Origin: Rhizobium sp. C4
GTDB lineage: Bacteria; Pseudomonadota; Alphaproteobacteria; Rhizobiales; Rhizobiaceae
DNA length: 64,000 bases
Assembly: GCF_021026315.1 (NCBI RefSeq)
Contig: NZ_JAJNCX010000009.1
Coordinates: 62,001-126,000, forward strand
Direction of reading: 5' to 3'
The stretch's first letter is position 1. Every line of letters begins with the position of its first letter. The position numbers and the translations under genes were made by a program. The notes below the pieces were generated by a model. That model was not told where the DNA came from. It searched no databases and was given only the letters and a program-made list of their open reading frames with translations. Shown here piece after piece: positions 1 to 64,000 of the stretch.

Positions 1-1
1 G

Positions 2-1744
2 ATCGGCATGAACGAGGCGCTTTTCAAGCGCATCGACACGCTTTGGGAAACCCGCGAGGCGCTGAACCTCGATCTGGAGCAGACCCGCGTGCTGGAACGC
101 CACTGGAAAGGCTTCGTCCGCTCCGGTGCGAAGCTTCCCCGCGCAGACCAGGAACGTCTCGCTGCCATCAACGAGCGCCTTGCCTCGCTCGGCGCCAGGT
201 TCGGCCAGAATGTTCTGGCGGACGAGAAGAGCTGGTTCCTCATTCTCGGCGATGACGCCGATCTCGCCGGCCTGCCGGATTTCCTCAAGGACGCCATGGC
301 GGCCCAGGCCGAGGCGCGCGGCGAGAAGGGCAAATATGCCGTCACGCTGTCGCGCTCCATCATCGAGCCTTTCCTGACATTCTCCGAACGCCGGGACCTG
401 CGCGAAACCGCCTTCAAGGCCTGGATTGCCCGCGGCGAAAACGGCGGCGAGACCGACAATCGCGGTGTGATTGCCGAAACGCTGAAGCTGCGCGACGAGA
501 AGGCCAAGCTTCTCGGCTTTGCCAATTTCGCCGAAATGAAGCTCGACAACACGATGGCGAAGACGCCGGAAAACGTGAACGGCCTGCTGATGCAGGTCTG
601 GGAAAAGGCCCGCGTCCGCGCTGCGGAAGAAGAGGCCGACATCGCCAAGGCCATTGCCGCCGAAGGCAAGAACCACGACGTCAAGCCCTGGGACTGGCGG
701 CACTATGCCGAGAAGATTAGGAGCCAGCGCTTCAACTTCTCGGAAGGCGAGCTGAAGCCCTATCTCCAGCTCGAAAAGATCATCGAGGCCTGCTTCGACG
801 TCGCCCGCCGCCTCTTCGGCATCACCGCGACGGAGCTGAAGGATGTAAAGGCCTATCACCCCGACGCCCGCGTTTTCGAAATCCGCGATGCGGCGGGCAA
901 GCTCAAGGCCATGTTCGTCGGCGACTACTTCGCCCGGTCCTCCAAGCGCTCTGGTGCCTGGATGAGCTCCTTCCAGAGCCAGCACAAGCTGACGCTCAAG
1001 AACGGCGCGCAGGGTGAAATCCCGCTGATCTACAATGTCTGCAACTTCGCCAAGCCTGCCGAGGGCAAGCCGGCGCTGCTGTCGCTGGATGATGCGCGCA
1101 CGCTCTTCCACGAATTCGGCCATGCGCTGCACGGCATGCTCTCGGACGTCACCTATCCGACCGTCTCCGGCACGGGTGTCTCGCGCGACTTCGTCGAACT
1201 GCCCTCGCAGCTCTACGAACACTGGCTGACGGTTCCGGAGATCCTGAAAACCTATGCGGTTCACTACGAGACCGGTGCGCCGATGCCGCAGGCGCTCCTC
1301 GACAAGGTTCTTGCCGCCCGCACCTTCAATGCCGGCTTCGCCACGGTCGAGTTCACCTCCTCCGCGCTAGTCGACATGGCCTATCACACCGCCGCCGAGC
1401 CGCCGGCCGACCCGATGGCGCTGGAAGCAAAGGTGCTCAAGGATATCGGCATGCCGGACGCCATGGTCATGCGCCACCGCTCGCCCCATTTCCAGCACGT
1501 CTTCGCCGGCGACGGCTATTCGGCAGGATATTATTCCTACATGTGGTCGGAAGTGCTCGACGCCGACGCCTTCTCCGCCTTCGAGGAAACCGGCGATGCT
1601 TTCAATCCCAAGATGGCCGAGAAGCTGAAGCTGAAGATCTATTCCTCCGGCGGCTCCATGGACCCCGAAGACGCCTACAAGGCCTTCCGCGGCAAGCTGC
1701 CGAGCCCGGAGGCGATGCTGAAGAAGAAGGGGTTGGCGGCTTAA
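2..1744 (+). CDS. dcp: Peptidyl-dipeptidase Dcp / M3 family oligopeptidase (5' end cut by window)
   Basis: Zinc metallopeptidase of family M3, expected to cleave dipeptides or short fragments from oligopeptides in the cytoplasm or periplasm. The zinc motif HEFGH lies at residues 368-372 counted from the first visible Met (base 8), and the downstream DFVELPSQ segment supplies the third (Glu) ligand typical of the family. The reading frame is open to the left edge, and only about 578 residues are visible against roughly 680 in family members such as E. coli Dcp, so the N-terminus is missing; the Met at base 8 is internal. The C-terminal SSGG and RGKLPSPEAML-type ending is normal. Dcp and OpdA-type members are hard to separate without the N-terminus; Dcp fits better by overall similarity. 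Confidence 0.9.
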   Translation: MGMNEALFKRIDTLWETREALNLDLEQTRVLERHWKGFVRSGAKLPRADQERLAAINERLASLGARFGQNVLADEKSWFLILGDDADLAGLPDFLKDAMAAQAEARGEKGKYAVTLSRSIIEPFLTFSERRDLRETAFKAWIARGENGGETDNRGVIAETLKLRDEKAKLLGFANFAEMKLDNTMAKTPENVNGLLMQVWEKARVRAAEEEADIAKAIAAEGKNHDVKPWDWRHYAEKIRSQRFNFSEGELKPYLQLEKIIEACFDVARRLFGITATELKDVKAYHPDARVFEIRDAAGKLKAMFVGDYFARSSKRSGAWMSSFQSQHKLTLKNGAQGEIPLIYNVCNFAKPAEGKPALLSLDDARTLFHEFGHALHGMLSDVTYPTVSGTGVSRDFVELPSQLYEHWLTVPEILKTYAVHYETGAPMPQALLDKVLAARTFNAGFATVEFTSSALVDMAYHTAAEPPADPMALEAKVLKDIGMPDAMVMRHRSPHFQHVFAGDGYSAGYYSYMWSEVLDADAFSAFEETGDAFNPKMAEKLKLKIYSSGGSMDPEDAYKAFRGKLPSPEAMLKKKGLAA

Positions 1745-1786
1745 GGACGCGACGGGCAGAGGGGGGTGCCACACCCGCCAACAAAA

Positions 1787-1818
1787 AACCCGCCGGATCG
1801 CTCCGGCGGGTTCTTCAA
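1787..1818. terminator. Bidirectional intrinsic terminator between dcp and the convergent polyamine operon
   Basis: A perfect 11 bp GC-rich stem (arms 1787-1797 and 1802-1813, small loop) sits between two convergent genes. Read on the minus strand it is followed by six T residues, so it is strongest as the end of the polyamine operon; on the plus strand the tail is TTCTTC. Confidence 0.8.
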
Positions 1819-1835
1819 TTCAACCAACCCAAATC

Positions 1836-3083
1836 TCAGGGCTCGACGAATGCCAGCGGGCGGTCGCCGTTTTCGTCGCGGATGCATGTCTGCAGGCCGA
1901 TGCGGTTCAGGACGGCGAGGAAGGGCTGCGGCGGCAGTTCTTCGACGTTCACCATCTTCTTCACATCCCATACGCCCTTGGCGATCAGGATCGCAGCGGC
2001 AACCGGCGGCACGCCGGCGGTGTAGGAAATGCCCTGCGAGCCCACTTCGTTATAGGCTTCCTTGTGGTCGGCGACGTTGTAGATGAAGACTTCGCGTTCC
2101 TTGCCGTCCTTCGTGCCCTTCACGAAGTCGCCGATGCAGGTCTTGCCTTCGTAGTTGGGGGCAAGCGAGGCCGGGTCGGGCAGGCAGGCCTTGACGACCT
2201 TGAGCGGCACGACTTCCGAACCGTCGGCGAGCTTGACCGGCTGTTCCGACAGCAGGCCGATCGACTTCAGCACGGTGAAGACGTTGATATAGTGATCGCC
2301 GAAACCCATCCAGAAGCGCACATCCGCGCCGTCCATGTTCTTCGACAGCGAATGCACTTCGTCATGGCCGCAGAGATAGGCGCGGCGCGTGCCGACGACC
2401 GGCAGGTCATAGTCCTTGCCGATCTCGAACATCTTGTTCACCTGCCATTCGCCCTTCTGCCAAGAATAGACGACGCCGGTGAATTCGCGGAAGTTGATTT
2501 CCGGGTCGAAATTCGTGGCGAAATACTTGCCATGGCTGCCGGCATTGATGTCGACGATATCGACATCGGTGATCTTGTCGAAATAGTCGTCCTTGGCGAG
2601 CTTGGCATAGGCGTTGACGACGCCCGGGTCGAAGCCGGCGCCGAGAATGGCGGTGATGCCCTTCTCTTCGCATTCGGCGGCACGCTTCCACTCGTAGTTA
2701 CCGTACCACGGCGGCGTTTCGCAGATCTTGTTCGGCTCTTCGTGGATGGCGGTGTCGATATAGGCAACGCCGGTGTCCATGCAGGCGCGCAGGACCGACA
2801 TGTTGAGGAAGGCCGTGCCGACATTGATGACGATCTGGGAGTTCGTCTTCGCAATCAGCGCCTTGGTGGCTTCGATGTCGAGCGCGTCGAGTGCATGGGC
2901 TTCAAAAACGCCCGGCTGCTTCATCGACTTCTTCTCGTGCACGGAGGCAACGACCGTGTCGCACTTTGCCTTGGTGCGCGAGGCGATATGCAGATCGCCG
3001 AGAATGTCATTGTTCTGCGCGCACTTGTGCGCAACCACCTGGGCGACGCCGCCGGCGCCGATGATGAGAACGTTTTTCTTCAT
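1836..3083 (-). CDS. Carboxynorspermidine / carboxyspermidine dehydrogenase (saccharopine dehydrogenase family)
   Basis: NADPH-dependent enzyme that condenses aspartate semialdehyde with a diamine (putrescine in most alphaproteobacteria) to give the carboxylated polyamine. The start MKKNVLIIGAGGVAQ gives an N-terminal Rossmann fold with GxGGVA at residues 9-14; the rest (HEEPNKI, LGAGFDPG, GHDEVHSL) matches the saccharopine dehydrogenase-like family. A longer frame begins at 3110, but the ATG at 3083 starts directly on the conserved Rossmann strand and has GGAG upstream. It lies 57 bp downstream of the decarboxylase gene on the same strand, the partner that completes this pathway. The length, 415 aa, is normal. 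Substrate preference (putrescine versus diaminopropane) cannot be read from sequence. Confidence 0.88.
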   Translation of the reverse strand: MKKNVLIIGAGGVAQVVAHKCAQNNDILGDLHIASRTKAKCDTVVASVHEKKSMKQPGVFEAHALDALDIEATKALIAKTNSQIVINVGTAFLNMSVLRACMDTGVAYIDTAIHEEPNKICETPPWYGNYEWKRAAECEEKGITAILGAGFDPGVVNAYAKLAKDDYFDKITDVDIVDINAGSHGKYFATNFDPEINFREFTGVVYSWQKGEWQVNKMFEIGKDYDLPVVGTRRAYLCGHDEVHSLSKNMDGADVRFWMGFGDHYINVFTVLKSIGLLSEQPVKLADGSEVVPLKVVKACLPDPASLAPNYEGKTCIGDFVKGTKDGKEREVFIYNVADHKEAYNEVGSQGISYTAGVPPVAAAILIAKGVWDVKKMVNVEELPPQPFLAVLNRIGLQTCIRDENGDRPLAFVEP

Positions 3084-3140
3084 GATGGGGACTAAACTCC
3101 TTATGTCCAATCGTCAGACACCTTCGTGAAGCCTTGGGCT

Positions 3141-4238
3141 TCACGACAGGCTTTGTTCGTAGTCCGCGAAGGTGAACTCGCGGACCGTCCTGATGCTGCC
3201 ATCCAGTTCACGGATGGCGATTGACGGCATTTTCACGCCGTTAAACCAGTTCTTCTTGACCATGGTGTAGCCGGCCGCATCCTGAATGGAGAGGCGGTCG
3301 CCGGCTTTCAGCTCATGGTCGAATTTGAATTCGCCGAAAATATCGCCCGCAAGGCAGGACTTGCCGCAGACCATGTATTCGTGCGCGCCCTCGCTCAGAG
3401 CCATCTTGGCCGACTGACGGTAGATCAGCAGGTCGAGCATATGCGCCTCGATGGATGAATCCACGATGGCGAGGTTCTTGCCGTTATAGAGCGTGTCGAG
3501 CACGGTCACTTCCAGCGTCGTCGACTTGGTGATCGAGGCTTCGCCCGGCTCCAGATAGACCTGGATGCCATAGGTATCGGCAAAGCGCTTCAGCCGGTCG
3601 GCGAGCTTGTCGATCGGATAGTTCTCGCCGGTGAAGTGGATGCCGCCGCCAAGGCTCACCCATTTCATCTTGGAAATGAGATGGCCGAAATCCGCCTCGA
3701 TCTTGCCGAGCATCTCCGAGAAACGATCGAAATCGTCATTCTCGCAATTGTTATGGAACATGAAGCCGGTGATCTTGTCGGCAACGGTCTCGATCTTCGT
3801 GGCGTCCCATTCACCCAGCCGCGAATGCGGGCGCGCCGGGTCCGAAATCAGCCATTCCGAGGTGGAGACGCGCGGATTGACGCGGAGGCCCCGAACCTTG
3901 GACGCGGACGCGCCGTCGAAGCGTTCCAGCTGGTTGATCGTGTTGAAGATGATCTTGTCGCAATTGTCGACCACTTCGCCGATCTCGTCATCGCCATAGG
4001 CGACGGAATAGGCGTGGGTTTCCTTGCCGAACTTCTCTCGGCCGAGCTTCACTTCATAGAGCGAGGAGGACGTCGTGCCGTCCATGTACTCGCTCATCAG
4101 GTCGAAGACCGACCATGTGGCAAAGCATTTCAGCGCCAGCAGCGACTTTGCGCCCGAGTTTTCGCGCAGCCATGCGATCTTCTCCATGTTCGGGAGAAGC
4201 TTCGCCTTGTCGATCAGGTAATAGGGTGTTTTCAGCAT
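3141..4238 (-). CDS. nspC: Carboxynorspermidine / carboxyspermidine decarboxylase
   Basis: PLP-dependent decarboxylase of the alanine-racemase fold (group IV decarboxylases) that removes the carboxyl group from carboxy(nor)spermidine to yield spermidine or norspermidine. The N-terminal TPYYLIDKAKL and LLALKCFA segments contain the PLP-lysine region, and VSLGGGIHF and EPGEA are the phosphate-binding and barrel motifs; VCGKSCLAGD near residue 295 is the C-terminal active-site Cys/Asp region. I chose the ATG at 4238 rather than the TTG just before it. First gene of a two-gene operon with the dehydrogenase. An 8 bp hairpin (3126-3144) covers its stop codon but has no T tract, so it is more likely a processing or spacing element than a terminator. 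Confidence 0.88.
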   Translation of the reverse strand: MLKTPYYLIDKAKLLPNMEKIAWLRENSGAKSLLALKCFATWSVFDLMSEYMDGTTSSSLYEVKLGREKFGKETHAYSVAYGDDEIGEVVDNCDKIIFNTINQLERFDGASASKVRGLRVNPRVSTSEWLISDPARPHSRLGEWDATKIETVADKITGFMFHNNCENDDFDRFSEMLGKIEADFGHLISKMKWVSLGGGIHFTGENYPIDKLADRLKRFADTYGIQVYLEPGEASITKSTTLEVTVLDTLYNGKNLAIVDSSIEAHMLDLLIYRQSAKMALSEGAHEYMVCGKSCLAGDIFGEFKFDHELKAGDRLSIQDAAGYTMVKKNWFNGVKMPSIAIRELDGSIRTVREFTFADYEQSLS

Positions 4239-4282
4239 CAATCCTAAAGTCCGTGCCCCGGAAAAGATGTGCGCCGAAGGCC

Positions 4283-4335
4283 AAAAACCTGACCCCGGCG
4301 CGCGAAGCGGCCCCCTTACCCCGGATGGGGTCAGG
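4283..4335 (-). promoter_or_regulatory. Terminator-like hairpin in the leader of the polyamine operon (candidate attenuator)
   Basis: On the minus strand, arms CCTGACCCC (4335-4327) and GGGGTCAGG (4296-4288) form a perfect 9 bp stem with a GC-rich loop of 30 nt, followed at once by five T residues (4287-4283). This is an intrinsic terminator shape, located 45-97 nt before the nspC start and so inside or just upstream of its 5' leader. No gene on that strand ends here; the next gene upstream runs the other way. I infer premature termination that can be relieved, but the signal that relieves it is not visible. Confidence 0.5.
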
Positions 4336-4509
4336 AAACAATGCCCTAACGCGATTATGTGTCGGGAAAGTTACAGAAGCCGGCCTGCGGTTCATCAAGA
4401 AGATAAATCCCGTCTTCAAAACTATTGAGCCGTGTCGCCTTGTGGCACAGGGTCAAATCTGAGATTCGAAAAAAGAAAATTCTAAAATAAAGATCAGGCG
4501 GCAATCCCC

Positions 4510-5703
4510 ATGAAACCGGAAATCTTCAAGCTCGCGGTCATCCTCGCGCTGCTCGGCGCGGTCGGCCCTGTCGCGATCGATATGTATATTCCTGCACTTC
4601 CCAAGATCGCCGCCGATCTCCATGCCGATGCGGCCGCCGCGCAATGGACGCTCATGTCCTTCTTCTCGGCCTTCGGCATCTGCCAGCTCGTCTACGGCCC
4701 GGCCTCCGACAGTTTCGGCCGCAAGCCGCCGCTCTATTTCGGGCTCGGCCTTTTCCTGGTCGCCTCTGCCGGATGCGCGCTCGCCCCCTCCATGGGCTGG
4801 CTGATTGCCGCCCGCTTCGTGCAAGGGGTAGGGGCTGCCGCCGTCATGTCGATCCCGCGCGCCGTCATTCGCGATCTTTATACCGGCAGTGACGCGACAC
4901 GGCTCATGTCCACCATCATGCTCGTCACCTCCGTCTCGCCCATGCTCGCGCCGCTTGGCGGCAGCGGGCTGATGACGGCCTTCGGCTGGCCGGCAGTGTT
5001 CTGGTTCGCGGCGGGCACGGCGGGCGTCAGCATCCTGCTCACCCGCTTTGGTCTGAAGGAAACGCTGCATCCCGAATACCGCACGCCCTTTGAGCTGAGC
5101 GGCATGATCGCCGCCTTCAAGGTGCTGATCCGCGACCGCAATTTCATCGGCCAGACGCTGATCGGTGGCGCCGGCATGGCGAGCTTCTTCGCCTTTCTGG
5201 CCACCGCCCCCTTCCTCTACACGCAGCATTTCGGCCTGACGTCCACGCAGTTCAGCCTGGCTTTCGCACTCAATGCACTCGGCTTCTTCGGCTCCAGCCA
5301 GTTCGCCGCCAATCTGGGCAACCGCTTCGGCCCCATGCCCGTCGTGCGTTTCTGTGTTGGCGGTTTTGCGACGGCAACGGTGCTGCTCTTCATCGTCTTT
5401 GCGACGGGTATCGGCACATTCGCCATGCTGGTCGGCCTGCTGATTGTCGCCAATGCCTTCCTCGGCCTTGTCGTTCCGACCGCCATGGTCCTGTCGCTGG
5501 AAGAGCATGGGCCCATCGCCGGCACGGCCGCCTCGCTCGGCGGCACGATGCAGATGCTGATCGGGGCTGCGGCCATCGTCGGTGTCAGCGCCATCTTCGA
5601 CGGCACGCCGGTGACGATGACGGGCGCGATTGCGCTATGCGGCATTGTCGCGCTGGTCGTCTCGCTGCTGATGCTGGGCAAGCGCCGCCCGGTCGTGGCC
5701 TGA
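4510..5703 (+). CDS. Bcr/CflA family multidrug efflux MFS transporter
   Basis: Inner-membrane proton-driven drug exporter of the major facilitator superfamily. The 397 aa protein has about 12 hydrophobic segments; the first ends in the family hallmark VAIDMYIPALP (residues 20-30), and motif A (DSFGRKPP) follows TM2. These are diagnostic of the DHA1 Bcr/CflA subgroup (chloramphenicol, bicyclomycin, sulfonamide exporters), although the actual substrate is unknown. The gene stands alone, divergent from nspC; the 270 bp between them is AT-rich close to this start. Confidence 0.87.
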   Translation: MKPEIFKLAVILALLGAVGPVAIDMYIPALPKIAADLHADAAAAQWTLMSFFSAFGICQLVYGPASDSFGRKPPLYFGLGLFLVASAGCALAPSMGWLIAARFVQGVGAAAVMSIPRAVIRDLYTGSDATRLMSTIMLVTSVSPMLAPLGGSGLMTAFGWPAVFWFAAGTAGVSILLTRFGLKETLHPEYRTPFELSGMIAAFKVLIRDRNFIGQTLIGGAGMASFFAFLATAPFLYTQHFGLTSTQFSLAFALNALGFFGSSQFAANLGNRFGPMPVVRFCVGGFATATVLLFIVFATGIGTFAMLVGLLIVANAFLGLVVPTAMVLSLEEHGPIAGTAASLGGTMQMLIGAAAIVGVSAIFDGTPVTMTGAIALCGIVALVVSLLMLGKRRPVVA

Positions 5704-5753
5704 TCTGCTTTCTGTTTGAAGTCTGATCCGATCCTCGCTTCGCGCCGGTCGGA

Positions 5754-6464
5754 TCAGGCTTTCGGCGGCTTCAGCGAGAAGCCGTGCTTGGCGAAGAACA
5801 GCGCGCTCATATAGGCATACCACAGGCCGAACGAGTAACCGGCAATGACGTCGCTGAGATAATGCGCGCCGACCATGATGCGCGTCAGCGCCAGGAAGCC
5901 GCCGATGATCAGGACCGGAACGCGGATCGCGGGAAACAGCACCGCCAGCGCCATGGCCATCGCGCCATCGGTGGTCGAATGGCCGGACGGGAAGCTCTCG
6001 TAGAGATGGCCCGAGAAGGCCTTGAAATGAAACGCCCCTTCCGCATCGAAAAGCGGCGGCCGGGCGCGGCCGATGATACGCTTGACGACGTTGCCGATGA
6101 TGCCCGACAGCGCGACGCTGAGGAAAACGTAAGCCGAGGCTGTCGCCGTATAACGCCATTTCTCGCGCGTCGCGGCGAGATCCGCCCGCTCGTAGGCCAG
6201 CATGGCAACGCCGAAGAGGATGCCGGTCAGCGTCAGGCTCCACCAGGATTTTCCGATATCGGTCGTGGTTTCGGCCAGGATCCTCAGCCAGTCCGGCTGG
6301 TGGCGCGCGGCAATCGTCAGCGCGCTGTCGCGATAGACCATGGCCAGCACAACGAGAACGACGGTAATCGCGGCCCAGGTTTTCCAGCGGATCGGGGGAG
6401 TGGAGGCGGAGTACAGCGCGCGGCGTTCCGCGAGCCAGTTCAAGAAGCCGTCGAGGCCCATCAT
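5754..6464 (-). CDS. PAP2-family membrane phosphatase
   Basis: Membrane phosphatase of the PAP2 (type 2 phosphatidic acid phosphatase) superfamily, acting on lipid phosphates such as phosphatidate, undecaprenyl pyrophosphate or lipid A. All three catalytic motifs are present in order: KRIIGRARP, FPSGHS and TRIMVGAHYLSDV, with the two catalytic histidines in the last two. About six hydrophobic segments are spread over 236 aa. The ribosome binding site is weak (AAGGCGA). Downstream of leuB on the same strand but separated by about 130 bp, so probably independently transcribed. Members include LpxE/LpxF-type lipid A phosphatases, but nothing here decides the substrate. Confidence 0.85.
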   Translation of the reverse strand: MMGLDGFLNWLAERRALYSASTPPIRWKTWAAITVVLVVLAMVYRDSALTIAARHQPDWLRILAETTTDIGKSWWSLTLTGILFGVAMLAYERADLAATREKWRYTATASAYVFLSVALSGIIGNVVKRIIGRARPPLFDAEGAFHFKAFSGHLYESFPSGHSTTDGAMAMALAVLFPAIRVPVLIIGGFLALTRIMVGAHYLSDVIAGYSFGLWYAYMSALFFAKHGFSLKPPKA

Positions 6465-6593
6465 CTGCGTCAGTCGCCTTTCGCAACAGGATCCACCTGA
6501 CGGCGGATCGGAAACAAGGGGGTACGGCCCTTTAGATGTTCGGAGCGCCGCGCCGTTTCAACGGGTGCGACGCTCCGACACATTTGACAATGA

Positions 6594-7706
6594 TCAGGCG
6601 GACAGTGCCTGGAACTCGGCGAGGATGGCATCGCCCATCTCGACCGTGCCGACGCGGGTAGCGCCTTCGGCCATGATGTCGCCGGTGCGGATGCCCTTGT
6701 CGAGAACGTTGGCGATCGCCTTCTCGAGATTGTCGGCTTCCGTGACCATGTTGAACGAATAGCGCAGGCACATGGCAAACGAGGCGATCATGGCGATCGG
6801 GTTGGCAATGCCCTTGCCGGCAATGTCCGGAGCCGAGCCGTGTACGGGCTCGTAAAGCGCCTTGCGCTTGCCGGTCTTGGCATCCGGTGCGCCGAGCGAA
6901 GCGGACGGCAGCATGCCGAGCGAGCCGGTGAGCATGGCGGCAACGTCGGAGAGCATGTCGCCGAACAGGTTGTCGGTGACGATCACGTCGAACTGCTTCG
7001 GCGCGCGCACCAGCTGCATGCCGCCGGCATCCGCGAGCATGTGCTCGAGCTTGACGTCGGAATACTTGTCCTTGTGCGTCTGCGTGACGACCTGGTTCCA
7101 CAGAACGCCCGACTTCATGACGTTGCGCTTTTCCATCGAGCAGACGGTATTCTTGCGCGTGCGGGCCATTTCGAAGGCGACCGAGGCGATGCGCTCGATT
7201 TCGTAGGTGTCATAGACCTGCGTGTCGATGGCGCGCTTCTGGCCGTTGCCAAGATCAGTGATCGTCTTCGGCTCGCCGAAATAGACGCCGCCGGTCAGTT
7301 CGCGGATGATGAGGATGTCGAGACCTTCAACCAGTTCCGGCTTCAGCGAGGAGGCCGATGCCAGCGCCGGGTAGCAGATGGCGGGACGCAGGTTCGCGAA
7401 GAGTTCCAGATCCTTGCGCAGACGCAGGAGGCCCGCTTCCGGGCGGACTTCGTAAGGAACGGCATCCCACTTCGGACCGCCGACAGCGCCGAAGAGAACG
7501 GCATCCGCTGCCATGGCCTTGGCCATGTCGCCTTCGGAAATCGCCGCGCCATGCGCATCATAGGCGCAGCCGCCGACGAGACCTTCGTCGGTGACGAAGT
7601 TCGCACCCTTCGCCTCGTTCATCCAGGCAATGATCTTGCGGACTTCCGCCATGGCTTCCGGGCCGATGCCGTCGCCGGGCAGGAGGAAGAGATTGCGCGC
7701 TGTCAT
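6594..7706 (-). CDS. leuB: 3-isopropylmalate dehydrogenase
   Basis: Oxidatively decarboxylates 3-isopropylmalate to 2-oxoisocaproate with NAD in leucine biosynthesis. The start at 7706 ([17 protein letters not shown]) has AGGAGA nine bases upstream; a longer frame to 7823 adds a non-conserved leader and is rejected. The substrate-binding loop [15 protein letters not shown], the segment NLFGDMLSD and the adenine-binding [14 protein letters not shown] motif near the C-terminus are all intact. The 370 aa length is typical. Monocistronic here; leuC and leuD are not in the window. An imperfect hairpin (about 6540-6577) lies just downstream of the stop and may be the transcript end. Confidence 0.97.
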
Positions 7707-7924
7707 GTCGAAAGTCTCCTGAAAATCTTGGGTAATGGCGGGGTTCTTATAGCGGGAAATCCCCCATTTCAAGCGCCAGAGCGTCCTTGGCGGTACGGTT
7801 CGGTGTTTCCACGGGAGCGACATGAAACATGCAAGGACGCATGGGGCGGCGCGATCATCTCTGGAACATTGCAGACCAATCCGGCATTTTAGGTCTCACA
7901 GTTTGCAAACCGGGAGGAAATTGC

Positions 7925-8197
7925 ATGAAGCACTGGATCATTGCCGCATCTGCAGGCCTTCTCTTGGCGGGATTGGGGGCTGGCGCCGCCAGCGCCGAAC
8001 CGCACCATCGCCGCCACCACCACCATTGGCATGGCGAGCATCGTCACCATCGTCCTCCGGGCGTCTGGATCGATCGTGGCTTCGTCCGCATCGTGCCCCC
8101 GCGGCGCCATCATCGTCGCGAGTGCTGGTATGAAAATCGCGTCGGCCGCGACCGTTTCGGGTATCGTGAGCTCTACACAGTGCGTGTCTGCCGCTAA
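7925..8197 (+). CDS. Small secreted histidine-rich protein of unknown function
   Basis: A 90 aa protein with a clear Sec signal peptide (positively charged start, hydrophobic core, probable cut after ASA at about residue 24). The mature part opens with a dense His/Arg run (PHHRRHHHHWHGEHRHH) and then a tail with two cysteines (RRECWY and VRVCR). A strong ribosome binding site (GGAGGAAA) lies just before the ATG. I do not recognise a named family. The His cluster suggests periplasmic metal binding (Zn, Ni, Cu) and the two Cys could form a disulfide, but both are inferences. Single gene with its own terminator. Confidence 0.72.
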   Translation: MKHWIIAASAGLLLAGLGAGAASAEPHHRRHHHHWHGEHRHHRPPGVWIDRGFVRIVPPRRHHRRECWYENRVGRDRFGYRELYTVRVCR

Positions 8198-8274
8198 TTT
8201 CCGGGGCTGACAGGTCAGTAGTCGGTTTTGTAAAAAAGTACAAAAAAACAAGAGACTAGCGGATTGTAACCGCC

Positions 8275-8305
8275 AAGCCCGCCTCTTCTCGGGGCGGGCT
8301 TTTTC
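8275..8305 (+). terminator. Intrinsic terminator after the His-rich gene
   Basis: Perfect 9 bp GC-rich stem (8275-8283 with 8293-8301) and a run of T residues at 8300-8304. Confidence 0.85.
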
Positions 8306-8315
8306 GAGTCGGCCC

Positions 8316-8344
8316 TTGACAATTTGATCAAAAGTTTGGATCAA
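8316..8344 (+). promoter_or_regulatory. Promoter -35 and palindromic operator upstream of the glutamine synthetase-like gene
   Basis: TTGACA (8316-8321) is a perfect -35 hexamer. It is followed directly by the perfect 10 bp palindrome TTTGATCAAA (8323-8332) and, 12 bases later, a near copy TTTGGATCAA (8335-8344) that would sit over the -10 position. Two half-helical-turn spaced copies within a promoter suggest a repressor operator controlling the puuA/puuB-like pair. The regulator is not encoded nearby and I cannot name it. Confidence 0.5.
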
Positions 8345-8380
8345 TCGGCCTGACAGAAGACAAAACCAGGCGGAACCAAA

Positions 8381-9724
8381 GTGGAAAACCGGGACATCAC
8401 TACCGACCTCGATCAGGACATCGAGAGCATTCAGGCGGTCGTCTGCGACCTCAACGGCATTCTTCGCGGCAAGCGCGTGCCGGTCAGTCAGATCGAGAAA
8501 GTTTTGGGCGGTGGTATCCGCATGCCGCTGTCGATCGTGGGCGTGGACGTGTGGGGCGAAGACATCATCGGCTCCGAACAGGTCTTTGTTCACGGCGACA
8601 ATGACGGCATCTGCGAACCGACAGGCCGGGGCGTCGTGCCGGTGCGCTGGACCCAGCGCCCGAGCGCCATGGTGCCGCTGTGGATGTTTGAAGAAAGCGG
8701 CAAGCCGTTCCTGGCCGACCCGCGCCAGGCACTCGCCTCGATCGTCAACCAGTTCCACGAGATGGGGCTTTACCCGGTCGTCGGCTCCGAACTTGAGTTC
8801 TACCTGATCGACTCCGAGCCGGACTATCCTGAGCCGCCGATCTCCCCCTATACCGGCAAGCGTCTCGACTCCGACGCGATCCTGTCGATCGACGAACTCG
8901 ACGACTTCGGCAACTTCTTCTCCGACGTTTATGCCGAATGCGAGCGCCAGAACGTGCCGGCCGATGCGGCTATCGCCGAAAACGGCATCGGCCAGTTCGA
9001 AATCACCCTGCTGCACGGCAAGGATCCGCTGAAGGCCGCCGACGACATCATGTTTGCCAAGCGCATCATCAAGGGTGTCGCCCGCAAGCATGGCTTTGCC
9101 GCCACCTTCATGGCCAAGCCCTATGGCACGCGCTCCGGCAACGGCATGCACATGCACATGAGCCTGGTCGACAAGGACGGCAAGAACGTCTTTGCCGATG
9201 CCGATGGCGAAAATACCGATCTCTTCAAGCATTCGGTTGCCGGCATGCTGAAGGCCATGTCGGAATCGACGCTGCTGTTTGCGCCGCATTTCAACTCCTA
9301 TCGCCGCCTGCGTCCCGATACGCATGCGCCGACCTCGATCACCTGGGGCTTCGAAAACCGCACGGCGGCCATCCGCATCCCCGGCGGCGGTCCGAAGTCG
9401 CGCCGCATCGAGCATCGCGTGCCGGGCGCCGACGCCAACCCCTATCTCGCCATGGCGGCGATCCTGGGTGCGGCCCTTGTCGGCATCAAGAACAAGTGGA
9501 TGCCGCCGCGTCCGATCGAAGGCCGTGCCTATGGCGAACGCCTGAAGAAGATCCCGTCCGAATGGGGCGGCGCCGTCGATGCCTTCGAGGATGGCGAGAT
9601 CATGGAAGAGGTCTTCTCGCCTCTGCTCCGCAACATGCTGGTGGCCTGCAAGCGGCAGGAAATCGCCGGCTTTGCCGAGCAGGTTACAGACTATGAATTC
9701 AGCGCCTACCTGGAGATTGTGTGA
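8381..9724 (+). CDS. Glutamine synthetase family protein, probable gamma-glutamylpolyamine synthetase (PuuA-like)
   Basis: ATP-dependent ligase of the glutamine synthetase superfamily, probably joining glutamate to putrescine or another amine as the first step of the gamma-glutamyl route of polyamine catabolism. The 447 aa sequence has an N-terminal beta-grasp domain and a catalytic domain with the ATP site (KPYGTRSGNGMHMHMS), the glutamate-site loop NSYRRLRPDTHAP and NRTAAIRIPGG. It starts with GTG at 8381, preceded by AGGCGGA. The next gene, an FAD oxidase of the PuuB type, overlaps its stop codon, which supports the PuuA assignment over a true GlnA. Related GS-like enzymes for other amines (ethanolamine, isopropylamine) are alternatives. 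Confidence 0.82.
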   Translation: MENRDITTDLDQDIESIQAVVCDLNGILRGKRVPVSQIEKVLGGGIRMPLSIVGVDVWGEDIIGSEQVFVHGDNDGICEPTGRGVVPVRWTQRPSAMVPLWMFEESGKPFLADPRQALASIVNQFHEMGLYPVVGSELEFYLIDSEPDYPEPPISPYTGKRLDSDAILSIDELDDFGNFFSDVYAECERQNVPADAAIAENGIGQFEITLLHGKDPLKAADDIMFAKRIIKGVARKHGFAATFMAKPYGTRSGNGMHMHMSLVDKDGKNVFADADGENTDLFKHSVAGMLKAMSESTLLFAPHFNSYRRLRPDTHAPTSITWGFENRTAAIRIPGGGPKSRRIEHRVPGADANPYLAMAAILGAALVGIKNKWMPPRPIEGRAYGERLKKIPSEWGGAVDAFEDGEIMEEVFSPLLRNMLVACKRQEIAGFAEQVTDYEFSAYLEIV

Positions 9725-11031
9725 TGGCGAAGAACGTATCCTACGCCGGAGACGGCAGCTATCCGGGCTCCTATTACGCCGCTTCGCGCAACATCCAGCG
9801 CCAGCCGGTCAAGCTGGAAGGTGATGTCGAGGCCGACGTCTGCATCATCGGCGGCGGCTATACCGGCCTTGCAACGGCGATCCATCTCGCCGAAAAGGGC
9901 TACAAGGTCACGATCGTCGAAGGCGCACAGATCGGCTGGGGCGCATCGGGCCGCAACGGCGGCCAGATCGTCAACGGCCTGAATGCCGGCCTCGACAAGA
10001 TCAAGCGCGCCTATGGCGACGATGCGGCCCGTTTCGTCGGCGGCATGGTGCAGGAAGGCGCCGAGACGATCTATCGTCTCATCGAGACATACAATATCGA
10101 CTGCGACCTGAAGCGCGGCAATCTCTACACCGCCTATACGAGCGCCCATATGCGCGAGTTCGAAGCCAAGAAGGCGCTCTGGGCCAGCTACGGCATGAAC
10201 GATCATGTCATGCTCGACCGTGATGCGATCCGCAAGGAAGTCGGCACGGACGCCTATGTCGGCGGCATGCTCGACACGTCGGGCGGCCACATGCATCCGC
10301 TGAACCTGACGCTCGGCGAAGCCCGCGCGCTCGAAAGCCTCGGCGGCACGATCTATGAACTCTCGCCCGTCACCCGCGTTGACAAGTCGGCAGTAAAGCC
10401 CGTTGTCTACACGGAAAAGGGCAAGGTCACGGCCCGCGTCGTCGTTGCCTGCGGCAATGCCTATCTTGGCACAGTGATCCCGGAACTCACCGACCGTGTC
10501 CTGCCGGCCTCCACGCAGATCATCGCGACGGAGCCGCTTTCTGAAGCGCTGGCGAAGAAGCTCATTCCCGGCGACAAGTGCGTCGAAGATGCCCGCTATA
10601 TTCTCGACTATTTCCGCCTGTCAGCCGATCGCCGCATGCTCTTCGGCGGCGGCACGATCTATGGCGGCACCGATCCGTCGGACATCATTGCGAAAATCCG
10701 GCCGAACATGACGAAGGTTTTCCCGGAACTGGCGAACGTCAAGATCGACTACGCCTGGAGCGGCAATTTCGCCATCTCCTTCACCCGCGTTCCGCAGATG
10801 GGCCGGCTCGCGCCGAACGTCTATTTCGCCCACGGCTATTCCGGCCATGGCGTCACGGGCACGCATCTCTTCGGCAAGATCCTCGCCAACGCAATCGACG
10901 GCGAGCAGTCCCGCTTCGAACGCTTCGCCGCCATGCCCTGGTATCCCTTCCCGGGCGGCCGCATGTTCCGCGCCCAGTATTCCACCATCGGTTCGTGGTG
11001 GTATGGCTTCAAGGACAAGTTCGGGCTTTGA
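9724..11031 (+). CDS. FAD-dependent amine oxidoreductase, probable gamma-glutamylputrescine oxidase (PuuB-like)
   Basis: Oxidases of the DAO family convert gamma-glutamylputrescine to the aldehyde with release of ammonia and hydrogen peroxide. The FAD-binding motif VCIIGGGYTGLATAIHLAEKG lies at residues 39-59, followed by GASGRNGGQ, typical of PuuB and OrdL proteins, and the C-terminal ARG-like loop GYSGHGVTGTHLFGK. The ATG at 9724 overlaps the upstream stop (TGATG), so translation is probably coupled; a GTG three bases earlier is possible. The pair forms a two-gene operon for polyamine use as carbon and nitrogen source; the later aldehyde dehydrogenase and amidase steps are not nearby. Confidence 0.85.
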   Translation: MAKNVSYAGDGSYPGSYYAASRNIQRQPVKLEGDVEADVCIIGGGYTGLATAIHLAEKGYKVTIVEGAQIGWGASGRNGGQIVNGLNAGLDKIKRAYGDDAARFVGGMVQEGAETIYRLIETYNIDCDLKRGNLYTAYTSAHMREFEAKKALWASYGMNDHVMLDRDAIRKEVGTDAYVGGMLDTSGGHMHPLNLTLGEARALESLGGTIYELSPVTRVDKSAVKPVVYTEKGKVTARVVVACGNAYLGTVIPELTDRVLPASTQIIATEPLSEALAKKLIPGDKCVEDARYILDYFRLSADRRMLFGGGTIYGGTDPSDIIAKIRPNMTKVFPELANVKIDYAWSGNFAISFTRVPQMGRLAPNVYFAHGYSGHGVTGTHLFGKILANAIDGEQSRFERFAAMPWYPFPGGRMFRAQYSTIGSWWYGFKDKFGL

Positions 11032-11069
11032 TCCGAACTTTCCTCACTGTGTGACGAGTGTGGGGCGTT

Positions 11070-12014
11070 TTAAAGCCGCCCCACCCGCTCTGTCAGCAGA
11101 TCAAAGAACCCTTCCGCGTCGACATCCTTCATCACCATGGCGTTGTGCGGGCGCTTGGTGACCTGCCACCAGTCGACGACCGTCATGCCGGCCGTGAGCG
11201 GGGATTGGGTTTCGATCTCGACATTGCACATGCGGCCCGAGAAGAGCTCCGGCTTGATGAGATAGGCAATCACGGTCGGGTCGTGCAGCGGGCCACCATC
11301 GGAACCGTATTTCTCGACATCGAAACGTTCGAAGAAGCCGAGCATGTCGACGATGAATTTCGACACCTTGGTGCCGAGCGCGCCGATCTTCTCGACGCGG
11401 CGCTTCAGCGTCAGCACCTTGTGCGTGACATCGAGCGGCATCATGACGACCGGGATGCCGGATTTCATCACGATATCGGCAGCTTCGGGGTCGACATAGA
11501 TGTTGAATTCGGCGGCCGGCGTGATGTTGCCGCCCTCGAAATAGCCGCCGCCCATCATGACGAGTTCCTTCACGCGCAGCGCGATGTCCGGCGCGCGGGT
11601 GAGGGCCGTCGCGACATTGGTCAGCGCGCCGAGCGTGCAGAGCGTAACCGTACCGGCGGGTTCGTTGCGCAGCGTCTCGATGATGAAGTCGACGCCGTGC
11701 TGCGGCTGGACAGGCATGCTCGGCTCAAACAGTTCCGGACCATCGAGCCCAGTGGCGCCATGCACATATTCCGCCGTTACCAGCGGGCGCGAGATCGGCC
11801 GGTCGCAGCCTTCGTAGACCTTGATGTCGGTCTTGCCGGCGACTTCGCAGACGATGCGGGCATTCTTCGAGGTCAGCGCCAGCGGCACGTTGCCGGCGAC
11901 CGTCGTGATGCCGAGGATATCGAGTTCCTCCGGGCTGCCGAGTGCCAGAAGGATGGCGCAGGCGTCGTCCTGCCCCGGGTCTGTGTCGATGATGATCTTG
12001 CGCGGCGCTGTCAT
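11070..12014 (-). CDS. Inosine-uridine preferring nucleoside hydrolase family protein
   Basis: Hydrolyses the N-glycosidic bond of ribonucleosides to ribose and free base for purine or pyrimidine salvage. The calcium-binding N-terminal motif DTDPGQDDA is present at about residues 10-18, and the ribose-site segment EFNIYVDPEAA and the active-site loop HDPTVIAYL follow at the expected spacing. I chose the ATG at 12014 (AGGAAA eight bases upstream), which starts just before the motif; a frame from 12065 adds an unlikely leader. The 314 aa length is normal. Monocistronic and convergent with the polyamine catabolic pair. RihA, RihB and RihC-type specificity cannot be distinguished. Confidence 0.9.
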   Translation of the reverse strand: MTAPRKIIIDTDPGQDDACAILLALGSPEELDILGITTVAGNVPLALTSKNARIVCEVAGKTDIKVYEGCDRPISRPLVTAEYVHGATGLDGPELFEPSMPVQPQHGVDFIIETLRNEPAGTVTLCTLGALTNVATALTRAPDIALRVKELVMMGGGYFEGGNITPAAEFNIYVDPEAADIVMKSGIPVVMMPLDVTHKVLTLKRRVEKIGALGTKVSKFIVDMLGFFERFDVEKYGSDGGPLHDPTVIAYLIKPELFSGRMCNVEIETQSPLTAGMTVVDWWQVTKRPHNAMVMKDVDAEGFFDLLTERVGRL

Positions 12015-12093
12015 GGCATTTCCTGTAAGTGCGTCTGATTTGCCGCAGAGACTAACGCTTTGCATTCAATTCTCAATCGACTTTTTCCGCCAC

Positions 12094-12123
12094 CTTGCGC
12101 TGCCGAAAATCACACACCATATT
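12094..12123 (+). promoter_or_regulatory. RpoH-like heat-shock promoter before hsp20
   Basis: CTTGCGC (12094-12100) followed 14 nt later by CACCATATT (12115-12123) resembles the sigma-32 consensus (CTTG near -35, CCnATnT near -10) known for alphaproteobacterial heat-shock genes. It lies about 65 nt before the Hsp20 start. No ROSE-type RNA thermometer is evident in the short leader. Confidence 0.45.
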
Positions 12124-12188
12124 GGGCACAAGCGTGATGCCGCGATGCCGGGTCCGCTTCAAGTCGCTTACCCCAAGGACTTTGGACG

Positions 12189-12620
12189 ATGACAAGAATG
12201 ACGACCTTCGCGAGCCCCCTCCTTCTGGGCTTTGACGCCATGGAAAAGACGCTGGAGCGGATTGCCAAGGCGAATGACGGATACCCTCCCTACAATATCG
12301 AACGCCTCGCGCCCGATCCGTCCCGCAATTTCGTCGGCGGTCTCAGGATCACGCTCGCCGTTGCCGGCTTCTCCGAAGATGAGCTGGATGTGACGACGGA
12401 AGAAAACCAGCTGATCATCCGCGGTCGCCAGACCGAGCAGGGCGAGCGCGACTATCTGCATCGCGGCATCGCCGCGCGCCAGTTCCAGCGTATGTTCGTT
12501 CTTGCTGACGGAATGCAGGTGCAGGCCGCTGTGCTCAAGAATGGCCTTCTCTCCGTAGATATCATGAGGCCGGAACCGGAGCGGCTGGTAAGGAAAATTA
12601 ACATTTCCGTTTCAGAGTAA
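12189..12620 (+). CDS. Small heat-shock protein, Hsp20 / IbpA family
   Basis: ATP-independent holdase chaperone that binds unfolding proteins in the cytoplasm until DnaK or ClpB act. The 143 aa protein has a short N-terminal arm (SPLLLGFDAMEKTLERI is typical of rhizobial class A sHsps), an alpha-crystallin domain from about residue 38 (YNIERL to RGIAARQF) and the C-terminal oligomerisation motif I-x-I as INI near residue 138. The start ATG at 12189 is followed at once by a Thr-Arg-Met run, so MTTFAS a few codons later is an alternative. It sits upstream of a DUF1150 gene with 52 bp between them, and a heat-shock-like promoter precedes it. Confidence 0.92.
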   Translation: MTRMTTFASPLLLGFDAMEKTLERIAKANDGYPPYNIERLAPDPSRNFVGGLRITLAVAGFSEDELDVTTEENQLIIRGRQTEQGERDYLHRGIAARQFQRMFVLADGMQVQAAVLKNGLLSVDIMRPEPERLVRKINISVSE

Positions 12621-12672
12621 CTACACGGTCGATTGCGCCCGTTCCGCTTCTCTTCCTGAAGGAGGCTCTGAA

Positions 12673-12930
12673 ATGCAGATGAAGCAAGTCCCCGCGGCCC
12701 TGTCGCTCAGCGACCTTGCACACCTGGGTGACGGCGAAGTCGCCTATATCCGAAAGATTTCCGCGACCGATGTCGGTCGCTGCTTCCCCGAAGCGCCGGA
12801 CCTTGATCCGGATATCGATCTCTGGGCGCTTTTCGGCGCCGATGGAACGCCGATCCTGCTCACCGACAACCGCTCCTCGACCTTCTTCAAGGCCGCAGAA
12901 GACCAGTTGAAGACGGTCACGGTTCACTGA
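12673..12930 (+). CDS. DUF1150 family protein
   Basis: An 85 aa cytoplasmic protein of the alphaproteobacterial DUF1150 family, recognised by LGDGEVAYIRKI and DLDPDIDLWALFGADGTPI. Function is unknown. Genes of this family are regularly found directly after hsp20 genes in rhizobia, as here, so a role in the heat-shock response is a fair inference. A strong ribosome binding site (GAAGGAGG) precedes the ATG. Confidence 0.85.
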   Translation: MQMKQVPAALSLSDLAHLGDGEVAYIRKISATDVGRCFPEAPDLDPDIDLWALFGADGTPILLTDNRSSTFFKAAEDQLKTVTVH

Positions 12931-12934
12931 CCAA

Positions 12935-12966
12935 AGCCACCTGTTCAAACAGGTGGCTAAATTTTC
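12935..12966 (+). terminator. Terminator of the hsp20-DUF1150 operon
   Basis: Nine bp perfect stem (12935-12943 with 12950-12958, 6 nt loop) followed by a short ATTTT tail. It covers the stop codon of the convergent trmB. Confidence 0.7.
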
Positions 12967-13661
12967 CTGAAAGTCAGATAGGCGGAAGACCGCCCCTCGC
13001 GCTTGGCCTTGGCCTCGTAGCGCGTGCTCGGCCAGCCCGCATAGGGCGTCAGCCAGTCGGAGGCGTTTTCCGCCGTCCATTCGAAGCCGCCATGGTCGCG
13101 GCAATGCTGCAGCGTCCAGTTCACATAGGTATCGATGTCGGAGGCGAAGCAGAAGAGTCCGCCGGGCTTCAGCACGCGGTGGAAGCGTGTGAGGTTCACC
13201 TGGCTGACGAAACGCCGTTTCCAGTGCTTCTTCTTCGGCCACGGATCGGGATAGAGCAGATCGATCTGGTCGAACGCGCCGGCCGGCAGCCAGTCCAGCA
13301 GGAGTGCCGCGTCGTCGTTGAAGACACGGATATTGTGCGCGCCCGTCTGCTCGACGCTCGAAAGCAGCTTCGCCATCGAATTGATGAAGGGCTCTACACC
13401 GATGAAACCGGTATCCGGTTCGGTCGTCGCGCGGTGGATCAGATGTTCGCCGCCGCCAAAGCCGATTTCGAGGCGAAGGCGGCTGACCGGAACGGGAAAG
13501 AGATCACGAAGATCGGCAGGCGCGGGCATGGAGAGGTCGACGAGCCGCTCAGCCAGCAGCGTCTCCATCAGGCGCGCATGGTTGGCACGCAACGCCTTGC
13601 CCTTCCGGCGTCCGAAGAAGGCTTCGGAAGCGCGGGTCGGATGGTCTTCGTGATCCGTCAT
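12957..13661 (-). CDS. trmB: tRNA (guanine-N7-)-methyltransferase
   Basis: Methylates G46 in the variable loop of tRNAs to m7G using S-adenosylmethionine. The SAM motif I region [11 protein letters not shown] is at about residues 64-74, and the family signature [15 protein letters not shown] follows at about 136-150, with [12 protein letters not shown] downstream. The 234 aa length is typical. It follows metK with a single base between the metK stop and its ATG, so the SAM-producing enzyme and a SAM-using enzyme are translated from the same message. Confidence 0.96.
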
Positions 13662-13662
13662 G

Positions 13663-14901
13663 TCAGCCCTTGATGGCGTCTTTCAGCGCCTTCACGAGGT
13701 CGGTCTTCTCCCAGGAGAAGGAGCCGTCACGGCCGGCCTTGCGGCCGAAATGGCCATAAGCCGATGTCTTGGCGTAGATCGGCTTGTTGAGGTCGAGATG
13801 GCGGCGGATACCCGTCGGCGACAGGTCCATCACCTTGCGGATCGCAGCTTCGACCTGGTCTTCCGTGACCTTGCCGGTGCCGTGCAGGTCGACATAGATC
13901 GACAGCGGCTGGGCAACGCCGATGGCGTAGGAAATCTGGATCGTGCAGCGGTCGGCAAGACCGGCGGCAACGACGTTCTTGGCGAGGTAGCGGGCAGCAT
14001 AAGCCGCCGAACGGTCAACCTTCGTCGTGTCCTTGCCGGAGAATGCGCCGCCGCCATGGGGCGCTGCGCCACCATAGGTGTCGACAATGATCTTGCGGCC
14101 GGTCAGGCCAGCATCGCCGTCCGGGCCGCCGATGACGAACTTGCCGGTCGGGTTGATGTACCAGACGCAATCGTCGGCAATCTTCAGATCGCCCAGCGCT
14201 TCGCGGATATAGGGCTCAACGACTTCGCGAACCTTCTTCGAATCCCAGCTGGCATCGAGATGCTGCGTGGAGAGAACGATCGACACAGCCTCGACCGGCT
14301 TGCCGTTTTCATAACGAACCGTGACCTGGCTCTTGGCGTCCGGGCCGAGCTTGCCGGCGTCACCCTCGCCCTTGCGGCGGGCAGTGGCGAGCAGCTGCAG
14401 GATCTTGTGCGAATAATAGATCGGAGCCGGCATCAGGTCCGGCGTTTCCTTGCAGGCGTACCCGAACATGATGCCCTGGTCGCCGGCACCTTCATTGCCC
14501 TGCTGGTCGGACGCGTTGTCAACGCCCTGGGCGATGTCGGCCGACTGCGAGTGCAGGAGAACGTCGATCTTGGCCGTCTTCCAGTGGAAGCCGTCCTGCT
14601 CGTAGCCGATATCCTTGATGGCGCGGCGTGCTGCGGTCTTGAACTTGGCCGGGTTGATGACGTCCTGGCCGTTCTTGTCCTTCTTCATCAGGCTCGGCGG
14701 CAGGCGAACTTCACCGGCAATGACGACGCGGTTGGTCGTCGCCAGCGTTTCGCAGGCGATGCGCACGCCCCAGGGGTTCACACCGGTCTTGGCCGCTTCG
14801 CGATACACGAGATCCACGATCTCGTCGGAAATGCGGTCGCAGACCTTGTCCGGATGACCTTCGGACACGGATTCACTGGTGAAAAGGTAGTTGGCGCGCA
14901 T
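13663..14901 (-). CDS. metK: S-adenosylmethionine synthetase (methionine adenosyltransferase)
   Basis: Makes SAM from methionine and ATP with release of phosphate and pyrophosphate. Signature motifs are intact: [10 protein letters not shown] near the N-terminus, [12 protein letters not shown] (ATP binding) and GGGAFSGKD (phosphate loop). I place the start at ATG 14901 ([11 protein letters not shown]), the conserved N-terminus of rhizobial MetK, with GAGGGG upstream; longer frames to 14949 and 14967 add non-conserved residues. There is an insert of about 20 residues ([19 protein letters not shown] region) seen in alphaproteobacterial forms. First gene of metK-trmB. The divergent gap to miaB carries a dyad over a -10 box (14977-14998). 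Confidence 0.96.
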
Positions 14902-14976
14902 CTGGGCTTGATCCCCTCTGGAAGAAATACCGATCGACTCTGTAGCCATTCCGGCTTCAGAAAACAAGCGTAGAAG

Positions 14977-14998
14977 GACATAATTATATCTTTATGTC
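14977..14998. promoter_or_regulatory. Dyad operator over the metK -10 box, resembling a SahR/SamR-type site
   Basis: GACATAA (14977-14983) and TTATGTC (14992-14998) are perfect inverted arms around an 8 nt AT centre. On the minus strand the dyad contains TATAAT (14988-14983), a perfect -10 for metK about 80 bases before its ATG. The shape (ACATAAAGATAT half site) resembles the operators described for ArsR-family SahR/SamR repressors of SAM-cycle genes in Proteobacteria. It could also influence the divergent miaB. Confidence 0.5.
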
Positions 14999-15068
14999 AT
15001 TACCAAATCCCTTATTTTTGCGGGTTTTGGGCTTCATTTCGAGGTTTCAATGCAGTATGGAGGCGCTC

Positions 15069-16490
15069 ATGACCGAACAAGCGCTCCAACCCGCCAACCC
15101 CGCAACCGACGCGGCCGTCAACACGAATACCCGCAAGGTGTTCGTAAAGACTTACGGCTGCCAGATGAATGTCTATGACAGCGCCCGCATGACCGATGCG
15201 CTGGCCGCTGACGGCTATGCGGAAACGACGGTGCTGGAAGAGGCCGATCTGGTCCTTCTCAACACCTGTCACATTCGCGAGAAGGCGGCGGAAAAGGTCT
15301 ATTCCGAGCTTGGCCGCCTGCGTGACATGAAGAAGGCGAAAAACGCCGAAGGCCGCGAATTCGTCATCGGCGTGACGGGCTGTGTGGCCCAGGCCGAGGG
15401 CAAGGAAATCCTGCGCCGCGCGCCGGCCGTCGATCTCGTGGTCGGTCCGCAGACCTATCATCGCCTGCCGCAGGTGCTGAAGGATGTCCGCGCCGGCCGC
15501 AAGCCGGTCGAGACCGATTATGCGCTGGAAGACAAGTTCGAGCATCTGCCGGCGGCTGAAAAAGCGGTGACGAAATCCCGCGGACCCACGGCGTTTCTCA
15601 CCGTTCAGGAAGGTTGCGACAAGTTCTGCACCTTCTGCGTCGTACCCTATACGCGCGGCTCGGAAGTCTCGCGGTCGCTTACTCAGATCGTGGACGAGGC
15701 GCGTAAGCTTGCCGAAGCCGGCGTGCGCGAACTCACCCTTCTCGGCCAGAACGTCAATGCCTGGCATGGCACGGACGCGGAAGGCAAGGCGATCGGCCTC
15801 GGCGAACTCATCGCTGCCATTGCCGAAATCGACGGCCTTGACCGCCTGCGCTACACGACCAGCCATCCGCGCGACATGGATGACCGCCTGATTGCGGCGC
15901 ATGCGACCGAGCGGAAGCTCATGCCCTATCTGCATCTGCCGGTTCAGTCCGGCTCCGACCGTATCCTGAAAGCGATGAACCGCAAGCATACGGCGGCTGA
16001 CTATATCGCACTGGTCAAGCGCATCCGCGCCGTCAATCCGGAACTGGCACTGTCGGGCGATTTCATCGTCGGCTTCCCCGGCGAGACGGACGAGGATTTC
16101 GAGGCGACCATGCGGCTGATCGAAGAAATCGGTTATGCACAGGCTTTCTCGTTCAAATATTCGCCGCGCCCCGGAACACCCGGTGCAGACCTGCCCGACC
16201 ATGTGTCGGAAGAGGTGAAGTCTGAACGGCTGGACCGCCTGCAAACCCTGCTTTTCCAGCAGCAGCGCGACTTTGCGCGCGCCTGCGTCGGCAAGGAAAT
16301 CGACCTGCTTCTGGAGAAGGAAGGGCGCATGCCCGGCCAGCTCGTCGGGCGCTCGCCCTGGCTTCAACCGGTAATTATCGACGCGCAAACGACGAAAAGC
16401 GGTGACAAGTTAAAAATCGGTGACATTATAAAAGTAAGAATCACCGAAGCCGGTCCAAACAGCTTGTTTGCCGAGGTGGCGGAAAGCTGA
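15069..16490 (+). CDS. miaB: tRNA-2-methylthio-N6-dimethylallyladenosine synthase
   Basis: Radical-SAM methylthiotransferase that converts i6A37 to ms2i6A37 in tRNAs reading UNN codons. The N-terminal MTTase domain ([35 protein letters not shown]) supplies three cysteines for one 4Fe-4S cluster; the radical-SAM cluster motif is [17 protein letters not shown]; a C-terminal TRAM domain (about the last 70 residues) ends in NSLFAEV. Start chosen at ATG 15069, which has GGAGG eight bases upstream; upstream Met codons at 14994 and 15057 are not conserved. It heads a same-strand run with phoH, ybeY, corC and lnt. Confidence 0.96.
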
Positions 16491-16505
16491 AGGTCCGGGA
16501 CCAAC

Positions 16506-17585
16506 ATGGAGCCCGACCGCTTGAACACACACGAAATGGTGCCGCAAACTTCGCGTCAATCCCGCTCGTCCGTCACGGATGCCAATCATTTCGTGCTCAC
16601 GTTCGAAAACAACCGATACGCCAGCGAACTGTTTGGCCAGTTCGATGAGCATCTGAAGCTCATCGAGGAACGGCTAAGGGTGGATGCGCGGGCACGCGGC
16701 AATTCCGTTGCCATTTCCGGTGATCTTCAGGCCACCAATCAGGCCCGCCGGGCGCTCGATTATCTTTACGACCGTCTGCAGAAGGGCGGTTCGGTGGAGA
16801 CCTCCGATGTCGAGGGCGCCATCCGCATGGCCGTGGCCGCCGACGATCAGCTGACCTTGCCGACGCTGGAGCGGAAGGCCAAGCTGACCATGGCGCAGAT
16901 TTCCACCCGCAAGAAGACGATTGCTGCCCGCACCCCGACGCAGGATGCCTATATCCGCGCGCTGGAGCGTTCCGAACTCGTCTTCGGCACCGGCCCCGCC
17001 GGCACCGGCAAGACCTATCTTGCGGTAGCCCATGCCGCCCAGCTTCTGGAACGCGGCGCGGTCGACAAGATCATCCTGTCGCGTCCCGCCGTCGAAGCCG
17101 GCGAGCGTCTGGGCTTCCTGCCCGGCGACATGAAGGAAAAGGTCGATCCCTATCTGCGCCCGCTCTATGACGCGCTTTACGACATGATGCCGGGCGACAA
17201 GGTCGAACGCGCCATCACCGCCGGCGTCATCGAAATCGCCCCGCTCGCCTTCATGCGCGGTCGCACGCTGTCGAATGCCGCCGTCATTCTCGACGAGGCG
17301 CAGAACACGACCTCCATGCAGATGAAGATGTTCCTGACGCGTCTCGGCGAAAACGCCCGCATGATCATCACCGGCGACCCGAGCCAGATCGACCTGCCGC
17401 GCGGCGTCAAATCCGGTCTGGTCGAGGCGTTGCGCATCCTGAAGGAGGTCGAGGGCGTCTCGATCATTCGCTTCCGTGATGTCGATGTCGTGCGTCACCC
17501 CCTTGTCGGGCGCATCGTCAAGGCTTACGACGCCGAGTACGAAAAGCCGGAGCCCGTCGCGGATGCGGTGGGGAGCACAAACTGA
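16506..17585 (+). CDS. PhoH family P-loop ATPase (YbeZ-like)
   Basis: ATP-binding protein of the PhoH/YbeZ family, probably acting with the RNase YbeY in rRNA processing and ribosome quality control. A KH-like N-terminal part (residues about 25-110) precedes the PhoH domain with Walker A GPAGTGKT at about residues 162-169 and Walker B ILDEAQNT at about 261-268; LPGDMKEKVDPYLRP is a family hallmark. Starts 15 bp after the miaB stop; its own stop overlaps the ybeY start, which points to coupled translation and fits a functional pair. Confidence 0.92.
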   Translation: MEPDRLNTHEMVPQTSRQSRSSVTDANHFVLTFENNRYASELFGQFDEHLKLIEERLRVDARARGNSVAISGDLQATNQARRALDYLYDRLQKGGSVETSDVEGAIRMAVAADDQLTLPTLERKAKLTMAQISTRKKTIAARTPTQDAYIRALERSELVFGTGPAGTGKTYLAVAHAAQLLERGAVDKIILSRPAVEAGERLGFLPGDMKEKVDPYLRPLYDALYDMMPGDKVERAITAGVIEIAPLAFMRGRTLSNAAVILDEAQNTTSMQMKMFLTRLGENARMIITGDPSQIDLPRGVKSGLVEALRILKEVEGVSIIRFRDVDVVRHPLVGRIVKAYDAEYEKPEPVADAVGSTN

Positions 17586-18091
17586 CCGACACGCTCGACA
17601 TACAGATTTCCATCGAGGAAGGGGACTGGCCCGAAGAGGCCAGTCTTCTTGCTTTATGCGAACCGGTGCTGGCCGCCGCCGAAACCTGGCTGAAGACGAA
17701 GGAAAGCCAGCCTTTCCCGAAACATCCGGTCGAGCTTTCTCTTCTCTTCACCAACGATGCTTCGATCCGCGAGATCAATGCGGAATGGCGCGAGCAGGAC
17801 AAGCCGACCAATGTTCTGTCCTTCCCAGCCTATCCGCTTGAACCCGGCGGCATGCCGGGACCGATGCTGGGCGACATCATTTTCGCCTATGAGACGGTCG
17901 CCCGCGAGGCGGCTGAACTGGAAAAGCCGTTCGAGGCGCATTTAAGCCATCTGCTAGTGCATGGTTTTCTGCATCTTTTCGGCTATGATCACATGAACGA
18001 TGAAGAAGCGACGATCATGGAAGGTCTGGAGACTCGCATTCTCCTGGGGTTGGGCCTATCTGACCCTTATGCGGGAACCGAACTGACCTGA
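17582..18091 (+). CDS. ybeY: Endoribonuclease YbeY (rRNA maturation factor), probable CTG start
   Basis: Zinc-dependent single-strand endoribonuclease needed for 16S rRNA 3' end maturation and 70S quality control. The metal motif HGFLHLFGYDH is intact near residues 125-135. No ATG, GTG or TTG exists in frame upstream of the conserved LDIQISIEEGDWPEE segment; the first plausible start is CTG at 17582, which overlaps the phoH stop (CTGA) and has GGTGGGGAG just upstream. The first GTG in frame (17666) would delete about 28 conserved residues. The 169 aa length from the CTG matches family members. Followed 11 bp later by corC. Confidence 0.93.
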   Translation: MTDTLDIQISIEEGDWPEEASLLALCEPVLAAAETWLKTKESQPFPKHPVELSLLFTNDASIREINAEWREQDKPTNVLSFPAYPLEPGGMPGPMLGDIIFAYETVAREAAELEKPFEAHLSHLLVHGFLHLFGYDHMNDEEATIMEGLETRILLGLGLSDPYAGTELT

Positions 18092-18102
18092 TCCTGGAGA
18101 CA

Positions 18103-19254
18103 ATGAGCGACATATCTGACACGACACGAGCGGCGAGCGATGAAAATGGCTCGTCAGTTTCCGAGGAGGGCGGCAGTCCCTCCGGCGCGCACAAGAACGG
18201 CAATCCTTTAAGGAGCTGGGCTGCGCGCCTTTTCAAGCCGTCCAACGGATCGAGCCTGCGCGAGAATATTGCCGACGCGCTCCTTGCCGATCCGGGCAGC
18301 AACGCGGCCTTTTCCCCCAGCGAAAGGGCCATGCTGCACAATATCCTGCGCTTCCGCGAAGTCCGCGTCGAGGATGTCATGGTGCCGCGCGTCGATATCG
18401 AGGCGGTGGACCAGAGCATCTCTGTGGGCGACCTGATGGTTCTCTTCGAGGATTCGGGCCGTTCGCGCATGCCGGTCTATTGCGACACGCTGGATGACCC
18501 GCGCGGCATGGTCCATATTCGCGATCTTCTGTCCTGGATCATGAAACAGGCGCGCAACAAGCGGCGAACCTCCACCCGCGCCGCCTCCGCTGCAAAGGCT
18601 GCTGCGGCGGCTGCCGAAACCGAGGAAAAGCCCGCCTCGCGCTTGCCGAAGCCCGCTTTCGATCTCGGCCGCATCGACATCAACAAACCGTTGTCGGAAA
18701 CCGGCATCGTGCGCCAGCTTCTCTTCGTGCCGCCTTCGATGCTGGCTTCGGATCTGATGGCGCGCATGCAGGCCTCGCGCATCCAGATGGCGCTGGTCAT
18801 CGACGAATATGGCGGCACCGACGGTCTCGTCTCGCTGGAAGACATTGTCGAAATGGTCGTCGGCGATATCGAGGACGAACATGACGACGACGAGGTCATG
18901 ATCCGCAAGACCTCTGACGATGTCTTCATCGCAGACGCGCGTGCCGAACTGGAAGAGATCGCCGAGCTTATCGGCTCGGATTTCGACATTCGCGAGCAGC
19001 TGGAAGATGTCGACACGATCGGCGGCCTGATCTTCTCCTCGCTTGGTCGCATTCCGGTGCGCGGCGAGGTGGTGCAGGCGCTCCCCGGCTTCGAATTCCA
19101 CGTGCTGGAAGCCGATCCGCGCCGCATCAAGAAGGTGCGCATTACCCGCAAGCGCGTTGCGCCGCGCCGCCGCGTGCAGACCAAGGGCGAGCAGGAACTG
19201 GAGCCCATGGCCGTCCAGTCGGCAGGCCCGGGCAAGCCTCCCGCCCTAGATTGA
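18103..19254 (+). CDS. corC: CorC/HlyC-type CBS-domain protein
   Basis: Cytoplasmic two-domain protein of the hemolysin C/CorC family, linked to Mg/Co transport or membrane integrity. After a low-complexity N-terminus (1-45) come CBS domain 1 (VMVPRVDIEAVDQSISVGDL to RDLLSW) and CBS domain 2 (LLFVPPSMLASDLMARM to DIVEMVVGDI), then a CorC_HlyC domain with IGGLIFSSLGRIPVRGE. Between the two CBS domains is an insert of about 50 residues rich in Ala, Arg and Glu (NKRRTSTRAASAAKAAAAAA), much longer than the E. coli linker. Starts with GGAG seven bases upstream, 11 bp after ybeY; the ybeZ-ybeY-corC-lnt order is widely conserved. Confidence 0.9.
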   Translation: MSDISDTTRAASDENGSSVSEEGGSPSGAHKNGNPLRSWAARLFKPSNGSSLRENIADALLADPGSNAAFSPSERAMLHNILRFREVRVEDVMVPRVDIEAVDQSISVGDLMVLFEDSGRSRMPVYCDTLDDPRGMVHIRDLLSWIMKQARNKRRTSTRAASAAKAAAAAAETEEKPASRLPKPAFDLGRIDINKPLSETGIVRQLLFVPPSMLASDLMARMQASRIQMALVIDEYGGTDGLVSLEDIVEMVVGDIEDEHDDDEVMIRKTSDDVFIADARAELEEIAELIGSDFDIREQLEDVDTIGGLIFSSLGRIPVRGEVVQALPGFEFHVLEADPRRIKKVRITRKRVAPRRRVQTKGEQELEPMAVQSAGPGKPPALD

Positions 19255-19328
19255 GCGCAATTTCGTGGACGTTCGGCCCGGTCGGCGGGCCGGACGCATG
19301 CGGTCTTGCATCAATTCGGGCGTGAAGC

Positions 19329-20909
19329 ATGGAAAGACTGGCAAACGGCGTCATCTTGAGCTGGGGATGGAAGCGGGCGCTGATCGCGCTTGCCGCAGGC
19401 GCCATCGGGGCGCTGGCCCTGCCACCACTCAACGTCTTCGCCGCCATGTTCGTTGCCTTTCCGCTGCTCGTCTGGCTGATCGACGGCACGGCCGGCTCGC
19501 CTGAAAGCGGAATTCTCGGCCGCATTCTTCCCGCCTTTGCCATCGGCTGGCTCTTCGGCTTTGGCTATTTCGTCGCCGGCCTCTGGTGGCTGGCGAGCCC
19601 GCTTCTCGAAGATCCCGACTTCAAATGGGCCATTCCGCTGGCTGTCGTTGGCCTTCCCGCCGTGCTTGCGATCTTCTACGGGCTGGCGGTCGCGCTTGCC
19701 CGCCTGCTCTGGCCCGATGGCCTTGGCCGCATTGCCATGCTTGCCGTCGCCTTCGCGATCCTCGAATGGCTGCGCAGCTTCGTGCTGACCGGCTTTCCCT
19801 GGAATGCGATTGGCTACACCGCCATGCCGATCCCGATCATGATGCAGCCGGTGCGGCTGATCGGCGTCGAGGGCATGACGCTGCTGGCCGTCTTTGTCTT
19901 CGCGATGCCCGCACTTCTCGGCACCGGCAAGGGTGCCCGGATCGGCATCGCGCTCGCCGCCCTGCTTCTCGCCGCCGATTTCGGCTATGGCCATTGGGCG
20001 ATGCAGCGCTTCGCGGCCCGGCCCGGCAAGAGCGAGATCAGCGTCCGTCTCGTGCAGCCCTTCATCGGGCTCGATGATGGCGACACCGACGAGAGCCGCA
20101 ACGCCATCTTCGACAAGCTGCTGACGCTTAGCAAGCTTCCGCCCGAAGGCGGCAAGAAGCCGGACCTCATCGTCTGGCCGGAAACCGCAATTCCCTTCAT
20201 CCTCACCGAAAAGCAGGAGGCCTTCACGCGGCTGGCCGATCTGCTGCACGACAAGCAGACGCTGATTGCAGGCACGGTCCGCGCCGAGGATGCGGGACCC
20301 GGCTCGCCGCGCCGCTACTACAACTCTGCCTATGTGTTCGACAGCGAAGGCCAGATCGTTTCTGCCGCCGACAAGGTGCATCTCGTGCCCTTCGGCGAAT
20401 ACATGCCCTTTGCCGATCTTCTGCGGTCATGGGGCGTCGATACGATTGCGGCCCTGCCGGGTGGCTATACCGCCGCCGTCAGCCCGAACCTGCTGACGCT
20501 GCCCGGCGGCCGCCAGCTCTATCCGCTCATCTGCTACGAGGCGATCTTCCCGGAGGAAATCGGTCCGGCCGTGGCCCGCGCTTCGGCGCTGATCAACCTC
20601 ACCAATGACATCTGGTTCGGCCGGACACCCGGCCCGTATCAGCATTTTCACCAGGCGCGGGTGACCGCCGTGGAGCTCGGTTTGCCGATGATCCGCAGTG
20701 CCAACAGCGGTATATCCGCAATAATTGCCGCGGATGGACAAATTATTTCTGGGGCTGGAATACACACCACTGGTTTAGTCGATTCAACCTTCCCGCTAAA
20801 ATCTGTTTCATCCTTGAACAGTTCTGCACGAAGTACAAACTTTTGGTTGTTGACCGTGCTAATTTTCCTCCTTGCCGCTTTTTCTCGCGTTAGTTTTATT
20901 TTCCGTTAG
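19329..20909 (+). CDS. lnt: Apolipoprotein N-acyltransferase
   Basis: Inner-membrane enzyme that adds the third acyl chain to the N-terminal Cys of lipoproteins. N-terminal membrane helices (about residues 15-215) precede a periplasmic nitrilase domain with the Glu-Lys-Cys triad: WPETAIPF, the Lys in SAADKVHLVPFGEYMPF, and the Cys in LICYEAIFPEE; a last transmembrane helix ends the protein. The 526 aa length is normal. The final 210 bp (from about 20700) are only about 44 percent GC by hand count, far below the rest of the gene, and include the segment encoding the last helix. The praR promoter lies right after the stop. Confidence 0.95.
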   Translation: MERLANGVILSWGWKRALIALAAGAIGALALPPLNVFAAMFVAFPLLVWLIDGTAGSPESGILGRILPAFAIGWLFGFGYFVAGLWWLASPLLEDPDFKWAIPLAVVGLPAVLAIFYGLAVALARLLWPDGLGRIAMLAVAFAILEWLRSFVLTGFPWNAIGYTAMPIPIMMQPVRLIGVEGMTLLAVFVFAMPALLGTGKGARIGIALAALLLAADFGYGHWAMQRFAARPGKSEISVRLVQPFIGLDDGDTDESRNAIFDKLLTLSKLPPEGGKKPDLIVWPETAIPFILTEKQEAFTRLADLLHDKQTLIAGTVRAEDAGPGSPRRYYNSAYVFDSEGQIVSAADKVHLVPFGEYMPFADLLRSWGVDTIAALPGGYTAAVSPNLLTLPGGRQLYPLICYEAIFPEEIGPAVARASALINLTNDIWFGRTPGPYQHFHQARVTAVELGLPMIRSANSGISAIIAADGQIISGAGIHTTGLVDSTFPLKSVSSLNSSARSTNFWLLTVLIFLLAAFSRVSFIFR

Positions 20910-20911
20910 AA

Positions 20912-20940
20912 TTGACCAGAAACCCCTTAAAATGCATAGT
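20912..20940 (+). promoter_or_regulatory. Sigma-70 promoter for praR
   Basis: TTGACC (20912-20917) and CATAGT (20935-20940) are spaced by 17 bp, which would give a leader of about 120 nt before the praR ATG. Confidence 0.5.
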
Positions 20941-21067
20941 GCGGCGCGATGGTAGATATACCCTGTTGCGCGAAGGTGGAGGCGTAACCGACGGGCGAAG
21001 TCTTGCCTCAAAGTTATGAAACTGTGCAGCCGGGTTACACCGCAGCTAGTCAAGTCAGGGCACTTAA

Positions 21068-21487
21068 ATGGTCGTTAACAAGAAAAAACCGAACCCGATC
21101 GACATTCACGTCGGCAGCCGTATCCGCCTCCGGAGAACGATGCTTGGCATGAGCCAGGAAAAGCTTGGTGAAAGTCTCGGGATCACGTTCCAGCAGATCC
21201 AGAAGTACGAGAAGGGCACGAACCGCGTCGGCGCAAGCCGTCTCCAGAACATCTCCAACATCCTGAATGTTCCGGTTTCCTTCTTCTTCGAGGACGCGCC
21301 CGGCGACACGTCGTCCGGTCAGGCCGGCATGGCCGAAGCATCGAGCTCCAACTATGTCGTCGACTTCCTGTCGTCGTCCGAAGGCCTGCAGCTCAACCGC
21401 GCGTTCGTGAAGATCAGCGATGCCAAGGTGCGCCGCAAGCTGGTTGATCTGGTCAAGGCGCTCGCCGCCGAGGCCGACGTCGACTGA
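21068..21487 (+). CDS. praR: XRE/HTH_3-family regulator, PraR-like
   Basis: A 139 aa DNA-binding protein with a lambda-repressor-type helix-turn-helix at about residues 14-68 (IRLRRTMLGMSQEKLGESL then ITFQQIQKYEKGTNRV). The sequence matches the rhizobial PraR/PhrR group; PraR of Rhizobium leguminosarum represses surface-attachment and biofilm genes, and relatives control R-body genes in Azorhizobium. The C-terminal half (VVDFLSSSEGLQLNRAF to LVKALAAEAD) is the conserved regulatory tail of this group. It follows lnt, as I recall for other rhizobia, but here is followed by pgi rather than metK. It has its own promoter and terminator. The symbol rests on recalled similarity. Confidence 0.8.
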   Translation: MVVNKKKPNPIDIHVGSRIRLRRTMLGMSQEKLGESLGITFQQIQKYEKGTNRVGASRLQNISNILNVPVSFFFEDAPGDTSSGQAGMAEASSSNYVVDFLSSSEGLQLNRAFVKISDAKVRRKLVDLVKALAAEADVD

Positions 21488-21515
21488 CGTCTGGGTTGTA
21501 GACGTGAGTTTTGAT

Positions 21516-21549
21516 AAGCCCTGGGCCGCGATGCCCGGGGCTTTTTCTT
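21516..21549 (+). terminator. Intrinsic terminator after praR
   Basis: Ten bp stem (21517-21526 with 21533-21542, one G-T pair) followed by TTTTTCTTT. Confidence 0.85.
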
Positions 21550-21678
21550 TGGGGCTGCGAAATTGGTTTCGCAACCACGCAAACGCCTTTCTTTAAATCG
21601 ATTGGTGTCTTAAGACTCAGGCCCGAACGGTCAAACTTTCGCGTCAGGGCAACTGGCTGCGACCCGAGGAGAGAAGAG

Positions 21679-23304
21679 ATGCAATCCATCGTCAAAGCCC
21701 TTCGTGATGTTGTCGCCGAAACGGCCGCAACCGATATCCGCGCCGCCTTTGCGGCCGATCCGGAGCGCTTCTCCCGCTACAGCATCGGTCTTGGCGATCT
21801 GCTGCTCGATTTCTCCAAGACCGCCGTCAACCCGAAGATCATGACGCTGCTGGCCGACGCCGCCGAAAAGGCAGGCGTGGCCGCCAAGCGCGAAGCGATG
21901 TTTGCCGGTGAAAAGATCAACCTGACGGAAAAGCGCGCCGTGCTCCACACGGCGCTCCGCAACCGCGCCAACACGCCCGTCATCGTTGATGGCGCCGATG
22001 TCATGCCCGACGTCAACGCCGTGCTCGCCGCCATGGGCGCCTTTGCGGACGGCATCCGCTCGGGCAAGATCGCAGGTGCCACCGGCAAGAAGTTCACCGA
22101 TATCGTCAATATCGGCATTGGCGGCTCCGATCTCGGCCCCGCCATGACGACGCTGGCGCTGGCGCCTTATCATGACGGCCCGCGCGCCCATTACGTCTCC
22201 AATGTCGATGGCGCCCATATCGCCGACACGCTGAAGCTGCTCGACCCGGAAACGACGCTCTTCATCGTCGCCTCCAAGACCTTCACCACCATCGAGACGA
22301 TGACGAACGCGAAATCGGCCCGCGCCTTCATCGCCGATAAGCTCGGCGAGGCGGCTGTCGGCCATCACTTCGCCGCCGTCTCCACCGCCCTCGACAAGGT
22401 CGCCGCCTTCGGCATCGATGCGGCCCGCGTCTTCGGCTTCTGGGATTGGGTTGGCGGTCGCTATTCCATCTGGTCGGCTATCGGCCTGCCGCTGATGATC
22501 TCGGTCGGCCCTGAAAACTTCGGCGCCTTCCTCGACGGCGCCTATGCGGTGGACACGCATTTCCGCTCGGCCCCGTTTGAAAAGAACCTGCCCATGGTTC
22601 TCGGCATGGTCGGCTGGTATCAGCGCAATGTCCTCGGCTACACGTCCCGCGCGGTCATTCCTTACGACCAGCGCCTGTCGCGCTTTGCCGCCTATCTCCA
22701 GCAGCTCGACATGGAATCGAACGGCAAGGGCGTCGTCATCGAAGGTGCGCCGGTGGATGGCTCGTCCGGCCCGGTCGTCTGGGGCGAGCCCGGCACCAAT
22801 GGCCAGCATGCCTTCTTCCAGCTGCTCCATCAGGGTACGGATATCATCCCGGTCGAATTCATGATCGCCGCCAATGGCTTCGAGCCCAAGCTGCGCTATC
22901 AGCACGAGTTGCTGATGTCGAATTGCCTGGCGCAGTCCCAGGCGCTTCTGAAGGGCCGCACCAAAGCCGAGGCAAAAGCGCAGCTTCTCGCCCAGAAATG
23001 GGCCGAAGACGAAGCCGAAAAGATCGCCCCCCACCGCGTCTTCACCGGCAACCGCCCCTCGATCACCTTCGTCTACGACAAGCTGACCCCCTTCGCGCTC
23101 GGCTGCCTGATCGCGCTCTACGAACACCGCGTTTTCGTCGAAGGCGTCATGTTCGGCATCAACTCGTTCGATCAGTGGGGGGTGGAACTGGGCAAGGAAC
23201 TGGCAACGGGCCTGTTGCCGGTTGTGCAGGGTGCCAAGGGCACGGACGGGCTGGATTCGTCGACCGCGGGGCTGGTTGCGGCGCTCAAGGGGCGGGTGGA
23301 GTAA
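21679..23304 (+). CDS. pgi: Glucose-6-phosphate isomerase
   Basis: Interconverts glucose 6-phosphate and fructose 6-phosphate in glycolysis, gluconeogenesis and supply of sugars for polysaccharides. Both family signatures are present: the first, [13 protein letters not shown] with [14 protein letters not shown], and the second, [15 protein letters not shown] followed by [12 protein letters not shown]. Catalytic Glu and His lie in EFMIAANGF-flanking regions as usual. The start at ATG 21679 has GAGGAGAGAAG upstream; an in-frame Met at 21511 lies across the praR terminator and is rejected. Length 541 aa, typical. Convergent with phaZ across a palindromic repeat. Confidence 0.97.
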
Positions 23305-23318
23305 GGCTTGCTCCGACG

Positions 23319-23463
23319 TCAATCTCCCCCCTTGAGGGGGAGATGTCAGCGAAGCTGACAGAGGGGGTGCCGCAGGCCCCGAAAACATGACGAGGGAATG
23401 AGTATGCCGCACCATACCCCCCTCTGCCCTGCCGGGCATCTCCCCCTCAAGGGGGGAGATTGG
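23319..23463. repeat. Nested intergenic palindrome between pgi and phaZ (RIME-like)
   Basis: The left arm (about 23320-23345) and right arm (about 23437-23462) are inverted copies of a C-rich/G-rich unit reading TCTCCCCCTTGAGGGGGAGA; each arm is itself palindromic. An inner pair (gctgacagaggggg and cccctctgccctgccggg) continues the symmetry. This type of mosaic palindrome recurs between convergent genes in Rhizobiaceae and may end both transcripts. Confidence 0.8.
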
Positions 23464-23472
23464 CTGGAGTAC

Positions 23473-24687
23473 TCACTCCATCATCAAAATATGATTCCGC
23501 ACCACCGGATAGATTTCATTGTTCCAGTGCCGGCCGTTGAACACGCCATAGTGTCCGACATTGGCCTGCAGATGGTGCCGCTTCAGATGCGGGCGTAGCG
23601 AATTGCAGAGATCATGCGCGGCGGCCGTCTGGCCAAGCGCGCAGATATCGTCGCGGCCGCCCTCGACCGTCAGAAGCGCCGTCTTGCGGATCGCACCCGG
23701 ATTGACCGGTCGGCCCATATAGTTGAAGTCGCCGGTGGCAAGTTCGGCCTTCTGGAAGATGCGGTCGATGGTCTCGATGTAGAATTCTTCCGTCAGATCC
23801 AGTACCGAGAAATACTCGTCGTAGAAGGTCTTGATCTTCTCGGCTTCCTTCGTCTCGCCCTTGGCGAGGTGATCATAGAGCTTGGCATGCGCCTTCTTGT
23901 GGCGCTCCATGTTCATCGACATGAAGGCGATCAGCTGCAGGAAGCCCGGATAGACCTTGCGCCCGCCGCCGGCATAGCGATAGGGCACGGTCGAGATCAT
24001 CGAATTCTCGAACCATTCCAGCGATTTCTTCACCGCCAGTTCGTTCACTTCGGTCGGGCTTTCGCGCGGATCGATGGGACCGGCCATCAGCGTCATCGTC
24101 TTCGGCGTCGCCGGATGGTTCTCTTCCGACATGACGGAGACGGCGCAAAGCGCCTGCACGCAGGGCTGACAGACGGCGAGAATATGCGCGCCCGGCCCGA
24201 TCTCTTCCAGGAAGCGGATGATGTAGGTGATATAGTCTTCGACGCCGAAATGCCCCTCGGACAACGGCACGTCACGGGCATTGGTCCAGTCGGTGATATA
24301 GACGTCATGGTCCTGCAGCAGCGTCTTCACCGTGCCGGCGAGCAGGGTCGAGAAGTGCCCGGACAAGGGGGCAACGACCAGCACGCGCGGCTGAAGCGCG
24401 TCGATATCCTTGGCGAAATGCAGGAGCTTGCCGAAGGGCAGGTCGAGAGCGACCTCTTCGCGCACCGGCACGACCTGATTGCCGGTCGAAACCTCCTTGA
24501 TGCCGAAATCGGGGCGGGAATGCGTGAGCTCGAACCGCGAGACCATTTCAAGGGCTGCCAGGAACTGCTGGTTCGCGTCGCGCGTCAGCGGCCCGAAGCC
24601 CCAATTGCCCATGCGCATCCAGAATTTCGCTGCCTTGCGGAAGGGACCGATCAAGTCGTCCTGCAGCTGGTAGGCCTGATAAAGCAT
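23473..24687 (-). CDS. phaZ: Intracellular polyhydroxyalkanoate (PHB) depolymerase
   Basis: Mobilises poly-3-hydroxybutyrate granules to release hydroxybutyrate under carbon limitation. The 404 aa protein has no signal peptide and carries the PHB_depo_C domain. The catalytic nucleophile of this class is a cysteine in a CQP motif, found here as CQPC (C173-C176) in place of a lipase-box serine; the remaining triad residues are likely the Asp in VEGGRDDI and the His in NVGHYGVF. AAGGAG lies upstream of the ATG at 24687. Single gene, convergent with pgi. Confidence 0.9.
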   Translation of the reverse strand: MLYQAYQLQDDLIGPFRKAAKFWMRMGNWGFGPLTRDANQQFLAALEMVSRFELTHSRPDFGIKEVSTGNQVVPVREEVALDLPFGKLLHFAKDIDALQPRVLVVAPLSGHFSTLLAGTVKTLLQDHDVYITDWTNARDVPLSEGHFGVEDYITYIIRFLEEIGPGAHILAVCQPCVQALCAVSVMSEENHPATPKTMTLMAGPIDPRESPTEVNELAVKKSLEWFENSMISTVPYRYAGGGRKVYPGFLQLIAFMSMNMERHKKAHAKLYDHLAKGETKEAEKIKTFYDEYFSVLDLTEEFYIETIDRIFQKAELATGDFNYMGRPVNPGAIRKTALLTVEGGRDDICALGQTAAAHDLCNSLRPHLKRHHLQANVGHYGVFNGRHWNNEIYPVVRNHILMME

Positions 24688-24783
24688 AAGGGGGCAATCT
24701 CCTTCTTGTGCAATGCAAAAAGCTAGTGCATTTTCGATCCCGTTGCCAGAAGATATTGTCAGGCGTTCAGTGGGGTGGAAATC

Positions 24784-25437
24784 ATGTTGTCAGCCGAATT
24801 GACCATTTCGTCGAAGAACTACTCCTCCTGGTCGCTGCGCGGCTGGCTGCTCTGCAAGATGGCGGGCCTCGAATTCACCGAAGTCGTTGCGCCGCCGGAC
24901 GAGAAGAACCGCAAGGAACTCCTGCTTCTTTCCCCCTCCGTGCTGGTGCCGCGCCTGACCCATGGCGTGGTCACGGTGTGGGACACGCTGGCCATTGCCG
25001 AATACATGAACGAGTGGAACCCGTCTGCCGGCCTTCTGCCCTATGATCAGGCCGCGCGCGCCATCTGCCGCGCCGTTTCGGGCGAAATGCATTCCGGCTT
25101 CCAGAACATGCGCTCGGCCCTGCCGATGAACATCCGCACGCGCTACAAGAGCTTCAAGATCTTCTCCGGCGCCCGCCCCGATGTCGAGCGCGTCAAGGAA
25201 ATCTGGACCGAATGCCTCGACACCTATGGCGGCCCCTGGCTCTTCGGCCAGAACCCGACCATCGCCGACGCCATGTTCGCCCCCGTCTGCTCGCGCTTCG
25301 TCACCTATGCGGTCGAACTCGATCCGAAGCTGAAGGCCTATTGCGACCACATCTTCGCCTGGCCGCTCATGCAGGAATGGATCGCCGGCGCAGAAGCCGA
25401 GCCGGCGGAGATTGTCGAACTCGAGGTCGAGTTCTAA
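24784..25437 (+). CDS. Glutathione S-transferase family protein
   Basis: A 217 aa cytosolic GST-fold protein. The N-terminal thioredoxin-like domain begins LTISSKNYSSWSLRGWLL (Ser/Tyr near the glutathione thiol) and contains VPRLTHGVVTVWDTLAIAEY, the usual cis-Pro and glutathione-binding Asp-Thr segment; the alpha-helical C-terminal domain contains FGQNPTIADAMFAPV, the conserved GST N-capping box. Starts at ATG 24784 with GGGTGG upstream. Divergent from phaZ. The substrate is not predictable; the ORF resembles the yfcF/maleylacetoacetate isomerase-like clade more than detoxifying alpha/mu classes. Confidence 0.85.
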   Translation: MLSAELTISSKNYSSWSLRGWLLCKMAGLEFTEVVAPPDEKNRKELLLLSPSVLVPRLTHGVVTVWDTLAIAEYMNEWNPSAGLLPYDQAARAICRAVSGEMHSGFQNMRSALPMNIRTRYKSFKIFSGARPDVERVKEIWTECLDTYGGPWLFGQNPTIADAMFAPVCSRFVTYAVELDPKLKAYCDHIFAWPLMQEWIAGAEAEPAEIVELEVEF

Positions 25438-25448
25438 GCCGTTTCAAA

Positions 25449-25600
25449 GAGGGCGCTTCGCGCCCACCCCTCCCAAACCCTACCCACAAGGGGGAGGGCT
25501 TAACCTGGCCGCACCCTGTTCGCCCAAAAGGCTGAGCGCGACAGAACCCCACCCATCTCCCCCTTGTGGGGGAGATGGCGGCAGCCAGAGAGGGAAGCGG
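25449..25600. repeat. Palindromic intergenic repeat cluster between GST and fructokinase genes
   Basis: Contains a hairpin GGGCGCTTCGCGCCC (about 25450-25464), an imperfect C-rich/G-rich stem at 25468-25498 and a perfect 12 bp palindrome CCATCTCCCCCT/AGGGGGAGATGG-like at 25553-25578. It shares the CTCCCCCTTG/CAAGGGGGAG core with the repeat at 23319-23463, so the two are likely relatives. No coding potential. Confidence 0.7.
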
Positions 25601-25680
25601 CATATGCCGAAGAATAATGAAAAACCCGGGCTTTCAATAAGAGGCGAAAGGTGCGGATGATTGCAAAAAAATCCGCTGAC

Positions 25681-26607
25681 TTAAAGCCCGACTTCCTTCG
25701 CCCAGGGCGGGTTCGCGCCGGCGCGTGACACGGTCACAGCGGCAACCTTCGCCGCCAGCGCCAGTGCATCATGCACATCGCCCTGGTTGAGCGAGGCAAC
25801 CTGTGCCTTGGTGAGCAGGCCCTTCATCTTGAGCGAGGCGAGAACGCCGGCGTCGAATGTGTCGCCCGCGCCGACGGTATCGACTACCGTTACCTTCTCG
25901 CTGGGCACAGTGACCTTGAAATTCTGCGTATAGCCATCCGCACCATCGGCGCCGCGCGTGATGATCACGAGCTTGGCGCCATGGTTCAGCCAATGGGCGG
26001 CGAGGCTCGCATGGTCATGGCCCATGCCGAACCATTCCAGATCTTCGTCCGAAAACTTCACGATGTCGGAAAGGGCGGCCATGCGCTTGATGCGCGCCAT
26101 ATGGGCCGGCTTGTCCTTGATGAAGCCGGGGCGGATATTCGGGTCGAGCGAGATGACGCGTTTGTGCGCCTCGCGCGTCAGCAGCGCCTCATAGGCGTCG
26201 CCGCACGGATCGGGGATCAGGCTGATCGCGCCGAAATGCATGGCCTCGCAATCATCGCCGAGTTTGGGCAGATCGGTCCGCGTGATCATGCGGCCGGCGG
26301 TGTTCTCGTCGTAGAATGCGTAGGTCGCAGACCCGTTGACCAGCTTGACGAAGGCAACCGTGGTCGGGCGCGAGGAGGTGGCGGCGGGCGAAAAATCGAC
26401 ACCCGAAGCGGTCAGCGTTTCGCGCAGCACATCGCCCAGCATGTCATCCGAGAGACCGGTGAAGAAGGAGGTCGGGACCCCGAGACGGCCGAGCGCAATC
26501 GCCGTGTTGAAGATCGCGCCGCCGGCGTAAGGGGCATAGGCATTTTCGCCCAGCGTCGTCGTGCGCGGCAGCATGTCGATCAGCGCTTCGCCACAGCAAA
26601 GGATCAT
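25681..26607 (-). CDS. PfkB-family sugar kinase, probable fructokinase
   Basis: Phosphorylates a sugar, most likely fructose, with ATP. The N-terminal GEALIDMLP and GGAIFNTAIALGRLG (substrate-binding glycine pair) and the C-terminal VVDTVGAGDTFDAGVL (PfkB signature 2 with catalytic Asp) are all intact. I placed the start at ATG 26607 (MILCCGEALID), with GGGAGAG just upstream; the frame to 26664 adds a non-conserved leader. Length 308 aa. Same strand as pyrE 85 bp upstream, so they may be cotranscribed. Confidence 0.87.
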   Translation of the reverse strand: MILCCGEALIDMLPRTTTLGENAYAPYAGGAIFNTAIALGRLGVPTSFFTGLSDDMLGDVLRETLTASGVDFSPAATSSRPTTVAFVKLVNGSATYAFYDENTAGRMITRTDLPKLGDDCEAMHFGAISLIPDPCGDAYEALLTREAHKRVISLDPNIRPGFIKDKPAHMARIKRMAALSDIVKFSDEDLEWFGMGHDHASLAAHWLNHGAKLVIITRGADGADGYTQNFKVTVPSEKVTVVDTVGAGDTFDAGVLASLKMKGLLTKAQVASLNQGDVHDALALAAKVAAVTVSRAGANPPWAKEVGL

Positions 26608-26691
26608 GAGGTCTCTCCCAATGTGTTCTTCAATCGATTTAATCGAGGCGCGGCCAGAAGCCAAGGCCTCGAAGATTAAATCCGGATGAAA

Positions 26692-27390
26692 TCAGGCCGT
26701 CGGCAGTTCCGAAACGCCGCCATGTGCTGCCGACCACTGGACAGGCGCATTGAGGAATTCCTCGACGGAGGCCAGCTTCTCATCGTCGAACAGCTTCTGC
26801 TCACGCGCGACCTTTAGGACGTTCCGCCAGGTGGCGATGTGGTGCATGTTGACCTTGCCGTTGACGAAGCGGGCCTCGGCCTCCGGGAAGATGCCGTAGA
26901 AGAACAGTGCCATGCCGTGATCGACCACGCCGCCGGCATTGCGCACGGCATTGATGAAGGTGAAGATCGAGGTGCCGGCCGAGGTCAGGTCCTCGATCAC
27001 CAGCACGCGCGCGCCTTCCGGCATCACGCCTTCGATCTGCGCGCCGCGTCCATGACCCTTCGGCTGCTTGCGCACATAGATCATCGGCAGCGCCAGACGG
27101 TCGGCCAGAAGGGCGGCGAAGGGAATGCCCGCCGTCTCGCCGCCGGCAATGCAGTCGAACTGCTCGAAGCCGACTTCGGAAAGCAGTGTGGCGGCTGCAA
27201 AATCCATGATGGCCGAGCGGATGCGGGGATAGGAGAGCAGCTTGCGGCAGTCGATATAGACCGGGCTGCGCAGGCCAGAGGCCAGCTTGTAGGGCTCTTC
27301 CGGACGGAAATGGACCGCCTTGCACTCCCACAGCATTTTCGCCATCAGATCGGCCATCACGGTCTTGTCGGGGAAGGTGTTCTGGAACAT
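26692..27390 (-). CDS. pyrE: Orotate phosphoribosyltransferase
   Basis: Transfers phosphoribosyl from PRPP to orotate to form OMP in pyrimidine synthesis. The PRPP-binding motif is present as [15 protein letters not shown] at about residues 125-139; [17 protein letters not shown] and [10 protein letters not shown] are characteristic of the alphaproteobacterial form. Starts at ATG 27390 with AGGAGAG eight bases upstream; the longer frame to 27543 is rejected. Length 232 aa. Confidence 0.95.
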
Positions 27391-27578
27391 CGCGCGCTCT
27401 CCTGCCTGAACCTGTCTTTTGTTCCCGCGCCGGTCGAAAAACCGGGTTCCACTTTTTCGACCGGCGCTCTGGTCGCGCATAGCAGGCAGGACGCGGAAAT
27501 TCCAGTCCGCTGCGACCCTTTTCGCCCTTTCATCCATTCGCAAGCCGTGGTCATATCCGCCGCAAAAAGGAGGCCGCC

Positions 27579-28565
27579 ATGCTCAATCTCATCACCGATA
27601 TCGCCGGAATTTCCATCGGCCATGCCACCGATCTCGAGCTTGGCTCGGGCGTGACGGCCATCGTCTTCGACAAGCCGGCCACGGCCTCGGGGACGGTTCT
27701 CGGCGGTGCGCCGGGCGGGCGCGATACCGCGCTGCTCGATCCGTCGATGATGGTGGAACAGGTCGATGCCTTCGTGCTCTCGGGCGGTTCGGCCTTCGGG
27801 CTCGATGCGGCGGGCGGCATTCAGGCCGGCCTTCGCGCCGATGGCCGCGGCTTTGAGGTCGGCAATGTCCGCGTGCCGATCGTGCCGCAGGCGATCCTGA
27901 TGGACCTGATCAACGGTGGCAACAAGGACTGGGGCCTGCAATCGCCCTATCGCGACATGGGCTACGATGCCTACAAGGCGGCGAAATCCGGCAGCTTCGA
28001 TCTCGGCACGGTGGGCGCCGGCACGGGGGCGACGACCGGCACGCTGAAGGGCGGACTGGGCTCCGCCTCGGCCAGGACGAAGAGCGGGCTCACCATTGGC
28101 GCGATTGTTGCGGTCAACGCGCTGGGCTCGGCCGTCGTCGGCGAGGGGCCGCATTTCTGGGCCGCGCCCTTCGAGCGCGAGGGCGAATTCGGCGGCCTCG
28201 GCCTGCCGTCCAGCTTCTCCGAAAGCGATGTCGCCATGCGCATCAAGGGCCTGAACCTCACCTCGACCACGATCGGCCTCGTTGCGACCAACGCGCAGCT
28301 GACCAAGGCGCAGACGCACCGGCTCTCCATCATGGCGCATGACGGGCTTGCCCGGGCCATCCTGCCGGCTCACCTCCCGGCTGATGGCGACACGGTCTTC
28401 TCAGCCGCAACGGGCGAGAAGCAGCTGACAAGCGCCGGCGACTATTTCGAGCTTTGCCATCTCGCCACCCTCGTCATGGCCCGCGCCGTGGCGCGCGGCG
28501 TTCATGCCGCAACGGCCCTGCCGCAGGCCGGGACGCAGCCCGCATGGTGTGATCGCTTCGGCTGA
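27579..28565 (+). CDS. P1 family peptidase / DmpA-like aminopeptidase
   Basis: N-terminal nucleophile hydrolase of the DmpA/P1 family, which cleaves its own chain and releases N-terminal residues from short peptides or amides. [14 protein letters not shown] and [15 protein letters not shown] are family hallmarks. The probable self-cleavage site precedes Thr172 in [12 protein letters not shown], which would become the nucleophile. Length 328 aa. AAGGAGG just before the ATG at 27579. Divergent from pyrE. The physiological substrate is unknown. Confidence 0.87.
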
Positions 28566-28669
28566 CTGATAATCATCCCTCTCAATGTTCTCACCCCAAT
28601 GTGATTTTGCGTTGAAGTCGGGATGTCCTAAAGTCCATGCTTGTAAGAGTGCTCCGAGAACCGATTTCC

Positions 28670-29407
28670 ATGAACCGGCTTGTCCTTTTGATTGCTGTCT
28701 CCATTCTTCCGCTTGCCGCCGCGCAAGCTGAGGATACGGGTGCGCCCAAAGGCGTCGTGGAGCTTTTCACCTCGCAGGGCTGCAACTCCTGCCCGCCGGC
28801 CGATGCGGTTCTGGGCGAGCTTGCCCACCGCGGCGATCTTCTGGCGCTGTCCTATCACGTCGACTACTGGAACTATCTCGGCTGGGCCGACACCCTATCT
28901 TCGAAGCAGAATACCGGCCGGCAATACGGCTATGCCGCGACCATGAGCCGCTCGAATGTCTATACGCCGCAGGCCGTTCTCAACGGTCGAACCGACGTCA
29001 ACGGCGCGGACAAGGGCGCGATCGAGACCGGCTTGAAGAAGCTTGAAGGTGCGGGACAGGGCTTGTCGATCCCGATCCAGGCCTCTGTCAACGGCAAGGA
29101 AATGGACATCTCCGTCGGCGCCGGCAAGGGATCGGGCGACGTCGTGATTGCCTATTTCAAGCGCAAGCAGACCGTACCGATCACGCGCGGCGAAAATTCC
29201 GGCAAGACGATCACCTATCTGAATAGCGTCACCGAAGTCGAAACGGTCGGCATGTGGAAGGGCGATGCGCTGCAGCTGAAGCTGCCCGTTTCGGTCATGG
29301 ACATGCGCGAATATGACGGCTGCGCCGTCCTCCTGCAGCAGACAGGCCCGAATGGCGAACCCGGCCCCATTCTCGGGGCTGCCGGCGTCATGGCCTGGAC
29401 GCAGTAA
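28670..29407 (+). CDS. DUF1223 secreted thioredoxin-like protein
   Basis: A 245 aa exported protein: signal peptide over residues 1-20 (cut after AQA), then the DUF1223 domain beginning VVELFTSQGCNSCPPAD, whose CxxC at about residues 38-41 resembles a thioredoxin active site, with HVDYWNYLGW and YTPQAVLNG as further family marks. Probably periplasmic with a redox or binding role, not proven. I chose ATG 28670 over an earlier in-frame codon at 28637 because the signal peptide starts there, although the ribosome binding site is weak. Confidence 0.83.
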   Translation: MNRLVLLIAVSILPLAAAQAEDTGAPKGVVELFTSQGCNSCPPADAVLGELAHRGDLLALSYHVDYWNYLGWADTLSSKQNTGRQYGYAATMSRSNVYTPQAVLNGRTDVNGADKGAIETGLKKLEGAGQGLSIPIQASVNGKEMDISVGAGKGSGDVVIAYFKRKQTVPITRGENSGKTITYLNSVTEVETVGMWKGDALQLKLPVSVMDMREYDGCAVLLQQTGPNGEPGPILGAAGVMAWTQ

Positions 29408-29472
29408 GACACCCCCAGCCTTCGCCCTTGCATTTTGATGTAAGTCAGGCAAACTGACATGGAAATGTCATC

Positions 29473-29883
29473 ATGCGGAGCGCGGCATTGGACGATCAAC
29501 CCGATTTGCAACGGGAATCAGCTAGGTCAACGAATTCGGCCGATGTCATCGACCTGCGCGAATATAGACACGCGAAGGATCCACTTCCTGTTACCTTCCA
29601 TCGGCGCGAGCTGGACATGATCCTCTGGATCTACGGCCGCATGGTCGGCGAGGGCGAATGGAAGGATTACGCGCTCGACCACATGCGCGACGTCGCCATC
29701 TTCTCGGTCTTCAAGCGCTCGGGCGAAATGCCGCTCTACCAGATCGTCAAGGACCCGAGGCTTGCCAACAAGCAGGGCGCCTACAGCGTCGTCAACACGG
29801 CCGGCAAGGTGCTGAAGCGCGGGCATGACCTGAAGCAGGTGCTGAAGGTCTTCGACAAGGTGCTGAAGCTGGTCGAGACCTGA
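29473..29883 (+). CDS. DUF2794 family protein
   Basis: A 136 aa cytoplasmic protein of unknown function, restricted to alphaproteobacteria. The core VTFHRRELDMILWIYGRMVGEGEWKDYA and PLYQIVKDPRLA are typical of DUF2794. The first 35 residues are polar and variable, so the true start may be a little downstream. Lies 65 bp after the DUF1223 gene on the same strand. A palindromic repeat follows the stop. Confidence 0.83.
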   Translation: MRSAALDDQPDLQRESARSTNSADVIDLREYRHAKDPLPVTFHRRELDMILWIYGRMVGEGEWKDYALDHMRDVAIFSVFKRSGEMPLYQIVKDPRLANKQGAYSVVNTAGKVLKRGHDLKQVLKVFDKVLKLVET

Positions 29884-29892
29884 AGGCTAAGT

Positions 29893-29992
29893 CCTCACCC
29901 TGAGGTGCCGCCCATGGGCGGCCTCGAAGGGTCGTGTTCTGGGCTGGGGACCCTTCGAGGCCTGCGCGATGCGCAGGCACCTCAGGGCGAGG
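29893..29992. repeat. 100 bp mosaic palindrome after the DUF2794 gene
   Basis: Outer arms (about 29893-29909 and 29976-29992, reading CCTGAGGTGCC and GGCACCTCAGG) and inner arms (CCTCGAAGGGTC and GACCCTTCGAGG) are inverted copies; two short hairpins sit inside (GCCGCCCATGGGCGGC and CCTGCGCGATGCGCAGG). It looks like one mobile-type intergenic element, of a family distinct from the C-rich repeats at 23-25 kb. Confidence 0.8.
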
Positions 29993-30028
29993 GGCATCAT
30001 GCGTCTACCCCTGCAATCCGAACGACGC

Positions 30029-30580
30029 TTACTTCAAATTCCCCGGATACACCCCAACATCTGGCACCGTCTCTGCACCTTCACCCAGAGCAATCTGCAT
30101 GAACACCGTATCCAGCCATTGCCCGAGCTTGAAGCCGGTCGCGTTCAGCGTGCCGCACATCTGGAAACCTGCCGCGCGGTGAACACCGATCGAGGCGGGG
30201 CTTGAACCGCCGATAACGGCGACCATCTGGCGGAAGCCGAGCGCGGTGCAGCGGGTCACGAGTTCATCGACCAGCGCCCGGCCGATGCCCTTGCCGCGTG
30301 CGGCCGGCGAAAGATAGATCGAGTCTTCCACCAGCCAGTTATAGGCCGGACGCGTTCGGAAGGCTGACGCATAGGCATAGCCGAGAATGGTTCCGTCTTC
30401 GCCTGCCGCAACCACATAAGGGTAACCCCGCCCGGTAATCGTCTCGAAGCGCGACGTCATCTCGGCCTGATCCGGCGGATCAAGCTCGTAGGTCGCCGTG
30501 CCGTTGAGGACGGATTCGCGGTAAATCTCTGTAATGGCGGGAAGATCGTGCAGGTCCGCATTGCGGATGGAGAAGGTCAT
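30029..30580 (-). CDS. GNAT N-acetyltransferase, phosphinothricin acetyltransferase-like
   Basis: Acetyl-CoA-dependent acetyltransferase of the GNAT fold, closest to the Pat/Bar/YncA group that acetylates phosphinothricin, methionine sulfoximine or related amino acids. The acetyl-CoA loop is YLSPAARGKGIGRALVDELV, and NGTATYELDPP near residue 26 and GGSSPASIGVHRAAGF are typical of this group. Start at ATG 30580 with GGAG upstream. Length 183 aa. Probably a detoxification or stress enzyme. Confidence 0.87.
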   Translation of the reverse strand: MTFSIRNADLHDLPAITEIYRESVLNGTATYELDPPDQAEMTSRFETITGRGYPYVVAAGEDGTILGYAYASAFRTRPAYNWLVEDSIYLSPAARGKGIGRALVDELVTRCTALGFRQMVAVIGGSSPASIGVHRAAGFQMCGTLNATGFKLGQWLDTVFMQIALGEGAETVPDVGVYPGNLK

Positions 30581-30596
30581 GCGCAGAACTCCAGGC

Positions 30597-30626
30597 AACA
30601 AAAAAGGCGGCCCGAAGGCCGCCTTT
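30597..30626 (-). terminator. Intrinsic terminator of the BAX-inhibitor-1 gene
   Basis: Ten bp perfect stem (30603-30612 with 30617-30626, GAAA-type loop). Read on the minus strand it is followed by seven T residues, immediately after the BI-1 gene. Confidence 0.88.
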
Positions 30627-30651
30627 CGTTATATCCCAAGTCCGCTCGCAA

Positions 30652-31419
30652 TCAATTGCGGTTGTTGCCGAGGAAGCGGAGCATGAACAGGAAGAGGTTG
30701 ATGAAGTCGAGGTACAGCGTCAGCGCACCCATCACGGCCTTGCGGCCATAGGTCACTTCATCGTCCGCATCGTAGTACATTTCCTTGATCTTCTGCGTAT
30801 CCCAGGCGGTCAGGCCGGCAAAGACCAGCACGCCAATGATCGAGATCGCGAACTCAAGGCCCGACGACTTCAGGAAGATGTTGACGATCGAGGCCAGGAT
30901 GACGCCGAAGAGGCCCATCACCAGGAACGAACCCATGCCCGACAGGTCACGCTTCGTCGTGTAGCCATAGAGCGACAGTGCGCCGAACGAGGCTGCGGTG
31001 ACGAAGAAGGTCTGCGTGATGCTGGCCGCCGTGTAGACGAGCAGGATCGACGACAGCGAGACGCCGAGAAGGGCAGCATAGGCCCAGAACGTGCCCTGAG
31101 CAGCAGAAACACTCATCTTGTCAATGCGGAAGCTCAGGAAGAAGACCAGCGCCAGCGGCGCCAGCATGACAACCCACTGCAGCGGCGAGGTATAAAGCGC
31201 CACGCCAAGCTGCGTGAGCATGACACCGCCGCGCATCGTCGCAGCGGCCTGCGACGGATCATTTGTCGTGGTCAGAAGCGTCGTCACGTAGGCGGCGACG
31301 CCCGTGATACCGACGCCGAACATCATGAGATTGTAGACCTTCAGCATGTAGCTGCGAAGGCCCTGATCAATCATCACGCCGGACTGCGTTCCAGTTTGGA
31401 AGTTGCGAAGTTCAGCCAT
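30652..31419 (-). CDS. BAX inhibitor-1 (BI-1)/YccA family membrane protein
   Basis: A 255 aa inner-membrane protein with seven hydrophobic segments spread from about residue 25 to 245. The family marks are present: MLKVYNLMMFGVGITG (TM1), SLSSILLVYTAASI, a GLFGVILASIVN helix and VFAGLTAWDTQKIKEMYY near the C-terminus, whose Asp pair is part of the pH-sensing calcium-leak site known for BI-1 proteins. Bacterial function is still poorly defined (calcium leak, FtsH interaction). Own terminator; a repeat element lies upstream of its promoter region. Confidence 0.9.
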   Translation of the reverse strand: MAELRNFQTGTQSGVMIDQGLRSYMLKVYNLMMFGVGITGVAAYVTTLLTTTNDPSQAAATMRGGVMLTQLGVALYTSPLQWVVMLAPLALVFFLSFRIDKMSVSAAQGTFWAYAALLGVSLSSILLVYTAASITQTFFVTAASFGALSLYGYTTKRDLSGMGSFLVMGLFGVILASIVNIFLKSSGLEFAISIIGVLVFAGLTAWDTQKIKEMYYDADDEVTYGRKAVMGALTLYLDFINLFLFMLRFLGNNRN

Positions 31420-31499
31420 TGTTTCCTCTCAAAGGGGGCGTTTTGCCCGATTTGCATGTCGGAAAGAGCATTTTTAGGCGCAATCCCGCCATGTTGACT

Positions 31500-31601
31500 T
31501 AGAGCGCCGCACATCCTCACAGAATGCGCAAAGGACGCTCTAATTCTCCAATCTGCGCATCGTGCTTTGCGAAACCCGATGACGGTTTTCGCGCCGATGC
31601 G
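31500..31601. repeat. Rhizobial intergenic palindromic repeat between BI-1 and ABC permease genes
   Basis: Two adjoining inverted repeats: TAGAGCG (31500-31506) with CGCTCTA (31536-31542), then CGCATCG (31556-31562) with CGATGCG (31595-31601) enclosing an imperfect GCGAAACCC/GGTTTTCGC stem. The element layout matches a repeat I recall as frequent in Agrobacterium and Rhizobium intergenic DNA. Degenerate look-alikes of the first half occur near 6536-6578 and 61290-61330. No gene is seen between 31420 and 31683; the 80 bases before the permease stop are AT-rich. Confidence 0.7.
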
Positions 31602-31683
31602 TTGAATATGAGGTGCAAGCTCAAGTTCCGCAAGTCTTCAGAATCTAAATTTCCTGTTACTTTTGCAGGCTTAGCTTTATTTA

Positions 31684-34227
31684 CTATAATTCTCTCAAGA
31701 CTGGTGCGGCTTTCTGTCCCAGCACCCTCCACGTTCCGATCAGGCCGACGCCGACGGTCACGACGAGAGAGAGGACTGCGGTCAGCACCGCTGTCCACGG
31801 GCCGAAACGCCAGGGCAGCGTCATGATCAGATGCACGACGCCGTAGGAGGCGGCAGCCCCGACGATCAGCGCGAAGAGCGCGGTTGCGAGCCCAAGCAGT
31901 GCATATTCGAGCGCGAAGGCCGCAATCAGCGTCCGCCGCGTCGCCCCCAGCGTCTTCAGGACCACGGCGTCATGGATACGGGCGCGGTTGCCGGCGGCGA
32001 GCGCACCGGCCAGAACCAGGACTGAGGAGATCAGCGCCACGCTGGCCGCGACGCGAATGGCCAGTGCGATCTGCCCGGTCAGCTTCGTCACGGTGTCGAT
32101 CGCGTCCTTGATGTTGATGGTCGTCACACCCGGATAGGCGTTCGTTACGGCGTGAACGACCGAATTCTCCGCCGAACGGTCGGCATCCGACCCGGTCAGC
32201 GTCGCCAGCCAGGCATGCGGCGCGCCCTTGAAGGTCGAGGGCGTGAAGACCATGACGAAATTGATGCCCATCGAGCGCCAGTCGACCTTGCGCATATTGG
32301 CGATCTTCGCGGTGATCTGGCGGCCGAGAACATTGACGGTCACGGTGTCGCCGACCTTCAGGCCAAGCTCCTTGCCCTCCTGTTCGGAGAAGGAAACAAG
32401 CGGCTGGCCGGTATAGTCCTTGGGCCACCAGGCGCCCTCGGTCACGGTGGCGTTTTCCGGCACGGTTTCCGAATAGGTGATGCCGCGGTCGCCGTTCAGC
32501 ACCCAGCGCACGCTTTCCGCCGCCTTGATCTGCGAGACGTCAGTGCCGTTCAGCGCCGTCAGTCGCCCGCGCAGCATCGGCGCCTCGACCAGCTTCGCGT
32601 CGGGCGCACTCTTCTTCACGACGTCCTGAAAGCCCTGCAGGTCGCGGCTCTGGATGTCGATGAAGAAATAATCCGGCGCGCGCACGGCCATGCTGCCCTG
32701 AAGTTCGCGCCGCATGTTGCCGTCGATCAGCGCCAGCGTCACCAGAAGCATCAGCCCGAGGCCGAGCGACAGAACGACCGGGCCGGTGAGCGCGCCGGGC
32801 CGGTGAATGTTGCCGAGCGCCAGCCGCACGACGGGCGAGCGGAAGGACGGGCTGCGGCGCGCAAGGGCCGCAATGCCGACGCCGACCAGCCTGAGCACAA
32901 CAAAGGCGACGATGATGGCGCCGAGGAAATAGAGCGCGATGCGCCGATCCTGCGCGGTGAACACCGCAAGGGCCGCAATGGCGAGGAAAACGACGCCGGC
33001 CGCAATCGCGAACGGCCGCGCCGGCCAGCGGGTCGGCTCGAAGCCCTGTTCGCGGAACAGGGCGGTGGCCGGCACATCGCGGGCGCGCCCGAGCGGCAGG
33101 ATGGCAAATCCGGCTGCCGTCAGCAAACCGAAGAGGGCGGCAATGAGAAGTGCTGCCGGAAACAGCGTCGGCGTCGGATCGACAGGCAGGTATTCGGCAA
33201 GGAACCGGTTGGCGATCATCGGCGCGATGGCGCCGAGCACGAGGCCGGCGAGAATGCCGACCGCCGCAATCATCAGGATCTGCAGCATGTAGATCAGCGT
33301 CACGGTCGAGGCCGGCGCGCCGAGGCATTTGAACGTCGCAATGACGCCGCGCTTGGAATCGAGATAGGCGCGCACGGCATTGGCCACGCCAGAGCCGCCG
33401 ACAATCAGCGCAGTCAGCCCGACCAGCGTCAGGAATTCGGTGAAGCGGCTGATCGTGTCATTGAGCTGCGGCGCCGCGTTGCCGCTGGTCGCTATCCGGA
33501 TGCCGGAATTCGGGAAGGCCGCATCCGTCTTTTTCTTCAGGTCCGCGGGCATCTGCGCGCCAGCCGGCAGCTTCACGCGAAAGACATGCTCGATCAGGCT
33601 GCCGGTCTGCACGAGGCCGGCAGTGGCCAGCGCCTCGCGGCTGACGATGAGCCGCGGCGCGAAGGCAAAGCCCTCGGACAGCGAATCCGGCTCCTTGACT
33701 AGCGAGCCTGTGATGCGGAGCTTCGCATTGCCGACCAGAAGACCGTCGCCGACTTTCAGCTTCAGCCGGTCGAGGAGGTCGGGCGCGGCGATCGCGCCGA
33801 AGGTTCCGTCCTTTTCGGCGAGCGCCTCCGCCGGGCTCGTCTGCGGCTCGAACTGCAGCGTTCCATAAAGCGGATAACCGCCATCGACCGCCTTCACCTC
33901 AGAAAGCGTCTGGTCGCTGCCATCGGCCTTGCGCGCCATGGAGCGAATGGTGTCGGAGCGGGAGATCTCGCCGAATGTCCTGAAATAGGCTTCCTCTTCC
34001 GGCGCAACGTCGCGATTGTTGATCTGGAAGCGGATGTCGCCGGCAAGAATCGTCTGCCCCTGCTCGCGCATCGCCCCGGTGACGGAGCCCGCCACCGAAT
34101 TCACGGCGGCAATCGCCCCGGTGCCAAGCGCAATGCAGGCGAGGAAAATGTAAAAGCCGCTGAGCCCCCCGCGCATTTCGCGCAGCGCCAGCCTGAAGGC
34201 GAGGCGGAACCGCGTTGCCGCGCTCAT
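31684..34227 (-). CDS. ABC transporter permease, FtsX/YbbP-type
   Basis: An 847 aa inner-membrane permease with ten or so transmembrane segments: one at the N-terminus (residues 18-40), two FtsX-type blocks (about 255-420 and 720-845) and large periplasmic MacB-like regions between. The layout is that of YbbP, the partner of YbbA, predicted to move lipophilic or lipid-linked compounds or to extract lipoprotein-like cargo rather than import solutes. It overlaps the upstream ATPase gene by four bases (ATGA). A divergent SGNH esterase of the TesA type next door matches the E. coli tesA-ybbA-ybbP arrangement. Confidence 0.9.
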   Translation of the reverse strand: MSAATRFRLAFRLALREMRGGLSGFYIFLACIALGTGAIAAVNSVAGSVTGAMREQGQTILAGDIRFQINNRDVAPEEEAYFRTFGEISRSDTIRSMARKADGSDQTLSEVKAVDGGYPLYGTLQFEPQTSPAEALAEKDGTFGAIAAPDLLDRLKLKVGDGLLVGNAKLRITGSLVKEPDSLSEGFAFAPRLIVSREALATAGLVQTGSLIEHVFRVKLPAGAQMPADLKKKTDAAFPNSGIRIATSGNAAPQLNDTISRFTEFLTLVGLTALIVGGSGVANAVRAYLDSKRGVIATFKCLGAPASTVTLIYMLQILMIAAVGILAGLVLGAIAPMIANRFLAEYLPVDPTPTLFPAALLIAALFGLLTAAGFAILPLGRARDVPATALFREQGFEPTRWPARPFAIAAGVVFLAIAALAVFTAQDRRIALYFLGAIIVAFVVLRLVGVGIAALARRSPSFRSPVVRLALGNIHRPGALTGPVVLSLGLGLMLLVTLALIDGNMRRELQGSMAVRAPDYFFIDIQSRDLQGFQDVVKKSAPDAKLVEAPMLRGRLTALNGTDVSQIKAAESVRWVLNGDRGITYSETVPENATVTEGAWWPKDYTGQPLVSFSEQEGKELGLKVGDTVTVNVLGRQITAKIANMRKVDWRSMGINFVMVFTPSTFKGAPHAWLATLTGSDADRSAENSVVHAVTNAYPGVTTINIKDAIDTVTKLTGQIALAIRVAASVALISSVLVLAGALAAGNRARIHDAVVLKTLGATRRTLIAAFALEYALLGLATALFALIVGAAASYGVVHLIMTLPWRFGPWTAVLTAVLSLVVTVGVGLIGTWRVLGQKAAPVLREL

Positions 34228-34928
34228 GCCTGCACCGTTTCGCGCACGGGTGTTGCTGCACCCTCGATGCGGCCGGAGCGCATGCGCACCTGCTCGGTGC
34301 AGCGGGCGGCCAGCGACGGGTCATGGGTGACGAGAAGCATGGTCATGCCGCGTTCGGCCTGCTTGGCGAAGAGAAGATCGGCAATCTGCCGCCCGGTTTC
34401 GCCATCCAGATTGCCGGTCGGCTCGTCGGCAATGAGAAGGGCCGGCGACGGGGCAAGGGCGCGTGCAATCGCCACGCGCTGCTGCTCGCCGCCGGACAAT
34501 TGTCCCGGATAATGCGACATCCGCGCGCCAAGGCCGACGGCCTCAAGCTCCTTGCGGGCGATGTCGAAGGCCTTCGCTTCGCCGGCAAGCTCCAGCGGCA
34601 CGGCGACATTTTCCAGTGCCGTCATGTTGGGGATCAGGTGGAAGGACTGGAAGACGATGCCGATATTGCGGCCGCGGAAGGCTGCGGTCTGGTCTTCGTT
34701 CATCTGATGAAAGGGCGCGCCGTCGATCACGACCTCGCCGCGATCCACCCGCTCCAGCCCCGCCATGACCATGAGAAGCGTCGACTTGCCAGACCCCGAT
34801 GGGCCGACAATGCCGACCGAGCGGCCGCGGGCGATTTCGAGGTCGACTTCTTTCAGCACATGAACGGACGCGGCGGAGAGCCCGAGCGTCAGGTCGGCCT
34901 TTTTCAGGCGGATAATGGTGTCGGTCAC
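34224..34928 (-). CDS. ABC transporter ATP-binding protein, YbbA/LolD-type
   Basis: ATPase subunit of the YbbAP-type exporter. Walker A is GPSGSGKST (about residues 43-51), the signature is [15 protein letters not shown], Walker [14 protein letters not shown], and the H-loop VTHDPSLA; the last motif with GNLD is typical of MacB/LolD-like ATPases. No ATG fits the start; the first codon is GTG at 34928, giving [16 protein letters not shown] as the N-terminus and 234 aa. Cotranscribed with, and overlapping, the permease gene. Confidence 0.9.
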
Positions 34929-35021
34929 GAAAATCTGCCCTATATCAATGGAAGACTGGAACGAAGGTCGGGCCGGCGCGCGGGCCGGTTGGAAAGCAAT
35001 ACGCAATTTAGGGTGACGAAG

Positions 35022-35654
35022 ATGCGTTTTAAAGCGTCGATGGGAATATTGCTCGCAGCCACGCTTTTGTGGGCCTCGCAAGCGGCAGCCAAAACGGTCC
35101 AGCTTGTCGCCTTTGGCGACAGCCTCATGGCCGGCTATCAGTTGCCCGCCGCCGATGCCTTTCCGGCCAAGCTGGAAGCGGCGCTGAAGGCGAAGGGCTA
35201 TGACGTGGCCATCGCCAACGCCGCCGTTTCCGGCGACACGACCGGCGACGGACTGGCGCGTGCCGACTGGTCTATCCCGGACGGAACCGGTGGCGTGATC
35301 CTGGAGCTCGGCGCCAATGACGCCTTGCGCGGTCTTGCCCCCGAAGACACGAAGAAAAATCTCGATGCCATCCTTGCCCGGCTGAAGGAACGCAAGATCC
35401 CGGTTCTGCTCGCCGGCATCCAGGCCCCGCCGAACCTCGGGCCAGACTATGCCGCCCGCTTCAACCCGATCTTTCCGGATCTCGCCAAAGCATACGGTGC
35501 GCCGCTCTATCCCCTGTTCGTCGAGGCTTACGTGCTCAAGCCCGAACTGAAACTGGACGATGGCATGCACCCGAATGCCAAGGGCGTGGACGCCGCAGTT
35601 GCAGCATTTCTGCCCACGGCCGAGGCGTTTCTGAAATCGATTCCAGCCCGGTAA
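35022..35654 (+). CDS. Secreted SGNH-family arylesterase / lysophospholipase, TesA-like
   Basis: A 210 aa periplasmic esterase. A signal peptide (residues 1-23, cut after AAA) precedes the four SGNH blocks: GDSLMAGY (Ser), the Gly in NAAVSGDTT, ELGANDALRG (Asn) and DDGMHPNAKG (Asp-x-x-His). This is the TesA/arylesterase layout. Divergent from the YbbA-YbbP exporter genes with about 93 bp between them, as in many Proteobacteria, so a shared lipid-related task is likely. The ATG at 35022 is chosen because the signal peptide starts there. Confidence 0.9.
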   Translation: MRFKASMGILLAATLLWASQAAAKTVQLVAFGDSLMAGYQLPAADAFPAKLEAALKAKGYDVAIANAAVSGDTTGDGLARADWSIPDGTGGVILELGANDALRGLAPEDTKKNLDAILARLKERKIPVLLAGIQAPPNLGPDYAARFNPIFPDLAKAYGAPLYPLFVEAYVLKPELKLDDGMHPNAKGVDAAVAAFLPTAEAFLKSIPAR

Positions 35655-35774
35655 GTCAAAAATGTCGCTTGCCTGAAACTATTCGTTCCACAGGGCATTT
35701 CCCTTTTGTCTTGCGCATTTCGCAATTGCGTGATTCGCTAGGATCGTTCGAGTAATAGATTCGGGGAGCTCGTC

Positions 35775-36368
35775 ATGCCCAGACTGTTTACCGCCCTCGA
35801 AATTCCGCGCAATGCGGCCATGAGCCTTTCATTGTTGCGCGGTGGTCTCCCCGGAGCCAGATGGATAGACGTCGAGAACTATCACATCACGCTACGCTTC
35901 ATCGGGGACGTCGATAATCGCACCGCAGATGAAATCGTCGATCGGCTCGACCGCATCGACCGGCCCGAATTCTCCCTGCAACTGTCCGGTACGGGGTCAT
36001 TCGGATCGAAGAAACCGCATTCGGTCTATGCCGGCGTTTCTCCCAATGAGGAAATGTATGCGCTTCAGGCTGAAATCGAGCGGATCTGCCAGCGGATCGG
36101 TCTCCCACCGGATCCCCGCAAGTTCACGCCGCACGTAACGCTGGCGAGGCTGCGTTCGTCACGGGTCGATGATGTCGTACACTATCTTGCAGGGCGCGGT
36201 GACTTCCACACGGCGCCCTTTCTCGTTCCACGCTTCGTGCTGCTTTCGTCGCGCGATTCCGTGGGCGGCGGTCCTTACCTGACCGAGGAAGTGTTCCCTC
36301 TCGCCGACATGTCGGACGATTTCAGCATTTCGGCCAGGGACACGCAGCCCTCCGAGATCATGTGGTAG
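35775..36368 (+). CDS. thpR: RNA 2',3'-cyclic phosphodiesterase (2H family)
   Basis: Opens 2',3'-cyclic phosphates of RNA; formerly called 2'-5' RNA ligase LigT. The two HxTx motifs of the 2H superfamily are intact as HIT at residues 37-39 and HVT at residues 120-122, and the N-terminus RLFTALEIP is typical. The last 94 bp overlap the 3' end of the convergent tyrosine phosphatase gene. Length 197 aa, slightly longer than E. coli ThpR because of a C-terminal tail (SDDFSISARDTQPSEIMW) that is encoded by the overlap. Confidence 0.88.
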   Translation: MPRLFTALEIPRNAAMSLSLLRGGLPGARWIDVENYHITLRFIGDVDNRTADEIVDRLDRIDRPEFSLQLSGTGSFGSKKPHSVYAGVSPNEEMYALQAEIERICQRIGLPPDPRKFTPHVTLARLRSSRVDDVVHYLAGRGDFHTAPFLVPRFVLLSSRDSVGGGPYLTEEVFPLADMSDDFSISARDTQPSEIMW

Positions 36369-36781
36369 ACGCGCTCGAAATCTGACGCGTCGCCATAATA
36401 TGGGTCGGGAACGTCAAAGCTCTGCCCGAGCGTCAGCGCGGAAAAGAGATGCACTCGCTCGCGGCCCTCGGCGGGCGCGATGCGGCGGATGTTTTCGACG
36501 TTTGAACTGTCCATGCCGAGGATGAGGTCGAAGGTCTCGAAATCGCGCTGGCGTATCTGCCGGGCCTTCAGCTTGGATAGGTCGATGCCGTATTGGGCAG
36601 CGACCGCAATCGAACGCCGGTCGGGCGCGTCGCCCTGATGCCAGCCGCCTGTGCCGGCCGAATCCGCCGTGATGCGGGCCGAAAGCCCCTGCTGTGCGAC
36701 GATATGGCGAAACACGCCCTCCGCGAGCGGCGACCGGCAGATATTGCCGAGGCACACAAAAAGAACCGAAACGTCGTTCAT
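36275..36781 (-). CDS. Low molecular weight protein-tyrosine phosphatase
   Basis: Cysteine phosphatase acting on phosphotyrosine proteins, in bacteria often on polysaccharide-export tyrosine kinases. The P-loop CLGNICRS is at residues 10-17 (nucleophile Cys10, Arg16), and the general acid is the Asp in VPDPYYG. The 168 aa length is about 10 residues longer than usual; the extra C-terminus (SDMSARGNTSSVR) lies in the overlap with thpR. No exopolysaccharide genes are next to it. Confidence 0.92.
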   Translation of the reverse strand: MNDVSVLFVCLGNICRSPLAEGVFRHIVAQQGLSARITADSAGTGGWHQGDAPDRRSIAVAAQYGIDLSKLKARQIRQRDFETFDLILGMDSSNVENIRRIAPAEGRERVHLFSALTLGQSFDVPDPYYGDASDFERVYHMISEGCVSLAEMLKSSDMSARGNTSSVR

Positions 36782-36795
36782 GCGTTTAATCTCCA

Positions 36796-36843
36796 GAGCA
36801 ATTCAGCAAAACGTGTGAAGCGGTTTTTCGTTCGCAATTGCGT
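36796..36843. repeat. Short rhizobial palindromic repeat upstream of phhB
   Basis: GCAATT (36798-36803) and AATTGC (36836-36841) bound a 48 bp imperfect dyad with a GTGAAGCGGTTTTTCG centre. I recall this sequence type as a frequent intergenic repeat in Rhizobiaceae. It lies in the short gap between the divergent phosphatase and phhB genes, where promoters would be expected. Confidence 0.6.
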
Positions 36844-36860
36844 GACAACAGGAGTTGATG

Positions 36861-37169
36861 ATGGTCAATCGGGTTAAGCTCAGCGAGAGCGAAGTGCAAG
36901 AGAAGCTGAAGTCGCATGGCGGCTGGCATCTGGAAGAGGGCGGCAAGGTCATCTCCAAGACCTTCGGCTTCGAGAATTTCCGCGAGGCCTTTGCCTTCAT
37001 GACGCAATGCGCGCTGATGGCCGAAAAGCTCGATCACCATCCCGACTGGAAGAATTCCTATGCGACGGTGGAAGTCTCGCTCTCCACCCATTCCGCCGGC
37101 GGCCTGACCGAGCTGGACTTCCAGCTCGCACTGGAAATGGATCGCGCAGAAGCGCATTACCGGATTTGA
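36861..37169 (+). CDS. phhB: 4a-hydroxytetrahydrobiopterin dehydratase (pterin carbinolamine dehydratase)
   Basis: Dehydrates 4a-hydroxytetrahydropterin to regenerate the cofactor of aromatic amino acid hydroxylases; related proteins also serve as moco or DcoH factors. The conserved motif EKLDHHPDW is near residues 58-66 and the tail TELDFQLALEMD is typical. Three start codons lie in a row (TTG 36855, ATG 36858, ATG 36861); AGGAG ends at 36854, so the ATG at 36861 has the best spacing. Length 102 aa. No phenylalanine hydroxylase is visible in the window. Confidence 0.87.
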   Translation: MVNRVKLSESEVQEKLKSHGGWHLEEGGKVISKTFGFENFREAFAFMTQCALMAEKLDHHPDWKNSYATVEVSLSTHSAGGLTELDFQLALEMDRAEAHYRI

Positions 37170-37232
37170 AACCGGGCCTGCCGATACATACATCAGGTCC
37201 GCCTGCAGTGAGCAGGTTCGAAAGGGCTTCGC

Positions 37233-37610
37233 ATGGACGACATCAAATATGGTGACATCCTGATGCCGGGCGATCCGGACACGCGGGAAAAGCAGTCGGA
37301 AAAGGTCCGCAAGGGCTTCTGGCCCGCCTTCAAGCGCGCGGTTCGCGTCCTGCCCTTCGGCGAGGACGTGGTGGCCGCCTATTATTGCGTGCTGGACCCG
37401 ACGACGCCGACGCGCGTGCGCGGCATTCTGCTCGCCGCACTCGCCTATTTCGTCTCGCCGATCGATTTCGTGCCGGATTTCATCGCCGTGATCGGCTTTT
37501 CCGATGACCTCGCCGTGCTGACCATGGCGATCACCTCGGTGCGCGCACATATGAAGCCCGAGCATTACGACAAGGCGCGCGACGCGCTGGAAGATCACAA
37601 GACCAGCTGA
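37233..37610 (+). CDS. YkvA family protein (DUF1232)
   Basis: A 125 aa protein with the DUF1232 core DPTTPTRVRGILLAALAYFVSPIDFVPDFI and one or two hydrophobic helices around residues 65-105, followed by a short charged tail. Function unknown; members are inner-membrane associated. Follows phhB by 63 bp on the same strand and may be cotranscribed. Confidence 0.85.
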   Translation: MDDIKYGDILMPGDPDTREKQSEKVRKGFWPAFKRAVRVLPFGEDVVAAYYCVLDPTTPTRVRGILLAALAYFVSPIDFVPDFIAVIGFSDDLAVLTMAITSVRAHMKPEHYDKARDALEDHKTS

Positions 37611-37770
37611 CAGCCGCAACTCGCGCTTCGCGAAATGACGTTTGTCACCACTCGCGAAAGATCCCTGTTGCTTCACTCATGTTCGTTTGAGGGAGAACCG
37701 CAGTTCGACGATGACTGCGGTCAACGGAACCGGTTGCGGTCCCGACAGCTCCAACGAACGGACCATCGTC

Positions 37771-38271
37771 ATGCAATACGCCACCCAATATGCCGTCGGC
37801 ATTGTCACCCACACGCCGCTCTGGGTCTGGCTCATCCTTGCCGGCCTCATCTATCTCGGTCTGCAACGCACCAAGACCCGCGAACTCTCCATCTCCCGCA
37901 TCGTCGTCCCGGCGGCACTGTTCGTGGCAATTGCGATCATTCGCCTCGTCATGGGGCGTTTTGCCGAGCCGGCCCTTCTGGGTACAGTTGCCGGCCTTGT
38001 GGCGGCATTCGGCATGCTCATGCTCGTCAAGCCCGGCCGCAATGCCCGCCGCGTCGGTCCCGGTCGGCTGCTGATCGAGGGCGAATGGTTCTCGCTTGGG
38101 CTGATCCTTGCGATCTTCAGCGTCAATTACGGGATTGCGGTCGTCTCGGCGATCAATCCGGATCTCGGAAGCAGCGACAACCTGCGCTTCCTCTATGGCT
38201 TCGTGAATGCCACATCCTCCTGCTTCATGATGGGCCGCGCCATTGCCTATCTGAACGCCAGAACGGCTTGA
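37771..38271 (+). CDS. Small multi-pass membrane protein (DUF6622-like)
   Basis: A 166 aa protein with five or so hydrophobic segments starting at about residues 14, 37, 60, 98 and 135. It has no catalytic motif I can recognise; the layout WLILAGLIYLGLQRTKTREL and FGMLMLVKPGR resembles the DUF6622 family of predicted membrane proteins. The ATG at 37771 is chosen because hydrophobic sequence begins shortly after; an ATG at 37711 is possible. The stop is 5 bp before the following hydrolase gene, so the two are probably translated together. Confidence 0.7.
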   Translation: MQYATQYAVGIVTHTPLWVWLILAGLIYLGLQRTKTRELSISRIVVPAALFVAIAIIRLVMGRFAEPALLGTVAGLVAAFGMLMLVKPGRNARRVGPGRLLIEGEWFSLGLILAIFSVNYGIAVVSAINPDLGSSDNLRFLYGFVNATSSCFMMGRAIAYLNARTA

Positions 38272-38276
38272 AGGCG

Positions 38277-39278
38277 ATGAACACCGCCCTTCGCGTCCTC
38301 ACTGTCACCATCGCTCTCCTCGCTGCGATCCCCCTTGTCGCCCTCGGGCTGATCTTCAGCCAAAGCCCGGAAGCGCCGGCCAAGGATGACGACACGCTGA
38401 ACTTCAAGTCCGTGCTGCCGCCCGAACAGGTCACTCTTCCGCTTCTGCCCTACAAGGCGGAAGACGGGTCCGAGCTTGGCTATCGCTTCATCCCGGCCAA
38501 GTCGGACAATGCGCCGCTGGTCATCCTCATCCACGGCTCCGGCTGGCATGGCGGGAGTTATCAATGGCTCGCCCGTCAGATTGCAGGCGAGGGCGATATC
38601 GCGGTCGCCATTCCCGATCTGCGCGGTCACGGACCGTCGCCGCAAATGCGCGGCGATGTCGATTACATCGGCCAGATGGAGGACGATGTCGCAGCACTGG
38701 CCAAACAATTGCTGAAGCCCGGACAGAAGCTTATCCTTGCCGGCCATTCCAGCGGTGGCGGCTTCGTCATCCGCTTTGCCGGCGGCCAGTATGGCGGGAT
38801 GCTCAGCGGCGCCGTCCTGCTTTCGCCCTACCTGAACTACAAGGCGCCCACCATGCGCGACAATGCCGGCGGCTGGTCGCAGGCGCTGGTGCGTCGGGCC
38901 ATCGGGCTTTCGATCCTCAATGGTTTCGGCATTCATGCTCTCGATGGGTTGACGGTCGTGACCTTCCACTTCCCGCGCGCTGTTCTGGAAAGCGCCGAGG
39001 GCAAGGCGGCCACCACGGCCTATTCCTGGCGGCTCAACGTCTCCTATGCGCCGCGCCGCGACTATCTCGGCGATGTCGGCAAGCTGCCGCCCTTCCTGCT
39101 GGTGGCTGGAAAACAGGACGAGGCATTCCGCGCCGACCAGTTCGAGCCGACCCTGTCACCGGTCAACCCGAGGGGCGAATACCATGTCCTCGACGGCGTC
39201 GATCACCTCGGATTGATCAATAACCAGGCGACGGCCGATCTCGTCCGCGCCTATGTCAGCCGGCAGATTGGACGCTGA
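38277..39278 (+). CDS. Alpha/beta hydrolase, membrane-anchored lysophospholipase-like
   Basis: A 333 aa alpha/beta hydrolase with an N-terminal hydrophobic helix (residues 5-25) that is a signal anchor or signal peptide. The oxyanion segment LIHGSGWHGG, nucleophile elbow GHSSGG (Ser), an acid residue in VAGKQDEAF and the His in GVDHLGL form the expected catalytic set. Serine aminopeptidase/lysophospholipase (Hydrolase_4) members are the closest type. Located 5 bp after the small membrane protein gene, suggesting a two-gene unit at the envelope. Substrate unknown. Confidence 0.83.
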   Translation: MNTALRVLTVTIALLAAIPLVALGLIFSQSPEAPAKDDDTLNFKSVLPPEQVTLPLLPYKAEDGSELGYRFIPAKSDNAPLVILIHGSGWHGGSYQWLARQIAGEGDIAVAIPDLRGHGPSPQMRGDVDYIGQMEDDVAALAKQLLKPGQKLILAGHSSGGGFVIRFAGGQYGGMLSGAVLLSPYLNYKAPTMRDNAGGWSQALVRRAIGLSILNGFGIHALDGLTVVTFHFPRAVLESAEGKAATTAYSWRLNVSYAPRRDYLGDVGKLPPFLLVAGKQDEAFRADQFEPTLSPVNPRGEYHVLDGVDHLGLINNQATADLVRAYVSRQIGR

Positions 39279-39459
39279 TGGTCGGGTAACCCGAAGGCCA
39301 TTTTCTCGCAAAACCGATTTGGGCGGGCAGACCGCCCCAATGTCGCCCGATTTCAAATGCCTTTCATCAGCGCAAGGGAAGCGCTTCGCGCCATTCCGGC
39401 ACGGACTGTCGTGTGGAATATGCCGCTCTCGACCGATTTTGCCGCGAAGCAATTCCTTG

Positions 39460-39488
39460 TTGACGGTTTGGTAACCCGAATTAAGCTA
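39460..39488 (+). promoter_or_regulatory. Possible sigma-70 promoter for the IalB-like gene
   Basis: TTGACG (39460-39465) with TAAGCT (39482-39487) at 16 bp spacing, followed by AT-rich sequence. It would give a leader of about 70 nt. The rest of 39279-39459 shows no gene or clear structure. Confidence 0.35.
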
Positions 39489-39563
39489 AATTAATTCAAA
39501 TCGTCATAAACGGCCGGCATTGCTCGGCTTTTTCGCGTGGACGGAAACAATCGGTAGGAAGTT

Positions 39564-40199
39564 ATGTTCGCAGGCAAAACAGCACTCGCTCTTTCCATCA
39601 TCCTGGCATCGGCTTCGGCAGTCACGCTTTCCGCGACGTCCGTAGCGGCAAAGGACGCCAAGGAGACCGAAAAGTCGGACAGCAAGAAGCCCGCCGACAA
39701 GAAGGCGGACAAGAAGTCGTCCGACAAGAAGTCCGGCGACAAGAAGGAAGCCGCAGCGCCTTCCGGCCCGACCCGCATCCAGCAGTTCAACGCCTGGGGC
39801 GCCTATTCCTACACGTCGGGCGCCAGCAAGGTCTGCTACGTGCTTTCGGTTCCGGCTGAAAAGTCGCCCGCCAAGCTCGACCATGGCGACAACTTCTTCC
39901 TGGTGACCCAGCGTCCCGGCCAGAACATTTCCTACGAACCGCAGGTCATGGTCGGCTACGCGCTGAAGGCAGGCTCGAAGGTCAAGGTCACGATCGACAC
40001 CAAGTCCTACACGATGTTCATCAAGGACAAGTCGGCATGGCTGGAGAACGCTGCCGAAGAGCCCGCGCTCGTCGCAGCCCTGAAGTCCGGCCACAGCCTG
40101 AAGGTGGACGCCATCTCCTCGCGCGGCACGCCGACCTCCTACACCTATTCGCTCTCCGGCATTTCGGCGGCTCTCAAGCAGATCGAAACCTGCAAGTAA
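39564..40199 (+). CDS. Invasion-associated locus B (IalB) family secreted protein with Lys/Asp linker
   Basis: A 211 aa exported protein. The signal peptide covers residues 1-28 (cut after VAA), followed by a low-complexity linker of about 35 residues built from Asp-Lys-Lys repeats (KKPADKKADKK, SSDKKSGDKK), and then the IalB domain from about residue 72 (FNAWGAYSYTSGASKVCYVLS) with a C-terminal ETCK; the two Cys could pair. IalB was described as a Bartonella factor for erythrocyte entry, but homologues are common in free-living and symbiotic rhizobia, so a general envelope role is likely. Own promoter and terminator. Confidence 0.8.
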   Translation: MFAGKTALALSIILASASAVTLSATSVAAKDAKETEKSDSKKPADKKADKKSSDKKSGDKKEAAAPSGPTRIQQFNAWGAYSYTSGASKVCYVLSVPAEKSPAKLDHGDNFFLVTQRPGQNISYEPQVMVGYALKAGSKVKVTIDTKSYTMFIKDKSAWLENAAEEPALVAALKSGHSLKVDAISSRGTPTSYTYSLSGISAALKQIETCK

Positions 40200-40226
40200 G
40201 CCAGACCACCCGTTCCATGCCTTCAC

Positions 40227-40256
40227 AAAGCCGGCCTTAGCGCCGGCTTTGCTGTT
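40227..40256 (+). terminator. Intrinsic terminator after the IalB-like gene
   Basis: Nine bp stem (40227-40235 with 40242-40250), interrupted T tail TTTGCTGTTT. Confidence 0.75.
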
Positions 40257-40373
40257 TCTGGTCGAGACGTCCCTTTGGATTGAAGGGGCTGACGTGGCGG
40301 CAAAATCATGATAGAGGAGCCCGCAAATTGTGAGCGCGGGCGAAATTTACGCCGCGCCGAAGGATAGTCTCTT

Positions 40374-41600
40374 ATGGTCAGTCTCGATCTTGCCGCGCCG
40401 GCAGCCCCGGCGAAGCCCGTTTTTGAATTGTCCGAAAAGCCCTCGCTGATCGGCCTGTCGCGCGAAGAACTTGCCAGCGCCCTCGTTGAAAAAGGCGTGG
40501 CCGAGCGTCAGGTCAAGATGCGCGTCAGCCAGATCTGGCACTGGCTCTATATTCGCGGCATTTCCGATTTCGACGACATGACGAATGTCGCCAAGGATCT
40601 TCGCGCGCTTCTGAAAGAGCATTTCACCATCCAGCGCCCGGAAATCGCCGAAGAGCAGATTTCCAATGACGGCACCCGCAAATGGCTGCTGCGCTTTCCG
40701 GCGCGCGGCGCGGGTCGCCCGGTCGAGGTGGAAACGGTCTATATCCCGGAAGAGGGGCGTGGCACGCTCTGCATCTCCTCGCAGGTCGGCTGCACGCTCA
40801 CCTGCTCCTTCTGCCACACCGGCACGCAGCGCCTGGTGCGCAACCTGACGGCGGAAGAAATACTCTCGCAGCTTCTGCTCGCCCGCGATCGCCTCGGCGA
40901 CTTCCCCGACCGCGAAACGCCGCAGGGCGGCATCCTGCCCTCCTCCGATCGCAAGATCACCAATATCGTCATGATGGGCATGGGCGAGCCGCTTTATAAT
41001 TTCGAAGAGGTCAAGAAGGCCCTGCTGATCGCCACCGATGGCGACGGCCTGTCGCTGTCGCGCCGCCGCGTCACGCTCTCGACCTCGGGCGTCGTGCCGG
41101 AAATCTACCGCACCGGCGAGGAAATCGGCGTCATGCTGGCGATCTCGCTGCACGCGACCAACGATGCGCTGCGCGACGAACTCGTGCCGATCAACAAGAA
41201 ATACCCGCTCAAGGAACTGATGGCCGCCTGCCGCGCCTATCCGGGCCTGTCGAATGCCCGCCGCATCACCTTCGAATATGTGATGCTGAAGGGCGTCAAT
41301 GACAGCCTTGAGCATGCCCGCGATCTGGTGAAGCTGCTCAAGGGCGTTCCGGCCAAGATCAACCTCATTCCGTTCAATCCCTGGCCGGGCACGAAATACG
41401 ACTGTTCCGACTGGGAAACGATCGAGGCCTTTGCCGATTTCGTCAACGCCGCCGGCTATGCCTCGCCCATCCGCACACCCCGCGGCCGCGACATCCTCGC
41501 CGCCTGCGGCCAGCTGAAGTCGGAATCGGAGCGCATGCGCAAGACGGAACGGCTTGCATTGCAGGCCATGATGATCGCCAACCATGGCGAGGATGATTGA
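40374..41600 (+). CDS. rlmN: 23S rRNA (adenine-2503-C2) / tRNA-A37 dual-specificity methyltransferase
   Basis: Radical-SAM enzyme that methylates C2 of A2503 in 23S rRNA and A37 in some tRNAs. The 4Fe-4S motif is C140-x3-C144-x2-C147 (CTLTCSFC), the conserved [12 protein letters not shown] follows, and the methyl-carrying Cys is in the C-terminal ILAACGQL. The N-terminal helical domain ([10 protein letters not shown]) is intact. Length 408 aa, typical of the alphaproteobacterial form. Single gene. Confidence 0.96.
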
Positions 41601-41645
41601 GGTTTTCTCCTCTCCCCTTGTGGGAAGGCTTGGCCATTTTCTCCA

Positions 41646-41787
41646 CCGTCATCCCGGACTTGATCCGGGATCTAGCCAGCCCGCGTCCGCGGGCTGAGAG
41701 GACTGTTCAATAAACGCGCCGTAGCCAAAGAGTCTTTCCCGCGATCGACATCGCGGACTGGATGCCGGATCAAGTCCGGCATGACGG
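41646..41787. repeat. Large composite palindrome between rlmN and ubiB
   Basis: Outer arms CCGTCATCCCGGACTTGATC (from 41646) and GATCAAGTCCGGCATGACGG (to 41787) are inverted copies with one mismatch; inside are hairpins AGCCCGCG-TCC-GCGGGCT (about 41678-41696) and GCGATCGACATCGC. This repeat type is widespread in alphaproteobacterial genomes between convergent genes, as here, and could end both transcripts. Confidence 0.8.
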
Positions 41788-41834
41788 AAGGTGTTGGAAC
41801 GCTCGCGGCCAACAGTCGCCTGGCGGGCCGGGGC

Positions 41835-43409
41835 TTACGAAACCTTCCACGCGATATAAACACTCGCAGCCGCAATCACCCAAAGCGCCACGCGACCCCA
41901 GCGGGAGTGCTTCGCTTCCGCCTTGCCGATCTCTTCCGCCGTGCTCTTGTCGAAGCGCAGGCCGTTTTCGGTCATTGCCATCACTTCGGCGTGGAACTTC
42001 TCGGTCTTGGCGGCGATTTCCGGCAGCGCTTCGGCGAGCCGGATGGCGGCGCCGACGGCGTCCTTGAGATCGCCCACGATCCGCTTTGGCCCGAGATTGT
42101 CGCGGATCCAGCCGCCGACGACTTCCTCGGAGGCCTTCCACATGTTGAAGCGCGGGTTGAGCGTGCGCGCAACACCTTCGACAACCACCATGGTCTTCTG
42201 CAGCATCAGCAGTTCCGGCCGCGTCTCCATGTCGAAAAGCTCGGTGACCTCGAAGAGCAGCGTCAGCAGCTTTGCCATCGAGATCGTCTCGGCGGACTGG
42301 CCATGGATCGGCTCGCCGATGGCGCGGATCGCCTGGGCGAAGCTCGCATGGTCATGATGGGCCGGCACATAGCCCGCCTCGAAATGGACGTCGGCGACGC
42401 GCATGTAGTCGCGGGTGATGAAGCCGTAAAGGATCTCGGCGAGGAAACGCCGTTCTTTCCGCCCCAGACGGCCCGTGATGCCGAAATCGACGGCGACGAT
42501 GGTTCCATCCGCCTCGACGAAGAGATTGCCCTGGTGCATGTCTGCGTGGAAGAAGCCGTCGCGCAGCGTGTGGCGCAGGAACGACTGGATCAGCGTGTCG
42601 GCCAGCTTGTCGAGATCGTGACCAGCGGCGCGCAGGCCGGCGATATCCGACATCTTGACGCCGTCGATCCATTCCATGGTGACGACATCGCGCCCCGTGC
42701 GTTCCCAGTCGACATAGGGCACACGGAAGCCGGGATCATCCTTGGTGTTTTCGGCAATTTCGGAAAGGGCTGCCGCCTCAAGGCGCAGATCCATCTCGAT
42801 CCGCGTCGTCTGTTCGAGCGTGCGGGTGACTTCGACAGGCCGCAGCCGCTTCGATTTCGGCAGGAAACGCTCCTGCGTCTCGGCGACGAGATACATGGCC
42901 TCCAGGTCGGCGGCAAAGCGCTGGCGGACGCCGGGGCGGATCACCTTGACGGCAACCTTGCGCTCGACGCCATCGACGACGATTTCGGCCGGATGCACCT
43001 GTGCCACGGACGCTGCGGCAACCGGATTGTAGAGATGGGCGAAAAGATCATCCGCCTTGCGGCCGAGCGAACCTTCGATCTGCGCGACCGACTGCTCCAT
43101 CGGAAATGTCGCCATGCGGTCCTGCAGGAGCGAAAGGTCGGCGGCGAATTCCGCACCGATCACATCGGGACGGGTCGCCAGAAACTGACCCATCTTCACA
43201 TAGGAGGGCCCCAGCCGTTCGACCGCGCGGGCAAGATTGTCGGAGCGCGCGCTGCTGCGGGCGCGATTGCGGGCGAAAAGCTCGAGAAAGGCCTTCCCCG
43301 TGCGAACGGGCGCGGGCAGGCCTTCAGACGGGAATGCGCCGACAACGCCTTCGCGAACCAGAACCCAGCCGACCCGGGCAAGCCGGCCATAAGCAGTCAG
43401 TCCAGCCAT
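41835..43409 (-). CDS. ubiB: Ubiquinone biosynthesis accessory kinase-like protein UbiB
   Basis: Atypical protein-kinase-like (ABC1/ADCK) membrane protein required for ubiquinone formation. The KxGQ motif (YVKMGQFLATRPDV) lies at about residues 100-115, replacing a normal glycine-rich loop; the invariant Lys region (KVAVKVIRPGVRQRF), the catalytic-loop-like FHADMHQGNL and the DFG-like AVDFGITGRLG follow. A hydrophobic C-terminal segment (VALWVIAAASVYIAW) anchors it. Start at ATG 43409, 4 bp after the ubiE stop, so the pair is one operon. Length 524 aa. Confidence 0.95.
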   Translation of the reverse strand: MAGLTAYGRLARVGWVLVREGVVGAFPSEGLPAPVRTGKAFLELFARNRARSSARSDNLARAVERLGPSYVKMGQFLATRPDVIGAEFAADLSLLQDRMATFPMEQSVAQIEGSLGRKADDLFAHLYNPVAAASVAQVHPAEIVVDGVERKVAVKVIRPGVRQRFAADLEAMYLVAETQERFLPKSKRLRPVEVTRTLEQTTRIEMDLRLEAAALSEIAENTKDDPGFRVPYVDWERTGRDVVTMEWIDGVKMSDIAGLRAAGHDLDKLADTLIQSFLRHTLRDGFFHADMHQGNLFVEADGTIVAVDFGITGRLGRKERRFLAEILYGFITRDYMRVADVHFEAGYVPAHHDHASFAQAIRAIGEPIHGQSAETISMAKLLTLLFEVTELFDMETRPELLMLQKTMVVVEGVARTLNPRFNMWKASEEVVGGWIRDNLGPKRIVGDLKDAVGAAIRLAEALPEIAAKTEKFHAEVMAMTENGLRFDKSTAEEIGKAEAKHSRWGRVALWVIAAASVYIAWKVS

Positions 43410-43413
43410 GGGA

Positions 43414-44190
43414 TCAGAGCTTCCAGCCGGAATGAAGGGCCGCAATGCCGCCGGTATAATTGGTGAAGTTCACCCGCGAGAAGCCGGCCTGGCTGATCAT
43501 GGTCGCGAAATCCCGCTGATTGGGGAACTTGCGGATCGATTCCACCAGATACTGATAGGGCTCGGCTTCGCCGGTGATCATCTTGCCGAATTGCGGGATC
43601 GCCTTGAAAGACCACTGGTCGTAGAACGTATCGAGAAGCGGCATTTCGACTTCGGAAAATTCCAGCACGAGCAGACGTCCGCCGCGCTTCAAGACGCGAT
43701 AGGCCTCCTTCAGCGCCACATCGATATGCGGCACGTTGCGGATGCCGAAGGCGATCGTATAGGCATCGAAGGAATTGGCCTCGAAGGGCAGGCTCTCGGC
43801 ATTGGCCTCGACGAAATCGAGGTTCGGCGAAAGCCCCTTCTTTTCCGCCCGCTCGGCACCGACACCCAGCATCGAGCCGTTGATGTCGAGAACGGTCACA
43901 TGGGCCTGACGGCCCGAGGCTTCCACAATACGAAACGCGATATCGCCCGTGCCGCCGGCAACGTCAAGCGCGCGGTAGTTCTGGTCGCGGCGCGGATTGA
44001 GCGATGCCACCATCGCCTCTTTCCAGGCGCGGTGCAGGCCCGCCGACATGACATCGTTCATGATGTCGTAGCGCTTGGCGACCTTGTGAAACACATCATT
44101 GACGAGGCTCTGCTTTTCGCCGTCCGCGACCTGGCGAAAACCATAGGACGTTTCCATGCCACCATTTGCAGAGGTGCGGCTCTCGTTCAT
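43414..44190 (-). CDS. ubiE: Demethylmenaquinone / 2-methoxy-6-polyprenyl-1,4-benzoquinol methyltransferase
   Basis: SAM-dependent C-methyltransferase of ubiquinone synthesis. Both UbiE signatures are present: [17 protein letters not shown] near residue 41 and [18 protein letters not shown], with the SAM site [14 protein letters not shown] in between. The 258 aa length is typical. First gene of ubiE-ubiB, divergent from mutM. The mutM-ubiE-ubiB cluster is common in rhizobia. Confidence 0.96.
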
Positions 44191-44366
44191 GGGTTCAAGC
44201 TCCCGGTCATCGGTTCTTCAAAGTGAAAGCTCTGGCGCATTCGCCTCTTCGGCGCTATCGCAGGCTCACCTATATATGGACATGCGGTTTTTGCACCGCA
44301 ACGTGATGCGGCGTCTATAGACCAGATTGCAGCTACACGAAACAGATTTGAGAGAAAGAGGTTACC

Positions 44367-45257
44367 GTGCCCGAACTGCCCGAGGTGGAAACTGTCCGGC
44401 GAGGTCTCGCGCCGACCATGGAGGGCGCGCGCCTCACGCAGCTGGAACTGCGCCGCCCGAACCTGCGCTTTCCCTTCACGGAAGGCATGGCCGGTCGGCT
44501 GGCCGGCCGGCAGATCGACAGCCTGAGCCGCAGGGCCAAATATCTGCTGATCAATTTTGAAGGCGGGCTGACGGCGATCTCCCATCTTGGCATGTCCGGC
44601 TCTTTCCGGATCGAGGCGGGCGGCGAACCTGCGACACCTGGCGACTTCCATTATGCGCGCTCCAAGGACGAGAAGCACGACCATGTCGTCTTCCACCTGA
44701 CGCGGGCCGATCAGCCCGCCCGGATCATCTATAATGACCCCCGCCGCTTCGGCTTTCTCCTGCTGGAGGAGACCGCAAGGCTCGCCGACAATCCCTATCT
44801 CGCCAGCCTCGGCCCGGAGCCGACGGGCAACAGCCTCAGCGCTGAAATGCTGGCCGCGGCCTTTGCGGACAAGAAGGCGCCGCTGAAGGCGGCCCTTCTC
44901 GATCAGACCGTGATCGCCGGGCTTGGCAATATCTATGTCTGCGAGGCGCTGCACCGGGCAGGGCTGTCGCCCCGGCGGGCGGCGGGCACGATGGTGGACA
45001 AGAAGGGCAGGGCAAAGCCGCAGCTTGGCCTTCTCGTCGAATGCGTCCGCGATGTCATCGCCGAGGCGATCGCCGCCGGCGGCTCGTCGCTGCGCGACCA
45101 TATCCAGACGGACGGATCGCTCGGTTATTTCCAGCATACATTCCGCGTCTATGATAGAGAGGGCGAGGCCTGCCCCAATCCGGGTTGCGGGCGCCCGGTG
45201 GAGCGGATTGTCCAGTCGGGCCGTTCGACCTTCTTCTGCGCGGCATGCCAGAAATAG
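44367..45257 (+). CDS. mutM: Formamidopyrimidine-DNA glycosylase (8-oxoguanine DNA glycosylase)
   Basis: Base-excision repair enzyme removing 8-oxoguanine and FapyG, with AP lyase activity. The N-terminal PELPEVET (catalytic Pro1 and Glu2 after Met removal), the Lys near LSRRAKYLL, the H2TH domain [17 protein letters not shown] and a C-terminal zinc finger (CPNPGCG then FFCAACQK) are all intact. It starts with GTG at 44367, since PELPEVET must follow the initiator directly. Length 296 aa. Confidence 0.96.
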
Positions 45258-45279
45258 GAGTCTCGCCGCATTTTGCGCG

Positions 45280-45307
45280 TTGACTGGCGTGCGCTTTCCC
45301 GTTATAT
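45280..45307 (+). promoter_or_regulatory. Strong sigma-70 promoter for rpsT
   Basis: TTGACT (45280-45285) and TTATAT (45302-45307) with 16 bp spacing match the rhizobial consensus (CTTGAC, CTATAT) well. The leader would be about 125 nt, long enough for feedback control by S20. Confidence 0.6.
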
Positions 45308-45437
45308 GCCCGCCAACCGTTTGGAAAGCCACCGTTCCGGTCCTTTCCGTCAAACGCTTCCACTTGAGTTCTGACGAATGGTCTGGCGACCGAGCGCGGC
45401 AGAGTGGTAGCATATCGAGTTTGTAAGAGAGGCACAT

Positions 45438-45704
45438 ATGGCCAATACATCTTCTGCGAAGAAGGCGACCCGCAAGATTGCTCGCCGCACCGACGTCAAC
45501 AAGGCTCGTCGTTCGCGCGTCCGTTCCTTCCTCCGCAAGGTTGAAGAAGCAATCGCTTCTGGCGACGCAAAGGTTGCACAGGAAGCTCTCCGCGCCGCAC
45601 AGCCCGAGCTGATGCGCGCTGCCGGTCGCGGCGTCGTTCATGCCAACACGGCATCGCGCAAGGTTTCGCGTCTGGCGAGCCGCGTGAAGGCCCTTTCGGT
45701 CTGA
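45438..45704 (+). CDS. rpsT: 30S ribosomal protein S20
   Basis: Primary 16S rRNA binding protein. The 88 aa sequence is Ala/Lys/Arg-rich, begins [12 protein letters not shown] and contains [20 protein letters not shown] and the C-terminal [20 protein letters not shown], all diagnostic of S20. A good promoter lies upstream and a terminator follows. The position just before dnaA is common in rhizobia. Confidence 0.97.
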
Positions 45705-45731
45705 TCATCTGATCGAAATCTGAAGATTTAA

Positions 45732-45759
45732 AAAGCCTGGTCGTCTGACCGGGCTTTTT
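45732..45759 (+). terminator. Intrinsic terminator of rpsT
   Basis: Eleven bp stem (45732-45742 with 45747-45757, one G-T pair) followed by TTTTT. Confidence 0.88.
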
Positions 45760-45919
45760 GTCGTTTCCGTCGGCGGCGTCATCATCGCGCCATCTCCTTG
45801 TCATTCATCATCTTCCTTCATGACAGGATGCTGACATAAAAAGCATTTAGTTTTCAATATCTTGGCGAAGGTGACAGAGGCGGATGCGACCTCACTTAAC
45901 GGAAGGTTGGCCTATTTTT

Positions 45920-46046
45920 GAGTCAAGAAAAAAATAATTTTTTTTGCATTTCGAGGGTGCTCGACCCTTCTGAAAACGAATCTCGTTGATTCAAAAGCGA
46001 TTCTTTTTCGGGGGCTTGGCCGGGACAGAAACCCGCCTTCTGAGTC
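45920..46046. promoter_or_regulatory. Cluster of five GANTC (CcrM methylation) sites upstream of dnaA
   Basis: GANTC occurs at 45920, 45978, 45988, 45999 and 46042, five copies in 127 bp, where about one per 280 bp is expected at 60 percent GC. GANTC is the target of the cell-cycle methyltransferase CcrM, and in Caulobacter methylation of such a site in the dnaA promoter stimulates its transcription. The same use here is inferred from position. Confidence 0.55.
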
Positions 46047-46527
46047 AATGGTCGCGAGTTAAAATTGCGTAAAAAACGCGATTGATCTTTGGAAACGTTC
46101 CTGCGTAAATGCATCCAACAGAGGGCGGACAACGCCGGACAAAATGATCGCGACGTTTGGGGAATACCTGATTACGAAACGGTTGAGTGCTCTGTAGCGG
46201 ACCCTGTTCGGTTCCGCGTTTTCACGACTGGTCACGCATGAAACCTGGCCCATGGTTTCGGGCCTGCTCTCTACGTGTGTCCAGATACCTGGTGCGCGAG
46301 AGGAGCGTCAGGCTGGGTGAAAGAAGACGAGGCGGGTTGCCTGACCCGGCCTTGCGAAGCACGAGCCTTCTTGCTGCCGGAATAGGCAGTGAAGCTTGCG
46401 CCAAGCTGGGCTGAACCGGAAACGGAAGGTGCGTAACGAGTGTAATGCGTAGTCGATCTGTTCGGGGCGGAGTGGATCGATCTTTGGAATGACAGCCCGG
46501 CCAAGAGAGATACGAGGCTCTGGTCGG

Positions 46528-46536
46528 TGTGGATAA
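46528..46536 (-). promoter_or_regulatory. DnaA box in the dnaA leader
   Basis: TGTGGATAA is the reverse complement of the consensus DnaA box TTATCCACA, a perfect match, 21 bases before the dnaA start codon. It would let DnaA bind its own gene. I find no other close match in the region, so this is not an origin cluster. Confidence 0.65.
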
Positions 46537-46557
46537 GAGAAGTTAGAGAGGCGGCTC

Positions 46558-48102
46558 ATGACGATGGCACAAGCATCGGTGCGCGCACGCGAAAGCGGCG
46601 CAGCGCCAGTGATCGGTTCGTCCGAAATTCAAGCGGCGGGGAATATTCAGACTATGGGAAATAACGCTTTGTTCGAGCGTTTCAGCGCCCGGCTCAAAGC
46701 CAAGGTTGGTGCTGACGTCTATGCAAGCTGGTTTGGCAGACTGAAGCTGCATTCCGTTTCGAAGAGCGTGGTCAGACTGACCGTTCCGACGACCTTTCTG
46801 AAGTCCTGGATCAACAATCGCTATCTCGACCTCATCACCGCGCTCTTCCAAGAGGAAGATGCCGAGATCATGAAGGTCGAAATCCTGGTCCGCACCGCGG
46901 CCCGCGCCTCCAAGGTTGCAGCAGACGACGATGTCGCCGATGCCGCTCCCGTTCAGTCGACGCAGCCGCAGGGCGCTCGCCGTCCTTCCGCCCAGCCGAT
47001 CGCCCAGATCGCCTCGTCCGTTGCGCCGTCCTCCTGGCAGGCCAGTGCTGCGACGCCGCTCTTCGGCTCGCCGCTTGATGCGCGCTACACCTTTTCTTCC
47101 TTCGTGGAAGGCAGTTCCAACCGCGTGGCGCTTGCTGCCGCCAAGACGATTGCCGAAGCCGGTGCCGGCGCCGTGCGCTTCAACCCGCTCTTCGTTCATT
47201 CGAGCGTGGGTCTCGGCAAGACGCATCTTCTGCAGGCCATTGCCGCTGCTGCCATCACCAGCCCGCGCAACCCGCGCGTCGTCTATCTGACGGCTGAATA
47301 TTTCATGTGGCGCTTTGCCGCCGCCATCCGCGACAACGATGCGCTGTCGCTGAAGGAATCGCTGCGCAATATCGATCTTCTGATCATCGACGACATGCAG
47401 TTCCTGCAGGGCAAGTCGATCCAGAACGAGTTCTGCCACCTCCTCAACACCCTGCTCGACAGCGCCCGTCAGGTCGTCGTTGCCGCCGACCGCGCGCCGT
47501 GGGAGCTGGAATCGCTCGATCCGCGCGTCCGTTCGCGCCTCCAGGGTGGCGTTGCCATCGAAATGGAAGCGCCTGACTACGAGATGCGCCTTGAAATCCT
47601 CAAGCGTCGCCTCGAAGTAGCCCGCATGGACGACCAGTCGCTGGACATTCCGGAAGGCGTGCTCGACCACGTCGCCCGCCGCGTCACCGCAAGCGGTCGC
47701 GAGCTGGAAGGCGCGTTCAACCAGCTTCTGTTCCGCCGCTCCTTCGAGCCGGACCTGTCGATGGAACGCGTTGACGAACTGCTCGCCCATCTGGTCGGCG
47801 CCGGCGAACCCCGCCGCGTCCGCATTGAGGACATCCAGCGCGTGGTTGCCCGTCACTACAACGTGTCGCGCCAGGAGCTCGTCTCCAACCGTCGCACCCG
47901 CGTCATCGTCAAGCCGCGCCAGATCGCCATGTATCTGTCGAAGACGCTGACGCCGCGCTCCTTCCCGGAAATCGGCCGTCGCTTCGGTGGCCGTGACCAC
48001 ACGACCGTGCTGCACGCCGTGCGCAAGATCGAGGAGCTGATCACCGGCGACCAGAAGCTCAGCCACGAAATCGAGCTCCTGAAGCGCCTGATCAACGAAT
48101 AG
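46558..48102 (+). CDS. dnaA: Chromosomal replication initiator protein DnaA
   Basis: AAA+ ATPase that binds DnaA boxes and opens the chromosomal origin. Domain I starts around [24 protein letters not shown] (residues 35-58), with an N-terminal extension of about 30 residues before it; a variable Ala/Gln/Ser-rich domain II spans about 125-170; the AAA+ domain has Walker A SSVGLGKT (about 218-225, Ser in place of the usual first Gly) and Walker [12 protein letters not shown]; domain IV ends with the DnaA signature [16 protein letters not shown]. The ATG at 46558 has GAGAGG upstream; a start at 46654 ([10 protein letters not shown]) would remove the extension and is possible. 514 aa. Confidence 0.96.
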
Positions 48103-48123
48103 TCGGTCATGCTATCTATCTTG

Positions 48124-48155
48124 AAAGGGGCTGGCAGCGATGCCGGCCTTTTTCG
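48124..48155 (+). terminator. Intrinsic terminator of dnaA
   Basis: Stem AAAGGGGCTGGC / GCCGGCCTTTTT (about 48124-48135 with 48142-48153, two G-T pairs) ending in a T run. Confidence 0.75.
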
Positions 48156-48211
48156 TTTGTACGGTCGGAAGTCCGCGCTATATTCAGAGCAATATAACGC
48201 TGGAGGGGATC

Positions 48212-48736
48212 ATGGTCCGCGAAAACGAAATCCGCGAGAATGAGGTGGCCGTTGCGCCTCCAGCAGCACGGGATGCCGGTCTGGAATTCATCGGCCGCAT
48301 TTCAACCCCCTGGACCTCGCGCATGGAAACGCCGCGGCAGGGCCGTCCTGACGGGCCGGTCTGCGTGATCGAAGTCTTCGAGCCCTGGGACCGGGCGCTG
48401 GAAGGGGTGGCGAAATTCGAGCGGCTGGAAGTGCTCTACTGGCTTGATCGCTCCCGCCGCGATCTCGTGCTGCAAAGCCCGGCCTCCAATGGCACCATCC
48501 ATGGCGCCTTTTCGCTGCGCACCCCGGTGCGCCCCAATCCCATCGGCACGTCGATCGTCATTCTGGAAAAGATCGAAGGCAACCGCCTCTTCGTCCGCGG
48601 CCTCGATTGCCTCGACGGCACGCCGCTTCTCGACCTGAAGCCGGATCGCACGCTCTTCAAACCCATCGCCCCGCCGCAGGCAGGTGATTTCCAGACGGGT
48701 GACACTGGCACGGCGCATTATTGCCAGAAGGCGTGA
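48212..48736 (+). CDS. trmO: tRNA (adenine-N6)-methyltransferase TrmO (TsaA-like)
   Basis: SAM-dependent enzyme of the UPF0066/YaeB fold that methylates N6 of t6A37 in tRNA-Thr. The beta-barrel domain spans about residues 24-160: IGRISTPW, the SAM-site motif RTPVRPNPIG and GLDCLDGTPLLDLKP are conserved. The ATG at 48212 has GGAGGGG upstream; an earlier in-frame Met at 48140 lies inside the dnaA terminator and is rejected. 174 aa, shorter than E. coli TrmO (235 aa) because the C-terminal domain is absent, which is usual for this alphaproteobacterial type. Confidence 0.83.
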   Translation: MVRENEIRENEVAVAPPAARDAGLEFIGRISTPWTSRMETPRQGRPDGPVCVIEVFEPWDRALEGVAKFERLEVLYWLDRSRRDLVLQSPASNGTIHGAFSLRTPVRPNPIGTSIVILEKIEGNRLFVRGLDCLDGTPLLDLKPDRTLFKPIAPPQAGDFQTGDTGTAHYCQKA

Positions 48737-48841
48737 GAAGGCGCTTTAAGCCTGTCAGGTTGGTTGCCGGCAGGGCAGAGGGGGGATATGGCGAACTCTG
48801 TCGCTCAAAGCGAACTACGCTAAACCCCGCGCCTTGACGTC

Positions 48842-50023
48842 TCAGCAGGCGAGATCAGCCACCACGCTATCAAGGATCAGCATGCCCGTCGGCGTGCAGC
48901 GCAGCCGCGAATTGCCGAGCCGTTCGATGAAGCCGTGGTCGAGCAGCAGCTGCTCGCGCTTGGGGTCCGGGTCGCGGCCGGAAAGCGCCTGCCAGCGGGC
49001 GAGGTCGACGCCTTCGCGAAGACGAAGCCCCATCAGCAGCAATTCGTCCGCCTGTTCCTCGTAACCCAGCAGCTCATGATCGATCATGCCATGGCCGCGC
49101 GCTTCCACCAGCGAAAGCCAGGCTTCCGGGTTTCGCTCGGTGGCGGTGGCGATCTTCTGGGTGCCGCGCGAAATGCGGCCATGGGCGCCGGGGCCGATGC
49201 CGGCATAGTCGCCATAGCGCCAATAGGTGAGATTGTGCCGGCTTTCCGCACCCGGCACGGCATGGTTGGAGACCTCATAGGCCGGCATGCCGTGGCGCGC
49301 GGTGATCTCCTGCGTCGCCTCGTAGAGCGCTGCCGACTGGTCGCCATCGGGAACGGTAAACTTGCCCGCCTTGTGCAGGCCGAAGAAGGGCGTGCCTTCC
49401 TCGATCGTCAACTGGTAGAGCGAGAGATGATCAACCGCGAGATTGATCGCCTCGGTGAGTTCGCGTTGCCAGTCTTCCACCGTCTGGCCGGGCCGGGCAT
49501 AGATGAGGTCGAAGGACATGCGCGGGAAGATCTCGCGTGCCAGCCGGATCGCTGTCAGGGCTTCCTCGACATTGTGCAGCCGGCCGAGGAATTTCAGATC
49601 CTTGTCGTTCAGCGCCTGCACGCCCATCGAAACGCGGTTGACGCCGGCGGCGCGATAGCCGCGAAAGCGCTCCGCCTCGACGCTGGACGGATTGGCCTCC
49701 AGCGTGATCTCGATGCCGGCCGGCACATGCCAGGTCTCAGCCACCCCGTTCAGGATCGCCTCGACGGTTGCCGGCTGCATCAGCGAGGGCGTGCCGCCGC
49801 CGATGAAGATGGAGGTGACGGTGCGCGGGCCGGTCAGCTCGCGCGTCGCCGCCATCTCTTTCAGAAAGGCCGCGACAAAGCGCTGCTGATCCACCGGCTG
49901 GTGGCGCACATGGCTGTTGAAGTCGCAATAGGGGCATTTGGCCGCGCAGAAGGGCCAATGGAGATAGACGCCGAAGCCGGGATCGCCCGTATCGGGGAGG
50001 ATTTGGCCATCAGCGGTGAGCAT
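48842..50023 (-). CDS. hemW: Radical-SAM heme chaperone HemW (coproporphyrinogen III oxidase-like)
   Basis: Binds heme and a 4Fe-4S cluster; long annotated as oxygen-independent coproporphyrinogen oxidase but lacking the extra Cys of HemN. The cluster motif is HWPFCAAKCPYCDFN (Cys-x3-Cys-x2-Cys) and GGGTPSL follows. Three ATGs are stacked (50029, 50026, 50023); only the last has proper spacing from GAGG, so I start there (393 aa). The first two overlap the rdgB stop. Last gene of the rph-VOC-rdgB-hemW operon. Confidence 0.93.
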   Translation of the reverse strand: MLTADGQILPDTGDPGFGVYLHWPFCAAKCPYCDFNSHVRHQPVDQQRFVAAFLKEMAATRELTGPRTVTSIFIGGGTPSLMQPATVEAILNGVAETWHVPAGIEITLEANPSSVEAERFRGYRAAGVNRVSMGVQALNDKDLKFLGRLHNVEEALTAIRLAREIFPRMSFDLIYARPGQTVEDWQRELTEAINLAVDHLSLYQLTIEEGTPFFGLHKAGKFTVPDGDQSAALYEATQEITARHGMPAYEVSNHAVPGAESRHNLTYWRYGDYAGIGPGAHGRISRGTQKIATATERNPEAWLSLVEARGHGMIDHELLGYEEQADELLLMGLRLREGVDLARWQALSGRDPDPKREQLLLDHGFIERLGNSRLRCTPTGMLILDSVVADLAC

Positions 50024-50025
50024 CA

Positions 50026-50670
50026 TCATGCCTCAAGGCAGGTTTCGACGAAAAGCTTGAACGCGCGTGCCCGATGCGAAAGTGCGGCCGCATCGCCCGG
50101 CTTCCAGCCATGCTTTTCTTCCGCCGACATTTCGCCAAACGTCACGTCATAGCCTTCCGGCTGGAAGATCGGATCGTAGCCGAAGCCGGCAGTCCCGCGC
50201 GGCGGCCAGGCGAACGTGCCTTCCACTTCGCCGCGGAACATTTCCGTATGCCCGTCCGGCCAGGCAAGGCAGAGCACGGAGACAAAGCGGCAGGTCCGCT
50301 TGTCCGGGCTCGTCGCACCCTTCTCGGCAAGCGCCGTCTCGACCTTCTGCATCGCCATCTGGAAGTCGCGCGTGCCGTCGCCGGTTTCCGCCCAGTCGGC
50401 GGTATAGACACCGGGCGCACCGTCAAGCGCATCCACCACCAGCCCGGAATCATCCGAAAGGGCAGGGATGCCGGCCGCCTTGGCGGAGGCGAGCGCCTTG
50501 ATCGCGGCATTTTCCTCGAAGGTCGTGCCGGTCTCGTCAGGCACGGCGAAATTCAGTTCGGCGGCCGAGGTGGCGGTAAAACCCATCGGGCCAATCAGAT
50601 CGTTGATCTCGCGGATCTTGCCGGCATTGTGGCTGGCAACAACAATGGTGCGGGTATCGAGCTTGCGCAT
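50026..50670 (-). CDS. rdgB: XTP/dITP diphosphatase (non-canonical purine NTP pyrophosphatase)
   Basis: House-cleaning Ham1-family pyrophosphatase that removes dITP and XTP from the nucleotide pool. The N-terminal [31 protein letters not shown] (substrate and metal site) and C-terminal [10 protein letters not shown] and ALSHRARAF are all conserved. 214 aa. It starts 3 bp after the upstream VOC gene, and its stop overlaps the hemW start. Confidence 0.95.
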
Positions 50671-50673
50671 GTC

Positions 50674-51093
50674 TCAAAGGTTCCAGAGTTTGGCTTCGGC
50701 GCATTCCAGACTGTTGCCGGCCGGATCACGAAAATAGAGGGACCGCGCGCCATTCGGCCAGCGGAAATCGGCTTCGATTGTCACGCCTTCCTCTTCAAGG
50801 CGGGCGCGCATCACATCCATCGCCTCGCCCGCAACGCGGAAACAGGCGTGGCCGGCCCCACGCGCGCCATGCGGCGGAACCGGCAGATCGGGATTATGCG
50901 GCGGCAGTTCGGTGGCGTCCGGATTGAAGATCAGGAGAACGCCGGCGCCGCAGCGGAAGAAGATATGCCGGCCCGCGACATGGGTGATTTCCTCAAGGCC
51001 GAGAACCCGGCCATAGAAATCCGCTGCCGCGTGGAGGTCTGCGGCATAAAGCGCCGTTTCCAGAACACCTTCGATCCGCGCCGCGCCGGTCAT
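50674..51093 (-). CDS. VOC superfamily (glyoxalase/bleomycin-resistance fold) protein
   Basis: A 139 aa single-domain VOC protein with two beta-alpha-beta-beta-beta units: ALYAADLHAAADFYGRVLGLEE and HACFRVAGEAMDVMRARLEEEGVTIE, ending RSLYFRDPAGNSLECAE, where the Glu is a likely metal ligand. Function open (dioxygenase, glyoxalase I-like or antibiotic binding). Starts at ATG 51093 (GAGGAG upstream), 8 bp after rph, within the rph-rdgB-hemW operon, which is an unusual insertion into an otherwise conserved run in my recollection. Confidence 0.85.
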   Translation of the reverse strand: MTGAARIEGVLETALYAADLHAAADFYGRVLGLEEITHVAGRHIFFRCGAGVLLIFNPDATELPPHNPDLPVPPHGARGAGHACFRVAGEAMDVMRARLEEEGVTIEADFRWPNGARSLYFRDPAGNSLECAEAKLWNL

Positions 51094-51101
51094 ACGTCTC
51101 C

Positions 51102-51821
51102 TCAAGCCGAGACGGCTTCCTTCTGCAGGGTCACGAGATCGGCAATGCCGGCCTTGGCAAGACCCATCAGCGTTGCAAATTCCTCTTCCGAGAAAGGCTT
51201 GCCTTCGGCTGTGCCCTGGATTTCGACGATCCCGCCGGCACCCGTCATGACGAAATTCGCATCCGTTTCAGCCGAGGAGTCTTCGAGGTAATCGAGATCG
51301 ATGACCGGCTGGTTTGCGAAGATGCCGCAGGAGATTGCTGCAACATGGTCCTTCAGCACGCGATCCATCTTGATCATGCCGCGCGTTTCCATCCATTTCA
51401 GGCAGTCGCGCAGCGCAATCCAGCCGCCGGTGATCGAGGCCGTGCGCGTGCCGCCATCCGCCTGGATGACGTCGCAGTCGACGGTGATCTGGCGTTCGCC
51501 GAGCGCTTCGAGATCGACCACAGCCCGCAAGGAACGTCCGATGAGGCGCTGGATTTCGAGCGTGCGGCCGCCCTGCTTGCCGCTGGCGGCTTCGCGCTTC
51601 ATGCGGTCGCCGGTGGCACGCGGCAGCATGCCGTACTCAGCCGTCACCCAGCCCTTGCCGGAATTGCGCAGCCACGGCGGCGTCTTTTCCTCAAGGCTGG
51701 CCGTGCAAAGCACATGCGTGTCGCCGAATTTGACGAGGCAGGAGCCTTCCGCATGCTTGGATACGCCGCGCTCGAACGTCACCTTGCGCATCTGGTCGAT
51801 CTTGCGTCCTGAAGGCCTCAT
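51102..51821 (-). CDS. rph: Ribonuclease PH
   Basis: Phosphorolytic 3'-5' exoribonuclease trimming tRNA 3' ends. The 239 aa protein shows the family start [25 protein letters not shown], the phosphate-site region [14 protein letters not shown] and the C-terminal [17 protein letters not shown]. First gene of a minus-strand operon, divergent from hrcA by about 150 bp, a conserved alphaproteobacterial neighbourhood. Confidence 0.96.
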
Positions 51822-51972
51822 GGATGTCTCCTTGTTTGTTTTGCGCTCTTCTAAGACCGCCCCCGGCCATTTGCAAAGAAAAACGGAGGCGAGGAAATCG
51901 ATTCCTGTTTGCGCGCGGGGCTTCGATGTCTATATTTCAGGATGTAATGGCGATGGAGACGATGCAAAGCAC

Positions 51973-53079
51973 ATGATCGGTTGGGACAGACGGATCGGTC
52001 AAACGCTGGACAAGGGCCCGGACAGGGGGCGTTCGCTTGACGAACGCTCGGGCGAGATTTTCCGGCGCATCGTGGAAACCTACCTGCAGAACGGCGAGCC
52101 GCTGGGCTCGCGCAACCTGTCGCGCCTCCTGCCCATGTCGCTTTCGCCCGCCTCCGTGCGCAATGTGATGAGCGATCTGGAAGAGCTGGGCCTCATCTAT
52201 TCCCCCCATATCAGCGCCGGCCGCCTGCCGACGCAGCTGGGTCTCCGCTTCTTCGTTGATGCCTTCATGCAGGTCGGCGATCTGTCGCCGGAAGAGCGCA
52301 CATCGATCGAAACGCAGATGCGCGCCGCAGAGCGCGGCCAGCCGACCGATAATCTGCTCAGCGAGGCAAGCCGCATGCTGTCCGGCATGTCGCGCGGCGC
52401 CGGCCTCGTGGTGACGACGAAAAACGATCCGGTCCTGCGCCATGTTGATTTCGTGCGGCTGGGTCCGACCAAGGCGCTCGCGGTTCTCGTCGGCGAGCAT
52501 GACGAGGTCGAAAACCGCATCATCGAACTGGCCGCCGGCACGACCAGCTCGCAGCTGACGGAAGCCGCCAATTTCCTCAACGCCCATCTCTCCGGCTATA
52601 CGCTGGCGGAAATCCGCAGCCAGACGGAAGTCATCCGCAAGACGATCCAGGCCGAGCTCGACACGCTGTCGCAGGATCTGGTCGAGCGCGGCCTTGCCGT
52701 CTGGTCCGGCACGAGCGAGCTCGACCAGACCTCGCAGCTCATCGTGCGCGGCCAGTCGAACCTCATCGAAGGGCTGGACGATCAGGCCGATATCGATCGC
52801 CTGCGCATGCTTTTCGACGATCTGGAGCGCAAGGAAAGCCTGATCGACCTGTTGAACCTTGCCGAAACCGGGCCGGGCGTGCGCATCTTCATCGGCTCGG
52901 AAAACAAGCTCTTCTCGCTCTCCGGCTCCTCGCTCATCGTCGCGCCCTATCGCGACAGTGAGCAGAAGGTTGTGGGTGCGGTCGGCGTGATCGGTCCCAC
53001 ACGGCTGAATTACGCCCGCATCGTCCCCATGGTCGACTACACGGCGCAGCTCATTTCCAAGCTGAGTTCACCCGGCTGA
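51973..53079 (+). CDS. hrcA: Heat-inducible transcription repressor HrcA
   Basis: Represses groESL-type operons by binding CIRCE elements, with GroEL as co-factor. The N-terminal winged helix (SPASVRNVMSDLEELGLIYSPHISAGRLPT) is strongly conserved, followed by the GAF-like and dimerisation regions (AVLVGEHDEVENRIIEL, IFIGSEN). The first in-frame ATG is 51973 and gives 368 aa; the ribosome binding site is weak, and a nine-codon frame (MAMETMQST) just upstream ends in ATGA over this start, so coupled translation is possible. No CIRCE is seen upstream. Followed by grpE. Confidence 0.94.
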   Translation: MIGWDRRIGQTLDKGPDRGRSLDERSGEIFRRIVETYLQNGEPLGSRNLSRLLPMSLSPASVRNVMSDLEELGLIYSPHISAGRLPTQLGLRFFVDAFMQVGDLSPEERTSIETQMRAAERGQPTDNLLSEASRMLSGMSRGAGLVVTTKNDPVLRHVDFVRLGPTKALAVLVGEHDEVENRIIELAAGTTSSQLTEAANFLNAHLSGYTLAEIRSQTEVIRKTIQAELDTLSQDLVERGLAVWSGTSELDQTSQLIVRGQSNLIEGLDDQADIDRLRMLFDDLERKESLIDLLNLAETGPGVRIFIGSENKLFSLSGSSLIVAPYRDSEQKVVGAVGVIGPTRLNYARIVPMVDYTAQLISKLSSPG

Positions 53080-53190
53080 CACCGAACAAACTCCCGGATT
53101 GTCAACAAGTCGGCTGCGAAGTCTTGATTTTTTGCGGCTGAACATCGATATCGGGCGCAACCCCAAACAAACCTCAATTTGGAGACCGTC

Positions 53191-53826
53191 ATGACCGACG
53201 ACACGAAGAAGAACGGACCTGACGAAGCGGTAAGGGACCTCGGCGCGGAAGCCGACGCCTTGATTGCCGAGGCAGAAGCAGCCGAGGCGCAGGCCGCCGA
53301 ACAGGAGCCGGACCCGATCGAAGCTCTCAAGGCAGAGAACGCTGATCTGCGCGACCGCTATCTGCGTCTGGCCGCCGAAATGGACAATCTGCGCCGCCGC
53401 ACGGAACGCGACGTCAAGGATGCCAAGTCCTATTCGATTGCCGGCTTTGCCCGCGACATGCTGGGCGTGTCGGACAACCTCCGCCGCGCGCTGGATGCGA
53501 TCCCGGCGGAAGCCCGGGAAGCCGGCGAAGCGGGCCTCATGGCCCTGATCGAAGGCGTCGAACTCACCGAGCGCTCGATGCTGGCCGCCATGGAACGCCA
53601 TGGCGTCAAGAAGCTCGAGCCGGAAGGCCAGAAGTTCGACCCGAACTTCCATCAGGCCATGTTCGAAATCCCGAACACCGAAGTCCCGAACAACACGGTT
53701 CTGCAGGTCGTCCAGGCCGGCTACGTCATCGGCGAGCGCATGCTGCGCCCGGCCATGGTCGGCGTGTCCAAGGGTGGCCCCAAGGCGGTTGCCACCGAGA
53801 CGACGGACGCCGAAAAGACGGCCTGA
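53191..53826 (+). CDS. grpE: Nucleotide exchange factor GrpE
   Basis: Exchanges ADP for ATP on DnaK. The 211 aa protein has an acidic Ala/Glu-rich N-terminus (1-45), a long coiled coil (about 50-100, EIDN-like [20 protein letters not shown]) and the C-terminal beta domain with the family signature [29 protein letters not shown] 53191 with GGAG seven bases upstream is preferred over TTG 53179. Follows hrcA by about 110 bp, the usual order; dnaK and dnaJ are elsewhere. Confidence 0.95.
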
Positions 53827-53905
53827 GAGGTCTCGTCAAAGTCCGATCGCAGCTGATGAAAATTGCCGCCTGACCTCACAAGGTTGGGCCGCATTTTTTA
53901 TGTTT

Positions 53906-54204
53906 TCACTCTTGCGGCCAATCCTCCGGCGGCCAATCGCGTGAGGTATGGATGACGCGCACGATCACGATGCATTCGCGGTCTGAGAGGTTCCGCAACG
54001 CATAGGCAATGACATAGGGGTAGCGGGCGCATAGGTCCCGCTGACCCTCCCCGGTCTGCCGGTCGCGTGCTTTGCCAGCCTGTTGCCGGCCTCCTCGATC
54101 GCATCGACGACCCGTTCTGCGGCGAGGGGATCGTCTTGAGCGATATGGCGCAGAATTTCGAGATTGTCGCGATGTGCCTCAATGGACCAGACGACTGGCC
54201 TCAT
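53906..54204 (-). pseudogene. ParE/RelE-superfamily toxin, frameshifted
   Basis: The first part (54204 to about 54040) encodes the normal ParE N-terminus, VVWSIEAHRDNLEILRHI then AAERVVDAIEEAGNRLAKH and GRPGRVSGTY. The C-terminal half, YPYVIAYALRNLSDRECI and IVRVIHTSRDWPPEDWPQE, continues in another frame and ends at 53906. The frames change between about 54015 and 54040, and the stretch joining GTY to PYVIAY is only a few residues instead of seven or so, as after a small deletion. In the original frame the protein stops at 53965 without the core of the fold. Starts inside the antitoxin stop (ATGA). A sequencing error cannot be excluded. Confidence 0.75.
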
Positions 54205-54470
54205 TCGTGCGCGGCCTTGCGCCGTTTGGCGTCCTCGATGGCGGAACGCATCTCCGCAACGGCCTGTTCGTGCGATATCACGCGGCCAGCCTCGGCGTCG
54301 GCGATCCCGCGCTTGATACCTTCAAGGATTTCCGCCTCGCGCTCGACATAGGCAGCAACCGCGTCACCGGCAACAGCAGCGGTGGTCCGCTGCGTATCGC
54401 TTGCGATCCGCTCCAGCTTCGCTTTCACGTCGGGTCTGACGGTGATCGTCATCGTCGTGCTGGCAGCCAT
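54201..54470 (-). CDS. CopG/ParD-type antitoxin
   Basis: An 89 aa protein with a ribbon-helix-helix N-terminus (TTMTITVRPDVKAKLERIA then TQRTTAAVAGDAVAAYVERE) and a charged C-terminal arm (EGIKRGIADAEAGRVISHEQA) typical of ParD-like antitoxins that wrap around a ParE toxin and repress their own operon. ATG 54470 has AGGGAG upstream. Its toxin partner, which overlaps its stop codon, is frameshifted, so this antitoxin is likely an orphan, unless it acts against another ParE in the genome. Confidence 0.83.
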   Translation of the reverse strand: MAASTTMTITVRPDVKAKLERIASDTQRTTAAVAGDAVAAYVEREAEILEGIKRGIADAEAGRVISHEQAVAEMRSAIEDAKRRKAAHE

Positions 54471-54550
54471 ACATTCGCTCCCTGTTGACCCCAGCATATC
54501 AGCACGTTTTCAACGCGAATGCGATAGGCGCGTCGTTCAGCCCACCGGGT

Positions 54551-55015
54551 TCAGGCCGCGTTCGTTCCGGCGTCCTGGTTGAGGCAGGCGAAGATGGCGG
54601 CGGCCGTTTCGCAGGCGCGCAGGCGCGCGGTCAGGTCCTGGTCGCGCAGCACGCGGGCGACGCGGGAGAGTGCCTTCAGGTGGTCTGCGCCCGCACCTTC
54701 CGGTGCCAGCAGCAGAAAGACGAGATCGACGGGCTGGTCGTCCAGTGCTTCGAAGGCGACAGGTGTGTCAAGCCGGGCAAAGACACCGGCGATCTTCTTG
54801 ATGGAATTGAGCTTGCCATGGGGAATGGCGATGCCGTTGCCGACGCCGGTCGAGCCGAGACGCTCGCGCTGCAGGATGACGTCGAATATTTCCCGCTCGG
54901 GCAGGCCGGTAACGGTGGCCGCCTTTTCCGCGAGTTCCTGAAGCAGCTGCTTTTTGGAATTGGCTTTCAGAGCCGGAATAATCGCATCCTGATGCAGCAA
55001 ATCTGCCAATGCCAT
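54551..55015 (-). CDS. ptsN: Nitrogen PTS EIIA protein PtsN
   Basis: EIIA-Ntr phosphoprotein of the regulatory PTS; its phosphorylation by NPr-EINtr links nitrogen status to potassium transport and PHB metabolism. The phosphorylated His is in GIAIPHGKL near residue 66. The 154 aa protein starts at ATG 55015 (MALADLLHQDAIIPALKA), the conserved N-terminus; a frame to 55144 overlaps hpf and is rejected. Last gene of the lptC-lptA-lptB-rpoN-hpf-ptsN run. Confidence 0.95.
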   Translation of the reverse strand: MALADLLHQDAIIPALKANSKKQLLQELAEKAATVTGLPEREIFDVILQRERLGSTGVGNGIAIPHGKLNSIKKIAGVFARLDTPVAFEALDDQPVDLVFLLLAPEGAGADHLKALSRVARVLRDQDLTARLRACETAAAIFACLNQDAGTNAA

Positions 55016-55082
55016 TCGATGTTCCCCGTTCCGAAGCTGAAAGGAGGCGGGCGCGGCCTCTTCGGCGCGCCCGCCTGGCTTT

Positions 55083-55652
55083 TCAGCTCTTGACACCGGC
55101 CGGGTCGATCCAGCCGATGTTGCCGTCGTGGCGGCGATAGACAATGTTCAGTTGTTCGTTGCCCGCATTGCGGAAGACGAAAACCGGTTCGTCGGTCATG
55201 TCGAGCGCCATAACGGCGCCGGCGACAGTCATGGTCCTGAGCCGCTTCGTGCTCTCCGCGATAATAGCGGGTGCATAATCTTCCGGCACTTCTTCCTCAA
55301 GATCCGGGATCGAATCGATCACGGAGTAGGGCATGTCGATGTGCTGTGCGTTTCCGACATGGTGGTCGCGGAGCCTGCGCTTGTAGCGCCGAAGCCGCTT
55401 TTCGATCCGAGCGGCCGCCGCATCATAGGCTGCCTGCGGATCATTCGCCTGACCGGCCGCATGAAGAACGACGCCGGTATCAAGGTGGATCTTGCAGTCT
55501 GCATCAAAACGCGACCCAGACTTCTCCACCGTGACTTGGCCGGAATAACCTCCGTCGAAATATTTCCCTACCGCGTCTCCGACATGGCCCACGATCCGCT
55601 CGCGGAACGCTTCACCGATTTCCATATGCTTTCCGGAAACTCGCACACTCAT
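55083..55652 (-). CDS. hpf: Ribosome hibernation promoting factor, long form
   Basis: Binds the decoding site of idle 30S subunits; the long form drives 100S dimer formation. The N-terminal HPF/YfiA domain covers residues 1-100 (KHMEIGEAF, ARIEKRLRRYKRRLRDHH), followed by a linker and a C-terminal dimerisation domain from about residue 132 (MTVAGAVMALDMTDEPVFVFRN, IVYRRHDGNIGWIDP). 189 aa, typical of rhizobia. Between rpoN and ptsN as usual. Confidence 0.95.
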   Translation of the reverse strand: MSVRVSGKHMEIGEAFRERIVGHVGDAVGKYFDGGYSGQVTVEKSGSRFDADCKIHLDTGVVLHAAGQANDPQAAYDAAAARIEKRLRRYKRRLRDHHVGNAQHIDMPYSVIDSIPDLEEEVPEDYAPAIIAESTKRLRTMTVAGAVMALDMTDEPVFVFRNAGNEQLNIVYRRHDGNIGWIDPAGVKS

Positions 55653-55852
55653 GGATTTACCCTTCTTGTGTATTGATTTGCGAGAAACAGTCTATTCCAA
55701 CCTGCCTCCGCATCCAAGCGATTCCGACAATGTTTCAGTCTTCCATGGGGTGCGGCGCGCTTCTACTCCGGGGCATGCGTCAAGTCAACACAACGACCGA
55801 TGCGCGCAAACACTTGCCCACCATTTGTTAACCAGGACTGGAAAGTTGGCTT

Positions 55853-57391
55853 TCAGGAGGCGATGCGCGCCATCGCCTTCTTCTCGCGCCGCCGCTGGAC
55901 GGAGGAGGAGATGTTCATCGCATCGCGATATTTGGCGACCGTGCGCCGCGCGATGTCGATGCCGGCGGATTTCAGGATATCCACGATGTCGTCGTCGGAA
56001 AGCACGGTATCGGCGGTCTCCTCGTTGATCATCGAGCGGATGCGGTTTCGCACGGCTTCCGCCGAATGTCCGTCGCCGCCTTCGGCCGACGAGATCGAGA
56101 CCGTGAAGAAATATTTCAGCTCGTAGACGCCGCGCGGCGTCATCATGAACTTGTTGGAGGTGACGCGGCTGACGGTCGATTCATGCATCTTGATTGCATC
56201 GGCCACCGTCTTCAGGTTCAGAGGCTTCAGCCCGTCGACGCCGAGGCGCAGGAAACCATCCTGCCGGCGTACGATCTCGGTTGCGACCTTCAGGATCGTG
56301 CGTGCCCGCTGGTCGAGACTGCGCGTCAGCCAGTTGGCGTTCTGCATGCACTCACTGAGAAATGCCTGATCGGCGCTGTCGCGTGGTGCATGGCGCGACA
56401 CTTCCGCATAATAAGACTGGTTGACGAGTACGCGCGGCAAAGTGTCCGGGTTCAGTTCGACATTCCAGCCGCCGTCCGATGCCGGCGAGACGACGATATC
56501 GGGGACGATCGTCTCCGAGGCGGAACGCAGGAAGCCGCTGCCGGGCTTCGGATCGAGCCTGCGGATCTCCGCCAGCATGTCGAGAAGGTCGTCTTCATCC
56601 ACGCCGCAGAGCTTTTTCAGCGCCTGGAAATCGCGCCGTGCCAGAAGCTCGAGATTGGTGACAAAGGCGGACATGGCGGGGTCCAGCCGGTTCTTCTGCC
56701 TCAGCTGGATCGCCAGACATTCGCTCAAGGAACGGGCAAAGATGCCGGCCGGTTCCAGCGTCTGCAGCACGGAAAGCACGCGCTCGACATCGGCCACCGG
56801 CCTGCCGACCCGTTCGGCCACGGCATCGAATTCGGGCAGGACATAGCCGCTGTCGTCGAGAAGATCGACAAGGTGCTGGGCAATCAGCCTGTCGGCAGCA
56901 TTGGTGACGGCAAAGGGAAGCTGCTGGCTGACGAATTCGCGCAGCGATACGCCGGCTGCGGCGAAATCGTCCATGTCGAAATCGCCGCCATCCTCGCCCT
57001 GTCCGCCGGGCATCGACTTCCATTGTCCGATCAGTTCGGGTGAGTCGGGGCGGCGTTCGGCCTGGTCCGTGTCGAATTCGGGCTCGAAATTCGCGTCGAG
57101 TTCCTTGGTCAGGCGTTCGGCCTGGCCGGTATTGCCGGCCTCGAACCAGTCTCCCTCGCCACGCGGCGCCAGCGCCGGCTCGGAGGAGGTGTCGGGCGCG
57201 TCATCGCCGATCGGCACGGAGGGACCATCGCCCGTGGTGATTTCAAGCAGGGGGTTCTTCTGGACTTCCTGTTCGATGAACTGGTTGAGTTCGACATGCG
57301 TCATCTGCAAAAGCTGGATCGACTGCATCAGCTGCGGCGTCATCACAAGCGATTGCGATTGTTTCAGGTGCAGGCTGGCTGACATGGCCAT
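55853..57391 (-). CDS. rpoN: RNA polymerase sigma-54 factor
   Basis: Alternative sigma factor for nitrogen, dicarboxylate and symbiosis genes, needing AAA+ activators. Region I is the Gln-rich N-terminus LKQSQSLVMTPQLMQSIQLLQ; the core-binding region and the HTH (ESTVSRVTSNKFMMTPRG) follow, and the RpoN box is ARRTVAKYRD near the C-terminus. ATG 57391 is the first plausible start with GGGAG upstream; 57385 is also possible. 512 aa. About 165 bp separate it from lptB, enough for a separate promoter. Confidence 0.96.
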   Translation of the reverse strand: MAMSASLHLKQSQSLVMTPQLMQSIQLLQMTHVELNQFIEQEVQKNPLLEITTGDGPSVPIGDDAPDTSSEPALAPRGEGDWFEAGNTGQAERLTKELDANFEPEFDTDQAERRPDSPELIGQWKSMPGGQGEDGGDFDMDDFAAAGVSLREFVSQQLPFAVTNAADRLIAQHLVDLLDDSGYVLPEFDAVAERVGRPVADVERVLSVLQTLEPAGIFARSLSECLAIQLRQKNRLDPAMSAFVTNLELLARRDFQALKKLCGVDEDDLLDMLAEIRRLDPKPGSGFLRSASETIVPDIVVSPASDGGWNVELNPDTLPRVLVNQSYYAEVSRHAPRDSADQAFLSECMQNANWLTRSLDQRARTILKVATEIVRRQDGFLRLGVDGLKPLNLKTVADAIKMHESTVSRVTSNKFMMTPRGVYELKYFFTVSISSAEGGDGHSAEAVRNRIRSMINEETADTVLSDDDIVDILKSAGIDIARRTVAKYRDAMNISSSVQRRREKKAMARIAS

Positions 57392-57557
57392 GATGAACGC
57401 AGAACTCCCACTTCCCATTCGACAGGTTCGACGCGCTCCCGGCGAAAAAACTGTCTGGCCCGAAAATTGCTTGGTTTCCCTTTCGCGGTCAAGAGCCAAG
57501 CAGAGATTCGGTTAAAATGAGTGTCTGTTGTGTGACAGGCGCGAGATGAGTGCGGCC

Positions 57558-58367
57558 TTACAGGCTGAAATTGTCGCCGAGATAGAGGCGCCGCACGTCG
57601 GCATTGTTGACGATATCGTCCGCGCGGCCATGCGTCAGCACTTCGCCGGCGTGGATGATATAGGCGCGGTCGATCAGCCCGAGCGTTTCGCGCACATTGT
57701 GGTCGGTGATCAGCACGCCGATGCCGCGGCGCGTCAGGTGCCGAACGAGGTTCTGGATTTCCGACACCGAGATCGGGTCGACACCGGCAAAGGGCTCGTC
57801 AAGCAGCATGAAGGCCGGCTCGGTCGCCAGTGCGCGGGCAATTTCCAGACGGCGCCGTTCGCCACCCGAGAGGGCAACGGCGGGCGACTTGCGCAGATGT
57901 TCGATGGAGAATTCTTCCAGCAGTTCGGTGATCTTGCTCTCGCGCTTGGCGCGGTTCTTCTCCCGCACCTCAAGAACCGCCCGAATGTTCTCCTCGACCG
58001 TCAGGCCGCGGAAAATCGAGGCTTCCTGCGGCAGATAGCCGACCCCGAGGCGGGCACGGCGATACATCGGCATGGAGCTGACATCGTGGCCGTCGAGTTC
58101 GATCGTGCCGGAATCGACCGGAACAAGGCCGGTGATCATGTAGAAACAGGTGGTCTTGCCGGCGCCGTTGGGGCCAAGCAGGCCGACGGCCTCGCCGCGC
58201 TTCAGGATCAGCGAAACGCCGTTCACCACGCGCCGCGAATTATAGGTCTTGGTCAGGTTTCGCGCGACCAGCGTTCCCTCATAGCGCGTGGCATGGCTGT
58301 CGCCCTGCGTTTCGCCGGGGATGTTCGACGCGGATTTGTCGGTGTTCCGGTTCAGCAAGGAGGTCAT
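57558..58367 (-). CDS. lptB: LPS export ABC transporter ATPase LptB
   Basis: Powers extraction of lipopolysaccharide from the inner membrane with LptFG. Walker A GPNGAGKTT, signature LSGGERRRLEIARAL, Walker B FMLLDEPFAGVDP and the H-loop ITDHNVRET are all present; YLPQEASIFRGLTVEENI is the LptB Q-loop. An extended polar N-terminus of about 30 residues (MTSLLNRNTDKSASNIPGE) precedes the ABC domain; an internal start is possible. Three bp after lptA, so same operon. 269 aa. Confidence 0.95.
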   Translation of the reverse strand: MTSLLNRNTDKSASNIPGETQGDSHATRYEGTLVARNLTKTYNSRRVVNGVSLILKRGEAVGLLGPNGAGKTTCFYMITGLVPVDSGTIELDGHDVSSMPMYRRARLGVGYLPQEASIFRGLTVEENIRAVLEVREKNRAKRESKITELLEEFSIEHLRKSPAVALSGGERRRLEIARALATEPAFMLLDEPFAGVDPISVSEIQNLVRHLTRRGIGVLITDHNVRETLGLIDRAYIIHAGEVLTHGRADDIVNNADVRRLYLGDNFSL

Positions 58368-58370
58368 CTC

Positions 58371-58937
58371 TTACTTGCTGCGCGACTTGGGATCGAGCTG
58401 AATCTGGACGCGGCCGCCGCAGCTGTCGAGCTGTGCCTGTCCGGTATCCATGTGCACAGTCAGTCGGCAGCCGGTGAAAACATTGTTTCCATCCGAGAGC
58501 ACCACCTGCTTGCCTTCCAGAATGAAGAGCTGCTTGGCCATCTCGAAATGGCCGCTTTCGGCCGTCGCGGTCTGCTTGTCCGAATTCAGCACGACGCCGC
58601 CATTGACGATAATTCGGTCGATGTCGCCATTGCCGGCATTGGCCATCGTCCCGCCGCTGCTCGCGCCGTCCTTGCCGGAGGACTTGTAATAAACCGTCAT
58701 CGTCTTCGACTTCAGCATCGTCGTGCCCTGGGTGGCCACGACATTGCCGGTGAAGTCGGCGCGATTTTCCTTGTCCTTGATCTCAAGCTTGTCGCTTTCG
58801 ATATGGATCGGCTTGTCATTGGAAAGCGCGACGCCGTCCATCTTGCCGGCCGTCGCCTGTGAAAAAGCGGCAGTGGCGGGCGCAGTCGCGAGCGCAGCAA
58901 TCACCAGGCACAGCGTGAGATTGGATTTGGCGGGCAT
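58371..58937 (-). CDS. lptA: LPS transport periplasmic protein LptA
   Basis: Forms the beta-jellyroll filament that bridges the periplasm for LPS. Signal peptide at residues 1-26 (cut after AFS), then the OstA/LptA fold: KPIHIESDKLEIKDKENRADFTGNV with VATQGTTMLKSKTMTVYY. Asp/Asn-rich loops and a short charged C-terminus (LDPKSRSK). 188 aa. Separated by 3 bp from both lptB and lptC. Confidence 0.92.
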   Translation of the reverse strand: MPAKSNLTLCLVIAALATAPATAAFSQATAGKMDGVALSNDKPIHIESDKLEIKDKENRADFTGNVVATQGTTMLKSKTMTVYYKSSGKDGASSGGTMANAGNGDIDRIIVNGGVVLNSDKQTATAESGHFEMAKQLFILEGKQVVLSDGNNVFTGCRLTVHMDTGQAQLDSCGGRVQIQLDPKSRSK

Positions 58938-58940
58938 GAC

Positions 58941-59606
58941 CTAATTGCCTTTATCATGAATGGAGTCGGCGCTCAGGTTCACCTGCACGCGGCCATCGAA
59001 TACGATCGTCTGGCCCTTATCTTCGATATTGATGCTTTGCGCAACTACGGTTGCCTTGGACGCGGTGATCGACACCATGTCGTTTGACGACATCGTGCCG
59101 TTCTTCACGTCGAGCTTGGCGGAGCGGAAATTCGCGACCAGCCCGCTCGACAGGTGCAGGGAGAAGGGCTGTGTCATGTCGAGCGTATTGGCGCTGCGGT
59201 CGTAGATGCCGCCCTTCGCCTTGACCTTGGCGATCAGCTGGTCATTGACCGGCATCTGTGCGGCGATGTCTTCCAGCGTCATGATGTTGGGGGAGACGAT
59301 GCTCTGCAGCGCGCGCGCCGCGGTCATCGAATAGAAGATGCCATCGGCGTTGCGGCCTGAAATCGCCGGTTTTTCCATGACGATCTGGCCGTTTTCGATG
59401 GTCGCGCCCTTCACCTCGATATTGTCGGGCAGGAAGCTGCGAACCAAGGAGACGGCAATGAACAGAAGGGAGACGACCAGCGCTGCCACCGGCAGCAGGA
59501 TCTTGAGCCTACGGACGCGCTGGGAATGGCGCACGGCCTGAGCATAGGCGGCGCGTCGCGCATCCTGATCGCCCACAAAGGTGCTGTTCATTTCCAAGCT
59601 TGCCAT
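58941..59606 (-). CDS. lptC: LPS export protein LptC
   Basis: Single-span inner-membrane protein linking LptBFG to LptA. The transmembrane helix is at about residues 35-56 (ILLPVAALVVSLLFIAVSLV), preceded by a basic cytosolic N-terminus and followed by a jellyroll periplasmic domain with DGIFYSMTAARALQS and VSITASKATVVAQSI. 221 aa, close to the family length. First gene of lptC-lptA-lptB; promoter expected in the 59607-59881 gap shared with sppA. Confidence 0.87.
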   Translation of the reverse strand: MASLEMNSTFVGDQDARRAAYAQAVRHSQRVRRLKILLPVAALVVSLLFIAVSLVRSFLPDNIEVKGATIENGQIVMEKPAISGRNADGIFYSMTAARALQSIVSPNIMTLEDIAAQMPVNDQLIAKVKAKGGIYDRSANTLDMTQPFSLHLSSGLVANFRSAKLDVKNGTMSSNDMVSITASKATVVAQSINIEDKGQTIVFDGRVQVNLSADSIHDKGN

Positions 59607-59881
59607 CTCGTTCCCGTGTTGGACCGGCTGTCACATTAGCCGAAGCGCTAGCGTCGCAATATGGTTATTTTCGTGCCGGAGACAATGACGATCGCTGCGA
59701 AACACATCGGATGCCTTAATATTTTCCACGGTCCTTTTACCCGCCAACCCCTTAACGCAGTTTTACGGCATGCTGCGGCTTCCGGATTGATCGCAGGGGC
59801 ATTATGGATATCGCACCGGCCGTTGATTTGCGAAGCGACGCGCGTCGTCGCCCGCGTGGCCTGATCCTGGAGGGAAATTGC

Positions 59882-60832
59882 ATGGACAACGGAATTGCCG
59901 ATCGACGGGCGCTTCGCCGCAAGGTCACCTTCTGGCGCAGCCTTGCCATCATCGTTCTCGTCTTCGTGCTGGCAACCGTCTGGTTTCGCTGGCCGGGCAC
60001 GCAGGGCCCGGGCGTCAACCAGATCGCCCGCGTCTCCATCAGCGGCCTCATCCAGGACGATCAGGACCTGACGGCGCGGCTCGACCGCATCGCCAAGGCG
60101 GATAATGTCAAGGCGCTGATCGTCGACATCTCTTCGCCCGGCGGCACGACCTATGGCGGCGAAACGATCTACAAGGCGCTGCGCCGCGTGGCCGAAAAGA
60201 AGCCCGTCGTCTCCGACATCCGCACGCTGGCGGCCTCCGCCGGCTACATGATCGCGCTGGGCGGCGACCGCATCATTGCGGGCGACATGTCGATCACCGG
60301 TTCGATCGGCGTGCTCTTCCAGTATCCGCAGGCCAAGGAACTGCTCGACAAGATCGGCGTCTCGCTGGAATCGATCAAGTCGGCCCCGATGAAGGCCGAA
60401 CCGTCGCCCTTCAATCCGCCGAGCGATCAGACCAAGGCGATGATCAACGCCATGGTGCAGGACAGCTTCCACTGGTTCGTCGACCTCGTTGCCGAACGCA
60501 GGAAGATGACGCCGGATCAGGCCATGGCGCTGTCCGATGGGTCCATCTTCACCGGTCGTCAGGCGCTGAAAAACGGCCTCGTCGATGAGCTGGGCGGGCT
60601 CAGCGAGATCAAGGCCTATCTGAAAACCCGCTCCGTTGACCCCGAGCTGCCGGTCATCGACTGGAAGCCGGTGCCGCAGGGATGGGCAGCCATGCTTCCC
60701 GGCGCCCTCATTCACGCTGCCGAATGGTCGGGTCTGGACAAGGATTTTTCGGCAAGCGCCTTGAAAATGCTAGGTATCCAGCACTTGTTCCTTGACGGCC
60801 TTGTTTCCGTTTGGCAGGTTGATCGCGGCTAA
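59882..60832 (+). CDS. sppA: Signal peptide peptidase SppA, S49 family (short form)
   Basis: Membrane serine peptidase that degrades cleaved signal peptides. One transmembrane helix at about residues 19-37 (LAIIVLVFVLATVWF), then the S49 domain: SPGGTTYGGETIYKAL, catalytic Ser in LAASAGYMIALG, SITGSIGVL, and SDGSIFTGRQALKNGLVDELGG. I did not assign the catalytic Lys with certainty. 316 aa, the short single-domain type. ATG 59882 has GGAGGG seven bases upstream; the longer frame from 59804 is rejected. First of sppA-ihfB-lapA. Confidence 0.92.
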   Translation: MDNGIADRRALRRKVTFWRSLAIIVLVFVLATVWFRWPGTQGPGVNQIARVSISGLIQDDQDLTARLDRIAKADNVKALIVDISSPGGTTYGGETIYKALRRVAEKKPVVSDIRTLAASAGYMIALGGDRIIAGDMSITGSIGVLFQYPQAKELLDKIGVSLESIKSAPMKAEPSPFNPPSDQTKAMINAMVQDSFHWFVDLVAERRKMTPDQAMALSDGSIFTGRQALKNGLVDELGGLSEIKAYLKTRSVDPELPVIDWKPVPQGWAAMLPGALIHAAEWSGLDKDFSASALKMLGIQHLFLDGLVSVWQVDRG

Positions 60833-60953
60833 GGCACCCCCGGCGGCAACCGTCGGGAAGAAAAGACCGTGCAGATTTCACTCCGGCAAGCAGGTTGCGG
60901 CAAAGACCGCCGCCTGACGGGACCGGAAACTGGAAATGATCGAGGGGGAAGAC

Positions 60954-61253
60954 GTGATAAAGTCCGAATTGGTGCAGATCGTTGCTGCGCGCAATCCACA
61001 TCTCTATCACCGCGACGTGGAAAATATCGTCAATGCCGTTCTCGATGAGATTACCGATGCGCTCGCGGGCGGCAATCGCGTCGAACTGCGCGGCTTTGGC
61101 GCATTCTCCGTCAAGAACCGTCCTTCGCGTTCGGGCCGCAACCCGCGCACAGGCGATGCCGTTTTCGTCGAGGAGAAATGGGTTCCCTTCTTCAAGACCG
61201 GCAAGGAACTGCGCGAGCGCCTGAACCCCGGTCAGGCCGACGAAGACGATTGA
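60954..61253 (+). CDS. ihfB: Integration host factor subunit beta
   Basis: DNA-bending protein, heterodimer partner of IhfA; needed with RpoN activators, replication and recombination. The 99 aa sequence from GTG 60954 ([17 protein letters not shown]) is the conserved IHF-beta N-terminus, with GAGGGGGA just upstream; an ATG at 60936 adds six unrelated residues. The DNA-binding arm contains [10 protein letters not shown] and the family line [15 protein letters not shown] is intact. Confidence 0.94.
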
Positions 61254-61380
61254 TCGGCGCAGCGTTTGCAAAGCCGTCTTTCAATTGCCGGCTTGAAAGC
61301 GCCACACATCCTTCTATCCTAGAGCGCGTGACCGGGTGATTTCGCCCGGACAGCAATCTCTTGCCCGCCGGAGCCTGCCC

Positions 61381-61728
61381 ATGACGAAGAAGCTGATCAA
61401 CCTGGTGATCCTCCTGCCGGTCGCCATCATCCTCATCGTGCTTTCGGTCGCCAATCGCCACGCGGTCACGCTGGCGCTCAACCCGTTTGATCCGGCCGAT
61501 TCGATGCTGTCGGTCACCGCACCCTTCTTCGTCTATCTCTTCCTGGCCGTGATCCTCGGCACTGTCCTTGGCGCGAGCCTCACCTGGTTTGCCCAGGGCA
61601 AGCATCGCAAGCGCGCCCGCAACCAGGCACAGGAAGTCGCCCGCTGGCAGGGCGAGGCGCGGCGCAACCAGAAGCGCGCGGAAGAACTGGCCCAGCAGGT
61701 CATCCTGCCGGTCTCGGCTTCGAAGTAG
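61381..61728 (+). CDS. LapA domain inner-membrane protein
   Basis: A 115 aa protein with two transmembrane helices (about residues 5-24 and 45-68) and a basic cytosolic tail with a short coiled coil (RKRARNQAQEVARWQGEARR). This is the LapA/YciS (DUF1049) layout, which in E. coli works with LapB in control of LpxC and LPS assembly; no lapB is visible here. Follows ihfB by about 130 bp. GGAG lies upstream of the ATG at 61381. Confidence 0.82.
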   Translation: MTKKLINLVILLPVAIILIVLSVANRHAVTLALNPFDPADSMLSVTAPFFVYLFLAVILGTVLGASLTWFAQGKHRKRARNQAQEVARWQGEARRNQKRAEELAQQVILPVSASK

Positions 61729-61749
61729 GTTTCGGAAGGGTGGGGGCCG

Positions 61750-62193
61750 TCAGCTTCCGCTGACAGCCTTGTTGAAATCGGCGAAGAACTGCGCCGCCAG
61801 CTTCTTTGCCGACGAATCGATGAGGCGCGAACCGAGCTGCGCCAATTTGCCGCCGATCTGTGCATCCACCGTATAGGCGAGGATCGTGCCGTCGCCATCC
61901 TCGGTCAGCGTGACTTCCGCACCGCCCTTGGCAAAACCGGCAATGCCGCCCTTGCCCTCGCCGGAAATCTTGTAGCCCGCCGGCGGATTGAGGTCGGAAA
62001 GGGTGACTTCGCCCGAAAACGTTGCCGAAACCGGCCCGATCTTGATCTTCACGGTCGCCGACATCTCGGTCGGTGAGGACATGTCGAGGTTCTGACAGCC
62101 CGGAATGCAGGCTTTGAGGATTTCAGGATTGTTCAGCGCCGCCCAGACAACCTCGCGCTTGGCCGCAATGCGCTCTTCTCCGCTCATGTCCAT
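61750..62193 (-). CDS. CoxG-like SRPBCC family protein
   Basis: A 147 aa protein of the CoxG/SRPBCC (START-like) fold: MSGEERIAAKREVVWAAL, PEILKACIPGCQNLD and GKLAQLGSRLIDSSAKKLAAQFF are hallmark segments of the carbon monoxide dehydrogenase subunit G family. In CO oxidisers CoxG recruits CODH to the membrane; here no CODH genes are nearby, and lone paralogues are common in rhizobia, so the role is unknown. ATG 62193 has GGGAGGAG upstream. Confidence 0.85.
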   Translation of the reverse strand: MDMSGEERIAAKREVVWAALNNPEILKACIPGCQNLDMSSPTEMSATVKIKIGPVSATFSGEVTLSDLNPPAGYKISGEGKGGIAGFAKGGAEVTLTEDGDGTILAYTVDAQIGGKLAQLGSRLIDSSAKKLAAQFFADFNKAVSGS

Positions 62194-62363
62194 CGTGATC
62201 GCTCCTCCCAAATGCGCGGCTCAATTCCAAGCCGTTCTCTTGATGAATGCTATAATATCACTTGAGGGATAAGTCTTTGCCAAGAGAGCGCTTAATGTTA
62301 TTTCGTCCCGATAGAGCCGTTTTTGCGACAGTCGCGATTTTGGCCCCTCAGGATGAGTGAATT

Positions 62364-63512
62364 TTGACGAAGACGACAAAGATGCGCCGCGGCGGCCCGC
62401 CGTCGGGTGCGCCGGGTTCAAGGCCCGGTTCTGGCCGGACGGACAAGCGCGAGCGCCCGCGCGAAACGCCGGCGGCCGAAAACGATATGCGCGCCAAGAG
62501 CGCCCCAACCAAGAGCGCCCCATCCCGGAATGCTCCGGTGAAGCCGGAGCGCGCAGCGCCCGCCGCCCCCGAACGCCCGCTGATGACGCGCACCGGCGAA
62601 AAGCCGGCGGAGCGCATCCCCGTGATCCTCGAAAACCAGTCGTCATCCGGCTTCCGCCTGATCGATAGCGGTGCCGGCGAAAAGCTCGAGCAATATGGCG
62701 ACTATCGCATCGTCCGGCCGGAAGCGCAGGCGCTCTGGCAGCGGTCGCTGGCGACAAAGCACTGGGACCATGTCGACGCCGTCTTCACCGGCGATACCGA
62801 CGAGGACGGCATGGGCCGCTGGCGCTTCCCCAAGGGTGCGCTGGGCGAAACCTGGCCGATGCAGCTTCTCGGCACCGAATTCCATGGTCGTTTCACCAGC
62901 TTCCGCCATGTCGGCGTCTTCCCCGAGCAGCAGGTTCACTGGGACTGGATGCGGCAGGAAATCGAGAAGGCGAAGCGCCCGGTCAAGGTGCTGAACCTCT
63001 TCGGCTATACCGGCGTCGCCTCGCTGATTGCCGCTGCCGCCGGTGCCGAAGTCACCCATGTGGACGCCTCGAAGAAGGCGATCGGCTGGGGCCGCGAGAA
63101 CCAGTCGCTCGCCCGCCTCGACAAGGCCCCGATCCGCTGGATCTGCGATGATGCGATGAAGTTCATCGCCCGCGAGGAACGTCGCGGCAGCCGCTATGAC
63201 ATCATCCTCACCGACCCGCCGAAATTCGGCCGTGGTCCCAATGGCGAGGTCTGGCACCTGTTCGACCATCTGCCGCTGATGCTCGATATTGGCCGCGAAC
63301 TTCTGAGCCCCAAGGCGCTCGGCTTCGTGCTGACGGCCTATTCGATCCGCGCCAGCTTCTATTCGATCCACGAGCTGATGCGCGAAACGATGCGCGGCGC
63401 CGGCGGCGTGGTGGAATCCGGCGAACTCATCATCCGTGAAAGCGGGCTCGACGGCTCTGAAAGGGGCAGGGCGCTTTCCACATCCCTCTTTTCCCGTTGG
63501 GTGCCCGCATGA
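62364..63512 (+). CDS. Class I SAM-dependent RNA methyltransferase (RlmI/RlmK-like)
   Basis: A 382 aa protein with a low-complexity basic, Pro- and Arg-rich N-terminus (about residues 1-75) and a C-terminal methyltransferase domain: motif I LNLFGYTGVASLIAA, acidic motif VTHVDASKKAIGWGRENQ and motif IV TDPPKFGRG, as in 23S rRNA cytosine-C5 methyltransferases. Target not determined. It starts with TTG at 62364 with AGGATGAG upstream; ATG 62382 is an alternative without a clear ribosome binding site. Its stop overlaps the following SpoU-type gene (ATGA), so two RNA methyltransferases are coupled. Confidence 0.83.
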   Translation: MTKTTKMRRGGPPSGAPGSRPGSGRTDKRERPRETPAAENDMRAKSAPTKSAPSRNAPVKPERAAPAAPERPLMTRTGEKPAERIPVILENQSSSGFRLIDSGAGEKLEQYGDYRIVRPEAQALWQRSLATKHWDHVDAVFTGDTDEDGMGRWRFPKGALGETWPMQLLGTEFHGRFTSFRHVGVFPEQQVHWDWMRQEIEKAKRPVKVLNLFGYTGVASLIAAAAGAEVTHVDASKKAIGWGRENQSLARLDKAPIRWICDDAMKFIAREERRGSRYDIILTDPPKFGRGPNGEVWHLFDHLPLMLDIGRELLSPKALGFVLTAYSIRASFYSIHELMRETMRGAGGVVESGELIIRESGLDGSERGRALSTSLFSRWVPA

Positions 63513-64000
63513 GCGACGCGACAAAGGGCGGCCCCGGCCGCGTCGGACAGGTCAAGGAAGTCACCAGCCTGTCCAATCCGATCATCAAGGACATCAAGGC
63601 GCTGTCGTCGAAGAAGGAGCGCGAGGAAACCGGCACCTTCATGGCCGAAGGCCTGAAACTCGTTATCGATGCGATCGAGCTCGGCTGGTCGATCACGACG
63701 CTGGTTTACGCCAAGAATGCCAAGGACAAGCCGCTCGTCGCCAAGATGGCGGCCCGCACGGTCGCCGCCGGCGGCCTCGTGCTGGAGGTGAGCGAGAAAG
63801 TTCTTTCCGCCATCACGCGCCGCGACAATCCGCAAATGGTGGTCGGCGTCTTCAAGACCAAGTGGCGCTCTCTCTCGGACATCAGGCCCTCGGTCAACGA
63901 AACCTATATCGCGCTCGACCGCGTCCGCGACCCCGGCAATCTCGGAACCATTATTCGGACGGCGGATGCTGCCGGCGCTTCGGGCGTCATCCTGGTCGGC
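63509..64000 (+). CDS. SpoU/TrmH-family RNA 2'-O-ribose methyltransferase (3' end cut by window)
   Basis: Only the first 164 codons are in the window. The N-terminal substrate-binding domain (TSLSNPIIKDIKALSSKKEREE, TFMAEGLKLVIDAIE) is of the L30e type, and the start of the SPOUT domain is visible: ALDRVRDPGNLGTIIRTADAAGA, which carries the conserved motif 1 Asn and Arg. The target is likely 23S rRNA or tRNA. Starts at ATG 63509, overlapping the upstream methyltransferase stop codon. Confidence 0.9.
   Translation, partial: MSDATKGGPGRVGQVKEVTSLSNPIIKDIKALSSKKEREETGTFMAEGLKLVIDAIELGWSITTLVYAKNAKDKPLVAKMAARTVAAGGLVLEVSEKVLSAITRRDNPQMVVGVFKTKWRSLSDIRPSVNETYIALDRVRDPGNLGTIIRTADAAGASGVILVG

Follow-up and report, generated by a model that had tools for sequence, protein, structure and literature searches.

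In the 64-kb window (the whole stretch of Rhizobium sp. C4 DNA analysed here), five GANTC sites are packed into 127 bp upstream of dnaA. A count of GANTC upstream of dnaA in the Rhizobiaceae showed that four of the five are near-invariant beyond the genus, and that the spacing between them is nearly fixed. Judging from sequence comparison, this upstream region is probably a real, selected control region of dnaA, which is probably responsive to methylation and may tie dnaA to the replication cycle. The reading that we favour, at slightly better than an even chance, takes the dnaA promoter to have an upstream control region in which the five sites would be open to methylation, so that methylation and hemimethylation would shift dnaA transcription.

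The preliminary description had counted the five sites by hand between 45920 and 46046, against an expectation of about 0.5. All five were recovered exactly there by a motif count (GAGTC at 45920, GAATC at 45978, GATTC at 45988 and 45999, and GAGTC at 46042), and the mononucleotide expectation for the 127 bp, 0.47, agreed with the earlier figure. At the window's own GANTC rate the expectation drops to 0.11. Because GANTC is rare in the window (56 in 64 kb, where dinucleotide shuffles averaged 363), five sites in 127 bp are far above both the local and the window expectation, and the Poisson probability of finding at least five GANTC in one fixed 127-bp stretch at the window rate is ~1e-7. The stretch is also the densest 127 bp of the window for GANTC. 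The runner-up among independent groups holds three sites (35639-35762), located partly at the end of an ORF and partly in the spacer that precedes another ORF, at 35775. The earlier placement of the cluster upstream of dnaA is correct, but the distance is large, with the sites lying 512-638 bp before the ATG at 46558 (Table 1). Directly 3' of dnaA, at 48124-48160, there is a weak match to ctRNA_p42d (25.6 bits, gathering score 50) that by eye is a simple terminator hairpin; this was the best match in an Rfam search of 44000-48500 at a permissive threshold, in which no family came near its gathering score.

Table 1. Positions in the window of the dnaA upstream module and its neighbouring features.
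Feature	Coordinates	Strand	Remarks
rpsT (ribosomal protein S20)	45438..45704	+	Pfam Ribosomal_S20p 1.6e-25; upstream neighbour whose end delimits the intergenic region
Site A, first GANTC, GAGTCAAG	45920..45927	+	
Largely conserved A/T tract, between sites A and C	45928..45945	.	
Site B, fifth GANTC, GAATC	45978..45982	+	Not in every lineage
Site C, TTGATTC	45986..45992	+	Other families of the order have similar sites
Site D, GATTCT, 11 bp past site C	45999..46004	+	
Site E, GAGTCAA	46042..46048	+	
Predicted core promoter	46082..46110	+	-35 TTGATC 46082-46087, 17-bp spacer, -10 46105-46110
Predicted long dnaA 5' leader, ~440 nt	46117..46557	+	Inferred
Perfect DnaA box TTATCCACA	46528..46536	-	Only exact box in the window
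dnaA, presumed target gene	46558..48102	+	Pfam DnaA_N, Bac_DnaA, Bac_DnaA_C

Conservation was assessed in an aligned set of 100 distinct rpsT-dnaA regions. The named loci in this set were the best 80 of at least 583 candidates by DnaA similarity, so the set is biased towards near relatives; further loci came from six genomes of the genus, the window's own included, and from 394 family genomes, of which the best 30 supplied loci. Of 111 loci, 99 were aligned together with the window; the rest were its own two copies (L001 and L002), six that duplicated another locus exactly and four in which rpsT was not detected. GANTC was kept at site A in 98 of the 100 regions and at sites C, D and E in 99 each; one locus is without C and E (L038) and another without D (L087). 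Site B (45978) is a GANTC in 63 of the aligned regions, and this fifth site is probably a later addition. The preliminary description had named absence of the cluster from sister species as one outcome that would speak against it. The array was present in all five other genomes of the genus, so that this objection failed: four of them (L003-L006) have the same five sites, and the fifth (L007) has those five and a sixth inside the cluster.

Across the 100 regions, the commonest base averaged 99.6% in the GA and TC columns of sites A, C, D and E and 99.75% in their N columns, compared with 64.7% in the other columns of 45905-46081 (site 45978 excluded) and 52.5% in the columns taken as intervening. 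The density of GANTC in the same regions was 6.83 per kb, which is 5.7 times a background of 1.19 per kb that was derived from the window and 400 kb of one sister genome, and hence from one genus; eleven of the 15 other pentamer classes stood at 1.0-3.4 times background, AANTT being the highest.

The distances between the sites were similarly uniform. Sites A and C were 68 bp apart in 96 of the 100 regions and 69 bp apart in two, with no site A found in two. The pattern TTGATTC-N6-GATTC, which itself sets the C to D spacing at 11 bp, matched strictly in 98 regions, and a relaxed form of it matched the remaining two; when the C-D spacing was left free, 96 regions had 11 bp and three had another value, while one was without TTGATTC. 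Site D was followed by site E at 42-44 bp in 99 of the 100 regions, and of the 89 regions in which both site E and the TTGA of the -35 element were found, 88 had them 40 bp apart, even though the sequence between site E and the promoter-like TTGAT-N18-CTAAAT is scrambled across relatives. A chance cluster in an AT-richer spacer, for which one could cite the local expectation of 0.47 that exceeds the window rate, is already refuted by this alignment, since both the sites and their spacing are conserved across genera; we give it practically no credence.

When a spacer of 15-20 bp was allowed, the promoter pattern matched 90 of the 100 regions, all of them with 17 bp, and the -10 hexamer read GTAAAT in the window and CTAAAT in most matched relatives. 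A scan for E. coli-consensus promoters and terminators called nothing, so the predicted promoter draws on the alignment and on the preference of rhizobia for CTATAT-like -10 boxes. The dnaA transcription start is predicted near 46117, which would place sites A, C, D and E at about -197, -129, -118 and -75. The resulting leader fits the long putative 5'-UTR of S. meliloti dnaA, for which probes as far as -372 responded (PMC4414408; like the other papers cited here, represented by excerpts). The predicted folding of the leader was not unusual (z -1.08). A minus-strand promoter in GAGTCAAG (CTTGAC on the other strand) was dropped by eye because no conserved -10 follows, as was a CtrA-like TTAA-N7-TAAA before the -35, which is off consensus.

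The genome encodes GcrA (PF07750, 1.1e-62), and a 387-aa open frame in it (genome G000) carries a RAMA domain (PF18755) that scores over the cut-off. By its domain this protein appears to be CcrM-type, as expected of CcrM; in a control search of 14 genomes, the RAMA domain was matched only in Caulobacter. The earlier proposal that the cluster is a rhizobial version of the dnaA methylation switch is upheld in part: the conserved array, the fixed spacing and the coding capacity for GcrA and a RAMA protein speak for it. From the predicted start, the sites would lie at about -197 to -75 and outside the -35/-10 zone. As at CcrM-controlled promoters, conserved GANTC sites lie in the promoter region (the start being predicted) and a CcrM-type protein is present. 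A GcrA-activated promoter of the Caulobacter type would have its GANTC at or between the -35 and -10 elements.

Clusters of GANTC were also found elsewhere. In 400 kb of a sister genome (G001; 200 kb at a contig start and 200 kb around dnaA, chosen by the analyst), four places had at least four GANTC in 127 bp, namely at dnaA, at gcrA, at a ParA/replication-initiator pair (Pfam RPA 1e-85) and at a divergent LysR/MarR pair. The gcrA array consists of four GANTC with spacings of 10, 9 and 13 bp in both the own and the sister genome, and it was kept in 11 of 15 loci, these two included and one having 14 for 13; the 15 were those with a usable start among 30 loci, the other 15 being left out. Together, the dnaA module and the gcrA array suggest that GANTC clusters mark replication control points. 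In the own genome, the 465 bp upstream of gcrA contain ten GANTC (L143; G000:C50 near 140117). The densest cluster in the sampled 400 kb, six GANTC in 127 bp (L165 ~12653-12792; G001:C4 ~792650), adjoins genes for a plasmid-type replication initiator and a ParA-like protein, perhaps within an integrated element. Four GANTC in 127 bp (L164 ~14096-14218; G001:C4 ~774096) lie at the start of a LysR-family gene from which a MarR-family gene diverges.

The cluster at the ParA/replication-initiator pair of the sister genome, together with the A/T tract of the dnaA module, could be taken to mean that the module is a replication-control DNA site, such as an origin or an initiator-titration site, and not a promoter element. 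We regard this as very unlikely. The DnaA box that precedes dnaA is exact in only three of the 100 aligned regions (the window and two others of its genus) and so lies outside the conserved module; perhaps it serves a lineage-specific autoregulation. Furthermore, the rhizobial replication origin adjoins hemE, and dnaA of the sister genome is 351 kb away from that gene. Neither of the marks of a chromosomal origin, conserved DnaA boxes and a GC-skew switch, was found at the locus, with no clear GC-skew switch in the whole 64-kb window.

Part of the conservation concerns letters beyond the methylation motif. Among near relatives, sites A and E show no variation in their N or in the AA that follows, and the GTCAA of site A is identical in all 100 regions. 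Two loci (L020 and L051) have lost the GA of site A and retained GTCAAG. Because the N and AA do not vary and GTCAAG survives the loss of GA, a sequence-reading protein probably also constrains the region. CcrM does not need a particular base at N, so its invariance among near relatives weakens the methylation reading. The two loci without the GA, L020 and L051, are natural cases in which to test whether the sequence is read when it cannot be methylated.

The place of site B is occupied by CAA-N5-TTG, which is of the NtrX type, in 33 of the 100 regions. In S. meliloti, NtrX binds the dnaA promoter at CAAAACCCTTG, as indicated by gel shift and ChIP-seq enrichment (PMC9223101). The Ensifer/Sinorhizobium rows L013, L015 and L027 (named loci; S. 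meliloti itself is not among them) read CAAAACCCTTGATTC, so the NtrX string CAAAACCCTTG lies inside the module in these rows and shares its TTG with site C. The window differs in having GAATCTCGTTGATTC, in which a methylation site replaces the CAA half; at the site B place it reads GAATCTCGTTG, with GANTC for CAA, and the NtrX consensus CAA-N2-5-TTG is absent there.

The module might consist of ordinary transcription-factor sites that happen to contain GANTC, read by NtrX or by an unnamed reader of GTCAAG/TTGATTC, with methylation being incidental. This would account for the invariant N and AA of sites A and E, for the retention of GTCAAG in the two loci that lost GA, for the binding of NtrX to the S. 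meliloti dnaA promoter (PMC9223101) and for the alternation of site B with an NtrX half-site. We consider it a possible explanation to be kept in mind, albeit a doubtful one. Against it stand the enrichment of GANTC as such, the presence of the motif in all four separate sites, and the further GANTC clusters at gcrA and at a plasmid-type replicon. Two observations from more distant loci also count against it, namely the variation of the N of site C between lineages and the position at which GANTC accompanies GTCAAG in other families, where 81 bp is the commonest of the offsets tested.

Both observations come from loci outside the aligned set. In other families of the order, a GANTCAA...TTGANTC pair within 50-95 bp was present in 9 of 65 usable loci, and in seven of these nine (7/65) the A-C pair was exactly 81 bp apart; in 200 Markov-randomised sets, an average of 0.2 loci had a pair of this kind, and no set had two loci at one spacing. 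One of the nine pairs (L243) looks unrelated. Since this pattern itself demands GA and TC, it cannot show that these letters were kept. We therefore also consider GTCAAG alone, with GA not demanded: it occurred 40 times in the 65 loci, and 8 of 39 had a GANTC at offset 81, while no other offset between 40 and 120 was seen more than twice. Two of these eight matches (L248 and L253) are without the usual flanks. GA precedes GTCAAG in 16 of the 40 occurrences in the other families (L198-L264), also in loci without an 81-bp partner. Of 20 usable loci from outer Rhizobiaceae, eight had the pair; its spacing was 70 or 79-80 bp in seven, and the eighth (L117) has a different combination. The A-C pair was found in 0 of 27 usable class-level loci. 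At site C, outer Rhizobiaceae have A or T as the N, whereas the other families have G or C, apart from a T in the single locus with the 60-bp spacing; methylation would tolerate such variation between lineages. A scan with the flanks only placed GANTC inside 13 of the 27 best matches, compared with 2 of 94 in shuffles, but is partly circular because the flanks were chosen from GANTC-bearing rows. By lineage, the A-C spacing takes values of 60 (one locus), 68-70 and 79-81 bp; these steps of roughly one helical turn are suggestive only.

Genome-wide, TTGANTCAA has 25 matches in the own genome, of which two fall within the cluster; its reversed control has 12. Across the order, TTGATTC-N6-GATTC was present in 58 of 297 genomes; the reversed control for this pattern is unfair because CTTAG-type words are rare. 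Five of the 58 (G000, G033, G051, G131 and G196) are Rhizobiaceae with the match just upstream of dnaA. Among ten loci inspected for this pattern, nine were without dnaA, and in L139 the match lies past the dnaA start.

The A/T tract between sites A and C also allows the module to be seen as a silencing site, at which MucR would bind, repress dnaA and shield GANTC from CcrM; such shielding by MucR is known from S. meliloti promoters (PMC5172544). We judge this unlikely. A silencer is not expected to fix the spacing of GANTC, and in the methylomes of 21 S. meliloti strains the top intergenic hits for GANTC methylation include dnaA (PMC11711589), which in the excerpted literature is the closest published statement to the present finding.

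If the favoured methylation reading is correct, CcrM would methylate the GANTC sites late in the cycle, and the replication fork passing dnaA would leave them hemimethylated. A protein complex would read the flanking letters together with the methyl groups, with GcrA as the prime candidate and NtrX as a possible reader in lineages with CAA-N5-TTG, and the binding of either would be methyl-sensitive. Hemimethylation would change the grip of this reader and shift dnaA transcription until CcrM restores full methylation. As to the direction, our guess is that hemimethylation would lower dnaA transcription, such that re-initiation is discouraged. Published findings count against a strong effect on dnaA. 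In Caulobacter, the effect of methylation on the dnaA promoter was small but significant (PMC3973325), and DnaA protein levels were unchanged in cells without ccrM (PMC3667746). In CcrM-depleted A. tumefaciens, section 21 of the report names gcrA, repABC and SOS genes as affected and does not name dnaA (PMC11514494), and the cell-cycle gene promoters of E. meliloti were, in the excerpted text, not enriched in GANTC (PMC8725594).

A further idea is that the array serves as a scaffold for an unrecognised hemimethylation-reading complex with a SeqA-like function in Alphaproteobacteria, which we hold to be improbable. If true, it would mean that the dnaA promoter is held in an altered state from fork passage until remethylation by CcrM, and that the steps in the A-C spacing (60; 68-70; 79-81 bp) reflect a need for the same DNA face. 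In E. coli, SeqA and Dam control oriC and the dnaA promoter via GATC hemimethylation. The idea of a hemimethylation window near a replication gene is shared with that system, and sites C and D are about one helical turn apart, but the methyl mark in E. coli, GATC, is another one, and we know of no alphaproteobacterial SeqA.

Of the other known systems, the Caulobacter dnaA promoter with its CcrM ratchet (PMC3973325) has the same gene, methyltransferase and proposed logic as the module described here. It differs in that the A-C pair was absent from all 27 usable class-level loci, which need not include Caulobacter, and in that its methylation effect has been called small. The A. tumefaciens gcrA promoter has 6 GANTC in 250 bp and is less active when methylated (PMC11514494), and so likewise combines dense GANTC with a position upstream of a cell-cycle gene. 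It concerns another gene, and its methylation effect was measured, whereas the dnaA module is known from sequence and its sites lie farther upstream. The repABC loci with extra GANTC (PMC11514494) are a further case of GANTC-rich control of a replication initiator, although on a plasmid or chromid replicon and not at dnaA.

In the excerpts of the open-licence literature, no description of a GANTC array upstream of dnaA was found, and related pieces have been published. An earlier GANTC survey was restricted to sites between -400 and +100 relative to start codons (PMC2877005), and dnaA does not appear in the excerpted main text of the S. meliloti transcription-start paper (PMC3616915). Surveys of GANTC that are limited to 100-200 bp upstream of ORFs would miss the module. 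With four exact sites at a fixed spacing, it can be tested directly whether methylation times dnaA in rhizobia.
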